DNA of 64,000 nt from Denitromonas iodatirespirans (lineage in GTDB: Bacteria > Pseudomonadota > Gammaproteobacteria > Burkholderiales > Rhodocyclaceae), in assembly GCF_018524365.1 (NCBI RefSeq), contig NZ_JAEKFT010000001.1, forward strand, positions 62,001 to 126,000, read 5' to 3'. Each line of letters begins with the position of its first letter. The stretch's first letter is position 1. The notes beneath the pieces were generated by a model. The model made no database searches and had not been told where the DNA came from. It was given only the letters and a program-made list of their open reading frames with translations. Of the stretch, positions 1-64,000 are shown in pieces. The position numbers were made by a program, and so were the translations under genes.

Positions 1-2
1 CG

Positions 3-323
3 CTGGAAGGCGAGCAGGTCGAGCGCGGCGTGCTGCTGCCGCTCGGCGAGCCGGCCCCCACCGCCACCCGCCGCCTGGCCAATGGCGGTGTCGGCTCGGT
101 GATCAGCGAGGCGGGCTTCACCATCACCCGGGTCGAGTTCGGCAGCCAAGCGGCCAAGCTGGGCATTCAGGCAGGTTTTCGCATCACCGCGGTGGAGGTG
201 CCGAGCGATCGCCCGGCGCAGGAGTGGATGTTCCTGCCCGCGCTGGCGTTGATCGGCGCGGTGGTGCGCCTCCAGCGGCGCCGGCGGGCGGCGCTGGCCG
301 ACACGGCGTCGGCTGCGCCTTAA
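3..323 (+). CDS. TRAP transporter fused permease, C-terminal end (DUF3394), 5' partial
   Basis: The gene begins before the window; about 106 codons are visible up to TAA at 321-323. The visible part resembles the C-terminal extension (DUF3394) found on fused TRAP-type permeases of the 4TM/12TM kind: a Gly-rich stretch ([14 protein letters not shown]), a segment reading [12 protein letters not shown] that is hydrophobic, and a strongly basic tail (RLQRRRR). Such permeases take up carboxylic acids together with a separate periplasmic binding protein. The transport domains and the partner gene lie outside the window, so the substrate cannot be inferred. It converges on the next gene, and the two stop codons overlap. 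Confidence 0.7.
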
Positions 324-781
324 GTGCGCGGCGCGTGACGCGCCAGGAAACGGTCGAGATGGCTGGCAAAGGCCTTGCGGTCGCTCTGGCTGAGCGCCGG
401 CGGCCCGCCGGTGTCGACGCCGCTGGAGCGCAGGGTGTCCATGAAGTCGCGCATGTTGAGCAAGGACCGGATGTTCTCGGCCGAATAGAACTCGCCGCGC
501 GGATTCAGCGCATGGCCGCCTTTTTCGATCACCTCGGCGGCGAGCGGAATGTCGGCGGTGATGACCAGGTCGCCCGCCTCCAGGCGTTTGACGATCTCGT
601 TGTCGGCCACGTCGAAGCCCGAGGCCACCTGCACCATGCGGATGAAGCGCGAGGGCGGCACCCGGATCATCTGGTTGGCCACCAGCGTGGTCAGCACCTT
701 GGCACGGTCCGCCGCCCGGAACAGGATTTCCTTGATCACCACCGGGCAGGCGTCGGCATCGACCCAGATCTGCATCGTCAT
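320..781 (-). CDS. YaiI/YqxD family protein (DUF188)
   Basis: A 153-residue protein, the usual length for the YaiI/YqxD (DUF188) family, which has a PIN/NYN-like fold and no settled function. The diagnostic DADACPVV motif lies at about residues 8-15, and a second conserved acidic patch (VITADIPLA) at about 73-81. ATG 781 overlaps the stop of the upstream S4 gene as ATGA, which suggests translational coupling. ATG 775, two codons on, gives the more family-typical start [11 protein letters not shown]. The family assignment is firm; the biochemical role is unknown. Confidence 0.85.
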
Positions 782-996
782 GCGCCCGCGCGCACGATGC
801 GCAACTGCTCGCCGGCAAAGCTCAGCACATCGCCGGCCACGATCTGCCGGCGCTTGCGGGTTTCGACCTCGCCATTGACCTTGACCCGCCCCTCGGCGAC
901 GGCGCTTTTGGCCTCGCCGCCGCTGCCCACCAGGCCTTCGAACTTCAGAATCTTGTAGAGCTCGACCGGCTCCACCGTCACCACCACGTCTCTCAT
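778..996 (-). CDS. small S4-domain RNA-binding protein (YbcJ-like)
   Basis: A 72-residue stand-alone S4 domain. Residues 13-60 carry the S4 pattern ([20 protein letters not shown], then [19 protein letters not shown]) that places a positively charged helix-turn on structured RNA. Stand-alone S4 proteins of this length are related to E. coli YbcJ, and their RNA target is generally unknown. Its TGA overlaps the ATG of the DUF188 gene, so the two form a small operon. No other domain is present. Confidence 0.85.
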
Positions 997-1117
997 CGTC
1001 ACGCCCTTTTTGTTGCCAGACCTTGCCGCATCCATCCCATGCCCCTGCGACAGGTCGGCCATGTTCCCCGCTCTGGCGCGGCGAGTAAAGCGAAATGGCC
1101 GCAGCCAACCGAGCGAT

Positions 1118-2392
1118 TCAATCGGCCGCCATGGGCCCGGCAAAGGCGCCGGCTTCGCGCACCCGCGCCAGGTCCACCGCCACCGGCAACCGCGATTCGG
1201 CACAGGCCAGCGCCCGCCGCGCATGCCATCGGGCCGCGGCCGCCATGGCCACATCGCCGGTGTCGGCCAGCGCGTGCAGCGCCTTCAGCAGGCGCAGGAC
1301 CACCTCGACCGTATCGGCGCCGTCGCGGCCGATGGCGGTGAAGGCATCGTCGAACATGTCGGCGATGTCGAGCTCGGGCACTGCCACGCGGTCATGGATG
1401 GGCCGGGCCGGTTCATCCGCCGGGCACGGCGCACGCCACTGGACGAACAGGCGCACCAGCGTGCCGATCACATCGATGGCGGTGCCCGGGTCGTTCACCC
1501 CGGGCGACAGCGCACGGCCGGCAATCTCTGAGAGCACCACCAGGCCGAAGCGCGGATCGTCGTCGAAGAGGCGCTCGTCGCCGATATCGAAGGCCGCGGC
1601 CACCTCATCGTGATCGACGCCCTCGGCCGGCCCGGGCACATAGGCCAGCGCCCGCCCGGGGAAGAGAAACGCGCCCGGCAGCGCCACCACCCGCACCCGC
1701 CGCCCGGCCTGCTCCGCCCAGGCCTGCAGCCGGTACATGTCGATCTGCTGCACATAGCCCACGCTGGGGGCGAACACCGCCTGCCCGACCGGTGCGCCCT
1801 CGGCCGGCACACCGCCCAGGGTCGGCGCCCGCCGTCGTCGCTGCAGGGCCTCGGCGGCAGCCGCCTCGACCTTGTCGATGGTCGACCCCATGCGCCCCAA
1901 GCGAGCGATGCGGTCCACCCAGCGCACGAAGGTGAAGATCACCAGCGCAAAAACCAGCGCCGTGAGCACGAAGAGGACGAACAGGCCCGCGGCCTCGAAG
2001 CCGTTGTTCTTGACCGCGGTGATCGCCACGATGCTGAAGATGAAGGCGCCGATGAAGGTCGACAGCGCGTTCTGCGACACGTCGTCGGCCACCACCACCC
2101 CGAAGGAGCGCGGCGTGGCCGAACTGCTGGCGGCGTTGTAGGCAGCCACCATGGAGCCGACCGAAAAGGTGGCGATCACCAGCATGCTCGACGCCATGAT
2201 CGACAGCAGTGTCTCGAGCGAGTCCACCGCCGTCCGCGGAAAGAGCCGCGCCAGCGAGGTGTCGTCCGCCAAACTGGCCAGGAACACCGCCGCGATCGAC
2301 AGCAGCGCCACCCCCAACGGCTTGACCCACAAGCGCTCGCGGAAGCGGTTGAAGACGAATCTGAGCCGCTCTGCCGACATGATGCGGCCCAT
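1118..2392 (-). CDS. DUF2254 family inner-membrane protein
   Basis: A 424-residue membrane protein of the DUF2254 family. Hydrophobic segments lie at about residues 25-42, 62-85, 110-130 and 137-158. The first is followed by a short loop reading DDTSLARLFPRTAVDSLETLLS, written here in part and typical of the family. The C-terminal two thirds are soluble and contain the conserved PSVGYVQQIDM and SPGVNDPGTAID stretches. ATG 2392 has AGGAGG five bases upstream, so it is preferred over ATG 2380. The function is unknown. It stands alone on this strand, with no obvious partner. Confidence 0.8.
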   Translation of the reverse strand: MGRIMSAERLRFVFNRFRERLWVKPLGVALLSIAAVFLASLADDTSLARLFPRTAVDSLETLLSIMASSMLVIATFSVGSMVAAYNAASSSATPRSFGVVVADDVSQNALSTFIGAFIFSIVAITAVKNNGFEAAGLFVLFVLTALVFALVIFTFVRWVDRIARLGRMGSTIDKVEAAAAEALQRRRRAPTLGGVPAEGAPVGQAVFAPSVGYVQQIDMYRLQAWAEQAGRRVRVVALPGAFLFPGRALAYVPGPAEGVDHDEVAAAFDIGDERLFDDDPRFGLVVLSEIAGRALSPGVNDPGTAIDVIGTLVRLFVQWRAPCPADEPARPIHDRVAVPELDIADMFDDAFTAIGRDGADTVEVVLRLLKALHALADTGDVAMAAAARWHARRALACAESRLPVAVDLARVREAGAFAGPMAAD

Positions 2393-2443
2393 GTCATCCT
2401 CCTCGTTGCGGCCGCCAGCGCCGGCCAGACCACCTCCCCGGCC

Positions 2444-2824
2444 TCACACCGGTTTGTCCGACACATGGGTGGAAAACACCGTAAAGAGGTGCCCTGCCGG
2501 CTCGCGCAGTTCAAAGACTTCGTGATCGATCGCCGGCCGTGCCTCAATCGCCGTCGGCGCCAGCCCTTGCGCGGCAAACGCGCGGTGCGTGGCGTGGAGA
2601 TCATCGACCATCAGGTCGAACGGCGCCGGCCCCGGCGCGACGGTGTCCTTGCGCATCAGCACCAGATGCGTGCCGCCGCGCAGCTCGAAAATCGACACCT
2701 CCGGCCCCTCGAACACCGGCCGCATGCCGATCGCCCGCATGAACCCGGCAGACGCCGCCATCCGGTCGGTGTCGAGATACACATGCCCGACCCACACCGG
2801 CGGGCGTTCATCGACATGTTTCAT
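2444..2824 (-). CDS. VOC-superfamily (glyoxalase-like) protein
   Basis: A 126-residue single-module vicinal-oxygen-chelate fold protein. It opens with VWVGHVYLDTDRMAASAGFM, written here at its limit, then an HLVLMR strand and a C-terminal E-x-x-G-H pattern (ELREPAGHLFTVF). These are the positions at which such folds bind a metal or substrate. The substrate cannot be predicted. ATG 2824 is chosen because AAGGTGG lies just upstream; an in-frame ATG at 2848 has no ribosome-binding site. Confidence 0.75.
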   Translation of the reverse strand: MKHVDERPPVWVGHVYLDTDRMAASAGFMRAIGMRPVFEGPEVSIFELRGGTHLVLMRKDTVAPGPAPFDLMVDDLHATHRAFAAQGLAPTAIEARPAIDHEVFELREPAGHLFTVFSTHVSDKPV

Positions 2825-2886
2825 GTCGCCACCTTCATCAATCGCCATGGCCGGCAGACGACGCGCGCTGCTGCGTCGGCGGGAAT

Positions 2887-3276
2887 TCAGCCCACCATCG
2901 CCGCGCCGGCCTCGGCCAGCAACTCGCGCAACACCGAACGATGGCAGTGCGCCTCGTCTTCACAGTAGCAACCGACCGAGAAATTGCTCTGGTGGGATAG
3001 CGTAGCCAGCAGCGCGATGGCATGCCGGCTCTCCGGTGTCGACATCTCGGCCCGGTACTTCTTGATGAACGCCGCCCACTCGGCCGGCGTCTTGGCGGCC
3101 TGGCCGAGCTTCATGGTCTCCAGGCTCGGCGCCAGATTGGGAAACCACACGTCGTACCAATTTTGCGACGCGAACTCGGCCTTGGGCACGCCCCGCGGCG
3201 GCCGACGCACGGTGCCGATGCGCGTTCCCTCGTCCGCGGCCCGCGCGCTACCCAGCCGCACAACCCGAACCCCCAT
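2887..3276 (-). CDS. DUF488 family protein
   Basis: A 129-residue DUF488 protein. Family signatures are the N-terminal VRLGSARAADEGTRIGTVRRPPRG, present here at about residues 4-27, the central WYDVWFPNLAPS, and the C-terminal GCYCEDEAHCHRSVL with paired Cys and His residues. The family function is not established. GGGAGG lies seven bases before ATG 3276, which fixes the start; a longer reading from 3294 lacks such a site. The flanking VOC and DJ-1 genes share its strand but are separately spaced, and there is no clear functional link. Confidence 0.82.
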   Translation of the reverse strand: MGVRVVRLGSARAADEGTRIGTVRRPPRGVPKAEFASQNWYDVWFPNLAPSLETMKLGQAAKTPAEWAAFIKKYRAEMSTPESRHAIALLATLSHQSNFSVGCYCEDEAHCHRSVLRELLAEAGAAMVG

Positions 3277-3350
3277 CGCGACGCCTCCCGCCAAAGATCA
3301 CACGTTCCAGTCTAGCCAGCGCAGCGCGCGGCCACCATGCGAAACGCCGC

Positions 3351-3968
3351 TCAGCCGCCGGCGGCCGCCTCCGGCACGAAAGGCAGGATGTTCGCCAGCG
3401 CGCGCTCCACGTAGGCCTCCTTCTCGCCCACCGGCGCCACGTAGTGCAAGGCACTGCGCGCCGCCTCGATGCCTTCGGTGCGCGCCAGCACCCAGGCCGC
3501 CAGATACTGCGACGACAGACACCCGCCGGCCGTGGCCAGATTGCCCTGTGCGAAAAACGGCTGATTCAACACCTCGACCCCGGCCTCGACCACCCAGGGC
3601 TTGGTCGTCAGATCGGTACACGCCGGCACCCGGTCCAGCAAACCCAGCTTCGCCAGAATCAGCGTTCCCGAGCACTGCGCCCCGATCAGCTGCCGCGCCG
3701 GATCCAGCCGCAGCTGCGCCATCAGGCTGGCATCGGTGACGAACTCGCGTGTCATCGCCCCGCTGCCCACCAGCACCACCTCGGCCGAACACGCTTCCGC
3801 CAGCCGGCTCTGGGCATGGACCGTCACCCCATTCATCGACGTCACCGCCGCCTCGGGCGCGCAGATCGACACCCGCCAGTCGGGCCGCTTGATACGGTTC
3901 AGGATGCCCAGGGCGATGAACGAGTCGAGTTCGTTGAAACCTTGGGCGGTGATGATGGCGATGTGCAT
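3351..3968 (-). CDS. DJ-1/PfpI family protein
   Basis: A 205-residue class I glutamine amidotransferase-like protein of the DJ-1/PfpI superfamily. The nucleophile elbow is visible as GAQCSGTLILA with Cys99, and the N-terminal strand IAIITAQGFNELDS carries the family acidic residue. It may be a transcriptional-regulator-like sensor, an isonitrile hydratase relative or a glyoxalase; the sequence alone does not decide. GGGGAG lies eight bases before ATG 3968. Longer in-frame readings upstream have no ribosome-binding site. Confidence 0.8.
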   Translation of the reverse strand: MHIAIITAQGFNELDSFIALGILNRIKRPDWRVSICAPEAAVTSMNGVTVHAQSRLAEACSAEVVLVGSGAMTREFVTDASLMAQLRLDPARQLIGAQCSGTLILAKLGLLDRVPACTDLTTKPWVVEAGVEVLNQPFFAQGNLATAGGCLSSQYLAAWVLARTEGIEAARSALHYVAPVGEKEAYVERALANILPFVPEAAAGG

Positions 3969-4113
3969 GGCAGGGGCTCCCCGGATGGCTGACGCCACCA
4001 AGGATGACGCAGATTCCGTCGGCATTCCACCCGCGCGGCCGGTGTTGTCGGCGCAGCACGCCAGTGGGAACGCACTGGCTCGGGTCTGCCGACAGCCGAT
4101 GGCGGTTGCACCG

Positions 4114-4659
4114 CTAAACCTCGATCCGCGCGCGGAACCCTCTGGCCGCGTAATACGACTCGGCGCCATTGTGATAGACGAAAACCTGTCCGTAGCGACG
4201 ATCGCAGAAGAGCGCCCCGCCCTGCGCCCTGATGTCCGCGGGCGTGCTCACCCAGCTTGAGGTCTTCCGGTCGAACTCCCCGAGCGCTTGCAGCGCCCGG
4301 TACTGCGCTTCGGTCAGGATGTCGACGCCCATCGAAGACGCCATGCCAGCGGCACTGCCGGCGGGTTTGTTCGTCTTTCGTGCCTCGAGCGCTTCGGGGT
4401 CGTAGCACAGGCTGCGCCGGCCAGACGGGCTCTCGGACGAGCAATCGCAAAAGATGAATGCACCGGTTTCGCGGTCGCAAGCGATGACATCCGGCTCGCC
4501 GCCGGTACGTTCCATGTCGTGGAGTATCGCCAGCTTCTGCGCATTCGCCGCCAACCTCGCCTGCACGGCATCCCAGGTCAGCCCTTCATGGCGTGCCATG
4601 TTCTCCTCGAACCGGCGCTTGAGCGCACCGAGCAGATCCTTGCGCTGTTCTGCGTTCAC
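4114..4659 (-). CDS. DUF4256 family protein
   Basis: A 181-residue protein of the DUF4256 family, close to full family length. Recognisable stretches are the N-terminal LLGALKRRFEENM, the ERTGGEPDVI stretch, CDCSSESPSGRRSLCYD in the middle, and GALFCDRRYGQVFVYHNGAESYY near the C-terminus. No enzymatic role is established. The start codon is GTG at 4659, with GGAG eight bases upstream. It shows no signal peptide and no membrane segment, so it is probably cytoplasmic. Confidence 0.8.
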   Translation of the reverse strand: MNAEQRKDLLGALKRRFEENMARHEGLTWDAVQARLAANAQKLAILHDMERTGGEPDVIACDRETGAFIFCDCSSESPSGRRSLCYDPEALEARKTNKPAGSAAGMASSMGVDILTEAQYRALQALGEFDRKTSSWVSTPADIRAQGGALFCDRRYGQVFVYHNGAESYYAARGFRARIEV

Positions 4660-4769
4660 GTTTCAATCTCCGTTCTCCGTCTCACCACGATTCTTGCCGA
4701 CGTGATGATTCGTCGACAAGCAGGCGCGCTCCGGCAGGACATCCCCGTGTTGATCTGAAGCGATGCGAG

Positions 4770-4816
4770 TCCGTGGCGGCTCCGCCGCGAGATTGGCGGG
4801 TCGAACCCCGCCCTAC
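4770..4816 (-). repeat. palindromic intergenic repeat, GTAGGGCGGG family, copy 1
   Basis: Read on the minus strand, this begins GTAGGGCGGGGTTCGACCC and is followed by a GC hairpin (CGGCGGAGCCGCC). It has two small stem-loops: 4795-4800 with 4807-4812, and 4774-4787. The TAG inside GTAGGG (4813-4815) is the stop codon of the adjacent lipoprotein gene. A longer copy lies in flgI at 10791-10854. Confidence 0.7.
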
Positions 4817-5268
4817 AGCCCGGGCAGCGCCCTGCCCCTGAGCATGCGCACGTCGGCAACGGCGATGCGGCGGGCGAACGGGCGGGTGGAGTCGATGCCC
4901 TCTTCGTAGCGGACGATCTCGTATTCGCTGAAGCCTTCCTGCCGCGTGAGGCGCTCGGCGTTGCGGCGCAGTACTTGGCGGGCTTCGCCGTCGCCGCCGG
5001 TATGCAGGAGCTTGTGCTTGAGGTTGAAGCGCACGAGGCGCTCGTCCATGCGGGTGGCTTCGATCTGCCAGTTGGGCGCCAGCGGATCGACCAGCGCCCA
5101 GGCGGCGACCCCGCCGGCGATGTGCGGGTTGGTGGTGTAGCCGTGTTCGAGCACGGTGATGGCGGCGGCCGGGGCGAGCAGCCATTGCTGCGAGCCGTTT
5201 TCGCCGGGGCCGGGGATGTGGCTGCAGCCGACGATGGCCAGCGATGCGGTGGCGAGGAGCAGGCGCAT
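4813..5268 (-). CDS. predicted outer-membrane or periplasmic lipoprotein, unknown function
   Basis: A 151-residue protein with a short lipoprotein signal peptide (MRLLLATASLAIVGC, lipobox Cys15). The mature part carries one small hydrophobic stretch (AGGVAAWALVDPLAP) and no recognised domain. The stop codon is the TAG inside a GTAGGGCGGGG repeat, so the C-terminus may have been set by arrival of that repeat. It lies just downstream of flgL on the same strand (10-base gap) and could be co-transcribed with flgKL. I do not recognise a family. Confidence 0.7.
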   Translation of the reverse strand: MRLLLATASLAIVGCSHIPGPGENGSQQWLLAPAAAITVLEHGYTTNPHIAGGVAAWALVDPLAPNWQIEATRMDERLVRFNLKHKLLHTGGDGEARQVLRRNAERLTRQEGFSEYEIVRYEEGIDSTRPFARRIAVADVRMLRGRALPGL

Positions 5269-5278
5269 GGCGTGTCTC

Positions 5279-6442
5279 TCAGCTCAGGTAGTTGAAGAGG
5301 CTGAGCTGATTGATGCGCAGGAAGGATTGCTGCGAGGCCTGCAGATAGGTTTGCTGCAAGGTGAGGTTGCTCACCGCCTCGGCGTAGTCGACATCCTGCA
5401 GCCGCGAGAGGGTCTGGCTGTACTGGATGTCGAGGTCGCTGCCGACCGATTCGAGCGTGTTCAGCTCGACCATGCGCGAGCCGACCGAGGCGCGCACCGT
5501 CAGCACCTGGTCGAGGCTGCGGTCCATGCCGTCGATGGCCTGGGCGACGGCGCCCTGGATGCCGACGGTGGGCGACGGGTTTTCGAGCGCGCGGACCATG
5601 TTGGTGTACATGTTGAAGACGTTGGCGCGCGGGCCGACTTCGAAGCTGTCGCCGACGTTGGGCGTGCCGCCCATTTCGAGCTGCACGGCGCCGAAGGTGA
5701 GCGTGGGCCCGCTCTGGCTGACCACCGCGGCGCCGGTGTCGGCGTCGGTGACGTTGTAGTTGGTGCCGTCCCACTGGATGTCGTAGCGGGTGCCGGTGTA
5801 GGCACCGGTGAGCTGGGTCTGGGCGATGTGGCCGGTGCCGCCGTTGGGCGCGACCGGCACGGCGAAGAACTTGCCCGGGTCCTGGCGCACGGCATTGAAG
5901 ACGTCGCTGCCGGCGTTGCTGATCGGCATCAGGCGCGAGGCCGACACCTGCAGCGTGCGCTGGCCCTGGTCGCCCTGGTAGCTGACGCCGTCGATGGTGC
6001 CGACATAGGGTTGCTGGTCGGCCTGATACCCGGAAAACAAGTATTCGCCCTGCCCGTTCTGGCTGTTGGCCAGCGCCAGCATGGACTGGAAGCTGGCACG
6101 CACATCGGTGGCGATGGATTTGAGTTCGCTCGGCGCATAGGTGCCGTTGCCGGCTTCGACCGCGCGGGTGCGCGTGTGGATGATGAGCTCTTCGACCGCG
6201 GCGAGTTTGTTCTCGACCAGGCCGAGGGAGTCCTTGGCATAGCCCTGGTTGATCTGGTGCTGGGCGTTGATGCCTTTGGACTGGCTGAGCTCAAGCGCGC
6301 GCGCCGAGGCGATCGGGTCGTCCGAGGGGGCGATGATGCGCCGGCCGGTGGACACCTGCTGCTGGGTGTGCAGCATCTCGGCGGTCTGCCGCTGGATGGT
6401 GTTCACGCCGGTCTGGTAGATCATGCCGGTGCTGATACGCAT
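5279..6442 (-). CDS. flgL: flagellar hook-filament junction protein FlgL
   Basis: A 387-residue FlgL (HAP3), the second junction protein between hook and filament. The N-terminal flagellin-like helix begins MRISTGMIYQTGVNTIQRQ, and the C-terminal helix ends with a Leu- and Gln-rich stretch (LQASQQSFLRINQLSLFNYLS in part). These are the D0/D1 coiled-coil regions that insert into the hook-filament tube, and the variable middle is FlgL-like. AGGAG lies seven bases before ATG 6442. It follows flgK with 18 bases between them, so the pair is one transcription unit. Confidence 0.93.
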   Translation of the reverse strand: MRISTGMIYQTGVNTIQRQTAEMLHTQQQVSTGRRIIAPSDDPIASARALELSQSKGINAQHQINQGYAKDSLGLVENKLAAVEELIIHTRTRAVEAGNGTYAPSELKSIATDVRASFQSMLALANSQNGQGEYLFSGYQADQQPYVGTIDGVSYQGDQGQRTLQVSASRLMPISNAGSDVFNAVRQDPGKFFAVPVAPNGGTGHIAQTQLTGAYTGTRYDIQWDGTNYNVTDADTGAAVVSQSGPTLTFGAVQLEMGGTPNVGDSFEVGPRANVFNMYTNMVRALENPSPTVGIQGAVAQAIDGMDRSLDQVLTVRASVGSRMVELNTLESVGSDLDIQYSQTLSRLQDVDYAEAVSNLTLQQTYLQASQQSFLRINQLSLFNYLS

Positions 6443-6460
6443 GGTCTTGCTCCTGTCTCG

Positions 6461-8395
6461 TTAGCGCGCGATGGAGAGAATTTCGTCGAACAGGCTGGAG
6501 GCGATCGACATCACCCGCGCCGAGGCCTGGTAGGCCTGCTGGAAACGGATGAGGTTCGCGGCCTCTTCGTCGAGATTCACGCCGGACAGCGCTTCGCGGC
6601 TGGCCGAGGCCTGGCCGACCAGCGTCTCTTGCGCGGCGCGGCTGACCTTGACCTCGCTGGTCTTGTTGCCGATGGTGCTGACCAGGTTGGAATAGGTGGA
6701 CTGAAAACTGGAGGTGGCCGAACCGCCGGCCGCCAGCATGGTTTTTGCCGTTTGCAGGGCGGCGAGCGCCACCGCATTGGTGTTGTCGGCCACGCCACCG
6801 GTGTTGCTCTCGAGCGTGATGCGGTCGCCATTGGCCGGCACGCCGGAGAGCTTGATGTCGATGCCGCCGAGCGCGCCCGGCAGGGTACGCGTCACGCCGG
6901 CCGAGTCGGTGGCGGGGTTGAAGGCGATGCTGCCGATCAGGGTGTTGCCCGAATCGCGCACGTCGTACTGGTTGGTGCCGCTGTTGAACTGCAGCGAGTA
7001 GGTGCCGATGTGCGGCGAGTTGGCGGCAAAGCCGGCCACGCTGGTGACCGTCACCCCGGCGGTGGCGGCCGTGCCTGCGTTGTTGGCGGCCACCTGGGCG
7101 CGCACCGGTCCGGCCGCCGCCACCAGGCGGGTGTCGCCGATCCCGACGCGGATGTTGGCCGAGGCGTCCATGGTCGGTTCGATGACGAAGGCCTCGCCCG
7201 CCACGGTGGTTCCCGGCGGCGTGATGGTCAGCCCCACCCCGGCGGCCGACACCGTGGCATTGGTGCGCGTATTGACCAGCGTGAAGCCGCCGGTGGTGTT
7301 GGTATAGGTGAGCCGATAGCTGTCGCCGGTGAGGTTGGCGACATTGCCGAAGGCCACCGTCGGCGTGCCGGTGGCACCGCTGACCGGCCGCACGCTGGGG
7401 CTCAGCGGGGTAAAGAAGTCGAGCCCGAGCCCGCCGTCGAGATCCTGCCCGAGGCGGTGCTGGGCATTGAAGGTTTCGGTGATGCCGACGGCGACCAGGC
7501 CGAGCTGGCTCTGGGCGGTATCCAGCGCGCCGCGGCGGAATTCGAGCAGGCCGCCGAGCGATCCGCCGGTGATCAGCGATTCGGGCATCTGCACCGCACC
7601 GCCACCGATCAGTTGCAGGCCGACGGACAGGCGCTGCGGGTCCTCGGTGCTGGGCGTGGTGGTCAGCGTCGTCACCTGGCCACGGATGACCAGCGGCTGC
7701 CCGTTGCCGATGAATACGCTGAGCGAGCCGTCGCTTTCGGTCACGGTGCTGATCTGCACCAGCTGATTGAGATCGCGCAGCACATTGGCGCGCAGGTCGT
7801 GCAGATCGTTGGCCGGCGAGCCCGGACCGGCCGATTCGGCCACCAGGATGCGCTGGTTGATCTCGGCCAGTTGCGTGGCATGGGCGTTGATCTGGGTGAC
7901 GGTGCTGGCAATCTCGCCTTCGACCCCGCTGCGGATGTCGCGCAGGCGCCCGTCGATCTGCTGGAAGCGTGCGCTCAGCGACTCGGCCGATGCCAGCATG
8001 GCCTGGCGTGCCGGCACGCTGGAGGGATTGGCCGCCAGCTCCTGCACGCCCTTGAAGAAACTCTGGATGGCCGGCGAGAGGCCGGCGGTGGGGTCGGCCA
8101 GCAGGTTGTCGATCTGCGTGACCTGCGCTTCATAGGCGGCGAACGAGGCACGGCGCGTGTCGGCGGTGAGCACCTGGTTTTCGAGAAACTGGCTGTACAC
8201 CCGCTTGACCGAATCGACCTGCGTGCCCTGGCCGAAGAAGCCGACACCGCTGAACACCGGGTTGAGCGTGCTCTGGCCCACGGTCTGGCGGCTGAAGCCG
8301 GGGGTGGAGGCATTGGCGATGTTGTGGCTGGTCGTGTTCAGCCACGCCTGGGCGGCGTTCAGACCTGTAATGCCGATGTTGAGCATGCCTGCCAT
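6461..8395 (-). CDS. flgK: flagellar hook-associated protein FlgK
   Basis: A 644-residue FlgK (HAP1), the first hook-filament junction protein, exported by the flagellar type III system. The N-terminus has the rod/hook motif (LNAAQAWLNTTSHNIANASTPGFSRQ in part) and the C-terminus the matching helix (LDEEAANLIRFQQAYQASARV in part). The long, variable centre is rich in Gly, Ala and Thr, as in other large FlgK proteins. AAGGA precedes ATG 8395. A sigma-54-type promoter lies about 40 bases upstream, and a 351-base repeat-filled gap separates it from flgJ, so flgKL is probably expressed separately from the flgB operon. Confidence 0.93.
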   Translation of the reverse strand: MAGMLNIGITGLNAAQAWLNTTSHNIANASTPGFSRQTVGQSTLNPVFSGVGFFGQGTQVDSVKRVYSQFLENQVLTADTRRASFAAYEAQVTQIDNLLADPTAGLSPAIQSFFKGVQELAANPSSVPARQAMLASAESLSARFQQIDGRLRDIRSGVEGEIASTVTQINAHATQLAEINQRILVAESAGPGSPANDLHDLRANVLRDLNQLVQISTVTESDGSLSVFIGNGQPLVIRGQVTTLTTTPSTEDPQRLSVGLQLIGGGAVQMPESLITGGSLGGLLEFRRGALDTAQSQLGLVAVGITETFNAQHRLGQDLDGGLGLDFFTPLSPSVRPVSGATGTPTVAFGNVANLTGDSYRLTYTNTTGGFTLVNTRTNATVSAAGVGLTITPPGTTVAGEAFVIEPTMDASANIRVGIGDTRLVAAAGPVRAQVAANNAGTAATAGVTVTSVAGFAANSPHIGTYSLQFNSGTNQYDVRDSGNTLIGSIAFNPATDSAGVTRTLPGALGGIDIKLSGVPANGDRITLESNTGGVADNTNAVALAALQTAKTMLAAGGSATSSFQSTYSNLVSTIGNKTSEVKVSRAAQETLVGQASASREALSGVNLDEEAANLIRFQQAYQASARVMSIASSLFDEILSIAR

Positions 8396-8434
8396 GGTGA
8401 TTCCTTGTCGCTGAGCCTTTTACGACAGGATCAG

Positions 8435-8450
8435 AGCAAATCTGATGCCA
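8435..8450 (-). promoter_or_regulatory. predicted sigma-54 promoter of flgKL
   Basis: The minus strand reads TGGCATCAGATTTGCT, matching the RpoN consensus TGGCACG-N4-TTGCW at all but two positions. The invariant GG (-24) and GC (-12) are exactly ten bases apart. It lies 40 bases before the flgK ATG with nothing coding between. Confidence 0.65.
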
Positions 8451-8491
8451 GTTCGACAAACGGCCGCCGCTTTCGGGAACGGACGTAGCGG

Positions 8492-8737
8492 GTGCGGGGT
8501 GCGGATCGAAGGCGGGGTGCCTAGTCGGACCGGTGTTCCCGGATTCCGCTGCGCTGCATCCGGGCTACGCTGGTGCGAACCAACGGACGTAGCCCGGATG
8601 CAGGCCGCAGGCCGGAATCCGGGAGCGGCGTGCCGATCGGGAACGGCGTTCAATGGCGTGCGGGGTATGAATCGGCGGCGGGAGTGCCTGACCGGGCCGG
8701 TGTTCCCGGATTCCGCGGCGCCGCATCCGGGCTACGC
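8492..8737. repeat. triple REP-like palindromic repeat between flgK and flgJ
   Basis: The 351-base gap 8396-8746 holds three copies of a palindrome built on TTCCCGGATTCCG and GCATCCGGGCTACG. Copies lie at 8531-8570 (direct), 8588-8624 (inverted) and 8698-8737 (direct). The two direct copies lie in a longer imperfect direct repeat, 8492-8570 and 8658-8737. Apart from the flgK promoter nothing coding is seen here. Confidence 0.85.
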
Positions 8738-8746
8738 AGCTGCGGA

Positions 8747-9703
8747 TCAGCCCGGCAGTGCGCCGCGCAGCGTGGGGCCGGTGATGATGCGGGTGAGTTT
8801 TTCGGCGTAGCGCGGGTCGGTGGCGTAGCCGGCGGCCTGCAGTTCGCGGGCAAAGGCGGCCGGGTCTTGCTGGCCGACGACCTCGGCATAGCGCGGGCTG
8901 GAGCCGATCAGGCGGGCGTAGTCGCGGAAGGATTCGGCATACGAGCCGTAGGCGCGAAAGCGCGCCGACTCGGTGGTGGGCCGGCCATTGACGTATTCGG
9001 TGGTATCCACCGTCACCGTCTTGCCCTGCCAGCTGCTGCCGGCCTTGATGTTGAAGAGATTGTGGCTGGGCTGGCCGCTGGCGTCGCGCAGCTGGTACTT
9101 GCCCCAGCCGGTTTCCAGCGCCGCCTGGGCGACCATGAAGTGGGCCGGGATGCCGGTGGCGCGGCTGGCGGCCTGGGCATGCGGCATCACCTGGCGCACG
9201 AAGGCGGCGGCATCGGGCGAAATCTCCGCCGGCGTGGGCGCGATGCCCGGCGTGCTCACGCCGGCGGCACCGGTTGCCGGCAAAGCGGCACGGCGGGCGG
9301 CAAGATCGACCGGCGGCAAGGGCACGGCGGCAGCAATTGCCGGCCGGCGCGGCACGGAGGCGATGTCGAAGCCGGCCGAAATTTCCTCACGGCTGGGGGC
9401 CTGCATGGGGTCGCCGCCCATCTGGGCGATCAGCGCCTTGGCCAGCCCGGCACCGCCGCTGGCGGCCATGTTGGCGGCCAGTTGCTGGTCGAGCAGCGAC
9501 TGATACATCCGGGTCTGCTCGTTGTCCATCAGGCCGGTGGTGGGCACCGCGGCGCGCATGGACTTGAGCACCATGGCCAGAAACAGCGCCTCGAACTGCC
9601 GGGCCGCCGCGGCGACGGCTTTCGGATCGTTGTCCTTGGCCAGCCGCTTGAGGTCGGCCATGGCGTTCGGATCGAGGGTGTTCATCTGCGCCACGCCCTG
9701 CAT
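8747..9703 (-). CDS. flgJ: flagellar rod assembly protein / muramidase FlgJ
   Basis: A 318-residue two-domain FlgJ. Residues 15-100 form the rod-binding domain (DLKRLAKDNDPKAVAAAARQ, then FEALFLAMVLKSMRAA). After a Pro/Ala linker, residues about 165-315 form the GH73 peptidoglycan hydrolase with catalytic Glu197 in AALETGWG and a conserved YxSYAESFRDYA segment (AYGSYAESF here). It opens the cell wall for the rod in the periplasm. ATG 9703 overlaps the flgI stop as TGATG, indicating coupling; ATG 9685 is a possible alternative start. Confidence 0.93.
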   Translation of the reverse strand: MQGVAQMNTLDPNAMADLKRLAKDNDPKAVAAAARQFEALFLAMVLKSMRAAVPTTGLMDNEQTRMYQSLLDQQLAANMAASGGAGLAKALIAQMGGDPMQAPSREEISAGFDIASVPRRPAIAAAVPLPPVDLAARRAALPATGAAGVSTPGIAPTPAEISPDAAAFVRQVMPHAQAASRATGIPAHFMVAQAALETGWGKYQLRDASGQPSHNLFNIKAGSSWQGKTVTVDTTEYVNGRPTTESARFRAYGSYAESFRDYARLIGSSPRYAEVVGQQDPAAFARELQAAGYATDPRYAEKLTRIITGPTLRGALPG

Positions 9704-10878
9704 CAGATCACCTCGAGATCCGCGCGCAGCGCGCCGGAAGCCTTCATGGCCTGGAGGATGGAGATGAGGTCCATGGGGTTGGCGCCGAGCGCGTTGAGCG
9801 CCTTGACCACTTCGGCCAGATTGATGCCGGCCTGCACCCGCATCAGCGCGCCGCCAGACTGCTCCACCGACACGTCGCCACGCTGACCGACGACGGTGCG
9901 CCCGCGCGCCAGCGGATTGGGCTGGCTGACCACCGGCTCGGTGGTCACCGAGACCGACAGGTTGCCATGCGCCACCGCGCATTGCTGCAGGGTGACGGCC
10001 TGGTTCATGACCACCGAGCCGGTGCGCGAGTTGATGATCACCTTGGCGGTCTGCAGCGCCGGGGTGACATCGATGTTTTCGAGCCGGCCGAGGAAGGCCA
10101 CGCGCATCGACGCATCGGATGGGGCGCGCACCTGGATGGTCCGCCCGTCCAGCGCCTGCGCCTGACCCGGTGAGGTGGCGCTGTTGATGGCGTCGACCAT
10201 GCGCTGGGCGGTGCCGAAATCGGTCTGCTCCAGTTCGAGCAGGACCACATCGCCCTGCCCCAACGCCGTGGCCACCGCGCGCTCGACCGTGGCGCCGTTG
10301 GGCACCCGGCCAGCCGACAGGTGATTGACCACCACCGAGGCGCCGCCGCCCGAGGCGCCGGCACCGCCGACCACCACGTTGCCCTGCGCCATGGCGTAGA
10401 TCTGGCCGTCGGCGCCCTTGAGCGGCGTCATCACCAGGGTGCCGCCGCGCAGGCTCTTGGCGTTGCCGATGGACGAGGCGGTCACGTCGATCTGCTGGCC
10501 GGGCCGCGCGAACGGCGGCAGGTCGGCGGTGACCATCACCGCCGCCACGTTCTTGAGCTGCAGGTTGGTGCCCGGTGGCATGGTCACGCCCATGTTGCCG
10601 AGCATGTTGATGATGCTCTGCACGGTGAATGGCGTCTGCGTGGTCTGGTCGCCCGAGCCGTCGAGGCCGACCACCAGGCCGTAGCCGACCAGCTGGTTGC
10701 TGCGCACGCCGGCGATGTTGGCCAGGTCCTTGATGCGCTCGGCGTGGGCGGCGCCGACACACAGCGCGCAGGCGGCGGCCATCAGCCACCGTAGGGCGGG
10801 TTTCAAGCCGCCAAACCCCATCCACGATCGATGGCGGGTTGAAACCCGCTCTACTGAAAATGCGCGTGCGCTATTCAT
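9703..10878 (-). CDS. flgI: flagellar P-ring protein FlgI
   Basis: A 391-residue FlgI, which polymerises into the periplasmic P ring around the rod. The mature protein begins after AHA46 with [20 protein letters not shown] and contains the hallmark [11 protein letters not shown] and [23 protein letters not shown] 10878 is supported by a GAGG overlapping the flgH stop. The signal peptide is unusually long: residues about 9-30 are encoded by a palindromic intergenic repeat (10791-10854) lying in frame before the hydrophobic core [16 protein letters not shown]. ATGs at codons 20 and 33 could be used instead. Confidence 0.93.
10791..10854 (-). repeat. palindromic GTAGGGCGGG-family repeat inside the flgI coding sequence, copy 2
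   Basis: Two 22-base arms, 10791-10812 and 10833-10854, are inverted copies of each other at 20 of 22 positions (GTAGGGCGGGTTTCAAGCCG versus GTAGAGCGGGTTTCAACCCG). A 20-base loop lies between them. The element is in frame and encodes FlgI residues about 9-30. It resembles the repeat at 4770-4816. Confidence 0.85.
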
Positions 10879-10885
10879 GGCAACC

Positions 10886-11554
10886 TCAGATCGGCAACAG
10901 CAGCAGGAAGAAGCGCTGCAGCCAGCCCATGATCTGGCTGTCGTTGATGTAGCCGCTGCCCTTGTATTCGATGCGTGCATCGGCCACCTGGGTCGATTGC
11001 ACGGTGTTGCTGGTGGTGACATGGGTCGGGTTGACCACGCCGGAGAAGCGTATGAATTCGTTGCCCTGGTTGATCGCCACCTGCTTCTCACCCGACACCA
11101 GCAGATTGCCGTTCGGATAGACCTCGATCACCGTCACGGTGATGGTGCCGTTGAACAAGTTGTTGGCCGCGGCCGCGCCCTGGCCCGAGAAGTCGCTCTC
11201 GCTCTCGGCCTCGACACCCAGCCCCGCCAAGCCCTTGAGGGGCAGCTTGTTGATCGAGGTGATGCCGGCCGTCAGCGAACCGTCGCGGCTGGCGCTGGCG
11301 TTGGATGCCTTGCGCGCCGTGGTGCTCTCGGCCAGGTTGATGGTGATGGTGTCGCCCACCATGCGGGCGCGGCGGTCTTCGAACAGCGGACGCACGCCGG
11401 AGCTCTGGAAGATGGCGCCATTGGCCGGCACCGTCTGGGCGCGCGGGTCGGGCCGTGCGGACATGGGCTGGTGCACCGCGGTCGGCGGCGTGGTTTCGAG
11501 CGCCGCGCAACCGGTCAGCAAGGCGGTGAGCAGCAGGGGGATCAGGGCACGCAT
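10886..11554 (-). CDS. flgH: flagellar L-ring lipoprotein FlgH
   Basis: A 222-residue FlgH, the outer-membrane L-ring subunit. The lipoprotein signal peptide ends in LLTGC with lipidated Cys16. Conserved blocks are [17 protein letters not shown] (about residues 56-72), a Ser/Ala/Gly-rich segment with DFSGQGAA, and the C-terminal [20 protein letters not shown] with GVVNPTHV. It lies between flgG and flgI in the usual operon order, eight bases before flgI. Confidence 0.95.
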
Positions 11555-11574
11555 GGTCAGCCGTCCTGCTCCGC

Positions 11575-12357
11575 TTACAGCTGGGTCAGCCGGCCGAGCA
11601 TCTGGTCGGAGGTCTGGATGGCGCGGGAGTTCAGTTCGTAGGCGCGCTGGGTGGTGATCAGTTGCACCAGCTCTTCGGCCACGTTCACGTTGGAGGTCTC
11701 GACATAGTTCTGGTTGAGCACGCCGGCCCCGTTGCTGCCCGGGGTGTTGGCCGTGGGCGTACCACTGGAGGCGGTCTCGAGGAACTGGTTCTCGCCCGCA
11801 CTCTGCAAGCCGCCCGGGTTCACGAAGGTGGCCAGCTGGATGGTACCGATCTGCGTCGGTGCCACCTGCCCGGCCTGCTGCACGCTGACCGTGCCGTCCT
11901 TGCCGATGGTCATGCTCAGGGTGTCGGAGGGCAGCACGATCGCCGGGCTGAGCGGATAGCCGCTGGCGGTGACGATCTGGCCCTGGTTGTCGAGCTGGAA
12001 GGAGCCGTCGCGGGTGTAGGCGGTGGTGCCGTCAGGCAGCTGGAGCTGGAAGAAGCCCTCGCCCTGGATCGCCACGTCCAGGCTGTTGCCGGTCTGCTGC
12101 AGGTTGCCCTGGGTGTGGATGCGCTCGGTGGCCACCGGACGCACGCCGGTGCCGATCTGCAGGCCGCTGGAGATCTGTGTCTGCTGGGTGGACTGGGCCC
12201 CCGGCTGGCGCAGGGTCTGGTAGAGCAGGTCCTCGAACACCGCGCGCGAACGCTTGAAGCCGGTGGTGGACACGTTGGCCAGGTTGTTGGAAATCACGTC
12301 CAGCTGGGTCTGCTGGGCATCCAGGCCGGTGCGGGCAATCCACAGTGAGCGGATCAT
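11575..12357 (-). CDS. flgG: flagellar distal rod protein FlgG
   Basis: A 260-residue FlgG of normal length. The N-terminus [20 protein letters not shown] with [20 protein letters not shown] is the distal-rod signature. The C-terminus ([20 protein letters not shown]) forms the partner helix. It is exported by the flagellar type III apparatus and forms the distal rod crossing the P and L rings. AAGGAG lies six bases before ATG 12357. The 146-base gap from flgF (12358-12503) shows no gene or clear promoter. Confidence 0.95.
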
Positions 12358-12503
12358 GTCGGGCTCCTTCGCGCGCTCGGGCGCAGTGCATTCGCGTGGG
12401 CCGGCACGCCGGTGCGGCCCTTGACATCAGAGTACGCCGGCCGGCGCCATCCCGATGCGAGGAAGAAGCGCCGATTTTCCGGTCAGTTCCGGCTCTCAGG
12501 CTC

Positions 12504-13244
12504 TTAACCGGTACTCAGCAGTTTGGTGGCGACCTGGTCGTTGGTCTCGGCCTTGCGCAGCAGTTGGGTCTGCATTTCGAACTGCCGCGACAGCGAGATC
12601 ATGTTGACCATCTGGTCGACCACATTGACGTTGCTGCCTTCGAGGTAGCCGCCGGCCACCTGCACGTTCTCGTCCAGCGGCGCGGGCACGCCGGCAGCGG
12701 TGCGGAACAGGCCGTCGTCGCCGCGACGCAGCTCGGCCTCGGGCGGGTTGACCAGCTTGAGGCGGCCGATCACGTTCACCGCGTTCTTGTCGCCGGTGGT
12801 GGGGATCGCCGAGATCGAGCCGTCCTTGCCGATGGTGATCTGGTTGTCGGGCGGAATCGTGATGGGCCCGCCGTCGCCGATCACGGCACGGCCGTCGCGG
12901 GTCTGCAGCACACCCTCGGGCGAGAGCTGGAAGCTGCCGTCACGGGTGTAGGCCTCGCCGCCATCGGCGCCTTGCACCGCGAACCAGCCCTTGCCCTCCA
13001 CCGCCACATCGTAGGTGCGGCCGGTCAGTTGCAACGGCCCCGACCGAAAGTCGCTGCCCACGCTGGCATCGACCACGAAGGATCGGCTGGCCAGCGGCGA
13101 GTTCTGCACATCGACCGCCCGGAACTTGTGGATCTCGGTGCGAAAACCGGTCGAGGTGGCGTTGGCCATGTTGTGCGAGGCCGCCGCCTGTTGGGTCAGG
13201 ATGTGCTTGGCGCCAGTCATCGCCGTGTAGATCAGCTTGTCCAT
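12504..13244 (-). CDS. flgF: flagellar proximal rod protein FlgF
   Basis: A 246-residue FlgF. It starts MDKLIYTAMTGAKHILTQQ, with the HNMANATSTGFRTEIHKFRA rod motif. The centre has the VEGKGWFAVQGADGGEAYTR core shared by rod and hook proteins. The C-terminal helix is NVVDQMVNMISLSRQFEMQT. It is a proximal-rod subunit next to FlgB, FlgC and FlgG. GAGG precedes ATG 13244 by nine bases. Confidence 0.95.
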   Translation of the reverse strand: MDKLIYTAMTGAKHILTQQAAASHNMANATSTGFRTEIHKFRAVDVQNSPLASRSFVVDASVGSDFRSGPLQLTGRTYDVAVEGKGWFAVQGADGGEAYTRDGSFQLSPEGVLQTRDGRAVIGDGGPITIPPDNQITIGKDGSISAIPTTGDKNAVNVIGRLKLVNPPEAELRRGDDGLFRTAAGVPAPLDENVQVAGGYLEGSNVNVVDQMVNMISLSRQFEMQTQLLRKAETNDQVATKLLSTG

Positions 13245-13295
13245 GTTCTCGAACCTCGTAGCCGGTGATGCGCAGCGAGCGCCACGCCCCCACCC

Positions 13296-13337
13296 AAATC
13301 ACCAATAACCAATAACCAATTACCAAATAACCGATTA
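13296..13337. repeat. short AT-rich heptamer tandem repeat between flgF and flgE
   Basis: About five imperfect copies of a seven-base unit (AATAACC on the plus strand) lie immediately after the flgE TAA. The tract is strikingly AT-rich for this GC-rich region and is flanked by a CCCCCACCC run. Confidence 0.75.
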
Positions 13338-14558
13338 ACGCAAATTGACCAGCGTCTGCAGGATCTGGTCCTGCGTGCGGATCGACTGGGCATTGGCCTG
13401 GTAGGCGCGCTGCTGGGTAATCATGTTGACCAGTTCGGCGGTCATATCAACGTTGGACTCTTCGACCGAGCCGGCGGACAGCTGGCCCAGGCTGCCCGAG
13501 CCCGGTGCGCCGATCAGCGGTTGCCCCGACGAGGGCGACTCGCCCCACAGGTTGCTGCCCAGCGAGAGCAGGCCGCCGGGGCTGGCGAAGTTCGCCAGCA
13601 CTACCTGGCCGAGATTGCGCGACTGGCCGTTGGAGTAGCGGCCCTGCATGGTGCCGTCTTCGGCGATGGTGATGCCTGACAGGCGGCCGGAGGCGTAGCC
13701 GTCCTGCGCCTGACGGTTCACCCCGAAGGCACTGCCATACTGCGAGCTGCCGGCAAAATCGAGCGTCACGGCCTGCGGCGAATTGGCGCCAAACGAGGCA
13801 GGAATGGTCAGCGACAGGTTGTGCGAGGCGCCCGCGGTGAGCACGCCGGCCCCGTCGAAGGTCATCGACGGGCTACCGGTGGCCAGGGTGGCCGCGCCGC
13901 CATCGAGCTGAGTGTAGAGATCCCAGGTGCCGCCGCCGGTCTTCTGGAAATACATGCTGAGGATGTGGTCGTTGCCCAGCGAATCGAACACCGTCACCGA
14001 GGTCGAGGCGTTGTAGGTGGTGGGGTCGGTGGCGTTGAAGGCCACCCCCGGCGCGGTCGCGCGCGAGTCAAGGTTGAGGCCGATGGCGATCGCCGCCGAC
14101 GGCTGCGGCTGCAGATCGGAGGTGTTGATCTGCAGATCGGTCGGCGAGGACGGCAGGATGTTGCCCTGGTTGTCCGCCGCATAGCCGGTGAGCCGGTAGC
14201 CGGACGAATTGACCAGGTAGCCGTCCTTGTCCACATCGAACTGGCCGTTGCGGGTGTAGGCGATGGAACCCTGGCCGCTGACCCGGAAGAAGCCCTGGCC
14301 GTTGATGGCGACATCCAGCGGATTGCCGGTGGGCGTGATGTTGCCCTGGGAGAACTGTTGGGTCACTGCTCCGACCGCCGTGCCAATACCGACCTGCACC
14401 CCGGCAGCCGCGCCATTGAGGGCGGCCGCATAGACGTCGGTGAATTGGATGGCGCCGCCCTTGAAACCGACGTTGCTGCCGTTGGCGATGTTATTACTGA
14501 TCACGTCGAGGGCTTTGGAGGCGGCATTCAGACCGCTCAAACCTTGTTGGAAAGCCAT
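13335..14558 (-). CDS. flgE: flagellar hook protein FlgE
   Basis: A 407-residue FlgE, the structural subunit of the hook. The N-terminus MAFQQGLSGLNAASKALDVI with NNIANGSNVGFKGG and the C-terminus ELVNMITQQRAYQANAQSIR are the paired D0 helices. The middle holds the FlgE core (INGQGFFRVSGQGSIAYTRN) and a variable surface domain. GGGAG lies nine bases before ATG 14558. A heptamer tandem repeat begins right after its stop. Confidence 0.95.
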   Translation of the reverse strand: MAFQQGLSGLNAASKALDVISNNIANGSNVGFKGGAIQFTDVYAAALNGAAAGVQVGIGTAVGAVTQQFSQGNITPTGNPLDVAINGQGFFRVSGQGSIAYTRNGQFDVDKDGYLVNSSGYRLTGYAADNQGNILPSSPTDLQINTSDLQPQPSAAIAIGLNLDSRATAPGVAFNATDPTTYNASTSVTVFDSLGNDHILSMYFQKTGGGTWDLYTQLDGGAATLATGSPSMTFDGAGVLTAGASHNLSLTIPASFGANSPQAVTLDFAGSSQYGSAFGVNRQAQDGYASGRLSGITIAEDGTMQGRYSNGQSRNLGQVVLANFASPGGLLSLGSNLWGESPSSGQPLIGAPGSGSLGQLSAGSVEESNVDMTAELVNMITQQRAYQANAQSIRTQDQILQTLVNLR

Positions 14559-14573
14559 GGTGATACGCTCCCG

Positions 14574-15242
14574 TCAGAGAATTTGCTGGATTTCGTTGAG
14601 CTGGAAGATGCCCAGCGAACCGACTTGCAGATCGACGCTCTTCGGCCCACGGATCACACTGGAGACCTGCCCAAGCTCCAGTGCGGTAGCGGTCACCTTG
14701 TCGTCGCCGCTGGTGGCGGCGATGCTGACGGTGTAGGCGCCGGCCGCTGCAGGCGTGCCGTCGGTGGCGGTGCCGTCCCACTGGAAGGAATGGGTGCCGG
14801 CTTCGTAGGCGCCCAGGTCGACCTTGGCCACTTCGAGGCCGTTGGCGTCGGTGATGGTCACGATCACCTTGTCGGCACCGGCATCGAGCTTGAAGCCGCC
14901 GAGCGAGCCCTGATCGGTCAGCACCAGCCCCTTGCCCGGCACCAGCACGCCACGACCGAGCAGTTGCGCGGCCTGCAGCGCCTCGGAGGACTGCTGCCCT
15001 TCCATCAGCTCGGCGAGCGTCTTGTTGAGGCGCTCGATGCCATCGACCGTGCTGATCTGCGCGAGCTGGGAGGTCACCGCCGCGTTGTCCATCGGATTGA
15101 GCGGGTCCTGGTTCTTCAGCTGCGTGGTCAGCAGCGTCAGGAAGCGGTTCTGCGCATCCTCGGTGGTCGACGCCTTCTGCGTGTCGGTCCGCGCGAGGTT
15201 GCTGAGGATCTGTTGGGCGCTGGTGGCGCTATCGACGGCCAT
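14574..15242 (-). CDS. flgD: flagellar hook assembly scaffold FlgD
   Basis: A 222-residue FlgD, the cap that lets hook subunits polymerise and then leaves. The conserved N-terminal export/cap block is visible as FLTLLTTQLKNQDPLNPMDN followed by TSQLAQISTVDGIERLN (about residues 29-72). The C-terminal half has the FLG/Ig-like strands (GTHSFQWDGTATDGTPAAAG). AAGGAGAG overlaps the flgC stop just upstream of ATG 15242, consistent with tight coupling in the operon. Confidence 0.93.
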   Translation of the reverse strand: MAVDSATSAQQILSNLARTDTQKASTTEDAQNRFLTLLTTQLKNQDPLNPMDNAAVTSQLAQISTVDGIERLNKTLAELMEGQQSSEALQAAQLLGRGVLVPGKGLVLTDQGSLGGFKLDAGADKVIVTITDANGLEVAKVDLGAYEAGTHSFQWDGTATDGTPAAAGAYTVSIAATSGDDKVTATALELGQVSSVIRGPKSVDLQVGSLGIFQLNEIQQIL

Positions 15243-15256
15243 GGCTCGTCTCTCCT

Positions 15257-15661
15257 TTACTGGCCGATGCTCAGCGTGCGCTGGAGCAGCGTGCGGGCGG
15301 TGTTCATCACCTCCGCGTTGGCTTGATACGACCGCGAGGCGGAGATCATGTTGACCATCTCCTCCACCACGTTGACGTTGGGCATTTCGACATATCCCTC
15401 GCCGTTGGCGGCGGGGTTGGCCGGGTCATAGACCATGCGGCCGGGCTCGGCGCTCTCGACGATCTGGTTGACCTTGACACCGACCGAGCTGGCGCCATCG
15501 ACCGCCTCGGCCGAGAACACCACCTGCTTGGCCTTGTAAGGCTGGCCGTCGGGGCCGGCCACACTGTCGGCGTTGGCCATGTTCGAGGCGGTCGTGTTGA
15601 GGCGCACGGACTGGGCATTGAGGGCCGAGCCGGCGATCTTGAAGACATTGAGCATGCTCAT
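15257..15661 (-). CDS. flgC: flagellar proximal rod protein FlgC
   Basis: A 134-residue FlgC of family length. The N-terminus [20 protein letters not shown] with [12 protein letters not shown], a central KAKQVVF, and the C-terminus [20 protein letters not shown] identify it. It is a proximal rod subunit. It is separated from flgB, its usual close neighbour, by a 277-base gap filled by an inverted-repeat element whose arm ends six bases before ATG 15661. No strong ribosome-binding site is visible except an AGG within that arm. Confidence 0.94.
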
Positions 15662-15666
15662 GATAA

Positions 15667-15933
15667 GGGCCTGCGACTATTGGTTTGGGGGTCGCGCTCG
15701 GGTCTATTGGCGTGCAGGGCAAGGCGCGCCGACGCGGTCTGGGTGGCTCCCAGACAAGGAGGCGCAACGCCGCCATGCGCGCCAATAGACCCGAGCCCTC
15801 CGGGTTGTTTCCAAATGGCTTCGCCACTGCGTTGCACTCGTTGCCAAGGGGACCCGCCCTTGGCTGCCTCGCGCGCCTTGTTGCGAAGCCATTTGGAAAC
15901 AACGCGATCCCCCAAACCAATAGTCACAGGCCC
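15667..15933. repeat. nested inverted-repeat element 1 between flgB and flgC (two core units)
   Basis: Outer arms 15667-15696 and 15903-15933 are inverted copies with one substitution and one indel. Inside are two back-to-back units. Unit A has 20-base arms (15696-15715 with 15777-15796). Unit B has exact 21-base arms (15804-15824 with 15883-15903). Each unit carries CAAGGCGCG, a small hairpin and GCAACGC. Unit A reads GGCAAGGCGCGCCGACGC, then AAGGAGGCGCAACGC. The element fills nearly the whole gap between the flgB stop and the flgC start. Confidence 0.9.
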
Positions 15934-15938
15934 TCTCC

Positions 15939-16343
15939 TCACTGGCCCTGAACCGCAGACTGCATGCTGCGCAACAGGCCGTTGATGAAGGTGATGCTCG
16001 CTTCGTAGTGCAGCGCGTTCTCGGCAAAGGCGGCGCGCTCCACATCCATATTGACGGTGTTGCCATCGACGCTCGACTGCTGCTCGGTGCGATAGCGGGC
16101 GGCCGCTTCCAGCGGATTGGCCGTGGTGCCCGATTGATGACCGCGTGCGGTGGTGGCCAGGGCCAGCGGGCCGAGCCGGGAACCGAGCGCGCCGGACAGC
16201 GCGGCCTTGAAGTCCAGGTCGCGCGCCTTGTAGTTCGGCGTGTCGGCATTGGCGATGTTGGACGACAGCAACTGCTGGCGATAGGCGCGGATGTTCAGCG
16301 CGTTCTGGTGGAACTGCAGTGCGTTGTCGAGCCGGTTGGTCAT
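15939..16343 (-). CDS. flgB: flagellar proximal rod protein FlgB
   Basis: A 134-residue FlgB, first gene of the leftward rod/hook operon. The N-terminus (MTNRLDNALQFHQNALNIRA, then SSNIANADTPNYKARDLDFK) is characteristic, and the C-terminus (MDVERAAFAENALHYEASIT) forms the second rod helix. It is the most proximal rod subunit, next to FliE and the MS ring. AGGTG lies shortly before ATG 16343. Upstream lie an FlhDC-type box with a -10 hexamer and an overlapping sigma-54-like match. Confidence 0.95.
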   Translation of the reverse strand: MTNRLDNALQFHQNALNIRAYRQQLLSSNIANADTPNYKARDLDFKAALSGALGSRLGPLALATTARGHQSGTTANPLEAAARYRTEQQSSVDGNTVNMDVERAAFAENALHYEASITFINGLLRSMQSAVQGQ

Positions 16344-16406
16344 GGTGTCACCTCGTCTGCTGTGCCTCGGGCCATCGGTGGCTGGCGCCAGGGGCAGGAA
16401 CCCCAT

Positions 16407-16422
16407 TGCACCTTTCATGCCA
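16407..16422 (-). promoter_or_regulatory. sigma-54-like sequence upstream of flgB
   Basis: The minus strand reads TGGCATGAAAGGTGCA, 14 of 16 against the RpoN consensus with correct GG-N10-GC spacing. It overlaps the start site expected from the FlhDC-type promoter immediately upstream, so only one of the two may be real. I rate it the weaker explanation. Confidence 0.35.
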
Positions 16423-16425
16423 GGC

Positions 16426-16490
16426 ATCCTACGCACCGGGCAGACGCCCCCATCGGCCGAATAAGCCCGCAAAACGTGGGTATTTCGGCC
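16426..16490 (-). promoter_or_regulatory. predicted FlhDC-type operator and -10 element of the flgB operon
   Basis: An inverted repeat at 16455-16490 has arms GGCCGAAATACCC and GGCCGAATAAGCCC. On the minus strand it gives AAATA-N17-TATT, the spacing of E. coli FlhDC boxes. A -10-like TAGGAT (16431 down to 16426) begins 32 bases after the T of TATT. The same 32-base spacing occurs before flhF and fliA. The site also lies in the flgA-flgB divergent region. Confidence 0.6.
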
Positions 16491-16607
16491 GCCGCGGCGG
16501 CAAATCCGGCCGGCGGGGCGGCAAGCTTTGCCGATCCGGCAAACAGGGGGAAAAACCCCGGCCTGTTCACGGCAAGGCCACGGAGCGCGTCATGCTGTAA
16601 TGCCGCC

Positions 16608-17294
16608 ATGAGACGCATTGCCCCCTGCCTGATCCTGCTCGTCCTGGCCCTGTTCGGTCGCCCCGCCGCGGCCCAGTCCGCCGAGACCATCCGCGCCGTG
16701 GTGCATGAATTCCTGCGCGGCCAGACGGCCGGCATGCCCGGCGAGGTGAACATCGAGGTCACGCCGCCGCAGGCCCAGCCCCCGCTGCCGCCTTGCGACC
16801 GCATCGAGCCCTGGCTGCCCGCCGGCGCGCGCGCCTGGGGCCGGGTACGGGTCGGCGTACGCTGCGTCGGCCAGGCCAGCTGGTCGCTGTATGTGGCCGC
16901 CCAGGTCCAGGTGATCGGCCCCTATCTGGTCAGCGCCCGCGCGCTGCGCCCCGGCGAGATCCTCACCGCCGCCGATCTGGCCGAACAACACGGCGACCTC
17001 ACCGAGATGGGCCGCCAGCTGCTGACCGACCCGGCGCAGGCGGTCGGCAGCCAGATGCGCTTCGCCGTGGCGCAGGGCCAGCCGCTGCGCGCCTCGATGA
17101 TCGCCCAACCGCAGGTCATCGAATCCGGCCGGCCGGTCGCGGTGATCGTGCAGGGCAACGGTTTCCGGGTCGCCAACACCGGGGTTGCCCTGAGCAACGC
17201 CCGTGCCGGCGACGGTGTGCGCGTGCGCCTGCCCTCGGGCAAGGTGGTGCAGGGAATCGCCAGCGAAAACGGGGAGGTCCTGCTCAGTCCGTGA
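16608..17294 (+). CDS. flgA: flagellar P-ring assembly chaperone FlgA
   Basis: A 228-residue FlgA, the periplasmic chaperone that helps FlgI form the P ring. The signal peptide is residues 1-22 (ILLVLALFGRPAAA). The SAF-like domain follows from about residue 105 (SARALRPGEILTAADLAEQ), with the C-terminal GNGFRVANTGVALSNARAGD and VRLPSGKVVQGIASENG. It is divergent from flgB and heads flgA-flgM-flgN. No strong ribosome-binding site is visible before ATG 16608. Confidence 0.93.
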   Translation: MRRIAPCLILLVLALFGRPAAAQSAETIRAVVHEFLRGQTAGMPGEVNIEVTPPQAQPPLPPCDRIEPWLPAGARAWGRVRVGVRCVGQASWSLYVAAQVQVIGPYLVSARALRPGEILTAADLAEQHGDLTEMGRQLLTDPAQAVGSQMRFAVAQGQPLRASMIAQPQVIESGRPVAVIVQGNGFRVANTGVALSNARAGDGVRVRLPSGKVVQGIASENGEVLLSP

Positions 17295-17354
17295 TATGTT
17301 TCACAGCATGGCCTCAGGTGGGGCGGCGTTACATTCAGTATCTAAATCGGATGC

Positions 17355-17381
17355 TAAAGTTCTCTTGTGCGTCGCCGTAAC
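17355..17381 (+). promoter_or_regulatory. sigma-28 promoter of flgM
   Basis: TAAAGTTC, 11 bases, then GCCGTAAC. This fits the FliA consensus TAAAGTTT-N11-GCCGATAA at all but a few -10 positions. The same GCCGTA core occurs in the promoter of the chemoreceptor at 30651. It lies 37 bases before the flgM GTG. Confidence 0.75.
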
Positions 17382-17417
17382 AGCACCTGTAGTCATATAA
17401 AAAAAGAGGACCAGGCT

Positions 17418-17714
17418 GTGAAAATCGACAACTCCGTGAAATCGGTGGGCAACACGCCTGCCGGCGAGCAGCGCGTCAAGGCGACTGCCACAGCGCAACC
17501 GAGCGCCCCGACGGGCGATCAGGTGCAGCTGTCATCGGGGCTGCAGAAGGCGGAAAAGGCCATTGCGGCAACTCCGGTGGTTGATCAGGCGCGCGTAGAT
17601 GAAATCAAACAGGCCATCAGCGACGGCCGCTTCGAAGTGGACGCCAACAAGGTCGCCGACGGGCTGATCGAAAGCGTCCGCCAGATGCTGGCGTCGCAAC
17701 CGCACAAAGCGTGA
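17418..17714 (+). CDS. flgM: anti-sigma-28 factor FlgM
   Basis: A 98-residue FlgM, which holds FliA inactive until it is exported through the finished hook. The start KIDNSVKSVGNTPAGEQR and the C-terminal sigma-binding helices (ARVDEIKQAISDGRFEVDAN, then VADGLIESVRQML) are typical. The N-terminal half is polar and disordered-looking. The start is GTG 17418, with GAGGA seven bases upstream. A longer in-frame reading from 17367 would overlap the sigma-28 promoter and is rejected. The promoter gives the expected autoregulated loop with fliA at 37555. Confidence 0.93.
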   Translation: MKIDNSVKSVGNTPAGEQRVKATATAQPSAPTGDQVQLSSGLQKAEKAIAATPVVDQARVDEIKQAISDGRFEVDANKVADGLIESVRQMLASQPHKA

Positions 17715-18187
17715 CGAACCAGCATCCAGATCGCCTTCGGCTGCACGCCCTGATCATCGACGAAGCCTCGCGCCTGCGCGGCTTCGTGGATCTACTCGTC
17801 CGCGAGGAGCAATTGCTCATCGCCGGCGAGGCCGACGCATTGATGCCGGTGGCCGACGAAAAGAACCAGCGTTACCGCCAGCTTCAGAAGATCAACGACG
17901 ACCGCACCCACGTGCTGGCACGCCTCGGCCTGCAGCCATCGGACAAGACCATCCGCGCCTTGTGCCAGGATGCACCCGCCGCGCTCGCCGCCTGGGACAC
18001 CGTGCTGACGTTGGCCCGCGAGGCGCGCGACCGCAACCAGCGCAACGGCGTGCTCATCGTCGAGCGCATGCAGCACAACCAGGCCGCCCTGACCACCTTG
18101 CTGGCCGCGGCCAACCAGCCCCAGCTCTACGGCCCGGACGGCCAGTCCCGCCCGGCCGGCGGCGGCCGCAGCCTGGGCAGTGTCTGA
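17711..18187 (+). CDS. flgN: flagellar export chaperone FlgN
   Basis: A 158-residue helical protein of the FlgN family, the cytoplasmic chaperone for FlgK and FlgL. Conserved features are LLVREEQLLIAGEADALMPV (about residues 29-48), a KNQRYRQLQ stretch, and a C-terminal RNGVLIVERMQHNQAALTTL. The start is GTG 17711, overlapping the flgM stop as GTGA, so the two are translationally coupled. The last 20 residues are Gly/Pro-rich and poorly conserved. Confidence 0.9.
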   Translation: MTNQHPDRLRLHALIIDEASRLRGFVDLLVREEQLLIAGEADALMPVADEKNQRYRQLQKINDDRTHVLARLGLQPSDKTIRALCQDAPAALAAWDTVLTLAREARDRNQRNGVLIVERMQHNQAALTTLLAAANQPQLYGPDGQSRPAGGGRSLGSV

Positions 18188-18236
18188 GGCGCATCACTCA
18201 CCCCGGCGGTCCCTCCGCACCGCACAACGGACAGAA

Positions 18237-18566
18237 TCATAGTCCCAACTGCGCCAGCTCGAACTCGCTCCGAAAATTCCGTGCAGCACCCTTCATGCAA
18301 ACAACGTAGTGCTGTCCCTCAGGCGAATTCAGGTACCGCACCAGCGCTTTCCGCACTTGGCGCTGCGCCCACTTGGCGGGAGCCGTCAAATCCCACGGTC
18401 TGGGAACGAGGTGCATGGCCCGCGTGCATTGCTCACTTCCGGCAATAAGTCGCCCGAGCACTTCATACACGCCGTAGTTGATCGTCCAAGTATTGACGAC
18501 CGGTCCGTAGAACTTGCTCAGGACGTGGCGCATTTCTTCCGACTCCACTTGATCAATCGCTTCCAT
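18237..18566 (-). CDS. hypothetical protein, second gene of a lower-GC pair
   Basis: A 109-residue protein that I do not recognise. It has no signal peptide or membrane segment. The C-terminal half is rich in aromatic and basic residues (WAQRQVRKALVRYLNSPEGQ). Base composition is visibly less GC-rich than the flagellar and topoisomerase genes on either side, suggesting later arrival. It follows the secreted hypothetical gene by 11 bases on the same strand, so the two are probably one transcript. Confidence 0.55.
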   Translation of the reverse strand: MEAIDQVESEEMRHVLSKFYGPVVNTWTINYGVYEVLGRLIAGSEQCTRAMHLVPRPWDLTAPAKWAQRQVRKALVRYLNSPEGQHYVVCMKGAARNFRSEFELAQLGL

Positions 18567-18577
18567 CAGACACGCTC

Positions 18578-19150
18578 CTATTGAATTTCGATGGTGGACA
18601 AAATGATTTCGAACTCGGCCCGGCTGATGTTCTTGAACATGCCGTTCATCACGTAGTCGGGCTGATCGTCGCGAATCACGTAGAAATGGTGAGTGCGTGC
18701 CGTTCCGTAGGCAAACAGCTCACCGCCATGGTCCAGTCGGGCATGCAACCGATACTCCTCGCTCGGCAACCCTTGGCTCTTCATGTAGGCACAACCGATC
18801 TCGTCGAGCCCAAGAAACACGGTGCGCATGAACTCGGCAGGCGCAGTGTCCTTCTTGTGGATAGCGACAGATTGACGAGTTTCGTAGCCAAGAACGCCGA
18901 CAATTCCTTTGGGATGATCACCGAAGCCAACACTGCCGTACGGAAAGGCCCCCCATTTCGAAAAATCTGACGGGATCCTCAACGTGGCCACTGGCTGCAT
19001 CGCAAATGCCACAGCGACAAGATTCGGGGCGGTTTGCCCGACAACCTCAGGCCGGAACGGTTCGAACTGCGGAGGTTCGCACGCTGCCGCCGCGGCCACC
19101 ACTGGGCAAACTCCGGTCAGAGCGACGATGAGAGAAGCTTTGAAATTCAT
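18578..19150 (-). CDS. hypothetical secreted protein, first gene of a lower-GC pair
   Basis: A 190-residue protein with a Sec signal peptide (MNFKASLIVALTGVCPVVAA), a cleavage site likely near AAAA-CEPP, and a mature domain with two Cys (about residues 24 and 119). It has a Gly/Phe-rich strand region (KWGAFPYGSVGFGDHPKG). I do not recognise the family. AAGGA precedes ATG 19150. Its GC content is lower than its neighbours'. It lies between flgN and parE, divergent from parE. Confidence 0.65.
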   Translation of the reverse strand: MNFKASLIVALTGVCPVVAAAAACEPPQFEPFRPEVVGQTAPNLVAVAFAMQPVATLRIPSDFSKWGAFPYGSVGFGDHPKGIVGVLGYETRQSVAIHKKDTAPAEFMRTVFLGLDEIGCAYMKSQGLPSEEYRLHARLDHGGELFAYGTARTHHFYVIRDDQPDYVMNGMFKNISRAEFEIILSTIEIQ

Positions 19151-19359
19151 GGAAATTCCTTGATACGGGGTGACGGCAGATCATCACCAAATAGACTGCG
19201 CACTTAAAAAATATTCGAACAGCATGTTATTGCGCTCAGCTTTTCTTCGCAACACCGATGCACCGCCACCGCGGAAAAGCACCGCTCCCCATACAGCGAA
19301 AAAAATCGTTATCCTTTGGCCCGGCAGCTTCGGGCCTCCCGGCTTCATTCGGAACCTCC

Positions 19360-21339
<1,980 letters not shown>

Positions 21340-21347
21340 GCCCCGCC

Positions 21348-22481
21348 ATGCTGCGATGCCGCCTGATCCTGCTGAGCCTCGCCGCCCTCCTGGCCATGGC
21401 GGTGCTGCCGGTGCGCGCCGAGATCACCGTGCTACAGGTGGCCGACTACTCGGCCTCGCGCGCCAGCCTCGGCCGTGCGCTACGCTACGGCGCCAGCCTG
21501 GCCATTGCCGAGGCCAATCGCCAGGGCGGCCTCCATGGCGAGAAGTTCAAACTGGTGGCGCTGGACGACCGCTACGAAGTCGCCGAGACCCTGCGCCTGC
21601 TCAAGGAAGGCATCGACAAGCATGATCCGGTGGCGGTGGTGAACCTGCTGGGCACCGCCAACACTGGCGCCGTGCTCCAAAGCGGTCTGCTCGATGCGGC
21701 GCAGATCGCCCTGATCGGCCCCTACACCGGCGCCGACCACCTGCGCGTGCCGCTCAACCCGCGGGTCTTCCATGTGCGGGCCAGCTACGCCGAGGAGGTG
21801 GATCGCATCGTCCAGCACTTCGCCAACTCGGGCATTCGACGCATCGGCATCGTGCACGAGGCCGATCCCTTCGGCGAGTCGATCCACACGGCCTTCGTCG
21901 CATCGCTCGCGCGGCGCGGCCTGCAGGTCGCCGGCCGCGGCGTCAGCCCGCGCGGCAGCGTCGACGTTTCCGGCGCCGTGGCCGCGGTGATGGCGGCCGA
22001 TCCGCAAGGCGTGATCATCGGCACCGCCGGTTCGCCCACCGGCGTAGCGATCAAGGCGATCCATGCCGCCGGCCTGCGGGTGCCGGCGGTCGGGCTGTCG
22101 GTCAATGACGCGACCCAGATCGTCAAGACCGCTGGTGTCGAGGCTGCCCGCGGTTTCGGCATGGTCGCGGTCATGCCCGACCCCAACGCCTGCGCCTTGC
22201 CGATCTGCCAGGAGCTGCGCGCCCTGCATGCCGCGCTCGGTGACGCGACCGAAACCCTGTCGCCCAATACCATGGAAGGCTTCATTGCCGCCCGGCTGAT
22301 GTTGCGGGCCGCGGCCAGCGTCCGTGGCGCGCTCACCCGGCAAAAGCTGCGCGACGCCCTCGACGCGATGGGGCCGACCGACCTGTCGGGCTTTCTGATC
22401 CGCTATTCGCCCACCCACCACAACGGCTCCAGCTACAGCGACATCGGCGTGATCGGCGCTGGCGGCCACATGATGTACTGA
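21348..22481 (+). CDS. ABC-type branched-chain-amino-acid-like substrate-binding protein
   Basis: A 377-residue periplasmic binding protein of the Leu/Ile/Val (type I fold) family. The signal peptide is residues 1-24 ([17 protein letters not shown]). The family N-lobe shows [20 protein letters not shown] with [10 protein letters not shown], and [14 protein letters not shown] lies mid-chain. The ligand is unknown and no permease or ATPase gene is nearby. It begins eight bases after parE and ends five bases before parC with no ribosome-binding site of its own, so it appears embedded in the parE-parC transcript. Confidence 0.85.
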
Positions 22482-22486
22482 GATTC

Positions 22487-24859
22487 ATGAGTCACGACAC
22501 CCTCGACCTGTTCGCTCCGCCGCCCACCGGCGACGCCCCCCAGCCCGGCGCCGATCTGCCGCCGCCCGCACCGCCGCCGGGCGGCACCCAACCGCCGATG
22601 GGCGACGACGCCCTGCCGCTCGACCTATTCGCCGAGCGCGCCTACCTTGCCTACGCGATGAGCGTGGTCAAGTCGCGCGCCCTGCCCCAGGTCGAGGACG
22701 GCATGAAGCCGGTGCAGCGCCGCATCCTGTTCGCCATGAACGAGATGCGCCTGTCGGCCAACAGCAAGCATGTGAAGTCGGCCCGCGTGGTCGGCGACGT
22801 GATCGGCAAATACCATCCGCACGGCGACAGCTCGGTGTACGACGCCATGGTGCGCACCGCGCAGGATTTCTCGCTGCGCTACCCGCTGGTCGACGGCCAG
22901 GGCAACTTCGGCTCGCGCGACGGCGACTCGGCCGCCGCCATGCGCTACACCGAATGCCGGCTCACGCCGATCGCCGAGCTGCTGCTCGCCGAGCTCGACC
23001 GCGGCACGGTGGATTTCGCCCCCAACTACGACGGCGCCTTCAAGGAGCCGGTGCTGCTGCCGGCGCGCCTGCCCTTCGTGCTGATGAACGGCGCCTCGGG
23101 CATTGCGGTGGGCATGGCCACCGAGATCCCACCGCACAACCTGCGCGAAGTGGCCAAGGCCGCCTGCCTGCTGATCCGCAAGCCCGAGGCCACGCTCGAC
23201 GAGGTCATGGAAGTGCTGCCCGGCCCGGACTACCCCGGCGGCGGCCAGCTGATCTCCTCGGCCGAAACGCTGCGCGACGCCTATGCCGGCGGCCGCGGCA
23301 GCCTGCGCCTGCGCGCCCGCTGGCGCATCGAGGAGATGGCGCGCGGCCAGTGGCGCGTGATCGTCGACGAACTGCCGCATGGCGTGTCCACCGCCCAGGT
23401 GCTGGCCGAGATCGAGACCCTCACCAATCCGCAACCGCGCGCCGGCAAGAAGGAAGTGTCGCAGGAGCAAAGGCAGCTCAAGCAGCTGGTGCTCGGCGTG
23501 GTCGAGACGGTGCGCGACGAATCCTCCGACAAGGCGCCGATCCGCCTGGTGCTCGAGCCGCGCTCGAGCCGCCAGAGCCGCGACGAATTCATGGCCGTGC
23601 TGCTGGCCCACACCAGCCTCGAGACCTCCACCTCGCTCAACCTGACTATGATCGGCCGCGACGGCCGGCCGCAGCAGAAGAACCTGGTGCAGATCCTGAG
23701 CGAATGGATCGACTTCCGCTACGTGACGGTCGAGCGGCGCACCCGCCATCGCCTGGACGAGGTCGACCGCCGCATCCACATCCTCGAAGGGCGGATGATC
23801 GCCTTCCTCAACATCGAGGAAGTGATCCGCGTGATCCGCGAGTCGGACGAGCCCAAGCCGGCGCTGATCGCCGCCTTCGGCCTCACCGAGATCCAGGCCG
23901 AAGACATCCTCGAGATCCGCCTGCGTCAGCTGGCCCGCCTCGAAGGCATCAAGATCGAACAGGAACTGGCCAAGCTCAAGGAAGAGCGCGACGGCCTCAC
24001 CCACCTGCTCGACAGCCGCCCGGCGATGACCAAACTCATCCTCAAGGAGATCGAGGCCGACGCCAAGCAATACGGCGACGAGCGCCGCACCCTGATCGAG
24101 ACCGTCGCCCCGGCGGCCGTGGCCGAGATCAGCGTGGCCGACGAGCCGGTGACGGTGATCGTCTCCAAGCATGGCTGGGTGCGCACCCGCCAGGGCCACG
24201 GCATCGACCCGGCGAGCATCAACTACAAGACCGGCGACACCGGCTTTGCGGTGATCGAAACCCGCACGGTGTGGCCGCTGATCGTGATCGACACCAAGGG
24301 CCGTGCCTACACCGTGCGCGTGGCCGACCTGCCCGGCGGGCGCGGCGACGGCACGCCGATGGCCACGCTGGTGGAGTTCCAGGACGGCGCCAAGCTGGCC
24401 CAGGTGGTCACCGCCGCGCCCGAGGCGCACTACCTGTTCGCCAATTCGGGCGGCTACGGCTTCATCTGCAAGATCACCGACGCCACCACCCGCCAGCGTG
24501 CCGGCAAGGCCTTCATGACGCTCGAAAAAGGCGAGAAGGTGCTCGCCCCGACGCCGGTCAAGGGCGACTGGATCGTGGCGCTGTCGGACAACGGCCGCGT
24601 GCTGGTCTTCCCCGCCAGCGAAATGAAAATGCAGTCGGGCGGTCGCGGTGTCATCGTCATGGCGCTCGACGCCGAGGCGCAACTGGCCGCCGTGGCGGTG
24701 CCCGACAACGCCGCCAACCTGATCGTCGAAGGCATCGGCCGCGGCAATCGTGCCACCGAACTGAGCCTCAAGCCCAACCAGCTCGAACTGTGGCGCCACC
24801 GGCGGGCGCGCAAGGGCGTGCCCTTGCCGCAGAAGCTCAGGCCCACCGGCGCGCGCTGA
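22487..24859 (+). CDS. parC: DNA topoisomerase IV subunit A (ParC)
   Basis: A 790-residue ParC. A Pro-rich N-terminal extension (residues 1-45) precedes the core. The breakage-reunion domain shows [40 protein letters not shown] and the catalytic-Tyr context [12 protein letters not shown]. The quinolone-resistance region reads [10 protein letters not shown] with Ser and no obvious substitution. The C-terminal blades are shorter than in GyrA. It is translated five bases after the binding-protein gene and followed by a strong terminator. Confidence 0.95.
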
Positions 24860-24890
24860 GGCGTTTTCACCGACGACCCTCGCCTGCCCG

Positions 24891-24921
24891 ACCCGGGGCT
24901 GCAGCATGCCCCGGGTGTTTT
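24891..24921 (+). terminator. rho-independent terminator after parC
   Basis: The perfect eight-base stem ACCCGGGG/CCCCGGGT (24891-24898 with 24909-24916) has a 10-base loop and is followed by GTTTTC. It ends the parE-SBP-parC unit. The rest of the gap to 25170 shows no gene and only the ribosome-binding site of the next gene. Confidence 0.8.
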
Positions 24922-25170
24922 CTTCCTCGAACAAGCGATCTGCGCAAGGCCGTTTCATCCTGCCCACGCCTTCACACCCAAAAAGACAGATCTTTCCGGC
25001 CCGCCTCTCGTTTAATGGACAGACCCCGGCGATCCCGGGCCCTCTCCTCCGGGCGTGTCGGCAGACCCGTCGGCGCGCCCGGAGACCTGCTGCGCCGTGC
25101 GCCACACAATGACGGGCCGCCCCGCCATGAACGGGCCCCACGCACCCGCCGCCACCCACAGGAGACATCC

Positions 25171-26046
25171 ATGATCGCCACCCGCCGCCTCCCCCTGCTC
25201 GTCGCCGCGCTGGCCTTCTGCGCCGCCCTGACCGCGCAGGCCGACACCCTCGACACGCTGCGCCGGACGCGCACGCTGACCATCGGCTGGGTCCCCGGCA
25301 ACGCGCCGTTCGGCAGCCATGCCGCCAACGGCACCCCGCAGGGCTACACCATCGATCTGTGCAAGCACATCGCGGCCGACCTCAAGGCCCGACTGGACCT
25401 GCCCGAGCTGAAGATCGTCTATGTGGAGACCGACTGGGACACCCGCTTCACGATGCTGGATACGGGCAAGACCGACATGGACTGCAGCGCTTCGACCATG
25501 ACCCGCGATCGCCAGGCGCGTTACGACTTCTCCCCGGCCTTCTACGTCACCGGCACTCGCCTGCTGACCCGCAAGGCCGACAAGATCCGGTCGATCGACG
25601 ATCTGGGCGGCCAGACGCTCGCCATCATCAAGAACACCACCGGCGAAAAACTGGTAATGGCACACAATGACGCCGCCTCCCTGGGGCTGAATTTCATCTA
25701 CGTGCTCGATGCCGACGCCGGCATGGCCGCAGTGCGCGAGGGCAAAGCCAAGGCCTTCGTGCTCGACGACATCATTCTCTACTCGCAGATTTCCGCCGCC
25801 GCCGACGGCGCACAGTACGAGGCGGTCGGCGCGTTTCTGTCGATCGAGCCCTACGGCATCATGATGCGCAAGGGCGACACGCCCTTCACGAAGATGGTCA
25901 GCGACAGCCTGAGCGCCTTGTTGCCGACGGCCGAGATGCCGGCGCTGTATCAGCGCTGGTTCAATACCCCGACCCTGAACGTGCCGCTGAACCGGCTGAC
26001 CAAGGAAACCTTCATCACCCCGAACCGGGAGCCGGCCTTCCCGTGA
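25171..26046 (+). CDS. amino-acid-type ABC transporter substrate-binding protein (SBP family 3)
   Basis: A 291-residue periplasmic binding protein related to the glutamate/aspartate binding protein GltI. The signal peptide is residues 1-24 (LLVAALAFCAALTAQA). The family-3 core shows LTIGWVPGNAPFGSHAANGT, GYTIDLCKHI, MDCSASTMTRDRQARYDFSP and GKAKAFVLDDIIL. AGGAG lies six bases before ATG 25171. No permease or ATPase gene adjoins it, so the rest of the transporter must be encoded elsewhere, or the protein serves as a sensor input. Confidence 0.88.
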   Translation: MIATRRLPLLVAALAFCAALTAQADTLDTLRRTRTLTIGWVPGNAPFGSHAANGTPQGYTIDLCKHIAADLKARLDLPELKIVYVETDWDTRFTMLDTGKTDMDCSASTMTRDRQARYDFSPAFYVTGTRLLTRKADKIRSIDDLGGQTLAIIKNTTGEKLVMAHNDAASLGLNFIYVLDADAGMAAVREGKAKAFVLDDIILYSQISAAADGAQYEAVGAFLSIEPYGIMMRKGDTPFTKMVSDSLSALLPTAEMPALYQRWFNTPTLNVPLNRLTKETFITPNREPAFP

Positions 26047-26090
26047 GCGCCCGCGCGCGCCTCGCGCACGCCCAGAAACACCGGGCCGGC

Positions 26091-27260
26091 CTACACGCCG
26101 GCCATCACCACCCGGTTGCGGCCGCCGAACTTGGCCTTGTACAAGGCTTCGTCGGCCGCGGCCAACATCGCGCTGAAGCCGCTGTCGCGGTCATAGGGGC
26201 AGGTCACGCCGATGCTCACGGTGACCGTCTCCATCTTTGAAGCGTCCACCGCGGGCAGTTCCATGACGCTGGTGCGTAGCCGCTCGGCCACCATCAGCGC
26301 ATCCAGGCGGCCGGTTTCGGGCAACAGGATGCAGAACTCCTCGCCCCCCCAACGCCCGACGAAGTCCTGCTGACGCAAGGCGCCCTGGATGGCACCAACC
26401 ACGGCACACAGCACGGCGTCACCGGTGGCGTGGCCGCAGCGATCGTTGATGCGCTTGAAGTGGTCGATGTCGACCATCAGCATGCTCGGATAGCGTCCGG
26501 TGCGCTGGCTGCGCGCAATCTCGCGCGAGGCCAACTCCTCGAAGGCATGGCGGTTGTAGATGCCGGTCAGCGCGTCGGTGGTGGCGCGCTGGTAGAGCTC
26601 GGCAGTGAGCACTTCGCCCAGCGCCAGCATGAAGAACAGCGACGAGACGCTCACCGTCAGGAAGAAGGCGATGATCGAGAACTGCTGCATCGGGTCGCCG
26701 AAGAAACTGCTGTGGCTCAGGTCGCCGCCGCTCATCGTATCCACCGCCCGCACCCCGCTGACCAGCGCATAGGCCAGATAGACGACGATCAGGAGGCCTT
26801 CGATCGGACGCCGCCCATTGCCGCCCCCGGCCCACAGCTCGCGGACAATCATCAACAGCACCGGAAGCTTCAGCACCGACACCAGGACGATGCGCAGATT
26901 GATGTCGTCGTCGCTCACGAAAGTGCCCCCATACAGGGCGAAACAGAGCAACACCCAGACCAGTACCCACCGATCGTGCGTGGCGGGTCGGCCGTGCAGC
27001 GAGCGGATCGCCAGATAGGCCAGCCCGAAACCGGTGACGATCAGCGTATTGCCGAGCACCACCGACAGGAAATCGGGCACGCTCGTGCGAAAGAAGATGA
27101 AGGCCGCCCCCAGGGCCAGCGCGGCACTCGCCTCGCCCCACCGCCGCATGGCCTGCGAGACCCCGACCGGGTAGTGCCCGGCCACCACGAACATGGCGAC
27201 CGCGATGGACAGGCAACTGACCGCGGACAGGAACATCACTGAGGGGATATCAAGATGCAT
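26091..27260 (-). CDS. membrane-bound diguanylate cyclase (GGDEF)
   Basis: A 389-residue protein with about seven N-terminal hydrophobic segments (residues 5-220) and a C-terminal GGDEF domain from about 225. The domain shows TDALTGIYNRHAFEE, VDIDHFKRINDRCGHATGD and the catalytic signature WGGEEF, which is intact, so it should make cyclic di-GMP. I see no RxxD inhibitory site at the usual distance before GGEEF. It ends convergent with the binding-protein gene. A link to motility control is plausible from context but is not shown. Confidence 0.9.
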   Translation of the reverse strand: MHLDIPSVMFLSAVSCLSIAVAMFVVAGHYPVGVSQAMRRWGEASAALALGAAFIFFRTSVPDFLSVVLGNTLIVTGFGLAYLAIRSLHGRPATHDRWVLVWVLLCFALYGGTFVSDDDINLRIVLVSVLKLPVLLMIVRELWAGGGNGRRPIEGLLIVVYLAYALVSGVRAVDTMSGGDLSHSSFFGDPMQQFSIIAFFLTVSVSSLFFMLALGEVLTAELYQRATTDALTGIYNRHAFEELASREIARSQRTGRYPSMLMVDIDHFKRINDRCGHATGDAVLCAVVGAIQGALRQQDFVGRWGGEEFCILLPETGRLDALMVAERLRTSVMELPAVDASKMETVTVSIGVTCPYDRDSGFSAMLAAADEALYKAKFGGRNRVVMAGV

Positions 27261-27406
27261 CGGCAGCGGATCTCCGTGACATGGATCACACGCTCCCAGT
27301 CTAGACAGTGCGTGCGATGCCTTGATTATGCCTGCAACCATCCGTCCGACATATCCTACCGCGTATCGTCGCTCGCCGCCGGCAGTGCCACCGTTATCGA
27401 ACGGCG

Positions 27407-27880
27407 CTACATGGCGGGCTCCCCCACGTCGATCGCCGTGTCGAACTTGTTGCGAAAGCGCGAGACCAGTGTACGGAACTTGCGCAGGTTGTCATCGGCA
27501 TACAACACATCGTCACAGAAGCGGTCGTAGGCATTCATGTCCGGCACCACGACGACGAGCACGAAGTCCACCTCGCCGGTGACCTGGTAGCACTGCTTGA
27601 CCGCCGGATTCGCCACGGCGCGCAACAAGAAGCGTTGGTACAAGTCCTTGCGGTCGCGCTCCATGGTGACCTCCACCACGATATGCAGCAACGGCCCGAG
27701 ACGCTCGGGATCGAGGATCGCCACCTGGCGCGTGATGTGTCCGCTCTCGGTCAGCCGGCGCACCCGCTTCAGGCAGGCGGGCGGCGACAAGCCGATCCGT
27801 TCGGCGAGCCTCTGGTTGGTCAGCCGGGCATCCAGCTGAAGGATGGCGAGAATGCGCCGATCGGTGCGGTCAAGTGACAT
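27407..27880 (-). CDS. Lrp/AsnC family transcriptional regulator
   Basis: A 157-residue Lrp/AsnC protein. The N-terminal HTH reads DRTDRRILAILQLDARLTNQ with RIGLSPPACLKRVRRL. The C-terminal RAM effector domain reads AVKQCYQVTGEVDFVLVVVV. It is divergent from the Gate-domain membrane protein across an AT-rich 134-base region (27881-28014) that probably contains both promoters and its own binding sites. This makes control of that transporter, possibly by an amino acid, a reasonable inference. Confidence 0.92.
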   Translation of the reverse strand: MSLDRTDRRILAILQLDARLTNQRLAERIGLSPPACLKRVRRLTESGHITRQVAILDPERLGPLLHIVVEVTMERDRKDLYQRFLLRAVANPAVKQCYQVTGEVDFVLVVVVPDMNAYDRFCDDVLYADDNLRKFRTLVSRFRNKFDTAIDVGEPAM

Positions 27881-28014
27881 GGGAATAGCCGGTGGTTTCG
27901 AATATTTCTTTCATAGCAGAAAAAAGAAAGTTTTCAGAAACAATCGACAGGCATTCACCAAATAATTTTTTTGCCAACCCCTACACTGGAAGCCTCTTTC
28001 CAACGACGAACACC

Positions 28015-28974
28015 ATGGACGCGCCCCCCGCCCCGCCACGCCCGCCCCTGACACATCGGCTGATGGCCTTCGCGCACGAAGTCGTGTTCGTCTATTGGGC
28101 ATTGCTCAAAGTCATGGTGCCGGCGCTGCTGATCGTCAAGGCCCTGGAGCAGGTCGGCGGCGACAAGATCCTGGCCACCTGGCTCGCGCCGCTCATGGCG
28201 CTGGTCGGGCTGCCCGACACGCTGGGGCTGGTGTGGGCGGCCACCCTGCTGAGCAACATCTACGCCGGGCTGGCGGTGTTCTTCACGCTCGCCGCCGACA
28301 CGCCGGTCACGGTAGCGCAGGCCACCGTGCTGGGCAGCCTGATGCTGGTCGCCCATTCCTTGCCGGTCGAGGGGGCCATCGCCAAGGCGGCCGGCGTGTC
28401 CTGGCGCGCCACGGTGCTGATCCGCCTGGGAGGCGCGATCGCACTCGGCGCCTTGCTGAATCTGATCTATCGGGGCACCGGCAGTCTCGAGCAGCCGATC
28501 ACGCTGCCATGGCAGCCCCCGCCGGCCGCCGACTCGCTGGCGGGCTGGGCGCTCGACCAGTTGCACACGCTGGGATGGATCCTGGTGATCATCACAGTCT
28601 TGATGAGCACCTTGCGCCTGCTGCGCCACCTGGGCATCGAACGCCTGATCCATGCCCTGCTGACCCCGGCCCTGCGCCTGATCGGCATCCGCGGCGAAGC
28701 GGCGAACATCACCGTCATCGGCGTCACGCTCGGCCTCACCTTCGGCGCCGGGCTGCTACTCAAGGAAGTACGCAGCGGCACCCTGAGCCGCCGCGACGTC
28801 TTCCTCACGCTGAGCTTTCTCAGCCTGAGCCACAGCCTGATCGAAGACACCTTGCTGGTGCTGCTGATGGGCGCCGATCTGTCCGGGATTTTGTGGGGCC
28901 GCCTGCTGTTCGCGCTGCTGGCCATCCGCCTGCTGTCACGCCTGCCGCTGAACGGCCTGGCGCGCGCCGGATAG
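28015..28974 (+). CDS. nucleoside-recognition (Gate) domain membrane protein
   Basis: A 319-residue inner-membrane protein with about eight hydrophobic segments. It carries two Gate/nucleoside-recognition modules: WALLKVMVPALLIVKALEQVG with LVGLPDTLGLVWAATLLSNI, and later GLTFGAGLLLKEVRSGTLSR with LSFLSLSHSLIEDTLLVLL. Such proteins are probable transporters of unknown substrate. ATG 28015 is preferred; longer in-frame readings run through the AT-rich promoter region. It is divergent from an Lrp regulator, and a bidirectional terminator follows. Confidence 0.82.
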   Translation: MDAPPAPPRPPLTHRLMAFAHEVVFVYWALLKVMVPALLIVKALEQVGGDKILATWLAPLMALVGLPDTLGLVWAATLLSNIYAGLAVFFTLAADTPVTVAQATVLGSLMLVAHSLPVEGAIAKAAGVSWRATVLIRLGGAIALGALLNLIYRGTGSLEQPITLPWQPPPAADSLAGWALDQLHTLGWILVIITVLMSTLRLLRHLGIERLIHALLTPALRLIGIRGEAANITVIGVTLGLTFGAGLLLKEVRSGTLSRRDVFLTLSFLSLSHSLIEDTLLVLLMGADLSGILWGRLLFALLAIRLLSRLPLNGLARAG

Positions 28975-29002
28975 ACAAAGAGGCCCCGCAGGGCCTCTTG
29001 TC
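28974..29002. terminator. bidirectional terminator between the Gate-protein gene and bacteriohemerythrin
   Basis: The stem GACAAAGAGGCCC/GGGCCTCTTGTC has a four-base loop and T- and A-rich flanks. It lies between the convergent genes ending at 28974 and 29024 and can stop transcription from both sides. Confidence 0.7.
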
Positions 29003-29023
29003 AGCAGCGCGTGCGGGGCGCGC

Positions 29024-29497
29024 TTACCAGAACTTCCACCACCACTTCTTCTGGTTCATGCTCTTTTCGACATGCGGCGCCCAGGCCGGCGAACCGCCGA
29101 CACTGATGAAATAGTCGGCAAAGCGCTTGTCGGCTTCCTTGATGTGATTGGTCAGCCAGACCTTGAGAAAGTGCAGCAACTCGAAGGTGATCTTGGCCTC
29201 GCCCGAATCGAGCTTGATTTGCAGCGCATTGACCTGCCCGATGAGGTCTTCATGGTTCTGCTTGTGGACGTCGAAGTCCGGGTAGTTCGACACCCGCATC
29301 AGCGACTCTTCGACCGCGAAATGGGTGCGTGTGTAGTCGGCCAGGTCGCCGAGGATCTTGCGCGAGGTCTCCGACCCCTGACGGGCATGAATGGCATCGT
29401 GAAGACGATTGAGCAGATCCACCAGCACCTTGTGCTGCTCGTCGATTTCCTGAATGCCTACGCCGTAGGCGTCGGACCACTGGAATAGTTCAGCCAT
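29024..29497 (-). CDS. bacteriohemerythrin
   Basis: A 157-residue single-domain hemerythrin. All di-iron ligands are present with canonical spacing: His22, His59, Glu63 (HFAVEE), His78 and His82 (HKQNH), His118 and Asp123 (HIKEAD). It should bind O2 reversibly at a diiron centre, as an O2 store, carrier or sensor. The C-terminus ends in a Trp-rich basic tail (KKWWWKFW). It follows motD on the same strand, but an FNR-like box and a -10 element give it its own promoter. Confidence 0.93.
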   Translation of the reverse strand: MAELFQWSDAYGVGIQEIDEQHKVLVDLLNRLHDAIHARQGSETSRKILGDLADYTRTHFAVEESLMRVSNYPDFDVHKQNHEDLIGQVNALQIKLDSGEAKITFELLHFLKVWLTNHIKEADKRFADYFISVGGSPAWAPHVEKSMNQKKWWWKFW

Positions 29498-29527
29498 GCT
29501 GCGCTCGATGTAAGTGAATGTATCGAC

Positions 29528-29568
29528 ATACTATTCTTGCGCAGCACAACCGTCTTGACTCAGATCAA
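29528..29568 (-). promoter_or_regulatory. FNR/ANR-type promoter of bacteriohemerythrin
   Basis: The minus strand has TTGATCTGAGTCAA (29568 down to 29555), one mismatch from the FNR consensus TTGAT-N4-ATCAA. A TAGTAT -10 element lies at 29533-29528. The box centre falls at about -41 from the start site implied by the -10 element, the class II activator geometry. The box overlaps the motD stop codon. Confidence 0.65.
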
Positions 29569-30437
29569 TTAACCGAACTGCGCGCGGCCGGCGGCTCCGC
29601 CGAGGCACTGGGCAGGATGGTCTGGATGGCATCGTCGCGCCGCAAGGGCACGACCGGCGGCAAGTCTTCGTCGACCAGCATCGACTCGATCAGCAGGGTC
29701 ACCCGCCGGTTGCGGCTGCGGCTCTCCGGCGTATCGTTGTCGGCCACCGGCCGCTGGTCGCCATAGCCCGCCGCCGTCAGCCGTGACGGCGCCACGCCGG
29801 CATTCACGAACAGGCGCACCACGCTCGAGGCACGCACCGCCGACAGCTCCCAGTTGGAGGGGAAGCGGTAGGTGTTGATGGGCACGTTGTCGGTATGCCC
29901 TTCGATGATGATCGGGAACTCCGCCTCCGACAGCACCTGCGCCACGGCGCTCAAGGCACTCACGGCCGGTGCGCCGAGCAGCGCTTCGCCGGGGGCAAAC
30001 AGCACTTCGGCATTGATCTCCACCTTGATGCCGTTGGCCCCTTCGGTGACCAGCACCTGTCCGCCTTCCGACAAGGGCTTGAGCACGCGCCGGATCTCGT
30101 CGGCCATGTTGCGCACCTTCTTCACCGCCGCCTCGCGCGCCCGCTGTTTGGCCTGCTCGGCGGCGGCCTTGGCCCGGTCGAGCTTGGGCACCGGGATCGG
30201 GCCGGTCGTCACCGGCATCGGCTGCACCACCATCTGGGTGCCCGACTCATTCACGCTGACGCTGCGAAACGCCTGGACCAGCGAATCGCTGAGCACCCGG
30301 TACTTGCCCTCATTGACCGAGCTGAGCGAATACATCACCACGAAGAAGGCGAACAGCAAGGTGATGAAGTCGGCATAGGACACGAGCCAGCGCTCGTGGT
30401 TTTCGTGCTCTTCTGCTTCGGTGCGTCGTCTGCCCAT
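29565..30437 (-). CDS. motD: flagellar motor stator protein MotD (MotB family)
   Basis: A 290-residue MotB-family stator. The single N-terminal membrane segment follows the plug-like start (HERWLVSYADFITLLFAFFV) and carries the essential Asp in SYADF. The C-terminal OmpA/MotB peptidoglycan-binding domain shows IIIEGHTDNVPINTYRFPSN and LTAAGYGDQRPVADN. The opening RRRTEAEEHENHERW is MotD-like. ATG 30437 gives a leader of about 29 bases from the sigma-54 promoter; a TTG at 30464 would leave almost none. Its partner motC lies 6.3 kb away (36782). Confidence 0.9.
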   Translation of the reverse strand: MGRRRTEAEEHENHERWLVSYADFITLLFAFFVVMYSLSSVNEGKYRVLSDSLVQAFRSVSVNESGTQMVVQPMPVTTGPIPVPKLDRAKAAAEQAKQRAREAAVKKVRNMADEIRRVLKPLSEGGQVLVTEGANGIKVEINAEVLFAPGEALLGAPAVSALSAVAQVLSEAEFPIIIEGHTDNVPINTYRFPSNWELSAVRASSVVRLFVNAGVAPSRLTAAGYGDQRPVADNDTPESRSRNRRVTLLIESMLVDEDLPPVVPLRRDDAIQTILPSASAEPPAARSSVN

Positions 30438-30476
30438 GGGTCGCGTCCGGTCGGTCGATGGCAACGCTCACCTATG

Positions 30477-30492
30477 TGCAACGTTCGTGCCA
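30477..30492 (-). promoter_or_regulatory. consensus sigma-54 promoter of motD
   Basis: The minus strand reads TGGCACGAACGTTGCA, identical to the RpoN consensus TGGCACG-N4-TTGCW. The predicted start is near 30466, upstream of the motD ATG. Confidence 0.8.
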
Positions 30493-30587
30493 CTCAAGGA
30501 GACACTACGGCATCCGGCGCAACGCCTTGAGCGCCCGCGATGACCGCGCCACCGATCGGCAAGAGACACCATTCGGGTTTTCCTGCC

Positions 30588-30614
30588 TAAAGTCTGACGC
30601 GCCGTAGCCGTACT
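30588..30614 (+). promoter_or_regulatory. sigma-28 promoter of the methyl-accepting chemotaxis protein
   Basis: TAAAGTCT, 11 bases, GCCGTACT. It has the same spacing and the same GCCGTA core as the flgM promoter. It lies 36 bases before the ATG at 30651. Confidence 0.75.
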
Positions 30615-30650
30615 CTCACGTCAGGTTCAACTTCCAGAGACGGTCCGATC

Positions 30651-32276
30651 ATGCATTTCATCCTCTCCAGCATCCGTAACAAGCTGCTGTTGATCTGTGG
30701 CGGTGGTACCGCCCTGCTGCTGGTGGCTGCCTGTGTGGGCCTGTTTCTCCAGTATCGCGCGATCGACACACTGACCCATGAGGTCACCGACCTACATGCC
30801 GAGCAGTTCAAACTTGCCGACGACAAGACGGTCTTCCTCTCGCAACTGCTCGACTGGAAAAACATCCTCCTGCGCATCACCGAAGACGAGATCACGGCCG
30901 ACTACTGGCTGGCCTACGGTAAAAAGCACGATCAGCTGCAAGCCCACCTGACTGCCATCGCCGCCTCCCCGCTGGTCAGCGAGCAGACCCAGACGCTGGC
31001 CAAGGAATTCCTCAAATCCCACGCCGGACTGCGCGAAGCCTATGGCGACGCGCTGTCGGCCTACCGGGTCAGCTACGACATCTACGCGCTGGAAAAGAGC
31101 GTGCGCGATGCCGACAAGCCGGCCGCCAAGTATCTCGACGATCTGGCCGCGCTGGTCGATGAGCAGATTTCGGCACACACCAAGGCCATCGAAGCCGACG
31201 CACAACAAGCCATCCTGATCACCGCGGCCCTCGTTGCCGTGGCCTGCGCGGCAGCCTTCGCGCTCTTCCTGTGGTTGCTCAGAAGCCAGCTCATCGGCCC
31301 GGCGCGCGAGCTCGAAAACGGCCTGCACAAACTCGCCAAGGGCGACTTCAGCCAGCCGATCAAAGCCCACACGCAAGACGAACTGGGGCGTATCGCGCAA
31401 AGCGCGGAGTCGATCCGCAACGACCTGGGCAAGCTCATCGGCCGGGTCACCCAGTCGATCTCCAGCGTCGATGCCGCCGCCAGCGAAGTGGCCGAAGAGT
31501 CGCGCAAGGCGGCCGAATCGGCCGAGCGCCAGACGGCCGCCGCCGGCGATACCGCCCAGGGGGTGGACAACGTCACCGCGGCCATCCAGCGCATCAGCGG
31601 CAACACCGAGCGGCTCAGCGCCCTGTCCGACAAAGGCCTCGAAGCCTCGTCACGCGCCGCCTCACGCCTCGACGCCCTGGCCCGTTCGGTCGAAGGCTCG
31701 GCCACCGTCATGCGCGGCGTGACCGAAACAGCCCAGGCCTTCTTCAAGAGCGCCCAGGAAATCACCACCATGACGCAGCAGGTGCGCGAGATTGCCGAGC
31801 AGACCAACCTGCTGGCGCTCAACGCCGCCATCGAGGCCGCCCGGGCCGGCGAACAGGGCCGCGGCTTTGCCGTGGTGGCCGACGAGGTGCGCAAGCTGGC
31901 CGAGAAATCGGGCCAGTCCGCCAGCCAGATCGATAGCATCACCGGTGTGCTCGGCGACCAGGCCCGCACGCTGGAAAAAGCGCTCAACAAGGGCCTTGAA
32001 TCGCTCGAAGACAGCCGCAGCGGCATGCGCCTGGCCTCCGAGGCGCTCGGCGAGGCCAACGAATCGGTCAGCCACACCACGGCCGAAGTCGGCGAAATCA
32101 CCCGCGCCGTGCGCGAGCAGAGCGAATCGAGCAGCCACATCAGCCGCAACGTCGAGAACATGGCCGAACAGGTGCGCGCCAACCAGTCCGCCCTCGGGCG
32201 CATGGCCGGCGCCGCCGATCAGTTGCGCAGCCTGGCCGGCGAACTCAAGGGCTCGGTCAGCAGCTTCCGTCTGTAA
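30651..32276 (+). CDS. methyl-accepting chemotaxis protein
   Basis: A 541-residue chemoreceptor. Membrane segments at about residues 12-33 and 187-209 flank a helical periplasmic sensor of about 150 residues. A HAMP domain ([17 protein letters not shown]) and a long signalling coiled coil follow, with the invariant hairpin [20 protein letters not shown]. No CheR-docking pentapeptide is visible at the C-terminus (SSFRL). The ligand cannot be predicted. The sigma-28 promoter ties its expression to late flagellar genes. Confidence 0.93.
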
Positions 32277-32285
32277 GGTCCAATC

Positions 32286-32314
32286 GACGGCGCACGCCTT
32301 GCGCGTGCGCCGTC
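32286..32314. terminator. strong hairpin between the convergent chemoreceptor and arsA genes
   Basis: A 12-base perfect stem GACGGCGCACGC/GCGTGCGCCGTC with a five-base loop lies in the 42-base gap between convergent stops. It lacks a true T run on either side, so its role as an intrinsic terminator is uncertain. Confidence 0.5.
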
Positions 32315-32318
32315 TTCG

Positions 32319-34073
32319 TCAGGTCGCTGCGAGCGGCCTCAGCCCGGCTGGGCCGACCGGCTCGGTCGCCCGCCAACTCACCACGGCACAACGCCTGCCG
32401 GGCACATCGGCCACCCGCCGGATGAACGGGATCTCGTAGCCACCGCGCTGCATCAGCAGCGCGTCCTGCGTTCCGCTGGCCAGCACGGACTGATTGACCA
32501 CCCAGCCAAACAGCACGATACCCGCACGCGCCAGATCGGCCTGCAGGCGCTCGGCTTCATGCACCGGTGTCGCCTCGGGCAGTGTGACGATCAGCACCCG
32601 GGTGAACTGCGCATCGCGCAGCCGGGGCAACAGGTCGCGCACCGCCTCGGGCATGTCGCCGCGGGTGCGCATCACCTCCCGGTGGTAGGCCTCGGCCGCA
32701 TCGAGCAGCAGGAGCGTATGCCCCGTGGGCGCGGTATCGAGCACCACGAAGCCGTCACGCCCGGCATCGACCGTACGGGCGAAGGCCCGGAACACCGCGA
32801 TCTCTTCGGTGCACGGCGAGCGCAGATCCTCCTCGAGCAGGGCACGGCCCGCCGCGTCGAGACGTTCGCCGGCCTTGTCGAGCACCTCGCGGGTATAGTC
32901 CGCCACCTCCTGCACCGGGTCGATGCGCGCGACGCTCAGCCCCGGCACCGCCTCAGCCAGCGTGTCGGCCACATGCGCGGCCGGATCGGTGGTCGACAAG
33001 GTCACCGCATGGCCCCGCTCGGCCAGCGCCAGCGCAATCGCCGCGGCGATGGTGGTCTTGCCGACCCCACCCTTGCCCATGGTCATGATGACGCCACGCC
33101 CGCCCTGCGCCAGCGCATCCACCATCGCAGCCAGCCCTTCCGGCAGTGCGGTGTGCGGATGCGGCATGCCCCCGTCAGGCACCGGCAACGCCTCAGGGTG
33201 GGCCATCGCGCGCAGGGCATCGAGGCCGACCGTACCGCGCGGCAGGAAGGGCGTTGTGGTGTGCTCGAGGCGGGCCAGCGCAGCCGGCATGCGCGCCAGC
33301 GCTTCGGCGCCACGCCGCGCCATGGCGACGGCAATGGCATCGTCGGCGCGGGCCGCGGTAAATACACCGTTGATTGCCAAACACTGGTTGTCGATGCCCA
33401 GCGCGGCCAGTTCGGCACGGGTTCGCTCCGCCTCGCGCAGCGCGGCCGATTCCGGGCGGCTCACCAGGATCACCGTGGTCTGGGCGGCATCCGCGAGCTG
33501 GTGCACGGTCGCGGCGTACAAGGCCTTTTGCGCCTCGAGCCCGGCCAGCGGCCCCAGGCAGGACGCCCCGCCGGTCGACGAAGCGATATAGCTGTCCCAG
33601 GCGGTCGGCAGGCTGAGCAGGCGCAAGGTGTGGCCGGTCGGCGCGGTATCGAAGACGATGTGCTCGAAGTCCGCCGTGGTGGCAGGGTCGCCGAGCAACT
33701 TCGAGAACTCGTCGAAGGCGGCGATCTCCACCGTGCAGGCGCCGGAGAACTGCTCCTCCATGCTGCGCACGGCCGCGGTCGGCAAGACCCCGCGATAGGG
33801 GGCGACCATGCGCTCGCGATAGGCCGCAGCGGCGGCCTCGGGGTCGATGTTGAGGGCGAACAATCCGCGCACGCCGGGCACTGGCGTGGGCGCCGGTCCC
33901 AGCGCCGCACCCAGCACCTCATCGAGGTTCGAGGCCGGATCGGTGCTGACGATCAGCACGCGCTTGCCGGCTTCGGCCAGTGCCAGGCCGGTGGCGCAGG
34001 ACAGCGAGGTTTTGCCCACCCCGCCCTTGCCGGTGAAGAAGAGGAAACGGGTGGCGGCGGCTGGCAGGCTCAT
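32319..34073 (-). CDS. arsA: arsenical pump-driving ATPase ArsA
   Basis: A 584-residue duplicated ATPase. Each half has a deviant Walker A motif (TGKGGVGKT at 14-22 and MGKGGVGKT at 331-339) and the ArsA signature DTAPTGHTL (142-150 and again in the second half). The metalloid-binding cysteines are at 113, 172 and 420, matching C113, C172 and C422 of E. coli plasmid ArsA. It energises As(III) export at the membrane with the neighbouring transporter and receives As(III) from ArsD. It is last in the operon, 15 bases after arsD. Confidence 0.96.
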   Translation of the reverse strand: MSLPAAATRFLFFTGKGGVGKTSLSCATGLALAEAGKRVLIVSTDPASNLDEVLGAALGPAPTPVPGVRGLFALNIDPEAAAAAYRERMVAPYRGVLPTAAVRSMEEQFSGACTVEIAAFDEFSKLLGDPATTADFEHIVFDTAPTGHTLRLLSLPTAWDSYIASSTGGASCLGPLAGLEAQKALYAATVHQLADAAQTTVILVSRPESAALREAERTRAELAALGIDNQCLAINGVFTAARADDAIAVAMARRGAEALARMPAALARLEHTTTPFLPRGTVGLDALRAMAHPEALPVPDGGMPHPHTALPEGLAAMVDALAQGGRGVIMTMGKGGVGKTTIAAAIALALAERGHAVTLSTTDPAAHVADTLAEAVPGLSVARIDPVQEVADYTREVLDKAGERLDAAGRALLEEDLRSPCTEEIAVFRAFARTVDAGRDGFVVLDTAPTGHTLLLLDAAEAYHREVMRTRGDMPEAVRDLLPRLRDAQFTRVLIVTLPEATPVHEAERLQADLARAGIVLFGWVVNQSVLASGTQDALLMQRGGYEIPFIRRVADVPGRRCAVVSWRATEPVGPAGLRPLAAT

Positions 34074-34088
34074 CGCGACGCCGGCCGG

Positions 34089-34457
34089 TCAGCAGCAACC
34101 GCTGTCGGGCGGACAGCAGCCTTGCGCTTTGAGACGGGGCGCCGCCTCGGCCGTCAGCGCCAGCCCGAGTTTCTGCGCCAGTTGCGCGCGCGACGGGTAC
34201 ACCCCGGTGGCCACGATGCTGCCATCGACCATCACGATCGGCAGCCGCTCCATGCCGGCTTCCATTTCCTTGAGCACCGCCGCATTGGCGGCGAAGGCCT
34301 GCGGTGCCTGGCCCAGGTTGTGGCGCAACACCTCGACGCCATGCGCGCCGAGCCACTGCAGGTCGGCGGCGAACTGTGCCAGCACCGGATCCACCTCGAC
34401 CCCGCACACGCCGGTCGGGCAGCACATGGCCGGGTCGAACACTTCAAGCTTTTTCAT
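34089..34457 (-). CDS. arsD: arsenite metallochaperone ArsD
   Basis: A 122-residue ArsD. The essential As(III) site is present as Cys12, Cys13 and Cys18 (MCCPTGVCG). The accessory vicinal pairs at the C-terminus are also kept (Cys114-115 and Cys121-122, GCCPPDSGCC). It passes arsenite to ArsA and is a weak co-repressor in some systems. GGAGG precedes ATG 34457. A longer in-frame reading from 34541 overlaps the transporter gene and is rejected. Confidence 0.95.
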   Translation of the reverse strand: MKKLEVFDPAMCCPTGVCGVEVDPVLAQFAADLQWLGAHGVEVLRHNLGQAPQAFAANAAVLKEMEAGMERLPIVMVDGSIVATGVYPSRAQLAQKLGLALTAEAAPRLKAQGCCPPDSGCC

Positions 34458-34480
34458 GATCTTGCCTCCTTGCACATCGG

Positions 34481-35557
34481 TCACGCGCGACGCGCGGACT
34501 CGTACCACACCTTGGTCGCATTGACCGTCTTGACCAGCCACAGCATCACCGGCACCTCGATCAGCACGCCGACCACGGTCGCCAGCGCGGCGCCCGAATC
34601 GAAGCCGTAGAGCACGATCGCCACCGCCACCGCCAGCTCGAAGAAGTTGGACGCGCCGATCATGGTCGACGGGCCGGCCACGTCATGACGGACCCGCAGG
34701 CGGCGGTTGAGCCCGTAACCGAGGGCGGCGATCAGCAGGGTCTGCAGCAGGATCGGCACCGCCAGCATGGCGATGATGGCCGGCTGGGCAACGATGGTGC
34801 CGCCCTGGAAGGAGAACAGCAGCACCAGCGTGGCCAGCAACGCCATGATCGAATACGGGCCGATGCGTGCCAGCGCCGCATCCAGCGCCGGCCGGCCACG
34901 CGCCAACAGGCGCTTGCGGATCGCCTGGGCAATGGCCAGCGGGATGACGATGTACATCACCACCGACAGGAACAGCGTGTCCCACGGCACCGGGATCGAC
35001 GACACGCCCAGCAGCAAGGCGACGATCGGCGCGAAGGCGAAGACCATCACCAGATCGTTGAGCGCCACCTGGGTCAGCGTGAAGTTGGCATTGCCGCGGC
35101 ACAGGTTGCTCCACACGAAGACCATCGCGGTGCACGGCGCGGCGCCGAGCAGGATCAGACCGGCAATGTAGCTGTCGATCTGTTCGGCCGGCAGCCAGGG
35201 CGCGAACACATGGCGGATGAAGAGCCAGCCCAGCGCGGCCATGGTGAAGGGCTTGATCGCCCAATTGACCACCAGGGTGATGGCCATGGCGCGCTTTTGC
35301 TCGCGCACCTCGTGCAAGGCGCCGAAGTCGATCTTCATCAGCATCGGGATGATCATGACCCAGATCAGCAGGCCGACCGGCAGATTCACCTGGGCGACCT
35401 CCAGGCGGCCCAGCGCCTGGAACAGCCCGGGGGCGACCTGCCCCGCCACGATCCCGGCCACGATGCACAGGAACACCCACACCGTCAGATAGCGCTCGAA
35501 GAAGCTGATCGGTGCGCCCGCGGCCATCTTGGCCGTCACTTCGCATTGTGCAGACAT
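34481..35557 (-). CDS. acr3: arsenite efflux transporter of the ACR3 family
   Basis: A 358-residue ACR3-type arsenite permease with about ten membrane segments. Hallmarks are FFERYLTVWVFLCIVAGIVA, the MKIDFGAL loop, LGAAPCTAMVFVWSNLCRGN with the essential Cys, and the conserved ALNDLVMVFAF. It exports As(III) across the inner membrane and probably uses ArsA here. It is distinct from the ArsB family. GAGGAG lies five bases before ATG 35557. Confidence 0.95.
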   Translation of the reverse strand: MSAQCEVTAKMAAGAPISFFERYLTVWVFLCIVAGIVAGQVAPGLFQALGRLEVAQVNLPVGLLIWVMIIPMLMKIDFGALHEVREQKRAMAITLVVNWAIKPFTMAALGWLFIRHVFAPWLPAEQIDSYIAGLILLGAAPCTAMVFVWSNLCRGNANFTLTQVALNDLVMVFAFAPIVALLLGVSSIPVPWDTLFLSVVMYIVIPLAIAQAIRKRLLARGRPALDAALARIGPYSIMALLATLVLLFSFQGGTIVAQPAIIAMLAVPILLQTLLIAALGYGLNRRLRVRHDVAGPSTMIGASNFFELAVAVAIVLYGFDSGAALATVVGVLIEVPVMLWLVKTVNATKVWYESARRA

Positions 35558-35566
35558 GGTCTCTCC

Positions 35567-35980
35567 TCAGAGGCCGAGCGCGGTGCGCACGGCCGGCACC
35601 AGCTGATCACGGATCGCATCGCGCACCGCGATGAAGCTGTCGAGGGGCTCGCCATGCGGATCATGGAAGGGCATGTGCATGCGCGGCACCGGTTTCGGGA
35701 AGATGGGGCAGCTCTCCTTGGCGTTGTCGCACACCGTCACCACCAGGTCGATCGGCACATCGATCACGGCATCGATGTCTTTGGGGTACAGGCCGTCGGT
35801 CGGCAGGCCGGCGCGCTGCAAGGCCTCGATGGCGCCCTCGGCCACGGCCGGCTGCGGCCGGGTACCGGCCGACAGCGCACGAACCTGGCCGGCCAGATCA
35901 TGGTTGAGGATGGCCTCGGCCATCTGCGAGCGACAGGAATTGCCGGTGCACAGCACCAGCACGGTTTTTGGCGTTGTCAT
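35567..35980 (-). CDS. arsC: arsenate reductase ArsC, thioredoxin-coupled (LMW-phosphatase-like)
   Basis: A 137-residue arsenate reductase of the low-molecular-weight tyrosine-phosphatase fold. The C-x5-R loop is Cys11-TGNSC-Arg17. The redox relay cysteines Cys84 and Cys91 (VCDNAKESCP) correspond to C82 and C89 of the S. aureus plasmid enzyme, and the Asp in HDPHG closes the active site. It reduces As(V) to As(III) for export and is recycled by thioredoxin. Its ATG overlaps the arsR stop (ATGA). Confidence 0.95.
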   Translation of the reverse strand: MTTPKTVLVLCTGNSCRSQMAEAILNHDLAGQVRALSAGTRPQPAVAEGAIEALQRAGLPTDGLYPKDIDAVIDVPIDLVVTVCDNAKESCPIFPKPVPRMHMPFHDPHGEPLDSFIAVRDAIRDQLVPAVRTALGL

Positions 35981-36324
35981 GCGTTGGATGCGTCCTTTTG
36001 ATCGGCGGCCCGGCAGGGCACCGCGCTCGGCAGGCAGGCCTGGCCCTGGCAGCAGTTGCGGGTGAGGAAGGCGATGAGCTGGTCCATCCCCGAGAAATTG
36101 GCGGAGTAGTGAATGAAGCGGTGGGTGCGCTGACCGTCGATGAGGCCGACCCGGCTCAGATGCGCGAGGTGGAAAGAGGCGGTGGCCGGCGCCATGGCCA
36201 GCGTCTCGCTGATCGCCCCGGCGGCCAGACCGGCCGGGCCGGCCTCGACCAGCAAGCGGAAAATGCTCAGCCGGGCTTCATGCCCCAGGGCCGACAGCAA
36301 TTGCGCAGCGTCTTTTATTTCCAT
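35977..36324 (-). CDS. arsR: ArsR-family arsenic-responsive repressor
   Basis: A 115-residue winged-helix SmtB/ArsR repressor. The HTH covers about residues 34-58 (AISETLAMAPATASFHLAHL). It lacks the alpha-3 ELCVCDL site of E. coli ArsR. Instead a C-terminal cluster NCCQGQAC (Cys91, Cys92, Cys97) resembles the three-cysteine site of Acidithiobacillus ferrooxidans ArsR. It is first in the arsenic operon, with a palindromic operator directly at its start. Confidence 0.93.
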   Translation of the reverse strand: MEIKDAAQLLSALGHEARLSIFRLLVEAGPAGLAAGAISETLAMAPATASFHLAHLSRVGLIDGQRTHRFIHYSANFSGMDQLIAFLTRNCCQGQACLPSAVPCRAADQKDASNA

Positions 36325-36325
36325 G

Positions 36326-36343
36326 TTTCGAATAATATCGAAA
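36326..36343. promoter_or_regulatory. ArsR operator palindrome
   Basis: The perfect inverted repeat TTTCGA-N6-TCGAAA begins two bases upstream of the arsR ATG. Its AT-rich centre (ATAATA) may also serve as the -10 region. The position suits autorepression of the operon. Confidence 0.65.
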
Positions 36344-36387
36344 TGAAAGTCGCGGCAGGTGAACTTTTTGTGGCAACGACCGGGGCG

Positions 36388-36630
36388 TTCAACCTAGAAA
36401 CCGTAGTTGGACGCGCCCGAGTGTGCGTTTGGCGGGCTGTCTGGCAAGGCGCGACGACGCACAGCCTGCACGCTGTAAGGAGGAGCAACGCGGCCAGGCG
36501 GCGCGCCAGACGTGCAATCGGGTGCGTAGCGCTGTCACCCACCGGGTGATCGGCCTCGAAGCCGAAAAGGTTTGCATGTTCAATACCTTGCTCTTGGGCA
36601 CAAGCGGTCAACTGCGGTTTCTAGGTTCAA
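36388..36630. repeat. inverted-repeat element 2 between arsR and motC
   Basis: Outer arms 36388-36409 and 36609-36630 (core AACCTAGAAACCG) are inverted copies with two mismatches. The interior has one unit like those in element 1: GGCAAGGCGCGACGACGC, a small hairpin (CAGC/GCTG), then AAGGAGGAGCAACGC. The unit is flanked by degenerate arms (about 36412-36434 with 36500-36526). The rest of the gap 36325-36781 holds the ars operator, an eight-G run (36694-36701) and no gene. Confidence 0.85.
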
Positions 36631-36781
36631 TGCGCTATCGTGCTCGTCGGCGCTCAGGCCGTGCGGCGCAATCGGCGCAAGTGCCGGCAACCCGGGGGGG
36701 GCCGGTGCGTCGCACACGGAAGGGATTCGGCAGCTCGCACACTGCGGACAGCGCCAAGCGCCGCCCGGTGCACGCACAGAC

Positions 36782-37522
36782 TCAGACGTCGTAGCCCTGC
36801 AGGCGGCTTTCGATGATGCGCGGGTTGTCGCCGTTGGCGATGCCCACCAGCCCGTCGACCAGCATCTCGCGCAGCGACACCAGGCGCGACACATGGGCCA
36901 GCAGCTTCTTGGCCATGGGCAGAAACACCATGTTGGCCGAGCCCACGCCATAGATGGTGGCCACGAAAGCCACCGCGATGCCGGCACCGAGTTTGGACGG
37001 ATCGGAGAGGTTTTCCATCACGTGGATCAGGCCCATCACCGCCCCCAGGATGCCGATGGTGGGCGCATAGCCGCCGGCCGCCTCCCAGATCTTGGCGCCG
37101 AGCTTCATGCGGCTTTCCCAGGCGGAGATCTCGACATCCATCACTTCGCGCAGGCGCTCCGGCTCAACCCCGTCGACCAGCAGCTGCACGCCCTTCTGGG
37201 TGAAGCTGTCCTGCATGCCGGCGATCTGGTTCTCCAGCGCCAGCAGGCCTTCGCGGCGGGCCACATGGCTCCAGCCCACCACCTGCTCGATCAGCTGGGC
37301 ATGAGTCAGCGCGGGCGGAACGAAGATCCACTTGGCCATGCGCATGCCGTCCTGGAACACCCTCAGCGGGCTTTGCAGCATCACCGCCCCGAGCGTGCCA
37401 CCGATGACGATCATGAAGGCGGTCGGCTGGACCAGCGAACTGATATGGCCGCCTTCGAGCACCTGGCCGACCAGGATGGCCGACACACCGAGTACCAGTC
37501 CGATCAGGCTGATGCTATCCAT
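36782..37522 (-). CDS. motC: flagellar motor stator protein MotC (MotA family)
   Basis: A 246-residue MotA/PomA-type stator with four membrane segments (about residues 5-20, 30-50, 148-170 and 180-200). Recognisable stretches are GGTLGAVMLQSP, the cytoplasmic charged loop with LREVMDVEISAWESRM, and the channel-lining AAGGYAPTIGILGAVMGLIH. Length and similarity favour MotC. It pairs with MotD to form an ion channel driving rotation. It follows fliA by 32 bases, while motD is displaced beyond an arsenic operon and a chemoreceptor. Confidence 0.9.
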   Translation of the reverse strand: MDSISLIGLVLGVSAILVGQVLEGGHISSLVQPTAFMIVIGGTLGAVMLQSPLRVFQDGMRMAKWIFVPPALTHAQLIEQVVGWSHVARREGLLALENQIAGMQDSFTQKGVQLLVDGVEPERLREVMDVEISAWESRMKLGAKIWEAAGGYAPTIGILGAVMGLIHVMENLSDPSKLGAGIAVAFVATIYGVGSANMVFLPMAKKLLAHVSRLVSLREMLVDGLVGIANGDNPRIIESRLQGYDV

Positions 37523-37554
37523 GGCTGACGCCGTCTCCTAGGATGCGCGGGCGT

Positions 37555-38322
37555 TCACGCCGGACCGGCGGCGTTCTTGGGGGGACGGCCGCGCCGTGCC
37601 TTGGGGCCGGCCTTGCTGCCGTGGATGCGCGAACGCAAACGGGCGATGGCCTGGCTGTGCAACTGGCACACCCGCGATTCGGACACGCCCAGCACCTCGC
37701 CGATTTCGCGCAGGTTGAGATCCTCTTCGTAGTACAGGCCCATCACCATCTTTTCGCGCTCGGGCAGGTCTTCGATGGAGGCGACGAGGATGTCGCGCAT
37801 GCTCTGGTCGAGCAGCGCATCGAGCGGGTCGCCTTCATGGCCGACGGCATGGCGCTCGAGATAGTCATCGTCGTTGCCTTCGGTGAAGTCTTCGAAATAC
37901 ACCAGCTGATGGCCGCGCGCGTCCTGCAGCATCTTCTGGTAGTCGGCCAGCGCCATGCCGAGCGCGTCGGCCAATTCGCGCTCGGTCGGCTGGCGACCGT
38001 GACGCTGTTCGAGTTCGTGGATCGCCGATTCGATACGGCGCATGTCGCGGCGCAAGCTGCGCGGCAGCCAGTCGTTTTCGCGCAGACCGTCGAGCATGGC
38101 ACCGCGGATGCGCTGCACGGCATAGGTTTCGAACTGCGCCCCCAGGCCTTCTTCGTAGCGACCGATGGCGTCGAGCAGACCGATCATGCCGTTCTGGATG
38201 ATGTCGTCCACCTGAACGCTGGCCGGCAGCTTGGCCATCAGGTGGTAGGCGATGCGCTTGACCAGCGGCGCATAGTGCGTCACCAGCTGGTCTCGATCTA
38301 GTGTGCCGGATGCGGTGTACAT
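37555..38322 (-). CDS. fliA: flagellar sigma factor FliA (sigma-28)
   Basis: A 255-residue sigma-28. Region 2 shows LVKRIAYHLMAKLPASVQVD with IGLLDAIGRYE and FETYAVQRIRGAMLDGLREN. Region 3 has WLPRSLRRDMRRIE. Region 4 ends with LNLREIGEVLGVSESRVCQL, the -35-contacting HTH. The basic tail (KAGPKARRGRPPKNA) extends a little beyond the usual end. It drives flgM and both chemoreceptors of the window and is held by FlgM. An FlhDC-type promoter lies upstream. Confidence 0.96.
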   Translation of the reverse strand: MYTASGTLDRDQLVTHYAPLVKRIAYHLMAKLPASVQVDDIIQNGMIGLLDAIGRYEEGLGAQFETYAVQRIRGAMLDGLRENDWLPRSLRRDMRRIESAIHELEQRHGRQPTERELADALGMALADYQKMLQDARGHQLVYFEDFTEGNDDDYLERHAVGHEGDPLDALLDQSMRDILVASIEDLPEREKMVMGLYYEEDLNLREIGEVLGVSESRVCQLHSQAIARLRSRIHGSKAGPKARRGRPPKNAAGPA

Positions 38323-38404
38323 GCAGTGGCCCGTTCAGTGATGCCGCCCCGACGCCGGGGCGCGATTCGCTTCATGGCCGTCGCCATGAAGCCCGATACC
38401 CCCT

Positions 38405-38464
38405 ATTGTCCGTGCTTTACCCGTCGAGTGCACTCCGAAATAGGCGGTTTCTTGCCGTCTAATT
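38405..38464 (-). promoter_or_regulatory. predicted FlhDC-type operator and -10 element of fliA
   Basis: The minus strand reads AATTA-N17-TATTTCGG, then 24 bases and GACAAT (38410 down to 38405). TATT lies 32 bases before the -10 hexamer, exactly as before flhF and flgB. The stretch CGGCAAGAAA is shared with the flhF site. The half-site CCGAAATAGGCGG (38435-38447, plus strand) is close to the E. coli FlhDC half-site. Confidence 0.6.
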
Positions 38465-38501
38465 CAATTCCTGGGTCGGCAACAGGGATTTCGTCATGAT
38501 T

Positions 38502-39290
38502 CTAGCCCGCCGCCGCCGAGGTCCGGCCCGTACGCCAACCGTGCAGCCGCCGCAAAAAGGCGGCCTCCGCTTCCTGCGGCAAGGCCGCGTGATGCAACAA
38601 GGGGCTGGCCAGATCGTCATGCTCGACCTGTCCCACCCAGGCCAGCGGGATACCCACCTGGCTGCGCACCAGCGCCGCCAGCCGATCGAAAAAGGCCCGC
38701 GCATCGGCCCGGTCGCGCGCCCGTGCCACCGCCACATGCAGCGAGCCGGCGCCCTGCATTGCCAGCGCCTTGATGCAGGCATAGGCCTCGGTCGCACCGC
38801 GGCCGCTGGCCTCGGCCAGCACCAGGTGACGCGGCGCAGCGAAGACGAAGGGCGACACCGGATCGAGCGCCTGCGCCGAAGCGTGGATCACCATGAAACG
38901 GGTGCGCCGCTGCAGGCTCTGCAGGTGCGTGAGCAAGCGGGCACGGCGTTCGTCGTCGAGCAGCGGCAGCGCCATGGCCACGGCGGCGGTCGGCAGGCGG
39001 CCCATCAGGCCGGGCACCGGCAGCACCAGGCCGTCGAGCGTTTGCCGGTCGTCGAGCACATGGAGCAGGTCGCCGCCGGGGGCATGGCCCCAGATGTCGG
39101 CCAGGCTGGCCGCGCCGGCCGCCTCGTCGAGCACCAGCACGCGATGCGCCTGACCACCGATGCGGCCGATCGCCCGCGCGGCGGTGCGCGCTGCCGCATG
39201 GCCGGTGGAGAACAACGCCACCACGGTCGGCGGCGCCTTGCGGAACAGCCGCCGCAGCCCTGCCGCCTGGTCTTCGCGCCCGTCGATCAT
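38502..39290 (-). CDS. flhG: FlhG-like MinD/ParA-family protein without a P-loop
   Basis: A 262-residue protein directly after flhF (one-base gap), the place of flhG/fleN. The N-terminus carries the DQAxxLR motif (D7-QAAG-LR) by which FlhG stimulates the FlhF GTPase. Where a Walker A motif KGGVGKT is expected, the sequence is LFSTGHAAARTAARAI, so ATP binding is probably lost. The body still aligns loosely with the MinD fold (RVLVLDEAAGAASLADIWG). FlhF and FlhG set flagellar number and position. Identification rests mainly on position and the N-terminal motif. Confidence 0.75.
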   Translation of the reverse strand: MIDGREDQAAGLRRLFRKAPPTVVALFSTGHAAARTAARAIGRIGGQAHRVLVLDEAAGAASLADIWGHAPGGDLLHVLDDRQTLDGLVLPVPGLMGRLPTAAVAMALPLLDDERRARLLTHLQSLQRRTRFMVIHASAQALDPVSPFVFAAPRHLVLAEASGRGATEAYACIKALAMQGAGSLHVAVARARDRADARAFFDRLAALVRSQVGIPLAWVGQVEHDDLASPLLHHAALPQEAEAAFLRRLHGWRTGRTSAAAG

Positions 39291-39291
39291 C

Positions 39292-40761
39292 TCAGGCTCC
39301 CATGCCGGCCGAGGCCATCAAGAGCCCCGCCTCTTCACCTTTCAAATGATAGGGCGACTCCTCGCCTACCGCTTTCAGTGCCCGATGCAACAAATAGGCC
39401 CGGTTGGGCAGATGCAGGTCTTCGGGCACGCGCTGGCCGTTGGCCACGTAGTACACCGCCATCTCGTGGCGCACCGCGACGTCGAGCGCCGGGGCCAGCG
39501 AGGCGGCCTCGTCCACCTTGGTGAGGATGCAGCCGGCCAGATCGGGGCCGTCGTAGGCGCGCACCACGTCGTCGAGCGTGTCGCCGCGGCAGGTGGCGTT
39601 GAGCAGCAGCAGGCGATTGACATTGCCGGCGCCGGTGAGCATGGCGGCCTGCTCGGCGACCATGCGGTCGCGCTGCGACATGCCGACGGTGTCGATCAGC
39701 ACCATGTGCTTGTCGCGCAGCTCGGCCAGGGTCTGGCGCAAATCGGCGGCGTCGCGCACCACATACACCGGCACGCCGAGGATGCGGCCGTAGATGCGCA
39801 GCTGTTCATGCGCGCCGATCCGGTAGCCATCGGTGGTGATCAAGGCCAGCTTGTCGGCACCGTGGCGCACCACGCAGCGCGCGGCGAGCTTTGCTGCGGT
39901 GGTGGTCTTGCCCACGCCGGTGGGGCCGACCAGGGCATACACGCCGCCGCGGTCGATCACGTCGGCATCGTTGGAGAGCGCGCGCAGGCCGCGGTTGAGC
40001 GCAGTCTTGACGGCGTTGCGGGCGGCGGCCAGTTCGGCATTGGGGTCGACCGCGTCGCACAGGGTGCGCGCCAGCTGGGCGGAGAAGCCGGCTTCGAGCA
40101 GCTCGCCGGTCATGCGGGTGCGCGCCGGCGCCTGGCGGCCGGCCTCGCCCCAGGCGAAGCCGGCCAGCTGGCGTTCGAGCATGGCGCGGATGCCGCCCAT
40201 CTCTTCCATCAGCCGGGCATTGGTCTCCTGCAGGGCGCGGATGCGGGCGGATTCGTCGTCGCGCGGTGCGGCTGCCGGGGCCGCCGGGCGACGCGCCGGC
40301 GCCTCTTGCCGCGGGGAGGCGGGCGTCTGGCCACCGCGGGGGAAGACGTCCGCCGTGCGTTGCGGTGCGGCCGTATCGATGCGCGGGGGCTGAAAGGGGC
40401 GGATCTGCTGATGCGTGGGTGCCGGCGCCGGTGCGCGCGGTGCCTGGGCGGCCGGCGCCGGGCTGCGGCGGGCGCTGGAGAGCTGGACCCGGTAGTCGTC
40501 GTCGATCATGTCGTCGAGCGGATCGTGACGCATCACCGGTGCGGCCGCCGCCTGCGGCCGGGCGACCGGGGCCTTGGCGGCGGGCGGCGCGGCGCGCGTG
40601 CTCTGATGCAGCAGATCCACCGCGTCGGCCGGCAATGCCACGATCTCGACACCGCCATCGACCGAGCGGTTCGACAACACGATGGCATCGGCGCCGAGCT
40701 CTTCCTTGAGCTGACGCAGGGCTTCCCGGGCGGTCTGGGCAAAATAGCGCTTGACGTTCAT
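39292..40761 (-). CDS. flhF: flagellar biosynthesis GTPase FlhF
   Basis: A 489-residue SRP-type GTPase that places the flagellum. The B domain opens MNVKRYFAQTAREALRQLKE and is followed by a Pro/Ala-rich linker (about 80-180). The NG domain has the P-loop VGPTGVGKTTTAAKLA, TTDGYRIGAHEQLRIYG, DTVGMSQRD (G3) and LTKVDEAASL (G4). It works with the FlhG-like protein encoded next. It has its own upstream FlhDC-type promoter in the 141-base gap from flhA. Confidence 0.95.
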   Translation of the reverse strand: MNVKRYFAQTAREALRQLKEELGADAIVLSNRSVDGGVEIVALPADAVDLLHQSTRAAPPAAKAPVARPQAAAAPVMRHDPLDDMIDDDYRVQLSSARRSPAPAAQAPRAPAPAPTHQQIRPFQPPRIDTAAPQRTADVFPRGGQTPASPRQEAPARRPAAPAAAPRDDESARIRALQETNARLMEEMGGIRAMLERQLAGFAWGEAGRQAPARTRMTGELLEAGFSAQLARTLCDAVDPNAELAAARNAVKTALNRGLRALSNDADVIDRGGVYALVGPTGVGKTTTAAKLAARCVVRHGADKLALITTDGYRIGAHEQLRIYGRILGVPVYVVRDAADLRQTLAELRDKHMVLIDTVGMSQRDRMVAEQAAMLTGAGNVNRLLLLNATCRGDTLDDVVRAYDGPDLAGCILTKVDEAASLAPALDVAVRHEMAVYYVANGQRVPEDLHLPNRAYLLHRALKAVGEESPYHLKGEEAGLLMASAGMGA

Positions 40762-40814
40762 GGTGATCTCCGCAGCCTGCCGTCCGGTCGCCCGGACGTG
40801 TCTTGATGGCTCCG

Positions 40815-40882
40815 ATTATGCGCAGACCCCTGTCCACTTCGTCGCCGGAATAAGCGGGTTCTCTCCCCTTATTTCTTGCCGG
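40815..40882 (-). promoter_or_regulatory. predicted FlhDC-type operator and -10 element of flhF
   Basis: The inverted half-sites CCGGCAAGAAATAAGGGG and CCGGAATAAGCGGG give AAATA-N17-TATT on the minus strand. The TATT is followed, 32 bases from its first base, by CATAAT (40820 down to 40815). No -35 match is present, as expected of an activator-dependent promoter. Confidence 0.65.
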
Positions 40883-40902
40883 TCATTTTTGCCGGCATGC
40901 GC

Positions 40903-43002
40903 TCAGGCGGCGGAGCCGATGGAGGCGCTGACGCGGATCATGCGGTTTTCGGGCACCTCGCCGTTGGCGATGACCTTGAGCGTCGGCACCGAGCGGCGCA
41001 GGAAGCGCGACAGCAACCAGCGCAGCTGGCCGGGCACCAGCAGCACCGGTGGCAGGCCCATGCTCTCCTGGCGTTGCGCCTGCGCCATGGTCTGGCGCAG
41101 CAGGCTGTCGGCCAGCCCCGGTTCGATCGCCCCACCCTCCGGTCCGCCCGAGCCGACCGCCTGCATCAGCACGCGTTCGAGCCCCGGATCGAGCGCCATG
41201 ACCTGCACTTCGGCGTCGCCCGGGAACAGGCCCTGGAGGATCGCCCGGCCCAGCGCCTGGCGCACCCGCGCGGTGAGCTCCAGCGGGTCCTGCACACGCG
41301 CGGCATGCTCGGCGAGCACTTCGATGATGGTGCGCATGTCGCGGATGTTGACCCCCTCTTCGAGCAGGTTCTGCAGCACGCGCTGCACCGTGGACACCGG
41401 CAGTTGCTTGGGCACCAGGTCTTCGATCAGCTTGGGCGACTCGCGGCCGATATGGTCGAGCAGCGCCTGGGTCTCCTGGCGGCCGAGCAGCTCGGCGGCA
41501 TGTTCGAGGATGAGATGGTTGAGATGCGTGGCCACCACGGTACTGGCGTCGACCACCGTGTAGCCGAGCGCATGTGCCTGCTCGCGCTGGCCGGCATCGA
41601 CCCAGAAGGCCGGCAGGCCGAAGGCCGGGTCCTTGGTCTCGCGGCCCGACAAGGGGCCGGACACCCGCCCCGGATTGATCGCCAGGAACTGCCCCGGGAA
41701 GGCCTCGCCGCTACCGATCTCGACCCCCTTGAGGGCGATGCGGTAGGCGTTGGGCTTGAGTTCGAGGTTGTCGCGGATGTGCACCGGCTCGGCGAGGAAG
41801 CCGACATCCTGCGCGAACTTCTTGCGCAGGCCGCGGATGCGCTTGAGCAGCTCGCCGTCCTGCGCCTTGTCGACCATCGGGATCAGCCGGTAACCCACTT
41901 CCAGGCCGAGCACATCCACCGGCGACACGTCGGCCCAGCTCGCTTCCTGCGATTGCTCGGTGGCGGCGGCGATGTCGGCCTGAGTCGGCGTCTTCATCGG
42001 CTCTTCTTCCGGCACGGTGGTCGGGTGATTGTGCCGCCACCAGGCCAGCCAACCGAACAACGAGGCGAGCAGGATGAACACCAGGTTGGGCATGCCGGGG
42101 ATCAGGCCGAGCACGCCGAGGATGGCAGCGGTGAGCAGCATCACCTGCGGATTGGAGAACACCTGGCGCACCACCTGGCCGCTGACCTCGCCCTCGTCGC
42201 CGACCCGCGACACCACCAGGCCGGCCGCCACCGAGATGATCAGCGCCGGGATCTGCGCCACCAAGCCGTCACCGATGGCCAGCAGGATGTAGTTCTCGCC
42301 CGCCTGCGTCAGCGACATGTCGTGCTGGGCCATGCCGACCACCAGTCCGCCGAGGATGTTGATCAGCAGGATCAGGATGCCGGCGACCGCGTCGCCGCGC
42401 ACGAACTTGGAGGCACCGTCCATGGCGCCGTAGAAGTCCGATTCCTGCGCGATCTCCTTGCGGCGGCGCTTGGCTTCCTTGTCGTCGATGAGGCCGGCGT
42501 TGAGGTCGGCGTCGATGGCCATCTGCTTGCCGGGCATGGCGTCCAGGGTGAAGCGCGCGCTGACTTCGGCGATCCGCCCGGCGCCCTTGGTGATTACCAC
42601 GAAGTTGATCACCGTGAGGATGGTGAACACCACCAGGCCGACCGCCGTATTGCCGCCGACCAGGAAGTGGCCGAAGGCTTCGATCACCTTGCCGGCCGCG
42701 TCCGGGCCGCTGTGGCCCTCGAGCAGCACGATCCGCGTCGAGGCCACGTTGAGGCTCAGGCGCAGCAGCGTGGTGACCAGCAGCACCGTCGGAAACACCG
42801 AAAAATCCAGCGGCCGGTTGGCGTACATCGCCACCATCATGACCATCACTGCCAGCGAGATGTTGAAGGTGAAGAACACGTCCAGCGCGAAGGCCGGCAG
42901 CGGCAGCACCATCATCGACAGGATCATGATGATCAGCAGCGGTGCGGCCAGCTGCCGCAAGACCGTCGCGGACATCAGGGAACGGAGCGTGAGGGCGTTC
43001 AT
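40903..43002 (-). CDS. flhA: flagellar type III export channel protein FlhA
   Basis: A 699-residue FlhA. About eight membrane segments occupy residues 15-320, with the conserved FHIPEP-region sequences NRPLDFSVFPTVLLVTTLLR, LSLNVASTRIVLLEGHSGPD and ADLNAGLIDDKEAKRRRKEI. The C-terminal cytoplasmic platform (about 350-699) binds chaperone-substrate complexes and ends with RRSVPTLKVIANGEVPENRM. It forms the nonameric ring of the export gate. It follows flhB by 28 bases. Confidence 0.96.
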   Translation of the reverse strand: MNALTLRSLMSATVLRQLAAPLLIIMILSMMVLPLPAFALDVFFTFNISLAVMVMMVAMYANRPLDFSVFPTVLLVTTLLRLSLNVASTRIVLLEGHSGPDAAGKVIEAFGHFLVGGNTAVGLVVFTILTVINFVVITKGAGRIAEVSARFTLDAMPGKQMAIDADLNAGLIDDKEAKRRRKEIAQESDFYGAMDGASKFVRGDAVAGILILLINILGGLVVGMAQHDMSLTQAGENYILLAIGDGLVAQIPALIISVAAGLVVSRVGDEGEVSGQVVRQVFSNPQVMLLTAAILGVLGLIPGMPNLVFILLASLFGWLAWWRHNHPTTVPEEEPMKTPTQADIAAATEQSQEASWADVSPVDVLGLEVGYRLIPMVDKAQDGELLKRIRGLRKKFAQDVGFLAEPVHIRDNLELKPNAYRIALKGVEIGSGEAFPGQFLAINPGRVSGPLSGRETKDPAFGLPAFWVDAGQREQAHALGYTVVDASTVVATHLNHLILEHAAELLGRQETQALLDHIGRESPKLIEDLVPKQLPVSTVQRVLQNLLEEGVNIRDMRTIIEVLAEHAARVQDPLELTARVRQALGRAILQGLFPGDAEVQVMALDPGLERVLMQAVGSGGPEGGAIEPGLADSLLRQTMAQAQRQESMGLPPVLLVPGQLRWLLSRFLRRSVPTLKVIANGEVPENRMIRVSASIGSAA

Positions 43003-43030
43003 GGGTGCTTGAAATCAGTCCGTTGAATCA

Positions 43031-44173
43031 TCAGGCCCGGCCCGGGCCGGGGTCCATGTCGGCAGGCACCGGCAGCGCACGCGGAATCTCCGGCGCCTGC
43101 CCGCCGCCGGCGAGCCACTGGTTGAGTTGATAGACGTAGGCCATCACCTCGGCCACCGCGGTATACAAGGTGGCGGGCACCGACTGCTCGATCTCGCAGT
43201 GCGCGTACAGCGCGCGCGCCAGCGGCGGGGCCTCAAGCAGCGGCACGTTGTTCTCGGCGGCGATCTCGCGGATCTTCTGAGCGACCAGGTCCGAGCCTTT
43301 GGCCACCACCACCGGCGCGCCCATCTTGGCGGCATCGTAGCGCAGGGCCACGGCGTAGTGCGTCGGGTTGGTGACCACCACGTCGGCCTTGGGCACTTCG
43401 GACATCATGCGCCGGCGTGCCATCTCGCGCTGCGCCTGACGGATGCGGGCCTTGAGCTGCGGGTCGCCTTCGGACTCCTTGTGCTCCTGGCGCACCTGCT
43501 CTTTGGTCATCTTCAGCTTGTCGTGGTACTGCCACAGCTGGAAGGGCACGTCGAGCAGCGCCAGCAGAGCGAGGCTCGACACCACCAGCAAGGCGGAGAA
43601 CATCACGATCTGCGCGAAGTCGTTGAGGCTCGCGGCCAGCGGCTGCGACATCAGCGCCAGCAGATGCTCCTTCTCGCGCCAGATGGCCCATGCCCCTACC
43701 CCACCGACCAGGATCGCCTTGAGCAGCGCCTTGACCAGTTCGGCCAGCCCGTGCACCGAGAACATCCGCTCCAACCCCTTGAGCGGATCCATGCGATCGA
43801 ACTTGAACTGCAGCGCCTTGGGCGAGAACACCAGGCCTCCCATCATGATCGGGGCGGCGATCGCCGCCACCATGAGCACCGCGAACACCGGCGCCACGGT
43901 GAGTACCGCCTCGCTGAGCACATCACGCAGGTTGGCGACCATCAGCTCCGGGTTCATCGCCAGCTCGCGCTCGAAGCTGAGCCCGCCCTTGACCAGCGCG
44001 ACGATGCGCGAGGACACCCACTGCCCCAGCATCCACAGGGCGGCGACACCGGCCATCATGACCAGGAAGGTCGACAGCTCGCGCGATTGGGGGACCTGCC
44101 CCTCCTCGCGCGCTTGTTCCAGTCGTCGTGGTGACGCTGGTTCTGTCTTCTCCAGATCGCTCTCTTCGGCCAC
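43031..44173 (-). CDS. flhB: flagellar type III export switch protein FlhB
   Basis: A 380-residue FlhB. The N-terminus EKTEPASPRRLEQAREEGQV is typical, followed by four membrane segments up to about residue 210. The autocleavage site Asn269-Pro270-Thr271-His272 is at the same numbers as in enteric FlhB. Cleavage switches export from hook to filament subunits. The start codon is GTG 44173, with GGAG seven bases upstream. It is first in flhB-flhA, with a weak FlhDC-type promoter upstream. Confidence 0.96.
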   Translation of the reverse strand: MAEESDLEKTEPASPRRLEQAREEGQVPQSRELSTFLVMMAGVAALWMLGQWVSSRIVALVKGGLSFERELAMNPELMVANLRDVLSEAVLTVAPVFAVLMVAAIAAPIMMGGLVFSPKALQFKFDRMDPLKGLERMFSVHGLAELVKALLKAILVGGVGAWAIWREKEHLLALMSQPLAASLNDFAQIVMFSALLVVSSLALLALLDVPFQLWQYHDKLKMTKEQVRQEHKESEGDPQLKARIRQAQREMARRRMMSEVPKADVVVTNPTHYAVALRYDAAKMGAPVVVAKGSDLVAQKIREIAAENNVPLLEAPPLARALYAHCEIEQSVPATLYTAVAEVMAYVYQLNQWLAGGGQAPEIPRALPVPADMDPGPGRA

Positions 44174-44227
44174 AGTCCGCTCCGGTCCGGCCCCGCAAGC
44201 TGCTCTCGCGGAGCAGCGGTTGCGAGC

Positions 44228-44292
44228 ATTATCGAACCGACGGCAGCAATCTCAGGGCGGAAGAAAGGGTGGAAAAGCGCGCCAATTCCGCG
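44228..44292 (-). promoter_or_regulatory. possible FlhDC-type promoter of flhBA
   Basis: A GATAAT -10 hexamer (44233 down to 44228) is preceded 31 bases upstream by TCTTCCGC, and further upstream by the opposed half-site CGGAATTGGCG. It resembles the flhF, fliA and flgB sites but has more mismatches and imperfect spacing. Confidence 0.35.
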
Positions 44293-44307
44293 AACGGCAC
44301 CGGGCGA

Positions 44308-44751
44308 CTAACGCGGCGTGGGCAATGCCTCCAGCCCCTGGATCTTCGTCCCCGGGCCGATCCCCTTCTGCGCAAACCAGCCGCTGTTCACCTCCAGCGC
44401 ATAGCGCGCCGGGCGTTTGGCACAATGGTTGTCTTCGCTCAGCGGCTGCATCTGCGCGATGTTGATGATGCGCCCGGCCTCGTCGATGAAGGCCACCGAC
44501 AAGGGCAGCGGCGTGTTGCGCATCCACATGCAATGCGTGCGCGGTTCGGGAAACACGAACACCATGCCCTCATGGGGCAACAGACGCTCCCGCCCCATCA
44601 GCCCCTGCGCCCGGCGACCCGGCGTTTCGGCCACCTCGGCATCGATCCGGTACAGCCCGACCGACAGATCCACCCGCCCCAACGAGTCCGCCGCCTGAAC
44701 GGCCAGCGGCATCATGCACAACCCGATCAGCACCTGTCTGCGCACGCACAT
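44308..44751 (-). CDS. DUF192 family periplasmic protein
   Basis: A 147-residue DUF192 protein with a signal peptide (VRRQVLIGLCMMPLAVQAA). The family core shows RRAQGLMGRERLLPHEGMVF, CMWMRNTPLPLSVAFIDEAG and the C-terminal ALEVNSGWFAQKGIGPGTKI. The function is unsettled. The ATG at 44751 abuts GGAGGG directly, so the GTG at codon 3 (44745), six bases from GGAGGG, is the better start. It is a single gene. Confidence 0.85.
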   Translation of the reverse strand: MCVRRQVLIGLCMMPLAVQAADSLGRVDLSVGLYRIDAEVAETPGRRAQGLMGRERLLPHEGMVFVFPEPRTHCMWMRNTPLPLSVAFIDEAGRIINIAQMQPLSEDNHCAKRPARYALEVNSGWFAQKGIGPGTKIQGLEALPTPR

Positions 44752-44907
44752 CCCTCCAGAGGAAAACAGCCTGCGCAGTGTAGCCGAACGGCAGGCCGAT
44801 GCATGGCGCAGCGGCATCCGGAGCGAAGCAAGGGTTTCGCCGTGGCGGGCGCGCCGGTAGCGCTCAGACAAATGGGATCGGCGTCATCGCGCGACGCGGG
44901 GAATCCC

Positions 44908-45144
44908 TCAGCCCTGCCGCAGGCGGGCGTTGAGGGTATCGACCACCTCGGCCCAGTCGGCATCCTCGGCGATCTCCTCGCGCAGGAAGGTGGCCTGCGC
45001 CGGGTTCCAGAACGGGGCGGAGGCCAAGGGGATATCGCCGGCCAGCGGCGCATGTCGGTCGATGAAGTCGTCGATGCTGGCCGCATCGCTGGGCAGGCCC
45101 AACTGGGCGAACAGCGCGGACAAGGGGTGGATCGGGGTTTCCAT
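44908..45144 (-). CDS. DUF2789 family protein
   Basis: A 78-residue protein matching DUF2789 along its whole length: PIHPLSALFAQLGLPSDAAS, FIDRHAPL, FWNPAQATFLREEIAEDADW and VVDTLNARLR. It is acidic and cytoplasmic, of unknown function. AGGAG lies six bases before ATG 45144; a longer in-frame reading from 45219 is not supported by a ribosome-binding site. Confidence 0.8.
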   Translation of the reverse strand: METPIHPLSALFAQLGLPSDAASIDDFIDRHAPLAGDIPLASAPFWNPAQATFLREEIAEDADWAEVVDTLNARLRQG

Positions 45145-45229
45145 CGGCTTCTCCTTTTCGGATCGAATCGCGGCACTCATGCTGTTTCCAGTATGGACCG
45201 GGACCGGCCGGACGCCCACCGGTGCGTCG

Positions 45230-45430
45230 CTATTCGTCGCCCACGTCTTCCGACATGCTGTCGGGTGGCTTGGCCGCGGGAATGCGATAGCTCTCGGAGG
45301 CCCAGGCGCCCAGGTCGATCTGCCGGCAGCGCTCGGAGCAGAACGGGCGGAAGCGACTCTCGGGGCGGAACTCGACGGGTTTGCCGCAGTTCGGGCACTT
45401 GACGATGGGGAAACGGCGCTCGTCGGTCAT
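45230..45430 (-). CDS. yacG: DNA gyrase inhibitor YacG
   Basis: A 66-residue zinc-finger protein. The Cys4 site is complete: [10 protein letters not shown] and [14 protein letters not shown]. YacG binds the GyrB subunit and blocks DNA binding by gyrase. It lies in the conserved coaE-zapD-yacG order, eight bases after zapD. The C-terminal tail is acidic, as usual. Confidence 0.93.
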
Positions 45431-45437
45431 GGGGCGA

Positions 45438-46193
45438 TTACAGATTGCACAGCGTGAGTTCGAAGTCGATGTCGGTGTCGCACTGGCGCGGCCGGCATAC
45501 CGTATCGGGGCGCATGAAGCGCACATTGAGCACGTACTTGTTGGCACTGATCTCGGGCACGGCCTGGGCACTGAGCGGCACGCGTACGCGCACCATCTGG
45601 ATCGGTCGCCCGCCCATGGTCAGCTGGTAGTTGCCGCGCGGCGCGGTCTGCATCTCGGGCCGGCCGCTGGCGCGCAACAGGCGCAGCACGATGGTCAGGC
45701 CATCGCGGATCGGCAGCATCGGGCGGATCCAGCCTTCGAGGTCGCGCCGCCGGCTGTCGGCATCGCGCCGCTGCCAGTGGTGGTAAGCCGGCAGGTCGAA
45801 CTGGCAGGCGCCACCGGGAATGGCGGCGCGGGAGCGGATGCTCATCAACCAGTCGTTCTCGCGCAGGTAGTGGCCGATCTTGCCGGGCACGGAAAGCAGG
45901 CCGGCGCTGGCTTGCTCGATTTCATACAGGGCGCCGGACAGGGCTTCTTCGGAGATGTCGGGGTTGTCGCGGAAGGCCAGCAGGGTCTGGCGCTGACGTT
46001 CGAGTTCCTGCAGCAGGTCGACCTTGAAGTCGGAGCGGCTGGCCACTTCGAGCATCTCGAAGATGGCGATCAGGGTGACATGGTGGTCGATCGGGGACTC
46101 GCCGCGCAGCGAATGCGCAATGCGCCCAAACAGATCCTCCAACCGAAGCAGTGTGCGGATGCGCTCGTTGAGAGGATATTCGAAAGTAATCAC
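45438..46193 (-). CDS. zapD: cell division protein ZapD
   Basis: A 251-residue ZapD (DUF1342), which crosslinks FtsZ filaments at the Z ring. Recognised by [20 protein letters not shown] at the start, a helical bundle, and the C-terminal beta domain ([20 protein letters not shown] and [11 protein letters not shown]). GTG 46193 gives the family start (ITFEYPLNE). A strong AGGAGG lies 25 bases upstream and seven bases before an in-frame ATC, so the true start is uncertain by up to seven codons. Confidence 0.9.
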
Positions 46194-46263
46194 CGCATGC
46201 GCCTGATCGATGTGCGAGCCTCCTGATGATCCGCGGGATGATAGCACAGGGCCTGCGCCCCGC

Positions 46264-46875
46264 TCAGCGAGCCGCGGCATCGCAATAGCGCGCGTGCAGG
46301 GCGTCGACCTGGCGATGGAGATGTTCGAGATCGCCGCTGTTGTCGATCACGTCGTCGGCGGCGGCGAGCCGTTCGGCCCGGGGGATCTGCGCCGCCATGA
46401 TGGCCTCGACCTGCGCGCGCGCCAGACCGGAGCGCGACATCACCCGCGCCACCTGCACCGCCTCATCGCAATCGACCACGAGGATGCGATCGCAGCGCTG
46501 GCGGTAATTGCCGGACTCGATCAGCAGCGGCACCACCAGCACCACGTAGGGCGCGTCGGCCGCTGCGCACTGGCGATCGGCCTCGGCACGGATCATGGGG
46601 TGGAGAATCGCCTCGAGCCGCTGGCGCTCGGCCGGGTCGTCGAAAACCCGCGCACGCATCGCATCGCGGTCGAGCGCGCCATCGGCACCGATGAGGGCCT
46701 CGCCGAAGTGCTCGCGGATCGCCGGCAGCGCGGCACCGCCGGCGGCGGTGAGCTGACGGGCGATCTGGTCGGTATCGACCACCGCGGCGCCGCACAGGCC
46801 GAAGCGGTCGGAGGCGGCGCTCTTGCCGCTGCCGATGCCCCCGGTCAGGCCGACGATCCACGGCCGCGCGCTCAT
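46264..46875 (-). CDS. coaE: dephospho-CoA kinase
   Basis: A 203-residue CoaE, which phosphorylates dephospho-CoA in the last step of CoA synthesis. The P-loop GLTGGIGSGKSAASDRF is at residues 9-25. DTDQIARQLTAAGG and HPMIRAE are conserved, and the lid/CoA domain follows. ATG 46875 overlaps the stop of the SPOR-protein gene. It joins coaX and birA as cofactor genes in this stretch. Confidence 0.95.
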   Translation of the reverse strand: MSARPWIVGLTGGIGSGKSAASDRFGLCGAAVVDTDQIARQLTAAGGAALPAIREHFGEALIGADGALDRDAMRARVFDDPAERQRLEAILHPMIRAEADRQCAAADAPYVVLVVPLLIESGNYRQRCDRILVVDCDEAVQVARVMSRSGLARAQVEAIMAAQIPRAERLAAADDVIDNSGDLEHLHRQVDALHARYCDAAAR

Positions 46876-47597
46876 GGCAGGCAGTCCTGTCGTGTCCCGC
46901 CACCGAGGCGCTCGCCCCAGCGGCCGGCGCTGTCGATCAGCGCCTCGGCCGGGCCGCGGATCTCGACCCGGTGGGTGGTGTCGCCCCGCTCTTCGATGGC
47001 CACGCCGCGCACGCCCTTGGCTTCGATACGACGCCGTTGCTCGGCAGCCGCCTCGGCCGACTTGAACAGGCCGAGCGAGATGGTCAGCGGCCGGGCGCCG
47101 TTTTCACCGACCACGAACAGGTCGGTCCAGCCCTTGGCCCGGATCTCCGCAGCCCGCTGCTCGGCCGCCGTCTTGGTGGGCAGCGCCGGGATATGCACCC
47201 ACCAGGACGTGACGTCGGTGCTGGGTATATCGCGGACGGCAAACCCGGCCTCTGCGCGGGCTTCGCGCAGCAAGGTGTCGGCCGTGGCGTCATCCAGCCC
47301 GGCAAAAGCCACGCAGGCCTGCGGCACCGGCGCGGGGGCTGGGGTGGGCACCACCGACACCGCCGGTGACTCAGGCGCAGGTTCCGGCACGGGCGCAGGA
47401 GCGGGCGTCAGCTCGCGCTGCGCGGCCTGCAGCGCCAGCACGCCGGCCTCGTCGAGCACGGTGATCTGCTCCGGCTTGAGCTGGTTGGTGACACGCTCGG
47501 GTTCGCGGCGCGTGCCGTCCTGACCGAACCAGCCCTGCCAGGCCGCCAGGGCGATGGCATTGAGCAACACCAGCAGGATGACCAGGAAGCGCAGCAT
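46872..47597 (-). CDS. SPOR-domain inner-membrane protein
   Basis: A 241-residue protein with one N-terminal membrane anchor (MLRFLVILLVLLNAIALAAW), a Pro/Ala-rich periplasmic linker (about 65-95) and a C-terminal SPOR-like domain (WWVHIPALPTKTAAEQRAAE, then PLTISLGLFKSAEAA). SPOR domains bind denuded septal glycan, so a role at the division site is likely. It is coupled to coaE by an ATGA overlap and lies near zapD. Longer readings upstream of ATG 47597 overlap the trpB2 gene. Confidence 0.82.
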   Translation of the reverse strand: MLRFLVILLVLLNAIALAAWQGWFGQDGTRREPERVTNQLKPEQITVLDEAGVLALQAAQRELTPAPAPVPEPAPESPAVSVVPTPAPAPVPQACVAFAGLDDATADTLLREARAEAGFAVRDIPSTDVTSWWVHIPALPTKTAAEQRAAEIRAKGWTDLFVVGENGARPLTISLGLFKSAEAAAEQRRRIEAKGVRGVAIEERGDTTHRVEIRGPAEALIDSAGRWGERLGGGTRQDCLP

Positions 47598-47607
47598 CGG
47601 CGGGCGC

Positions 47608-48975
47608 TCAGCCGACCTTGGGCAGATGGGCCAGCGAGGCGGCCACCGCTTCGGCCGGGTACTCGTAGTTTTCGAGCTCACCGGCGAAGTAGCGGTCGTA
47701 GGACGCCATGTCGAAATGCCCGTGGCCGGTCAGGTTGAACAGGATCACCTTGGGCTCGCCGGTCTGTTTGCACACCAGCGCCTCGTCGATGGCGGCGCGG
47801 ATGGCGTGGCAGGACTCGGGCGCGGGGATGATGCCCTCCTGGCGGGCGAACATCACGCCGGCCTCGAAGGTGGCCAGCTGCGGCACGGCCACCGCTTCGA
47901 GCAGCTTCTCGTGGTAGAGCTGCGAGACCAGGGGCGAGTCGCCGTGGTAGCGCAGGCCGCCGGCATGGATGCCCGGCGGCATGAAGTCATGGCCGAGGGT
48001 GTACATCTTCATCAACGGGGTGAAGCCGGAGGCGTCGCCGAAGTCGTAAGCGTAGGCGCCCTTGGTCAGCGTCGGGCAAGAGGCCGGCTCGACCGCCACG
48101 CAGCGCAGCTTCTCGGCCCGCTTCTCGCCGGCGATCTGGTCGCACAGGAAGGGAAAGGCGATGCCGCCGAAGCTCGAGCCGCCGCCGCAGGGGCCGAGCA
48201 CCACGTCCGGGTAGAGGCCGATCTTCTCCAGTTGCTTCTTGGCTTCCTGGCCGATCACCGTCTGGTGCAGCAGCACATGGTTGAGCACCGAGCCGAGGGT
48301 GTACTTGGTGTCGGCGCGACCGGCGGCCTCCTCCACGGCTTCGGAGATGGCGATGCCGAGCGAGCCCTGGTTGTCCGGGTCTTTCTCGAGAATCGCGCGG
48401 CCGGTCTGGGTTTCCTTCGACGGGCTGGCAAACACCTCGGCGCCCCAGGTCTGCATCATCGAGCGGCGGAAGGGTTTTTGCTGGTAGCTCACGTTGACCA
48501 TGAACACCCGCACGTCGATGCCGAACATGCCGCCGGCGAAGGCGATGGACGAGCCCCATTGGCCGGCGCCGGTCTCGGTGGTCAGGCGCTTGATGCCGGC
48601 CTGCTTGTTGTAATAGGCCTGCGGCACGGCGGAGTTGGGCTTGTGCGAACCGGCCGGCGAGACGCCTTCGTATTTGAAGAAGATCTTGGCCGGTGTGCCC
48701 AGCGCCCTTTCGAGGCGCGCCGCGCGCACCAGCGGCGTCGGCCGCCAGATCTTGTAGATCTCGCGCACCTCCTCGGGGATCGCGATCCAGCGCTCGGCGG
48801 TCATCTCCTGCTCGATGATCGCATCGGGAAAGATCGCACTCATCTGCTCGGGCGTGGCGGGCGAGCCGTCCGGCCCCAGCGGTGGCAGCGGCGCATTGGG
48901 CATGTCGGCCGCGATGTTGTACCAGTGGGTCGGGATATCCGCTTCGGTCATCAGGATGCGTGTCGGTTCGCTCAT
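47608..48975 (-). CDS. trpB2: tryptophan synthase beta-like enzyme, TrpB2 type
   Basis: A 455-residue PLP enzyme of the TrpB2 class, longer than TrpB1. The PLP Lys lies in [20 protein letters not shown]. The phosphate-binding loop is [11 protein letters not shown]. The C-terminal block is [17 protein letters not shown] with [18 protein letters not shown]. No trpA is nearby. TrpB2 enzymes can join indole and serine without the alpha subunit and may act as indole salvage enzymes. GGGAG lies seven bases before ATG 48975. It lies between coaX and the SPOR gene. Confidence 0.92.
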
Positions 48976-49066
48976 GCTGTTCTCCCTCGATGCGTGTGTC
49001 GGCGCGCGTCGGCACCGCGTCATGTCGCTTTGCTTATCCGGCGGGGATCTTAGCCCGTCTGGCCGT

Positions 49067-49795
49067 TCATCGGAAGCATCCGTGCCCGACCGCGACTGCC
49101 ACACCGTCGAGCACCAGGTTGTCGATCTGCCGCCAGGGGATGCCAAGCAGCGGCGCGATCTGCGCCGCCGCTCCGCCATTGAGCAGGCAACAGGCGCCGG
49201 GCAGATCGGCCACCTGCCGGTACATTCGCTCGATGGCCCCGGCCTGGGCATGCAGGCAACCCATCTGAATCGCGTCGGCAGTGCAAGTGGGCAGATCGAC
49301 AATGCGCCCGTCGACCAGCGGCAGCTGTGCCGTGTTGCCGGCCAGGGCACGACGCATCAAATCCACACCCGGGGCGATCAGGCCGCCGCGGAACACGCCG
49401 TCGGCATCGAGCACGTCGATGGTGGTCGCCGTGCCGGCGGTCACCACCAGGCAAGGGGCGGCGCCATGCGCACGGGCACCGATCAGGGCGGCCCAGCGGT
49501 CGGCACCGAGCCGGGTCGGCACCTCATAGCTGTTGCGCACACCGCAAGCCTCGCGCGCCGGCACCAGCCACTGCGGCACATGGCCCCAGGGCGCCAGCGC
49601 CTCGGCCACCCGCGCGCGCAGCTCGGGTGACACCACCGAGGCGCCGTACACCGCGGCAACCTGCCCCGGCGGCGGCAGCACCGCGGAGAAATCCCAGGCT
49701 TCGTCATGGGCGAATGCGCCCTGCGCCAGCCAGCGGTCGGCCTCGCGCAGCCCCCACTTGAGGCGGGTGTTGCCCACATCGAGCAGCAGCATCAT
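49067..49795 (-). CDS. coaX: type III pantothenate kinase
   Basis: A 242-residue CoaX, phosphorylating pantothenate in the first step of CoA synthesis. The ASKHA phosphate loop is [13 protein letters not shown] (residues 3-15). Conserved are [33 protein letters not shown] and GGLIAPG. The start ATG overlaps the birA stop (ATGA), a common betaproteobacterial arrangement. The enzyme is insensitive to CoA feedback in this family. Confidence 0.94.
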
Positions 49796-50592
49796 CCGGC
49801 CGCCCGCAGGCTCACGTCGCCCGCCAGGATGCGCCGCACCCCGGTATCGGTCTGCAGGCGCAGCGCGCCATCGACATCGACGCCGAGACACACCCCGTCG
49901 ATCGACTCGGCTTCGCCGCTCAGGCGCACCGGCAGATCGGCATAGGCATTGCGCTGGTTCCAGGCGTCCTGGAAGGCGGCAAAGCCGCTCGCGGCGTAAG
50001 TGGCGAACAGGCGATGCTGGCTCAGCAGCAACTCGGCGAGCAGGCGCTCGCGCGCGGGCGGCGTGTCGAGGACCTGGTCGAGCGCGCTGACATCATCGCG
50101 ATCGGGCACGCTGGCGCCGGGCGGCAGCGACAGGTTGATCCCGATGCCGACCACCGCGGCCACCTGGCGTGCCGAGGCCAGTTCCACCAGGATGCCGCCG
50201 AGCTTGCGGCCATGGACCTGGATGTCGTTCGGCCATTTGAGTTCCACCCCGGCCACCCCGAGCGTCTCCAGCGCACTGGCCACGGCCACGCCGGCCACCA
50301 GCGACAGGCCGGCCGGCACCGGCGCACCGGTCGGGAAGCGCCACAAGGTCGAGAAGGTCAGGCTGGCGCCCGGCCAGGCCTGCCACTGCCGGCCGCGCCG
50401 CCCACGTCCGGCGCGCTGCAGGTCGCACACCACGACCGGCACGCGGCCATCGTCGGCAGGTACCGATTCGGTCAGCACCGTGTTGGTGGAGTCGCACTCG
50501 GCGCGCGCATCCAGGGCGAAGACATCGGCATCGCGCCCCAAAATGGTGCGAAGCGCTTCGATATTCAGCGTAGGGAGCGGTGATGCAGGCAC
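49792..50592 (-). CDS. birA: biotin--[acetyl-CoA carboxylase] ligase, monofunctional BirA
   Basis: A 266-residue biotin protein ligase. The catalytic core shows CDSTNTVL, the biotin/adenylate loop QRAGRGRRGRQW, LKWPNDIQVHGRKLGGILVE and VVGIGINLSLPPG. The N-terminus lacks the winged-helix DNA-binding domain of E. coli BirA, so it should act only as an enzyme and not as the bio repressor. The start codon is GTG 50592. It overlaps coaX. Confidence 0.94.
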   Translation of the reverse strand: MPASPLPTLNIEALRTILGRDADVFALDARAECDSTNTVLTESVPADDGRVPVVVCDLQRAGRGRRGRQWQAWPGASLTFSTLWRFPTGAPVPAGLSLVAGVAVASALETLGVAGVELKWPNDIQVHGRKLGGILVELASARQVAAVVGIGINLSLPPGASVPDRDDVSALDQVLDTPPARERLLAELLLSQHRLFATYAASGFAAFQDAWNQRNAYADLPVRLSGEAESIDGVCLGVDVDGALRLQTDTGVRRILAGDVSLRAAG

Positions 50593-50664
50593 AGGCAGGC
50601 GGGCAGCGGAGGGAAAACCGCATTATGTCCCAATCCCCCCGCTGTGGCAGCCTCGCGCCTGCGT

Positions 50665-52089
<1,425 letters not shown>

Positions 52090-52129
52090 ATTCTATGCAC
52101 TATGTTGGTGCAAGTTGCCCGTACGATGT

Positions 52130-53194
52130 TCAGTGGCGGTCCGCCACGGGCAACAGCAAGGTGAAACAAGTACGTCCGGGGACACTCTCGACCTCAATCA
52201 TGCCGTGATGCTGCTCGATGAAGCCCTGCGCCAGCGACAACCCCAGTCCGCTCCCTCCGTCGCGGCCCGAAACCAGCGGATAGAAGATCTGGTCACGGAT
52301 TTCTTCCGGGATTCCCGGGCCGTTGTCGATGACTTGCAATTCGAGTGCCAGTTTGTGCCGACGCTTGGCCAGCGTGACCTGGCGCGCCGCGCGGGTGCGC
52401 AAAACGATCTCGCCGGCGCCGTCTACCGCCTGGGCCGCGTTGCGCACGATGTTGAGCACGGCCTGGATCAACTGCTCGCGATCGCCGGTCAGCTCCGGCA
52501 GGCTGGTGTCGTAGTCGCGGCGCACGGTCAGGCCCGGGAACTCGGCCAGGATCAGCCGCCGGACGCGCTCCAGCACATCATGCAGATTGAGCGGCGCCGG
52601 GCGCATCACGGCATGGGTGCCGAGCAGACGCTTCATCAGCGCCTGCAGGCGATCGGCCTCGGCAATGATGACCTGGGTGTATTCCTTCAGTTGCGGGTCG
52701 TCGAGCTCGCCCTCCAGCAACTGGGCGGAGCCGCGGATGCCGCCGAGCGGATTCTTGATTTCGTGTGCCAGATTTCGGATCAGCTCGCGGTTGGCCTGCT
52801 GCTGTTGCAGCAGGACTTCTTCGCGCGTGACGCGCAGCTGCGCTTCGATCGGGCGGAATTCGAGCAACAGGCGGATGCCGGGCGCCTCGACCGGGCTGAC
52901 CGTGCAATCCACATCAATGGGCGCCTCGCGCCCCGGCGGCACGATGCGCAGATCCTTGCCGGTATAGCTCCAGTTGTTGTTGAGCGCGTTGTAGAGGGCC
53001 GGCGCGAGGCCCGGCGGCTCGCCGAGCAAGGCGTCGAGCGTGCGCCCGGCATGGCGCCGGGAGCTGACGCCGAACAGGTTCTCGGCACCCGCGTTGAGGT
53101 ACTGGACAATCAGTTTTTCGTCGACCAGCACCACGGCCGTCGACAGCAGGTCGAGGCCGGAAAACTGATTGCGGTGAATGGGGTCGTTAGTCAT
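52130..53194 (-). CDS. ntrB: nitrogen regulation sensor kinase NtrB
   Basis: A 354-residue soluble histidine kinase. An N-terminal PAS domain (LSTAVVLVDEKLIVQYLNAG) precedes the H-box NLAHEIKNPLGGIRGSAQLL with the phospho-His. The N box reads AVLNIVRNAAQAVDGAG, and the G boxes follow with DNGPGIPEEIR and GSGLGLSLAQGFIEQHHG. It phosphorylates or dephosphorylates NtrC under PII control. It lies 40 bases upstream of ntrC. Confidence 0.95.
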   Translation of the reverse strand: MTNDPIHRNQFSGLDLLSTAVVLVDEKLIVQYLNAGAENLFGVSSRRHAGRTLDALLGEPPGLAPALYNALNNNWSYTGKDLRIVPPGREAPIDVDCTVSPVEAPGIRLLLEFRPIEAQLRVTREEVLLQQQQANRELIRNLAHEIKNPLGGIRGSAQLLEGELDDPQLKEYTQVIIAEADRLQALMKRLLGTHAVMRPAPLNLHDVLERVRRLILAEFPGLTVRRDYDTSLPELTGDREQLIQAVLNIVRNAAQAVDGAGEIVLRTRAARQVTLAKRRHKLALELQVIDNGPGIPEEIRDQIFYPLVSGRDGGSGLGLSLAQGFIEQHHGMIEVESVPGRTCFTLLLPVADRH

Positions 53195-53238
53195 ATGCAG
53201 GAAGCCCGAGCAAAATACGCGCCACTTCCTGCAGGCGC

Positions 53239-53715
53239 TCAGCGAAGACCGGAGAGTTCCTTCTGCAAGGCCTCGACGTTGCGTTCGTGCTGCTCCACCG
53301 CTTCCTTGAAGGGTTGCAGGCGGTCGAGCTTTTTCTGGTAATTGCGCTCGTTACCGTAGCGCACCGCATCGGCTTCGGCGAAGGCCTTGCGCGCCTCTTC
53401 CAGGGCAGCCTGTTCGGCCGCCAGTTCGCCTTCGAGCAGCTTGCGCCGCTCGGCATCGCGGGCGCGCTGGTCATCGGACGACACCCTCGGGAACGCCCCT
53501 GGCGAGGACGCTCCCGGCTTTTTCGCTGGCGCTGCACCGGGCACCGAGGACACCGGCAGATCTTCGCTGAGGCGCTCGCACCCCTTGGCGCCGCGGGTGT
53601 TGGTGTAGGTCACCCGCTTCTGCCCGGTGACCGGATCGGTCTCGACGCACTTGTAGACATCGGCCAACGCAACCGGGCTGAGCAGCACGGACGCCAGCAC
53701 AAGGGCAAATTTCAT
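53239..53715 (-). CDS. DUF4124-type periplasmic protein with coiled coil
   Basis: A 158-residue exported protein. The signal peptide is residues 1-18 (LVLASVLLSPVALA). A short DUF4124-like module follows (DVYKCVETDPVTGQKRVTYT), then a Pro/Ala linker and a C-terminal helical, probably coiled-coil segment of about 75 residues rich in Glu, Arg and Ala. The function is unknown. It lies between glnA and ntrB on the same strand, a placement often seen in this bacterial group as far as I know. Confidence 0.75.
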   Translation of the reverse strand: MKFALVLASVLLSPVALADVYKCVETDPVTGQKRVTYTNTRGAKGCERLSEDLPVSSVPGAAPAKKPGASSPGAFPRVSSDDQRARDAERRKLLEGELAAEQAALEEARKAFAEADAVRYGNERNYQKKLDRLQPFKEAVEQHERNVEALQKELSGLR

Positions 53716-53797
53716 GGCATGTCCATATCGTTTGTGGGATGGCCCAGTGTAACAACCTGACGAACGGTTTGCGTCGCCCGCGACCCTTCCAGACGAA

Positions 53798-53824
53798 AAA
53801 AGGACGGGGCACGCCCCGTCCTTT
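53798..53824 (-). terminator. rho-independent terminator of glnA
   Basis: An 11-base stem AAAGGACGGGG/CCCCGTCCTTT has a four-base loop. On the minus strand it is followed by a run of T (53796-53802 as A on the plus strand). It lies 26 bases after the glnA stop. Confidence 0.85.
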
Positions 53825-53849
53825 CAAAACGCGCAAACCGGGATTCGGT

Positions 53850-55259
53850 TTACAGGCTGTAGTACAGATCGAATTCGACCGGGTGAGTGGTCACGCGCAG
53901 ACGATCGACTTCTTCGGATTTCAGGGCGATGTAGGCATCGATGAAATCGTTGGAGAACACGCCACCGCGGGTCAGGAACTCGCGATCCTTGTCCAGGTAG
54001 TCCAGCGCCTGATCGAGGCTGGTGCACACGGTCGGGATCAGCGCGTCTTCTTCCGGCGGCAGATCGTACAGGTTCTTGTCGGCGGCATCGCCCGGGTGGA
54101 TCTTGTTCTGGATGCCGTCGAGGCCGGCCATCAGCAGGGCCGAGAAGCACAGGTACGGGTTGGCCATGGGATCCGGGAAGCGCGCTTCGATACGGCGGCC
54201 TTTCGGGTTGGCAACGTACGGGATGCGGATCGAGGCGGAACGGTTGCGGGCCGAGTAGGCCAGCTTGGTCGGCGCTTCGTAGTGCGGCACCAGGCGCTTG
54301 TACGAGTTGGTCGCCGGGTTGGTGATGGCGTTCAGCGCGCGGGCGTGCTTGATGATGCCGCCGATGTAGTACAGGGCGGTATCGGACAGGCCGGCGTAGC
54401 CGTTGCCGGCGAACAGGTTCTGGCCGTCTTTCCAGATCGACTGGTGCACGTGCATGCCAGAGCCGTTGTCACCGACGATGGGTTTGGGCATGAAGGTGGC
54501 GGTCTTGCCGTACTGGTGTGCCACGTTGTGCACGATGTACTTGAGGACCTGGGTCCAGTCGGCACGCTGGGTCAGGGTGCTGAACTTGGTACCGATCTCG
54601 CACTGGCCGGCGTTGGCCACTTCGTGGTGATGCACTTCGACCGGCACGCCGCAGGCTTCGAGCGCCAGCACCATGGCGGCACGGATGTCGTTCAGGCTGT
54701 CGACCGGCGGAACCGGGAAGTAGCCGCCCTTGACGCGCGGACGGTGACCGGTGTTGCCGCCTTCGAACTTGTCGGCGGTCGACCACGCGGCTTCTTCCGA
54801 GATGATCTTGCTGTAGACGCCGGACATGTCGACCGACCATTCCACCGAGTCAAAGATGAAGAACTCGGGTTCCGGGCCGAAGTAGGCGGTGTCGCCGATG
54901 CCGGAGCTCTTCAGATAGGCCTCGGCACGCTTGGCGATCGAGCGCGGGTCGCGGTCGTAGCCCTTGCCGTCGGACGGCTCGATCACGTCGCAGGACAGCA
55001 CCAGCGTGGTTTCGTCGTAGAACGGGTCGATGTAGGCGGAGGACGCTTCCGGCATCAGGATCATGTCGGAGGCCTGGATGCCTTTCCAGCCAGCAATCGA
55101 GGAGCCGTCGAAGGGGTGACCATGCTCGAAGTGCTCGAGCTCAAACGCGGACACCGGCAGGCTGACATGCTGCTCTTTGCCGCGGGTATCGGTAAAACGG
55201 AGGTCAACGAAGCGCGCTTCGTTGTCCTCGATCATCTTCATGACATTCTCAGGACTCAT
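53850..55259 (-). CDS. glnA: glutamine synthetase, type I
   Basis: A 469-residue dodecameric GSI. The start is [20 protein letters not shown]. The catalytic blocks are [49 protein letters not shown] and [15 protein letters not shown]. The adenylylation site is the Tyr in NLYDLPPEE, so control by GlnE is expected. AGGAG precedes ATG 55259. The promoter region has a sigma-54 site and NtrC boxes. Confidence 0.97.
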
Positions 55260-55330
55260 GGTCACTCCTAGCGTGATGAGGCGAATTACACAAAACTTGC
55301 CATCGCTGGCAAATCAACGAGGTCCGACGA

Positions 55331-55346
55331 AGCAGGTATCGTGCCA
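55331..55346 (-). promoter_or_regulatory. sigma-54 promoter of glnA
   Basis: The minus strand reads TGGCACGATACCTGCT, 15 of 16 against the RpoN consensus with correct GG-N10-GC spacing. It lies 72 bases before the glnA ATG. Confidence 0.85.
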
Positions 55347-55377
55347 CGCCCAGACCCCACGAAACGACGACCCTTTC

Positions 55378-55427
55378 CGCCCCATTTCGGGGCTGAACCC
55401 GGAACGCCATCGCACCAAAATGGTGCA
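55378..55427. promoter_or_regulatory. NtrC-binding sites upstream of glnA
   Basis: A near-perfect NtrC site, TGCACC-ATTTT-GGTGCG (minus strand, 55427 down to 55411), matches TGCACC-N5-GGTGCA at all but one position. A weaker palindrome, AGCCCC-GAAAT-GGGGCG (55394 down to 55378), lies about three helical turns closer to the promoter. Confidence 0.75.
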
Positions 55428-55435
55428 AAAATCTT

Positions 55436-56626
55436 TTACGCGCCCTGATGTAGTGCATCCATGCCGTGGATGCGCACGGCACGAATCTCCGGATGCCTCG
55501 CCACCTGGCGCTGCACCAGACCTGCAAGCTGCCCGGCCCGCTCATCCTGGCTCAACCAGGCCAGCGGGAAAAACAATTCGATCTCGACCCGGCCCCCGAG
55601 ATAGTGCACCAACATGCGCGACGGCGCCGGCGCATCGGCACCGATCATCTGCCGCACCCAACCCGCCAGCACCTGCCGGTCGGGCAGCGGCCCGGCGGGC
55701 ACCACCGGGCTGCCGATATCGTCCTCGGCATCGATGTGCACCAGCACGTCCTGCACCTCGGCATGCGCCTCGCACACCCGCTCTCGCACCGCCTCGGCGA
55801 TGGCATGCCCTTCGGACACGCTGATGCGCGGATCCACCAGCACATGCGCGTCGCACAGAACGCGGTGCGCCATGCGCCGCGTGCGCAGTTCGTGCACGCC
55901 GCGTGCGCCCGGTGTGGCGGCGATGGTTGCGCGGATCCGGCCCACCACCTCGGCCGACACCGCGGTATCGACCAGCTCGCGCACTGCGGCTGCCGCCAGC
56001 AGGACGCCCATGCGCAGAATCATGAAGCCGACCAGCGCCGCCGCCAGCGGCTCGACGAAACGGTAGCCCAGCAGCCCGCCACCGATGCCGACCGCCACCA
56101 CCAGCGACGAGGCGGCATCGGTGCGTGCATGCCAGGCATTGGCCTCGAGCATGCGTGAGTTGAGCCGGCGGCTGGCCGCCAGGGTAAAGCGGAACAAGCC
56201 CTCCTTGGCCGCCAGCGTGCACAGCGCCATCCACAAGGCCACCGGATGCAAGGGCGGCAACTCGGCCGCGTCCTGGATGCGTACCCCGGCGCTCCACAGG
56301 AATCCCGCCCCGACGGCCACCAGCACCAGCCCCAGGAACATCGACACCACGGTTTCGATGCGATCGTGCCCATAGGGATGATCGGCATCGGCCGGGTCGG
56401 CACCCTTGCGCGCCGCCACCAGCACCAGCGCATCGGTCAGCAGATCCGACAGCGTATGCATGGCATCGGCGACCAGGCTGAAGGCATTGGCAAACAGACC
56501 GACGATCAACTGCAACACGGTCAGCGTCAGATTGGTCGCCATCGCCACCAGCGTTGTTCGCTGGGCCTGGCGAGAGCGCTGGGCATCGTCGAGGTGCAAG
56601 GAGATGGGCTTGGCTTCGCCAGTCAT
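55436..56626 (-). CDS. cation diffusion facilitator (CDF) family transporter
   Basis: A 396-residue CDF exporter with six membrane segments in the first 220 residues. The metal-site motifs are SLVADAMHTLSDLLTDALVL and ANAWHARTDAASSLVV. The C-terminal cytoplasmic domain has the CDF dimerisation pattern twice (VHELRTRRMAHRVLCDAHVL, then DVLVHIDAEDD). The extended tail of about 90 residues is longer than in minimal CDF proteins. It probably exports Zn(II), Co(II) or Fe(II); the metal cannot be told. ATG 56626 is preferred over a longer reading. Confidence 0.9.
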   Translation of the reverse strand: MTGEAKPISLHLDDAQRSRQAQRTTLVAMATNLTLTVLQLIVGLFANAFSLVADAMHTLSDLLTDALVLVAARKGADPADADHPYGHDRIETVVSMFLGLVLVAVGAGFLWSAGVRIQDAAELPPLHPVALWMALCTLAAKEGLFRFTLAASRRLNSRMLEANAWHARTDAASSLVVAVGIGGGLLGYRFVEPLAAALVGFMILRMGVLLAAAAVRELVDTAVSAEVVGRIRATIAATPGARGVHELRTRRMAHRVLCDAHVLVDPRISVSEGHAIAEAVRERVCEAHAEVQDVLVHIDAEDDIGSPVVPAGPLPDRQVLAGWVRQMIGADAPAPSRMLVHYLGGRVEIELFFPLAWLSQDERAGQLAGLVQRQVARHPEIRAVRIHGMDALHQGA

Positions 56627-56675
56627 GGCTGAACGGGTATACTTGCGAGTCCGCCATTCTAGCCGGATCGCCGCC

Positions 56676-57128
56676 ATGGGCACACTCACCGACATTCTTT
56701 CTCTGGCGCAGCAACGCGCCCGCGATCTGAACCTCCCCTACGCTGGCGCACTGACGCCCGCCGAGGCTCATCAGGTGTGGCAGGCGGCCCCCGGCGCGCG
56801 CCTGATCGACGTGCGCACCCGCGCCGAATGGGACTGGGTCGGGCGCATCCCCGGCGCGGCGGAAATCGAATGGATGAGCTACCCCGGCAATCAGCCGAAC
56901 GCGCATTTCCTCACCGAACTCAAGCGCCAGATCGACCCCGAAGCGCTGACGCTGTTCATCTGCCGCAGCGGCCAGCGCTCGAGCAAGGCCGCCGCCGTGG
57001 CCACCGAGGCCGGCTACAGCAACTGCTACAACGTGCTCGAAGGCTTCGAAGGCGACAAGGACGCCCTCGGCCATCGCAATGCCATCGGCGGCTGGCGCAA
57101 GGCCGGCCTGCCCTGGCAGCAGGGCTGA
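56676..57128 (+). CDS. rhodanese-like domain protein
   Basis: A 150-residue single rhodanese domain with an N-terminal helix of about 25 residues. LIDVRTRAEWDWVGRIPGA and the active-site loop CRSGQRS with Cys96 are intact, so sulfurtransferase activity is likely. It has no signal peptide. It is divergent from the CDF gene and reads towards nadA, 54 bases downstream, with which it may be co-transcribed. Confidence 0.9.
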   Translation: MGTLTDILSLAQQRARDLNLPYAGALTPAEAHQVWQAAPGARLIDVRTRAEWDWVGRIPGAAEIEWMSYPGNQPNAHFLTELKRQIDPEALTLFICRSGQRSSKAAAVATEAGYSNCYNVLEGFEGDKDALGHRNAIGGWRKAGLPWQQG

Positions 57129-57182
57129 ACTCGCGCCCTCGTCAAACGGTCTGACCCCACGTAACCGAACACAAGGATCGAC

Positions 57183-58283
57183 ATGGAAGTCGCCACCATC
57201 AGCTTTGACCGATTCAACACCCTGAAGGACGAGGACGCCCAGGCGCGCATCCGCGCCGCCCGCGCCAAACTCGGCGACAAGGCCGTGCTGCTGTGCCATC
57301 ACTACCAGCGCGCCGACGTCTATCAGCACGCCGACCTCACCGGCGACTCGCTCAAGCTGGCCAAGCTGGCCTCGGAGACCGATGCCGAATACATCGTTTT
57401 CTGCGGCGTGCACTTCATGGCCGAGGTGGCCGACATCCTGTCGAGCGACAAGCAGATCGCCATCCTGCCCGACTTGGCCGCCGGCTGTTCGATGGCCGAC
57501 ATGGCCAACCTCGCCAAGGTCGAGCGCTGCTGGCGCGAGCTGACCGAAGTGCTCGGCAATCCGGACGAAGTCATCACCCCGGTCACCTACATCAACTCGG
57601 CCGCCGACCTGAAGGCCTTCTGCGGCGAGCACGGCGGCATCGTGTGCACCTCGACCAACGCGCCGACCATTCTCGACTGGTCATTCAAGCAACGCGAGAA
57701 GGTGCTGTTCTTCCCCGACCAACATCTGGGTCGCTGGACCGGCTACAAGCAGGACATCCCGCTCGACGAAATGCTGGTGTGGGATCCGGACCAGGAATAT
57801 GGCGGCCTGACGCCCGAGCAAATCAAGAAGGCGCGCATCCTGCTGTGGAAAGGCCACTGCTCGGTGCACCAGATGTTCCAGGAGAGCCACATCCGCCGCT
57901 GGCGCATGCAGCATCCGGACGGTTTCGTGATCTCCCACCCCGAGAGCAACCTTGAGGTGTGCAAGGCCTCCGACTATGTCGGCTCGACCGAATACATCAT
58001 CAAGACCATCCAGGCCGGCGCTCCCAACACCCACTGGCTGGTGGGCACCGAGTTGAACCTGGTCAATCGCCTGGCCGAAGAGATGAAGCCCGAAGGCAAG
58101 GTGGTGCAGTTCATGGCACCGACGGTGTGCATGTGCTCGACCATGCAGCGCATCGACCCCCAGCACCTGGCCTGGACGCTGGAAAACCTCGTTGACGGCA
58201 AAGTGGTCAATCGCATCAGCGTGCCGCCGCACGAGGCCGAACTGGCCAAGGTGGCGCTCGACCGCATGCTCGCCGTGTCCTGA
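57183..58283 (+). CDS. nadA: quinolinate synthase NadA
   Basis: A 366-residue quinolinate synthase, an Fe-S enzyme condensing iminoaspartate and dihydroxyacetone phosphate for NAD synthesis. Family blocks are LLCHHYQRADVYQHADLTGD, FCGVHFMAEVADIL, FFPDQHLGRWTGYK, KGHCSVHQMF and APTVCMCSTMQRI, which include the cluster cysteines. It ends at a strong bidirectional terminator. No nadB or nadC is in the window. Confidence 0.95.
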   Translation: MEVATISFDRFNTLKDEDAQARIRAARAKLGDKAVLLCHHYQRADVYQHADLTGDSLKLAKLASETDAEYIVFCGVHFMAEVADILSSDKQIAILPDLAAGCSMADMANLAKVERCWRELTEVLGNPDEVITPVTYINSAADLKAFCGEHGGIVCTSTNAPTILDWSFKQREKVLFFPDQHLGRWTGYKQDIPLDEMLVWDPDQEYGGLTPEQIKKARILLWKGHCSVHQMFQESHIRRWRMQHPDGFVISHPESNLEVCKASDYVGSTEYIIKTIQAGAPNTHWLVGTELNLVNRLAEEMKPEGKVVQFMAPTVCMCSTMQRIDPQHLAWTLENLVDGKVVNRISVPPHEAELAKVALDRMLAVS

Positions 58284-58295
58284 ACGGCCTCTTGC

Positions 58296-58331
58296 AAAAA
58301 GAACGGCGCCGAGACGGCGCCGTTCTTTTTT
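58296..58331. terminator. bidirectional terminator between nadA and the heme-type chemoreceptor gene
   Basis: A perfect ten-base stem GAACGGCGCC/GGCGCCGTTC has a five-base loop, with AAAAA on the left and TTTTTT on the right. It serves the convergent genes ending at 58283 and 58340. Confidence 0.9.
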
Positions 58332-58339
58332 GCGTTGCC

Positions 58340-60034
58340 TCAGACCCGGAAGCGATCGACCGAGGTCTTCAGGTCCGTCGCCAGCCGCCGCAAGGACTCT
58401 GCCGCCTCTGCCGTGTGCGCCACCGCCGCAGCGTTCTCGTCGGTGGCCCGGGCGATCTGCTCGACATGCTGGGCGATGGTGTGGCTGGCAGCGGTCTGCT
58501 CCTTGACCGAGCCGGATATCTCCACCATGCCCTGCGCCGCACGGGTCGCCGCATCGCCGGCCGCCGCCATGATGCCGTTCATGCCGTTCAGGTGTGTCCG
58601 GCCGGCATCGAGCGCCGCCGTTCCCTGCGCGACGGCGTTCTCGACCGACTTCGACTGATCCGCCAGCGAGGCGGTCACCCGGTCGATCTCCTTCGCCGCC
58701 TTGGCCGATTTTTCGGCCAGCTTGCGCACCTCGTCGGCCACAACCGCGAAGCCCCGCCCCTGCTCGCCGGCGCGCGCCGCTTCGATCGCGGCGTTGAGCG
58801 CCAGCAGGTTGGTCTGCTCGGCGATCTCGGTGACTTGCCCGGTCATGTCTTCGATGCTGCGCGTGCGCGCCACGAACTCGGTCACCGAGTCGGCAATCGC
58901 CTGTACCGCAGCGTCGGTCCGCTGCAACTCGGTGGACAGGCCCATCAAGGTTTTTTGCCCATCGCGCGCCTGCGCCAGACTGTCCCCGGCCACGACCGAC
59001 ACCTCGTCGGCATGATCGGCCACCGTGCTCACGCTCACCGACATCTGCTCCATCGCCGCCGCCGTCTCGGCCGCGGCATCGGCCTGTGACGTGGAGGCCG
59101 CGCGCACCTGCTCGGCCGCCGCGCTCAGGCGTTCGGCCGCGCCGTCCACCGCCTCGGCATTGCCGCGCACCCCGCGGATGATGTCGTTGAGCGAGTCGAG
59201 CAGGTGATTGAAGCTGCCCGAAATCCGCGCCAGCTCGCCAGTACCCTCCGGCGCCCGCACCCGCAGATCGCAGTTGAGCTGCACTTGATGGGCCGCCGCG
59301 CTGAGCGCCTCGGCACTTTTCGACACGCGTCGCGCCACCGCCCAAGCCAGCGCCGCAATCACCAGCGCACCGCCGAGGATCAGCGCCACCACGGCGCCGA
59401 CCCCGCCGTTGATTTCATTGGCAATGCCATCGATCGGCACGGTGACGCCGATCACGCCGCGCAGATCACCCACCTGCCAGTCGTTCTTCGGCGTTTCCGG
59501 ATGGCTGTTGTGACACCCCACGCAGCCCTCGGCCATGCGGTCGCCGACGGCATAGCGCAGCGACAGCCGACCGTTGAGGGTCTCGACCCGGCTGAACGGC
59601 GTTGTCGGATCCTTCTCCAGCGCCGCCATCGCCGCCTGCTCGAAATCATCGTAGCGCTCGGTCTTGGCCCGGTGCGGGAACGGGAAACGGCTGAACAGGC
59701 GCACCTGCATGCCCTCGTGGTCGCGCGCGATGCTCTCGCCCAGCGTCTTGACCAGCGTGGCCGGCAAAGGCAGCACATTATCGTGCTCCATGAAATCGTA
59801 GTTGAGCGTGGCCCCCGCCTTACGGGCGCGGCTGACGATTTCTTTGGTGTAGAAGGCACGCAGCGAAATGATCTGGTCGGCCACCGCCGAGGCGGTGTTG
59901 ATACCGGCCGCCGTCGCCGTGTCGGCGCGCATCTGGTTGAGGAGCAGCATCACGGCCGCCATCACCACCAGACCGCTGAGCGCGACCGGGACCAAAAACT
60001 GACGGGCCAGCCCCATCCGGTTGAACCACTTCAT
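58340..60034 (-). CDS. methyl-accepting chemotaxis protein with heme-binding DUF3365 sensor
   Basis: A 564-residue chemoreceptor. A membrane segment at about residues 12-33 is followed by a periplasmic DUF3365 (Tll0287-like) sensor with the c-type heme motif Cys171-V-G-Cys174-His175. A second membrane segment lies at about 211-235, then HAMP and a signalling domain with [20 protein letters not shown]. It probably senses redox state, oxygen or NO through the covalent heme. ATG 60034 is preferred over 60067. A sigma-28 promoter lies upstream. Confidence 0.9.
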
Positions 60035-60080
60035 GACACCATCCTGTATCCCGACACGGGCATTCATTACGATGGGGCTG

Positions 60081-60107
60081 CTTACGTCGCCCGGACGGGC
60101 GACTTGA
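60081..60107 (-). promoter_or_regulatory. probable sigma-28 promoter of the heme-type chemoreceptor
   Basis: The minus strand reads TCAAGTCG, 11 bases, GACGTAAG. The spacing equals that of the flgM and 30651 promoters, and the -10 element differs from the flgM GCCGTAAC at two positions. Confidence 0.5.
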
Positions 60108-60298
60108 TGGTGTCAAGCGGCCATTGCAGGACTTTGTGTCGAAAAATTGACAGGCATCAACCGGACTAGCACTCGGCCGTTGCCAGATCGCGCCGCAGCG
60201 CGGCCGGCGCTGGGCCGACCCTGCGAGCCAGCCTCCTTTTCGTCGCAGTCTGGTATACCTTTCGAGACCAAGTGCTCAGCCGGGGATCCTCGTCCGCC

Positions 60299-61048
60299 AT
60301 GGATTTGCGCATCTGCACCTACAACATCCACAAGGGCTTTTCGCAGTTCAATCGCCGCATGGTGATTCACGATCTGCGCGACCGCCTGCGCCAGCTGGAT
60401 GTGGACATCGTCTTTTTGCAGGAAGTACAGGGCATGCACTTCCGCCACGCCAGCCGCCACCCCGACTGGCCGACCGAGCCGCAGCACGAGTTTCTCGCGC
60501 GCGACATCTGGCCGGCGAGCGCCTATGGCGGCAACGCGATCTACGATCACGGCCACCATGGCAACGCGGTGCTCAGCCGCTATCCGATCCTCAGCAGCCA
60601 CAACCAGGACGTGTCCGATCACCGCTTCGAGCGCCGCGGCCTGCTCCATTGCGAGATCGCGCCGGGCCCGGACCTGCCGACAATCCACTGCGTGTGTGTC
60701 CACCTGGGCCTGATGGCGGGCAGCCGGCGGCGCCAGATGGATGCCCTGGCGCGACGCATGGAGGAGTTGGTCGGCAACGATGCGCCGTTGATCATCGCCG
60801 GCGATTTCAACGACTGGCGCAACCATGCCGAAGCGCTGCTGGCCGAGCGGCTCGGTGTGCGCGAGGTTTTCGGCAGCGCCGGCGGCACGCCGGCGCGCAG
60901 CTACCCCAGCCGGCTGCCGGTGCTGCGTCTCGACCGCATCTATGTGCGCGGGCTCGACGTGTGCGCCAGCCAGGTCCATTTCGGTCTGCCGTGGTCGCGC
61001 ATCTCCGACCATGCCGTGCTGACCGCCCAACTGGCCTGGCCCACGTGA
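60299..61048 (+). CDS. endonuclease/exonuclease/phosphatase (EEP) family protein, YbhP-like
   Basis: A 249-residue EEP-fold metallo-phosphodiesterase. Motifs are CTYNIHKGF, VFLQEVQG with the metal Glu, HLGLMAGSRRRQMDAL, IIAGDFNDWRNH and LDRIYVRG, ending WSRISDHAVLTAQL with the catalytic His. Position directly before clsB matches E. coli ybhP-clsB, so it may work on phospholipid head groups. There is no signal peptide. ATG 60299 starts the conserved region; the 264-base gap upstream holds only the chemoreceptor promoter. Confidence 0.88.
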   Translation: MDLRICTYNIHKGFSQFNRRMVIHDLRDRLRQLDVDIVFLQEVQGMHFRHASRHPDWPTEPQHEFLARDIWPASAYGGNAIYDHGHHGNAVLSRYPILSSHNQDVSDHRFERRGLLHCEIAPGPDLPTIHCVCVHLGLMAGSRRRQMDALARRMEELVGNDAPLIIAGDFNDWRNHAEALLAERLGVREVFGSAGGTPARSYPSRLPVLRLDRIYVRGLDVCASQVHFGLPWSRISDHAVLTAQLAWPT

Positions 61049-62235
61049 TCACGCCCAATCTGTGGCCGCACTTCAGCCAGGGCAATGCCGTCACCTTGCT
61101 GGAGAACGGGGCGGAGTTCTTTCCGGCGCTGGCCTCCAGCATCGACCATGCTCGGCACGAGATCTTCCTCGAAACCTACATTTTCCGCGACGATCGCATT
61201 GGCCAGATGATCGCCGACGCACTCGCGCGCGCCGCCGAGCGTGGCGTCAGCGTGAGCCTGCTGGTCGACGGCTTCGGCAGCCGCGATTTCGTCGCGCGAC
61301 GGATGGACGAACTGCTCGAGCGCGGCGTGCGCATGCTGGTCTATCGGCGCGAACTGGGCCGCCTGCTGCTGCGCCGGCACCGGCTGCGCCGCCTGCATCG
61401 CAAGCTGGCCGTCATCGACGGGCGGATCGCCTTCATTGGCGGCATCAACATCGTCGACGATCACAACACCGCCCTGCCCGACCATCCGCGTCACGACTAT
61501 GCGGTCATGGTCGAGGGCCCGCTATTGCAACCGATCCACGACAGCACCCGGCATCTCTGGGAGCTGGTGGCCTGGGCCAGCTTTCGCCAGCGCCTGCGCC
61601 TGAAAGACACCGTGCCGCCGCGCACCGATCCCGCCGGCAACGTCAAGGCCGCATTCGTCATCCGCGACAACCTGCGTCATCGCCGCGACATCGAAACCGC
61701 CTATCTGCGAGCAATTGCACGCGCCACCGACGAAGTCGTCATCGCCAACGCGTATTTCCTGCCGGGCCGCCGGGTGCGCAAGGCGCTGACGTCTGCCGCC
61801 GAACGGGGCGTGCGCGTGATCATCCTGCTGCAGGGGCGGGTCGAGTACGCCCTGCAGCACATGGCCACCCAGGCCCTCTACCCGGCGCTGATGCGCCATG
61901 GCGTACGCATCTTCGAGTATCGCCGCAGCTTTCTGCATGCCAAGGTGGCGGTGATCGACGGGCACTGGGCAACCGTCGGCTCAAGCAACTTCGACCCCTT
62001 CAGCCTGCTCCTGGCCCGCGAAGGCAATGTCATCGTCCGGGACCAAGCCTTTGCCACCCGCCTGCGCGAGCGGCTCGAACATGCCATGCATGACGGTGCG
62101 GTCGAACTCAAGCCCCCCCACTGGCGCCGCAAGGCACTGCTGACACGGCTCTTTCACTGGATGGCCTACGGCTTGGTGCGCGTGGCGATCGGGCTTTCGG
62201 GCTATGCCAACGAGCGGCTGCCCCGCAAGCGCTGA
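61045..62235 (+). CDS. clsB: cardiolipin synthase ClsB
   Basis: A 396-residue phospholipase-D superfamily enzyme. There are two HKD motifs: HRKLAVIDGRIAFIGGINIV (first) and HAKVAVIDGHWATVGSSNFD (second). It lacks the N-terminal membrane hairpins of ClsA, which fits ClsB. It joins phosphatidylglycerol molecules, or PG and PE, to make cardiolipin and may also make PG. The start is GTG 61045, overlapping the upstream stop as GTGA. Confidence 0.92.
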   Translation: MITPNLWPHFSQGNAVTLLENGAEFFPALASSIDHARHEIFLETYIFRDDRIGQMIADALARAAERGVSVSLLVDGFGSRDFVARRMDELLERGVRMLVYRRELGRLLLRRHRLRRLHRKLAVIDGRIAFIGGINIVDDHNTALPDHPRHDYAVMVEGPLLQPIHDSTRHLWELVAWASFRQRLRLKDTVPPRTDPAGNVKAAFVIRDNLRHRRDIETAYLRAIARATDEVVIANAYFLPGRRVRKALTSAAERGVRVIILLQGRVEYALQHMATQALYPALMRHGVRIFEYRRSFLHAKVAVIDGHWATVGSSNFDPFSLLLAREGNVIVRDQAFATRLRERLEHAMHDGAVELKPPHWRRKALLTRLFHWMAYGLVRVAIGLSGYANERLPRKR

Positions 62236-62238
62236 GGA

Positions 62239-62724
62239 TCAGCGCGACCGGGCCGGCGACGGCGCCACCGGCCGCTTGCTGGAGATCACGCCGGTATTCA
62301 CGCCAAACCAGCCGAGTCCGCCGAACAGCCGCGCATACTCGATCTTCACGCAGCGATCCATGACCACCTGCAGCCCCGCCGCCTCGGCACGCTCGACCGC
62401 TTCGTGATTGATCACGCCGAGCTGCATCCACAGCGTGCGCGCCCCGATGGCGATGGCGTCGTCGACCAGGGGCATGATCTCCTCCGATTTGCGGAAACAA
62501 TCGACCATATCCACCGGCACCGGCACATCGCGCAGGCTGGCATAGCAGGTCTGGCCAAGCACCTCGTCATAGGCCGGGTTGACCGGAATGATGGTGTAGC
62601 CATGCTGCTGCATGTACTGCGCGGCAAAGAAACTGGGGCGATGCCACTTGGCGGACAGCCCCACCACGGCAATCGTCCGGGTTTGCGCCAGCACCCGGCG
62701 CAGGCCGTCGGCGTCATCGATCAT
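62239..62724 (-). CDS. CoA-binding domain protein (YccU family)
   Basis: A 161-residue small Rossmann-fold protein of the CoA_binding_2 (YccU) family. Signatures are TIAVVGLSAKWHRPSFFAAQ, YTIIPVNPAYDEVLGQTCYA, DCFRKSEEIMPLVDDAIAIG and WMQLGVINHEA. It probably binds CoA or another nucleotide; the physiological role is unknown. Its start overlaps the end of gluQRS by 11 bases. It converges tightly on clsB (three bases between stops). Confidence 0.88.
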   Translation of the reverse strand: MIDDADGLRRVLAQTRTIAVVGLSAKWHRPSFFAAQYMQQHGYTIIPVNPAYDEVLGQTCYASLRDVPVPVDMVDCFRKSEEIMPLVDDAIAIGARTLWMQLGVINHEAVERAEAAGLQVVMDRCVKIEYARLFGGLGWFGVNTGVISSKRPVAPSPARSR

Positions 62725-63646
62725 AGTCGCTCCTTGCATGAACGGCCGCGCTGCGCGGCACGGCTTCGAGTGACCAGTGAGCCTGCGCCCACGGCCAGAT
62801 TTCTGCAAGCGGCGCACCCGCCAGTTCGGCGGGCGGCCGCTGGCCGAGACAGGTGAGTGCATCGAGCACCACCTGCGCGGCGGGAAAGTCATCGACCGCC
62901 CGCGCCAGCGACTGTTTCGACAGCTTCTGACCGCCGACGTCGACCACCACCGGCAGATGCGAATAGCACGGCGTCGGCACGCCGAGCGCCTGTTGCAGCG
63001 CGATCTGGCGCGCCGTCGAGGGCAGCAGGTCGATACCGCGCACCACCTCGGTCACGCCGGCCGCCGCATCGTCGACCACCACCGCCAGCTGGTAGGCGAA
63101 CAGGCCGTCGGCGCGCAGCAGCACGAAGTCGCCGACGTCGGCCGCCACATCCTCGGCCACATCGCCCTGCACCCCATCGGCGAAGCGGACCACGCCCGGT
63201 GTCACCGCAAAGCGCCAGGCGCGCGCCGTCTGTCCGGCCGGCAGGCCCGCTCGGCAGGTGCCCGGATAGCGCGCCGAGCCGTCGGCGGCCCGCGGCGCGT
63301 CGGCCAGCATCTTGCGCGTGCACGCGCAGCCATACACCCGGCCGCCATCGCGCAATGCCTGCAACGCCTCGGCATAGGCGTCGAGTCGGTCGTGCTGCCA
63401 CACCGGCGTGCCGTCCCACTCGAAGCCCAGATGCTCGAGCGTACGCAGAATACCCTCGCCGGCCCCAGGCACGGCGCGCGGTGCGTCGACATCCTCGATG
63501 CGCACCAACCAGCGCCCACCGGCCGAGCGGGCCGCCAGATAGCTGCCCACCGCCGCCACGACGGAGCCAAAATGCAACGGCCCGGTCGGCGACGGAGCGA
63601 AGCGTCCCACCGGACAAAGCGTGCGCGAATTCGTCATGGCCGACAT
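62714..63646 (-). CDS. gluQ: glutamyl-Q tRNA(Asp) synthetase GluQRS
   Basis: A 310-residue GluRS-like enzyme without the anticodon-binding domain, the mark of GluQRS. The HIGH-like motif is FAPSPTGPLHFGS and the KMSKS-like motif is QKLSKQS. The zinc ligands Cys-x-Cys (GCACTRKM), Tyr and Cys (RYPGTCRAG) are present. It attaches glutamate to queuosine at position 34 of tRNA(Asp). ATG 63646 or 63637 may be used. It is divergent from the truncated membrane-protein gene at the window end. Confidence 0.94.
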   Translation of the reverse strand: MSAMTNSRTLCPVGRFAPSPTGPLHFGSVVAAVGSYLAARSAGGRWLVRIEDVDAPRAVPGAGEGILRTLEHLGFEWDGTPVWQHDRLDAYAEALQALRDGGRVYGCACTRKMLADAPRAADGSARYPGTCRAGLPAGQTARAWRFAVTPGVVRFADGVQGDVAEDVAADVGDFVLLRADGLFAYQLAVVVDDAAAGVTEVVRGIDLLPSTARQIALQQALGVPTPCYSHLPVVVDVGGQKLSKQSLARAVDDFPAAQVVLDALTCLGQRPPAELAGAPLAEIWPWAQAHWSLEAVPRSAAVHARSDYDR

Positions 63647-63766
63647 GCTAAACCAAGGTCACGCACCGGACACCGGGCGAATCCCTATAACTAACGCTCA
63701 ATATCCAGCACCGCACAATGCGTCGATAATTTGCCCCGACACTTCCCGTGATACCGGACGGTCGGC

Positions 63767-64000
63767 ATGGATGTTTCGCTCCCCAGGCATCGCCACAGAC
63801 ACGCAGGTCGACTCGACCTGGCGCGGCGTGCGCACGCCGAAGCGCTGCGCCTGCAAGCGGTCACCGCGCGGGCCGGCATCCTGGCCCTGCTGGTCGGTGT
63901 CTTCGGCGCGCTGGCCTGGTTGTGGCCAGTCATGGCGCCCGCCGTTCTGCTGGCCTGGGGCGCCATCATGGGGGTCGGCATCCTGACCTCGCGCCACTTG
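63767..64000 (+). CDS. membrane protein, 3' partial (N-terminus only)
   Basis: An open frame of 78 codons runs without a stop into the window end. ATG 63767 is the first ATG after an in-frame TGA at 63749. The product starts with a basic cytoplasmic segment (SLPRHRHRHAGRLDLARRAH), followed by two adjacent hydrophobic helices (about residues 37-53 and 56-74). This layout is common at the start of sensor kinases or GGDEF proteins, but nothing visible identifies it. Confidence 0.5.
   Translation, partial: MDVSLPRHRHRHAGRLDLARRAHAEALRLQAVTARAGILALLVGVFGALAWLWPVMAPAVLLAWGAIMGVGILTSRHL

Follow-up and report, generated by a model that had tools for sequence, protein, structure and literature searches.

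Bacterial MITEs with IS5-family ends are short and gene-free, carry terminal inverted repeats, and occur in many copies, with empty sites and an autonomous IS whose ends match theirs. The Chunjie MITE of Geobacter uraniireducens is, according to a review, 235 bp long and situated in an operon (PMC10969869). A different kind of repeat is represented by REPs, REPINs/BIMEs and RAYT/TnpA-REP systems, in which multicopy hairpins with units of 20 to 40 nt often stand in converging pairs. In TIRYT elements (Di Nocera 2013) a tyrosine transposase is accompanied by long or double palindromic TIRs, whose reported motif is GGGGWSAS, and the same work describes CGTC-tagged REPs that lack a dedicated transposase and in which CGTC is the unpaired end tag of an 8- to 9-bp stem (PMC3733652). 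In addition, two Y1 subclasses are reported to have no REP-like partner (PMC6006769).

Here, we describe a gene-free mobile element of 267 bp that is inserted between flgB and flgC in the 64,000-nucleotide stretch of Denitromonas iodatirespirans DNA that we analysed (the window). The gap between the two genes is 277 bp in this genome, compared with 2 to 39 bp in all 29 other loci and 13 to 16 bp in the eight congeners among them, from which we conclude that the element is an insertion (FlgC was matched in 34 of 41 genomes, and 30 loci including our own were used, with both genes aligned in all of them and some gene starts extrapolated). An original prediction had proposed that a miniature mobile element fills an operon gap that is normally a few bases wide. 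Both parts of this proposal are borne out, the first by the genome copies, the empty sites in congeners, the target repeats of related elements and the IS5-family ends of sister copies that are described below. We consider it likely (with a probability of about 0.72) that the element is a non-autonomous one of the MITE type that is mobilised in trans, that its hairpins have a role as single-stranded DNA and that its arrival moved a GGAG away from the flgC start.

Table. Features of the flgB-flgC element and its surroundings (positions in the window)
Feature	Position	Strand	Size or score	Basis
Whole element, type 2, double unit, GGGCCTG...CAGGCCC	15667-15933		267 bp	congeners have empty sites
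Left outer arm	15666-15691	+		repeat search
Right outer arm	15909-15934	+		repeat search
Hairpin unit A, AAGG of core at 15721	15699-15793	+	94.6 bits, E 1.1e-20	covariance model
Hairpin unit B, converging on unit A	15806-15901	-	63.8 bits, E 3.3e-13	covariance model
Conserved core of unit A, AAGGCGCGCCGACG - inner hairpin - AGGAGGCGCAACGC	15721-15770	+		alignments
flgB	15939-16340	-		Pfam PF00460
flgC	15257-15661	-		Pfam PF06429 and PF00460
GGAG adjoining flgB stop, presumed ancestral Shine-Dalgarno of flgC	15935-15938	-		congener gaps
AGG within outer arm, 8 nt upstream of flgC start	15670-15672	-		sequence
Second member in the window, type 1, single unit, TTCAA on both sides	36393-36625	+	233 bp	unit at 36424-36514

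The outer arms (26 nt, 96% complementary in a repeat search) enclose two units whose own arms measure 25 nt in unit A (15696-15720 and 15772-15796, 92% complementary) and 27 nt in unit B (15801-15827 and 15880-15906, 93% complementary). The prediction had the nested arms and the two units right; only the lengths that it gave (about 30 bases for the outer arms, 20 and 21 for those of the hairpins) need to be replaced. As it also claimed, both units carry the core, and this runs on the + strand in unit A and on the - strand in unit B (covariance model and alignment), so that the units converge. No transposase gene, IS5 or other, lies inside the element (15667-15933), as had been foreseen. Non-coding and short, with terminal inverted repeats, further copies and empty sites, the element resembles bacterial MITEs with IS5-family ends, and differs from them in the one or two strand-specific hairpins that members of the family contain and in a core that is common to elements with other ends. 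The window copy has no clean target duplication, its left flank being ATAA and its right flank TCTCC.

The hairpin unit is about 95 nt long and has the core AAGGCG.G..GACG - inner hairpin - AGGAG..GCAACGC. Out of 185 pattern matches, we retained 64 units that diverge from one another; invariance of the core is partly by construction, the units having been found by the core pattern, while arms and inner stem lie outside that pattern. In these 64 units, 77.4% of the arm cells pair (53.1% in shuffles), 618 cells are changed on both sides (263 shuffled), and the covariation score is 0.580 as against 0.182, with none of 500 shuffles as high. When the partner arm is slid along, the score falls to 0.12-0.18. 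The 59 units of the covariance model gave 79.7% pairing, 590 double changes (241 shuffled) and a score of 0.613; this model omits five units with weak or interrupted arms (L008, L082, L098, L118 and L145), and the result holds on all 64 with the slightly lower score. This is strong evidence that the arms kept pairing while most of their letters changed.

The prediction had made the existence of a repeat family hang on further copies in the genome and on covariation between their arms, and both were found. At an E value of 0.01 or less, the covariance model detects 26 hairpin units in the genome of the window, the element matches eight other places by blastn, and the exact core pattern occurs 15 times as against none in the reversed control. 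Within the 64 kb, the model at an E value of 1 or less finds three units (both units of this element and a third at 36424-36514), and both exact motifs occur together only here and near 36443-36491, while two short motifs searched with mismatches allowed are not in excess in the window (8 versus 8.0 expected and 8 versus 10.0 expected).

Elements carrying the hairpin come in three architectures. Type 1 comprises 45 elements of 232 to 238 bp in which CC lies 53 nt from AAGG in 44; an identical 3-bp repeat flanks 34 of the 45 (14.4 expected, with a maximum of 23 in 2000 shuffles), the left flank is TNA in 42, and the next base is complementary in 43 (19.4 expected). By its described length and its setting in an operon, Chunjie may be a type 1 member. 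Type 2, to which the window element belongs, has converging units 9 to 14 nt apart in 33 of 36 doubles, and among neighbouring unit pairs overall 37 converge and 1 diverges. Type 3 comprises 17 single elements of 162 to 167 bp with TAG ends, mostly at CTAG, and the end lies 54 to 57 nt from AAGG in all 17. Of 72 double-unit ends, 31 have TA just before the base that is 54 nt from AAGG; elsewhere in the profile (35 to 89 nt) the count is mostly 0 to 8, with lesser peaks of 14 at 50 nt and 11 at 38 and 55 nt, and 19 of the 72 ends have no TA in the 8 bases searched. In all three types, the base after the target repeat is near 54 nt from AAGG. By eye, the element ends are of CTAGGG, CTAGTG and CCTAG types, and some CTAGTGG ends contain GTGG (the REP foot, at the hairpin base, is GT[AG]G). 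Two type 1 elements (L014 and L017) reach about 310 bp because their left arm houses another palindromic repeat, GC-rich and about 78 bp long (CCCACGCTCACT...).

Which enzyme moves the type 2 elements is suggested by their ends. Elsewhere in the genome, five ends belonging to sister copies are exactly TAGGGTCTGTTGACA or TAGGGCGTGTTCACA, while that of the window copy, GGGCCTGTGACTATT, has diverged from the IS form. The pattern CTAGGG[CT]CTGTTnACA was found in 51 viral-contig stretches, 7 of which have an inverted partner 823 to 865 bp away. The two enclosed proteins that were tested are IS4/5-type transposases (Pfam), and one of them, that of L462, is an IS5 transposase (NCBIfam NF033580, 266 bits); the other five stretches match it by tblastn at 28% to near identity, several of them being near copies and the match being split or partial in L454, L473 and L465. 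In a further 5 of the 51 stretches the partner is 269 to 292 bp away, and 4 of these 5 contain covariance-model hairpins. Since the ends of the sister copies match those of an IS5-family IS, the enzyme is most likely a trans-acting transposase of the IS5 (DDE) type. This match holds for type 2; in viral contigs, neither the ends of type 1 (0 of 8) nor those of type 3 (0 of 25) had an IS partner. No IS-length end pair was found in the genome of the window (9 type 2 and 20 type 1 end matches), a draft of 201 contigs, in which IS copies can be lost, and no clear one by eye among 90 end matches in the complete genome G440; the IS transposase had no match at 1e-8 in 508 other sequences.

The mismatches that the arms tolerate bear on which form of the hairpin matters. 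With arms aligned as DNA and no kind of mismatch favoured, G.T mismatches outnumber A.C mismatches by 309 to 40 in 129 units of all types with differing left arms. With similar arms removed, the ratio in type 1 arms is 75:5 in 24 elements (20 for, 1 against), and in the inner part of 23 type 3 elements it is 56:14 (15 for, 5 against and 3 ties). Hits of the covariance model, which itself prefers G.T, gave 40:4 in 33 units of doubles and 16:3 in 11 singles, figures that for this reason carry no weight here. A broader count had put the outer 20 bases at 68:54, hardly any excess, and we had entertained an outer 20 bp without strand asymmetry; this idea was dropped, as that count probably ran past the element ends and the defined outer 20 positions of the 23 type 3 elements give 17:5. 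The excess of G.T over A.C most likely reflects selection on the fold of one strand. In other words, the hairpin would be selected as a single-stranded nucleic acid, the bias being counted without correction for shared ancestry; these counts do not separate a role as single-stranded DNA from one as trans-acting RNA. Orientation relative to GC skew (56 plus and 88 minus of 144, P = 0.01; 41:51 and not significant in strongly skewed loci) is opposite in direction to what exposure on the lagging-strand template predicts.

Taken together, these results lead us to suggest that an IS5-type DDE transposase acting in trans would move the element by its matching ends, and that the hairpin, which keeps a constant spacing of about 54 nt to the end of the element, is more likely to work as single-stranded DNA in the life cycle of the element than as cis-acting RNA. 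One-strand selection in elements with DDE-type ends is unexpected of ordinary MITEs.

The hairpin is widespread. In a family sample, the exact pattern was present in 14 of 150 genomes and the reversed control gave 0 in every row; in a class sample, the covariance model at an E value of 0.001 or less found units in 80 of 274 genomes, representing 66 of 222 genera, with copy numbers that are lower bounds, since no more than 15 candidates per genome were scored. Scanning named genomes yielded at least 118 stretches with the core, far outside the order. Among the 80 titled matches listed are Planctomycetota, Nitrospirae, Omnitrophota, Desulfuromonadales, Desulfobulbus, Endomicrobia, Thermoanaerobaculia, Eisenbacteria, Krumholzibacteriia, Binatia, Fibrobacteres and many Beta- and Gammaproteobacteria. 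Those outside the Proteobacteria are almost all MAGs, some of which may be binning errors; one is a complete chromosome, that of Candidatus Velamenicoccus archaeovorus, which we take to be a member of the Omnitrophota. Searching with the two cores, as the prediction had proposed for the genome and related Rhodocyclales, does recover a family, but one that reaches far beyond this group. On plasmids it is nearly absent, as is the case with REPs (type 1 in 2 of 72,556 records, type 2 in none, with one query for each type).

This distribution raises a broader possibility, tentative and in our judgement rather unlikely, that the single-stranded hairpin, recognised by its structure on one strand, is an independent module, present in about ten phyla as judged by record titles, that has been joined at about 54 nt to ends of the TNA, TA and CTAG types and is the missing partner of an enzyme that processes single strands, for example an orphan REP-associated tyrosine transposase. 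In 14 loci there was no Rfam match at the gathering score, and in 15500-16100 the hits were two microRNA families, both far below it. We found no description of the hairpin family in open-licence texts (figures excluded and listings partly incomplete), where the core 14-mers were found in one unrelated fly paper and where, among 48 papers containing an end string, the 25 listed all matched through a single 10-base string. The family thus appears to be undescribed, Chunjie perhaps excepted. With its very strong covariation, its presence in 80 of the 274 class genomes and the lack of a match in these Rfam scans, it would explain unannotated intergenic DNA in many genomes.

A related but distinct view is that a REP-associated tyrosine (Y1/HUH) transposase encoded elsewhere in the genome uses the hairpin as its single-stranded DNA substrate, much like a REP, with the ends being secondary. 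Strand-specific folding and the converging pairs (36 double units in 60 loci), which recall REP doublets, are in keeping with this, as is the presence in the genome of the window of one intact REP-associated tyrosine transposase (NF047646; below the Pfam cut-off). Y1_Tnp was detected at an E value of 0.01 or less in 25 of 28 hand-picked hairpin-rich genomes (23 of 23 of good quality) as against 6 of 14 named control genomes, and relatives of the genome's own Y1 occur in 44 of 80 hairpin-positive but only 45 of 194 hairpin-negative genomes (P = 9e-7). The report of Y1 subclasses that lack a REP-like partner (PMC6006769) also speaks for it. However, no close relative of this Y1 exists in 36 of the 80 hairpin-positive genomes, and the co-occurrence may just reflect genomes that are rich in mobile elements of both kinds. 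Around relatives of this Y1, 30 loci were free of hairpins, about half of them in hairpin-positive genomes, as were another 50 Y1 loci from hairpin-rich genomes (80 loci, of which 78 are distinct, two being in both sets). Furthermore, the type 1 elements have target duplications, which are not expected of Y1 transposition. We therefore regard this explanation as improbable. A Y1 transposase as linked partner is rejected (0 of 78 distinct loci), while one acting in trans could still be involved, and one-strand selection makes it possible to test concretely if there are substrates for the orphan REP-associated transposases.

These results also qualify the likeness to REPs that the prediction had drawn. 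The multicopy hairpins in converging pairs are shared, but the units are about 95 nt rather than 20 to 40 nt, type 1 elements have target duplications, and no transposase gene adjoins any hairpin at the Y1 loci. The TIRYT motif GGGGWSAS is not the core found here, and no Y1 adjacency was found. As in the CGTC-tagged REPs (PMC3733652), there is no dedicated transposase and CGTC is present, in our case on the bottom strand of the core beside the inner stem; judged by eye, it lies inside a longer stem here, where theirs is an unpaired end tag.

The intact REP-associated tyrosine transposase lies at G000:C69:111161-111673 and has no hairpin in the stretch examined around it; its two relatives (C47:90808-91302 and C118:54358-54831) each bear an in-frame stop.

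It might be argued instead that the hairpin is a cis-acting RNA (an mRNA stabiliser, an antiterminator or a translation control) that makes insertions into operons tolerable. The flgBC message corresponds to the - strand of the element, whose fold has an energy of -203 kcal/mol as against -133 +/- 5.5 in 100 shuffles (z -12.8; none of the 100 as low), and G.T is tolerated on one strand. In message order, the locus reads flgB stop, GGAGA, element, TTATC and flgC ATG, and in the folded transcript GGAG and AUG meet at the base of the stem. GGAG also occurs in the short flgB-flgC gap of 5 of 8 congeners (L199, L201, L202, L203 and L205), and so the GGAG here is probably the ancestral Shine-Dalgarno, now about 270 nt upstream of the flgC start. 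Against a cis-acting role, single elements are not co-directional with tandem neighbour genes (26 same and 41 opposite, P = 0.09, n = 67, with simple gene calls and with 7 of 151 units that have a possible mate left out; an earlier count that included doubles gave 26 and 32), and no Rfam family was matched. Because single elements show no bias towards the sense strand, we think such a role for the hairpin improbable.

To return to the element presumed to be moved in trans, its insertion would have left the ancestral GGAG and the flgC start about 270 nt apart, in a transcript that could fold as one long hairpin. The prediction held that the element could hide the ribosome-binding site of flgC, and this is plausible. 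The AGG that it pointed out is present in the arm, and the element lies five rather than six bases before the flgC start (ATG at 15661-15659, - strand). Folding could equally restore the distance between GGAG, kept at the flgB stop, and the flgC start, and so may bring the two back into proximity. A hairpin is known to bring the Shine-Dalgarno close to the start codon in phage T4 gene 25. The flgBC insertion amounts to a natural experiment on the tolerance of an operon to large hairpins.

Finally, that we are dealing with an ordinary MITE, palindromic by descent, whose arms are kept alike by recombination or replication slippage and not by selection, is the idea we doubt most: MITEs commonly form hairpins (PMC10969869) and the two units of one double (at C2:316165) point the same way, which would follow from the inversion of a unit between its arms, but template correction should, we infer, not favour G.T over A.C (309:40), the asymmetric core recurs across groups whose arms differ, and both the lengths and the end-to-core distance are nearly fixed.

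Several individual copies deserve mention. In the double at C2:316165 (G000:C2:316165-316409; L005 1501-1745), whose units share one direction, the 3' core of the first unit is changed, again as though one of the units had undergone inversion. Another double-unit copy (L006 1501-1697; G000:C138:18704-18900) lies, by eye, within what we take to be a glyoxalase-like reading frame. In two genomes of one genus (G440 and G329), the end pattern is AGGGAAnCTCTGCACGA, with 90 end matches at up to two mismatches in a 2.45-Mb genome, and the end pairs of G440, which by eye lie near 250, 150 to 180 and 20 to 80 bp, suggest a stepwise loss of hairpin units.
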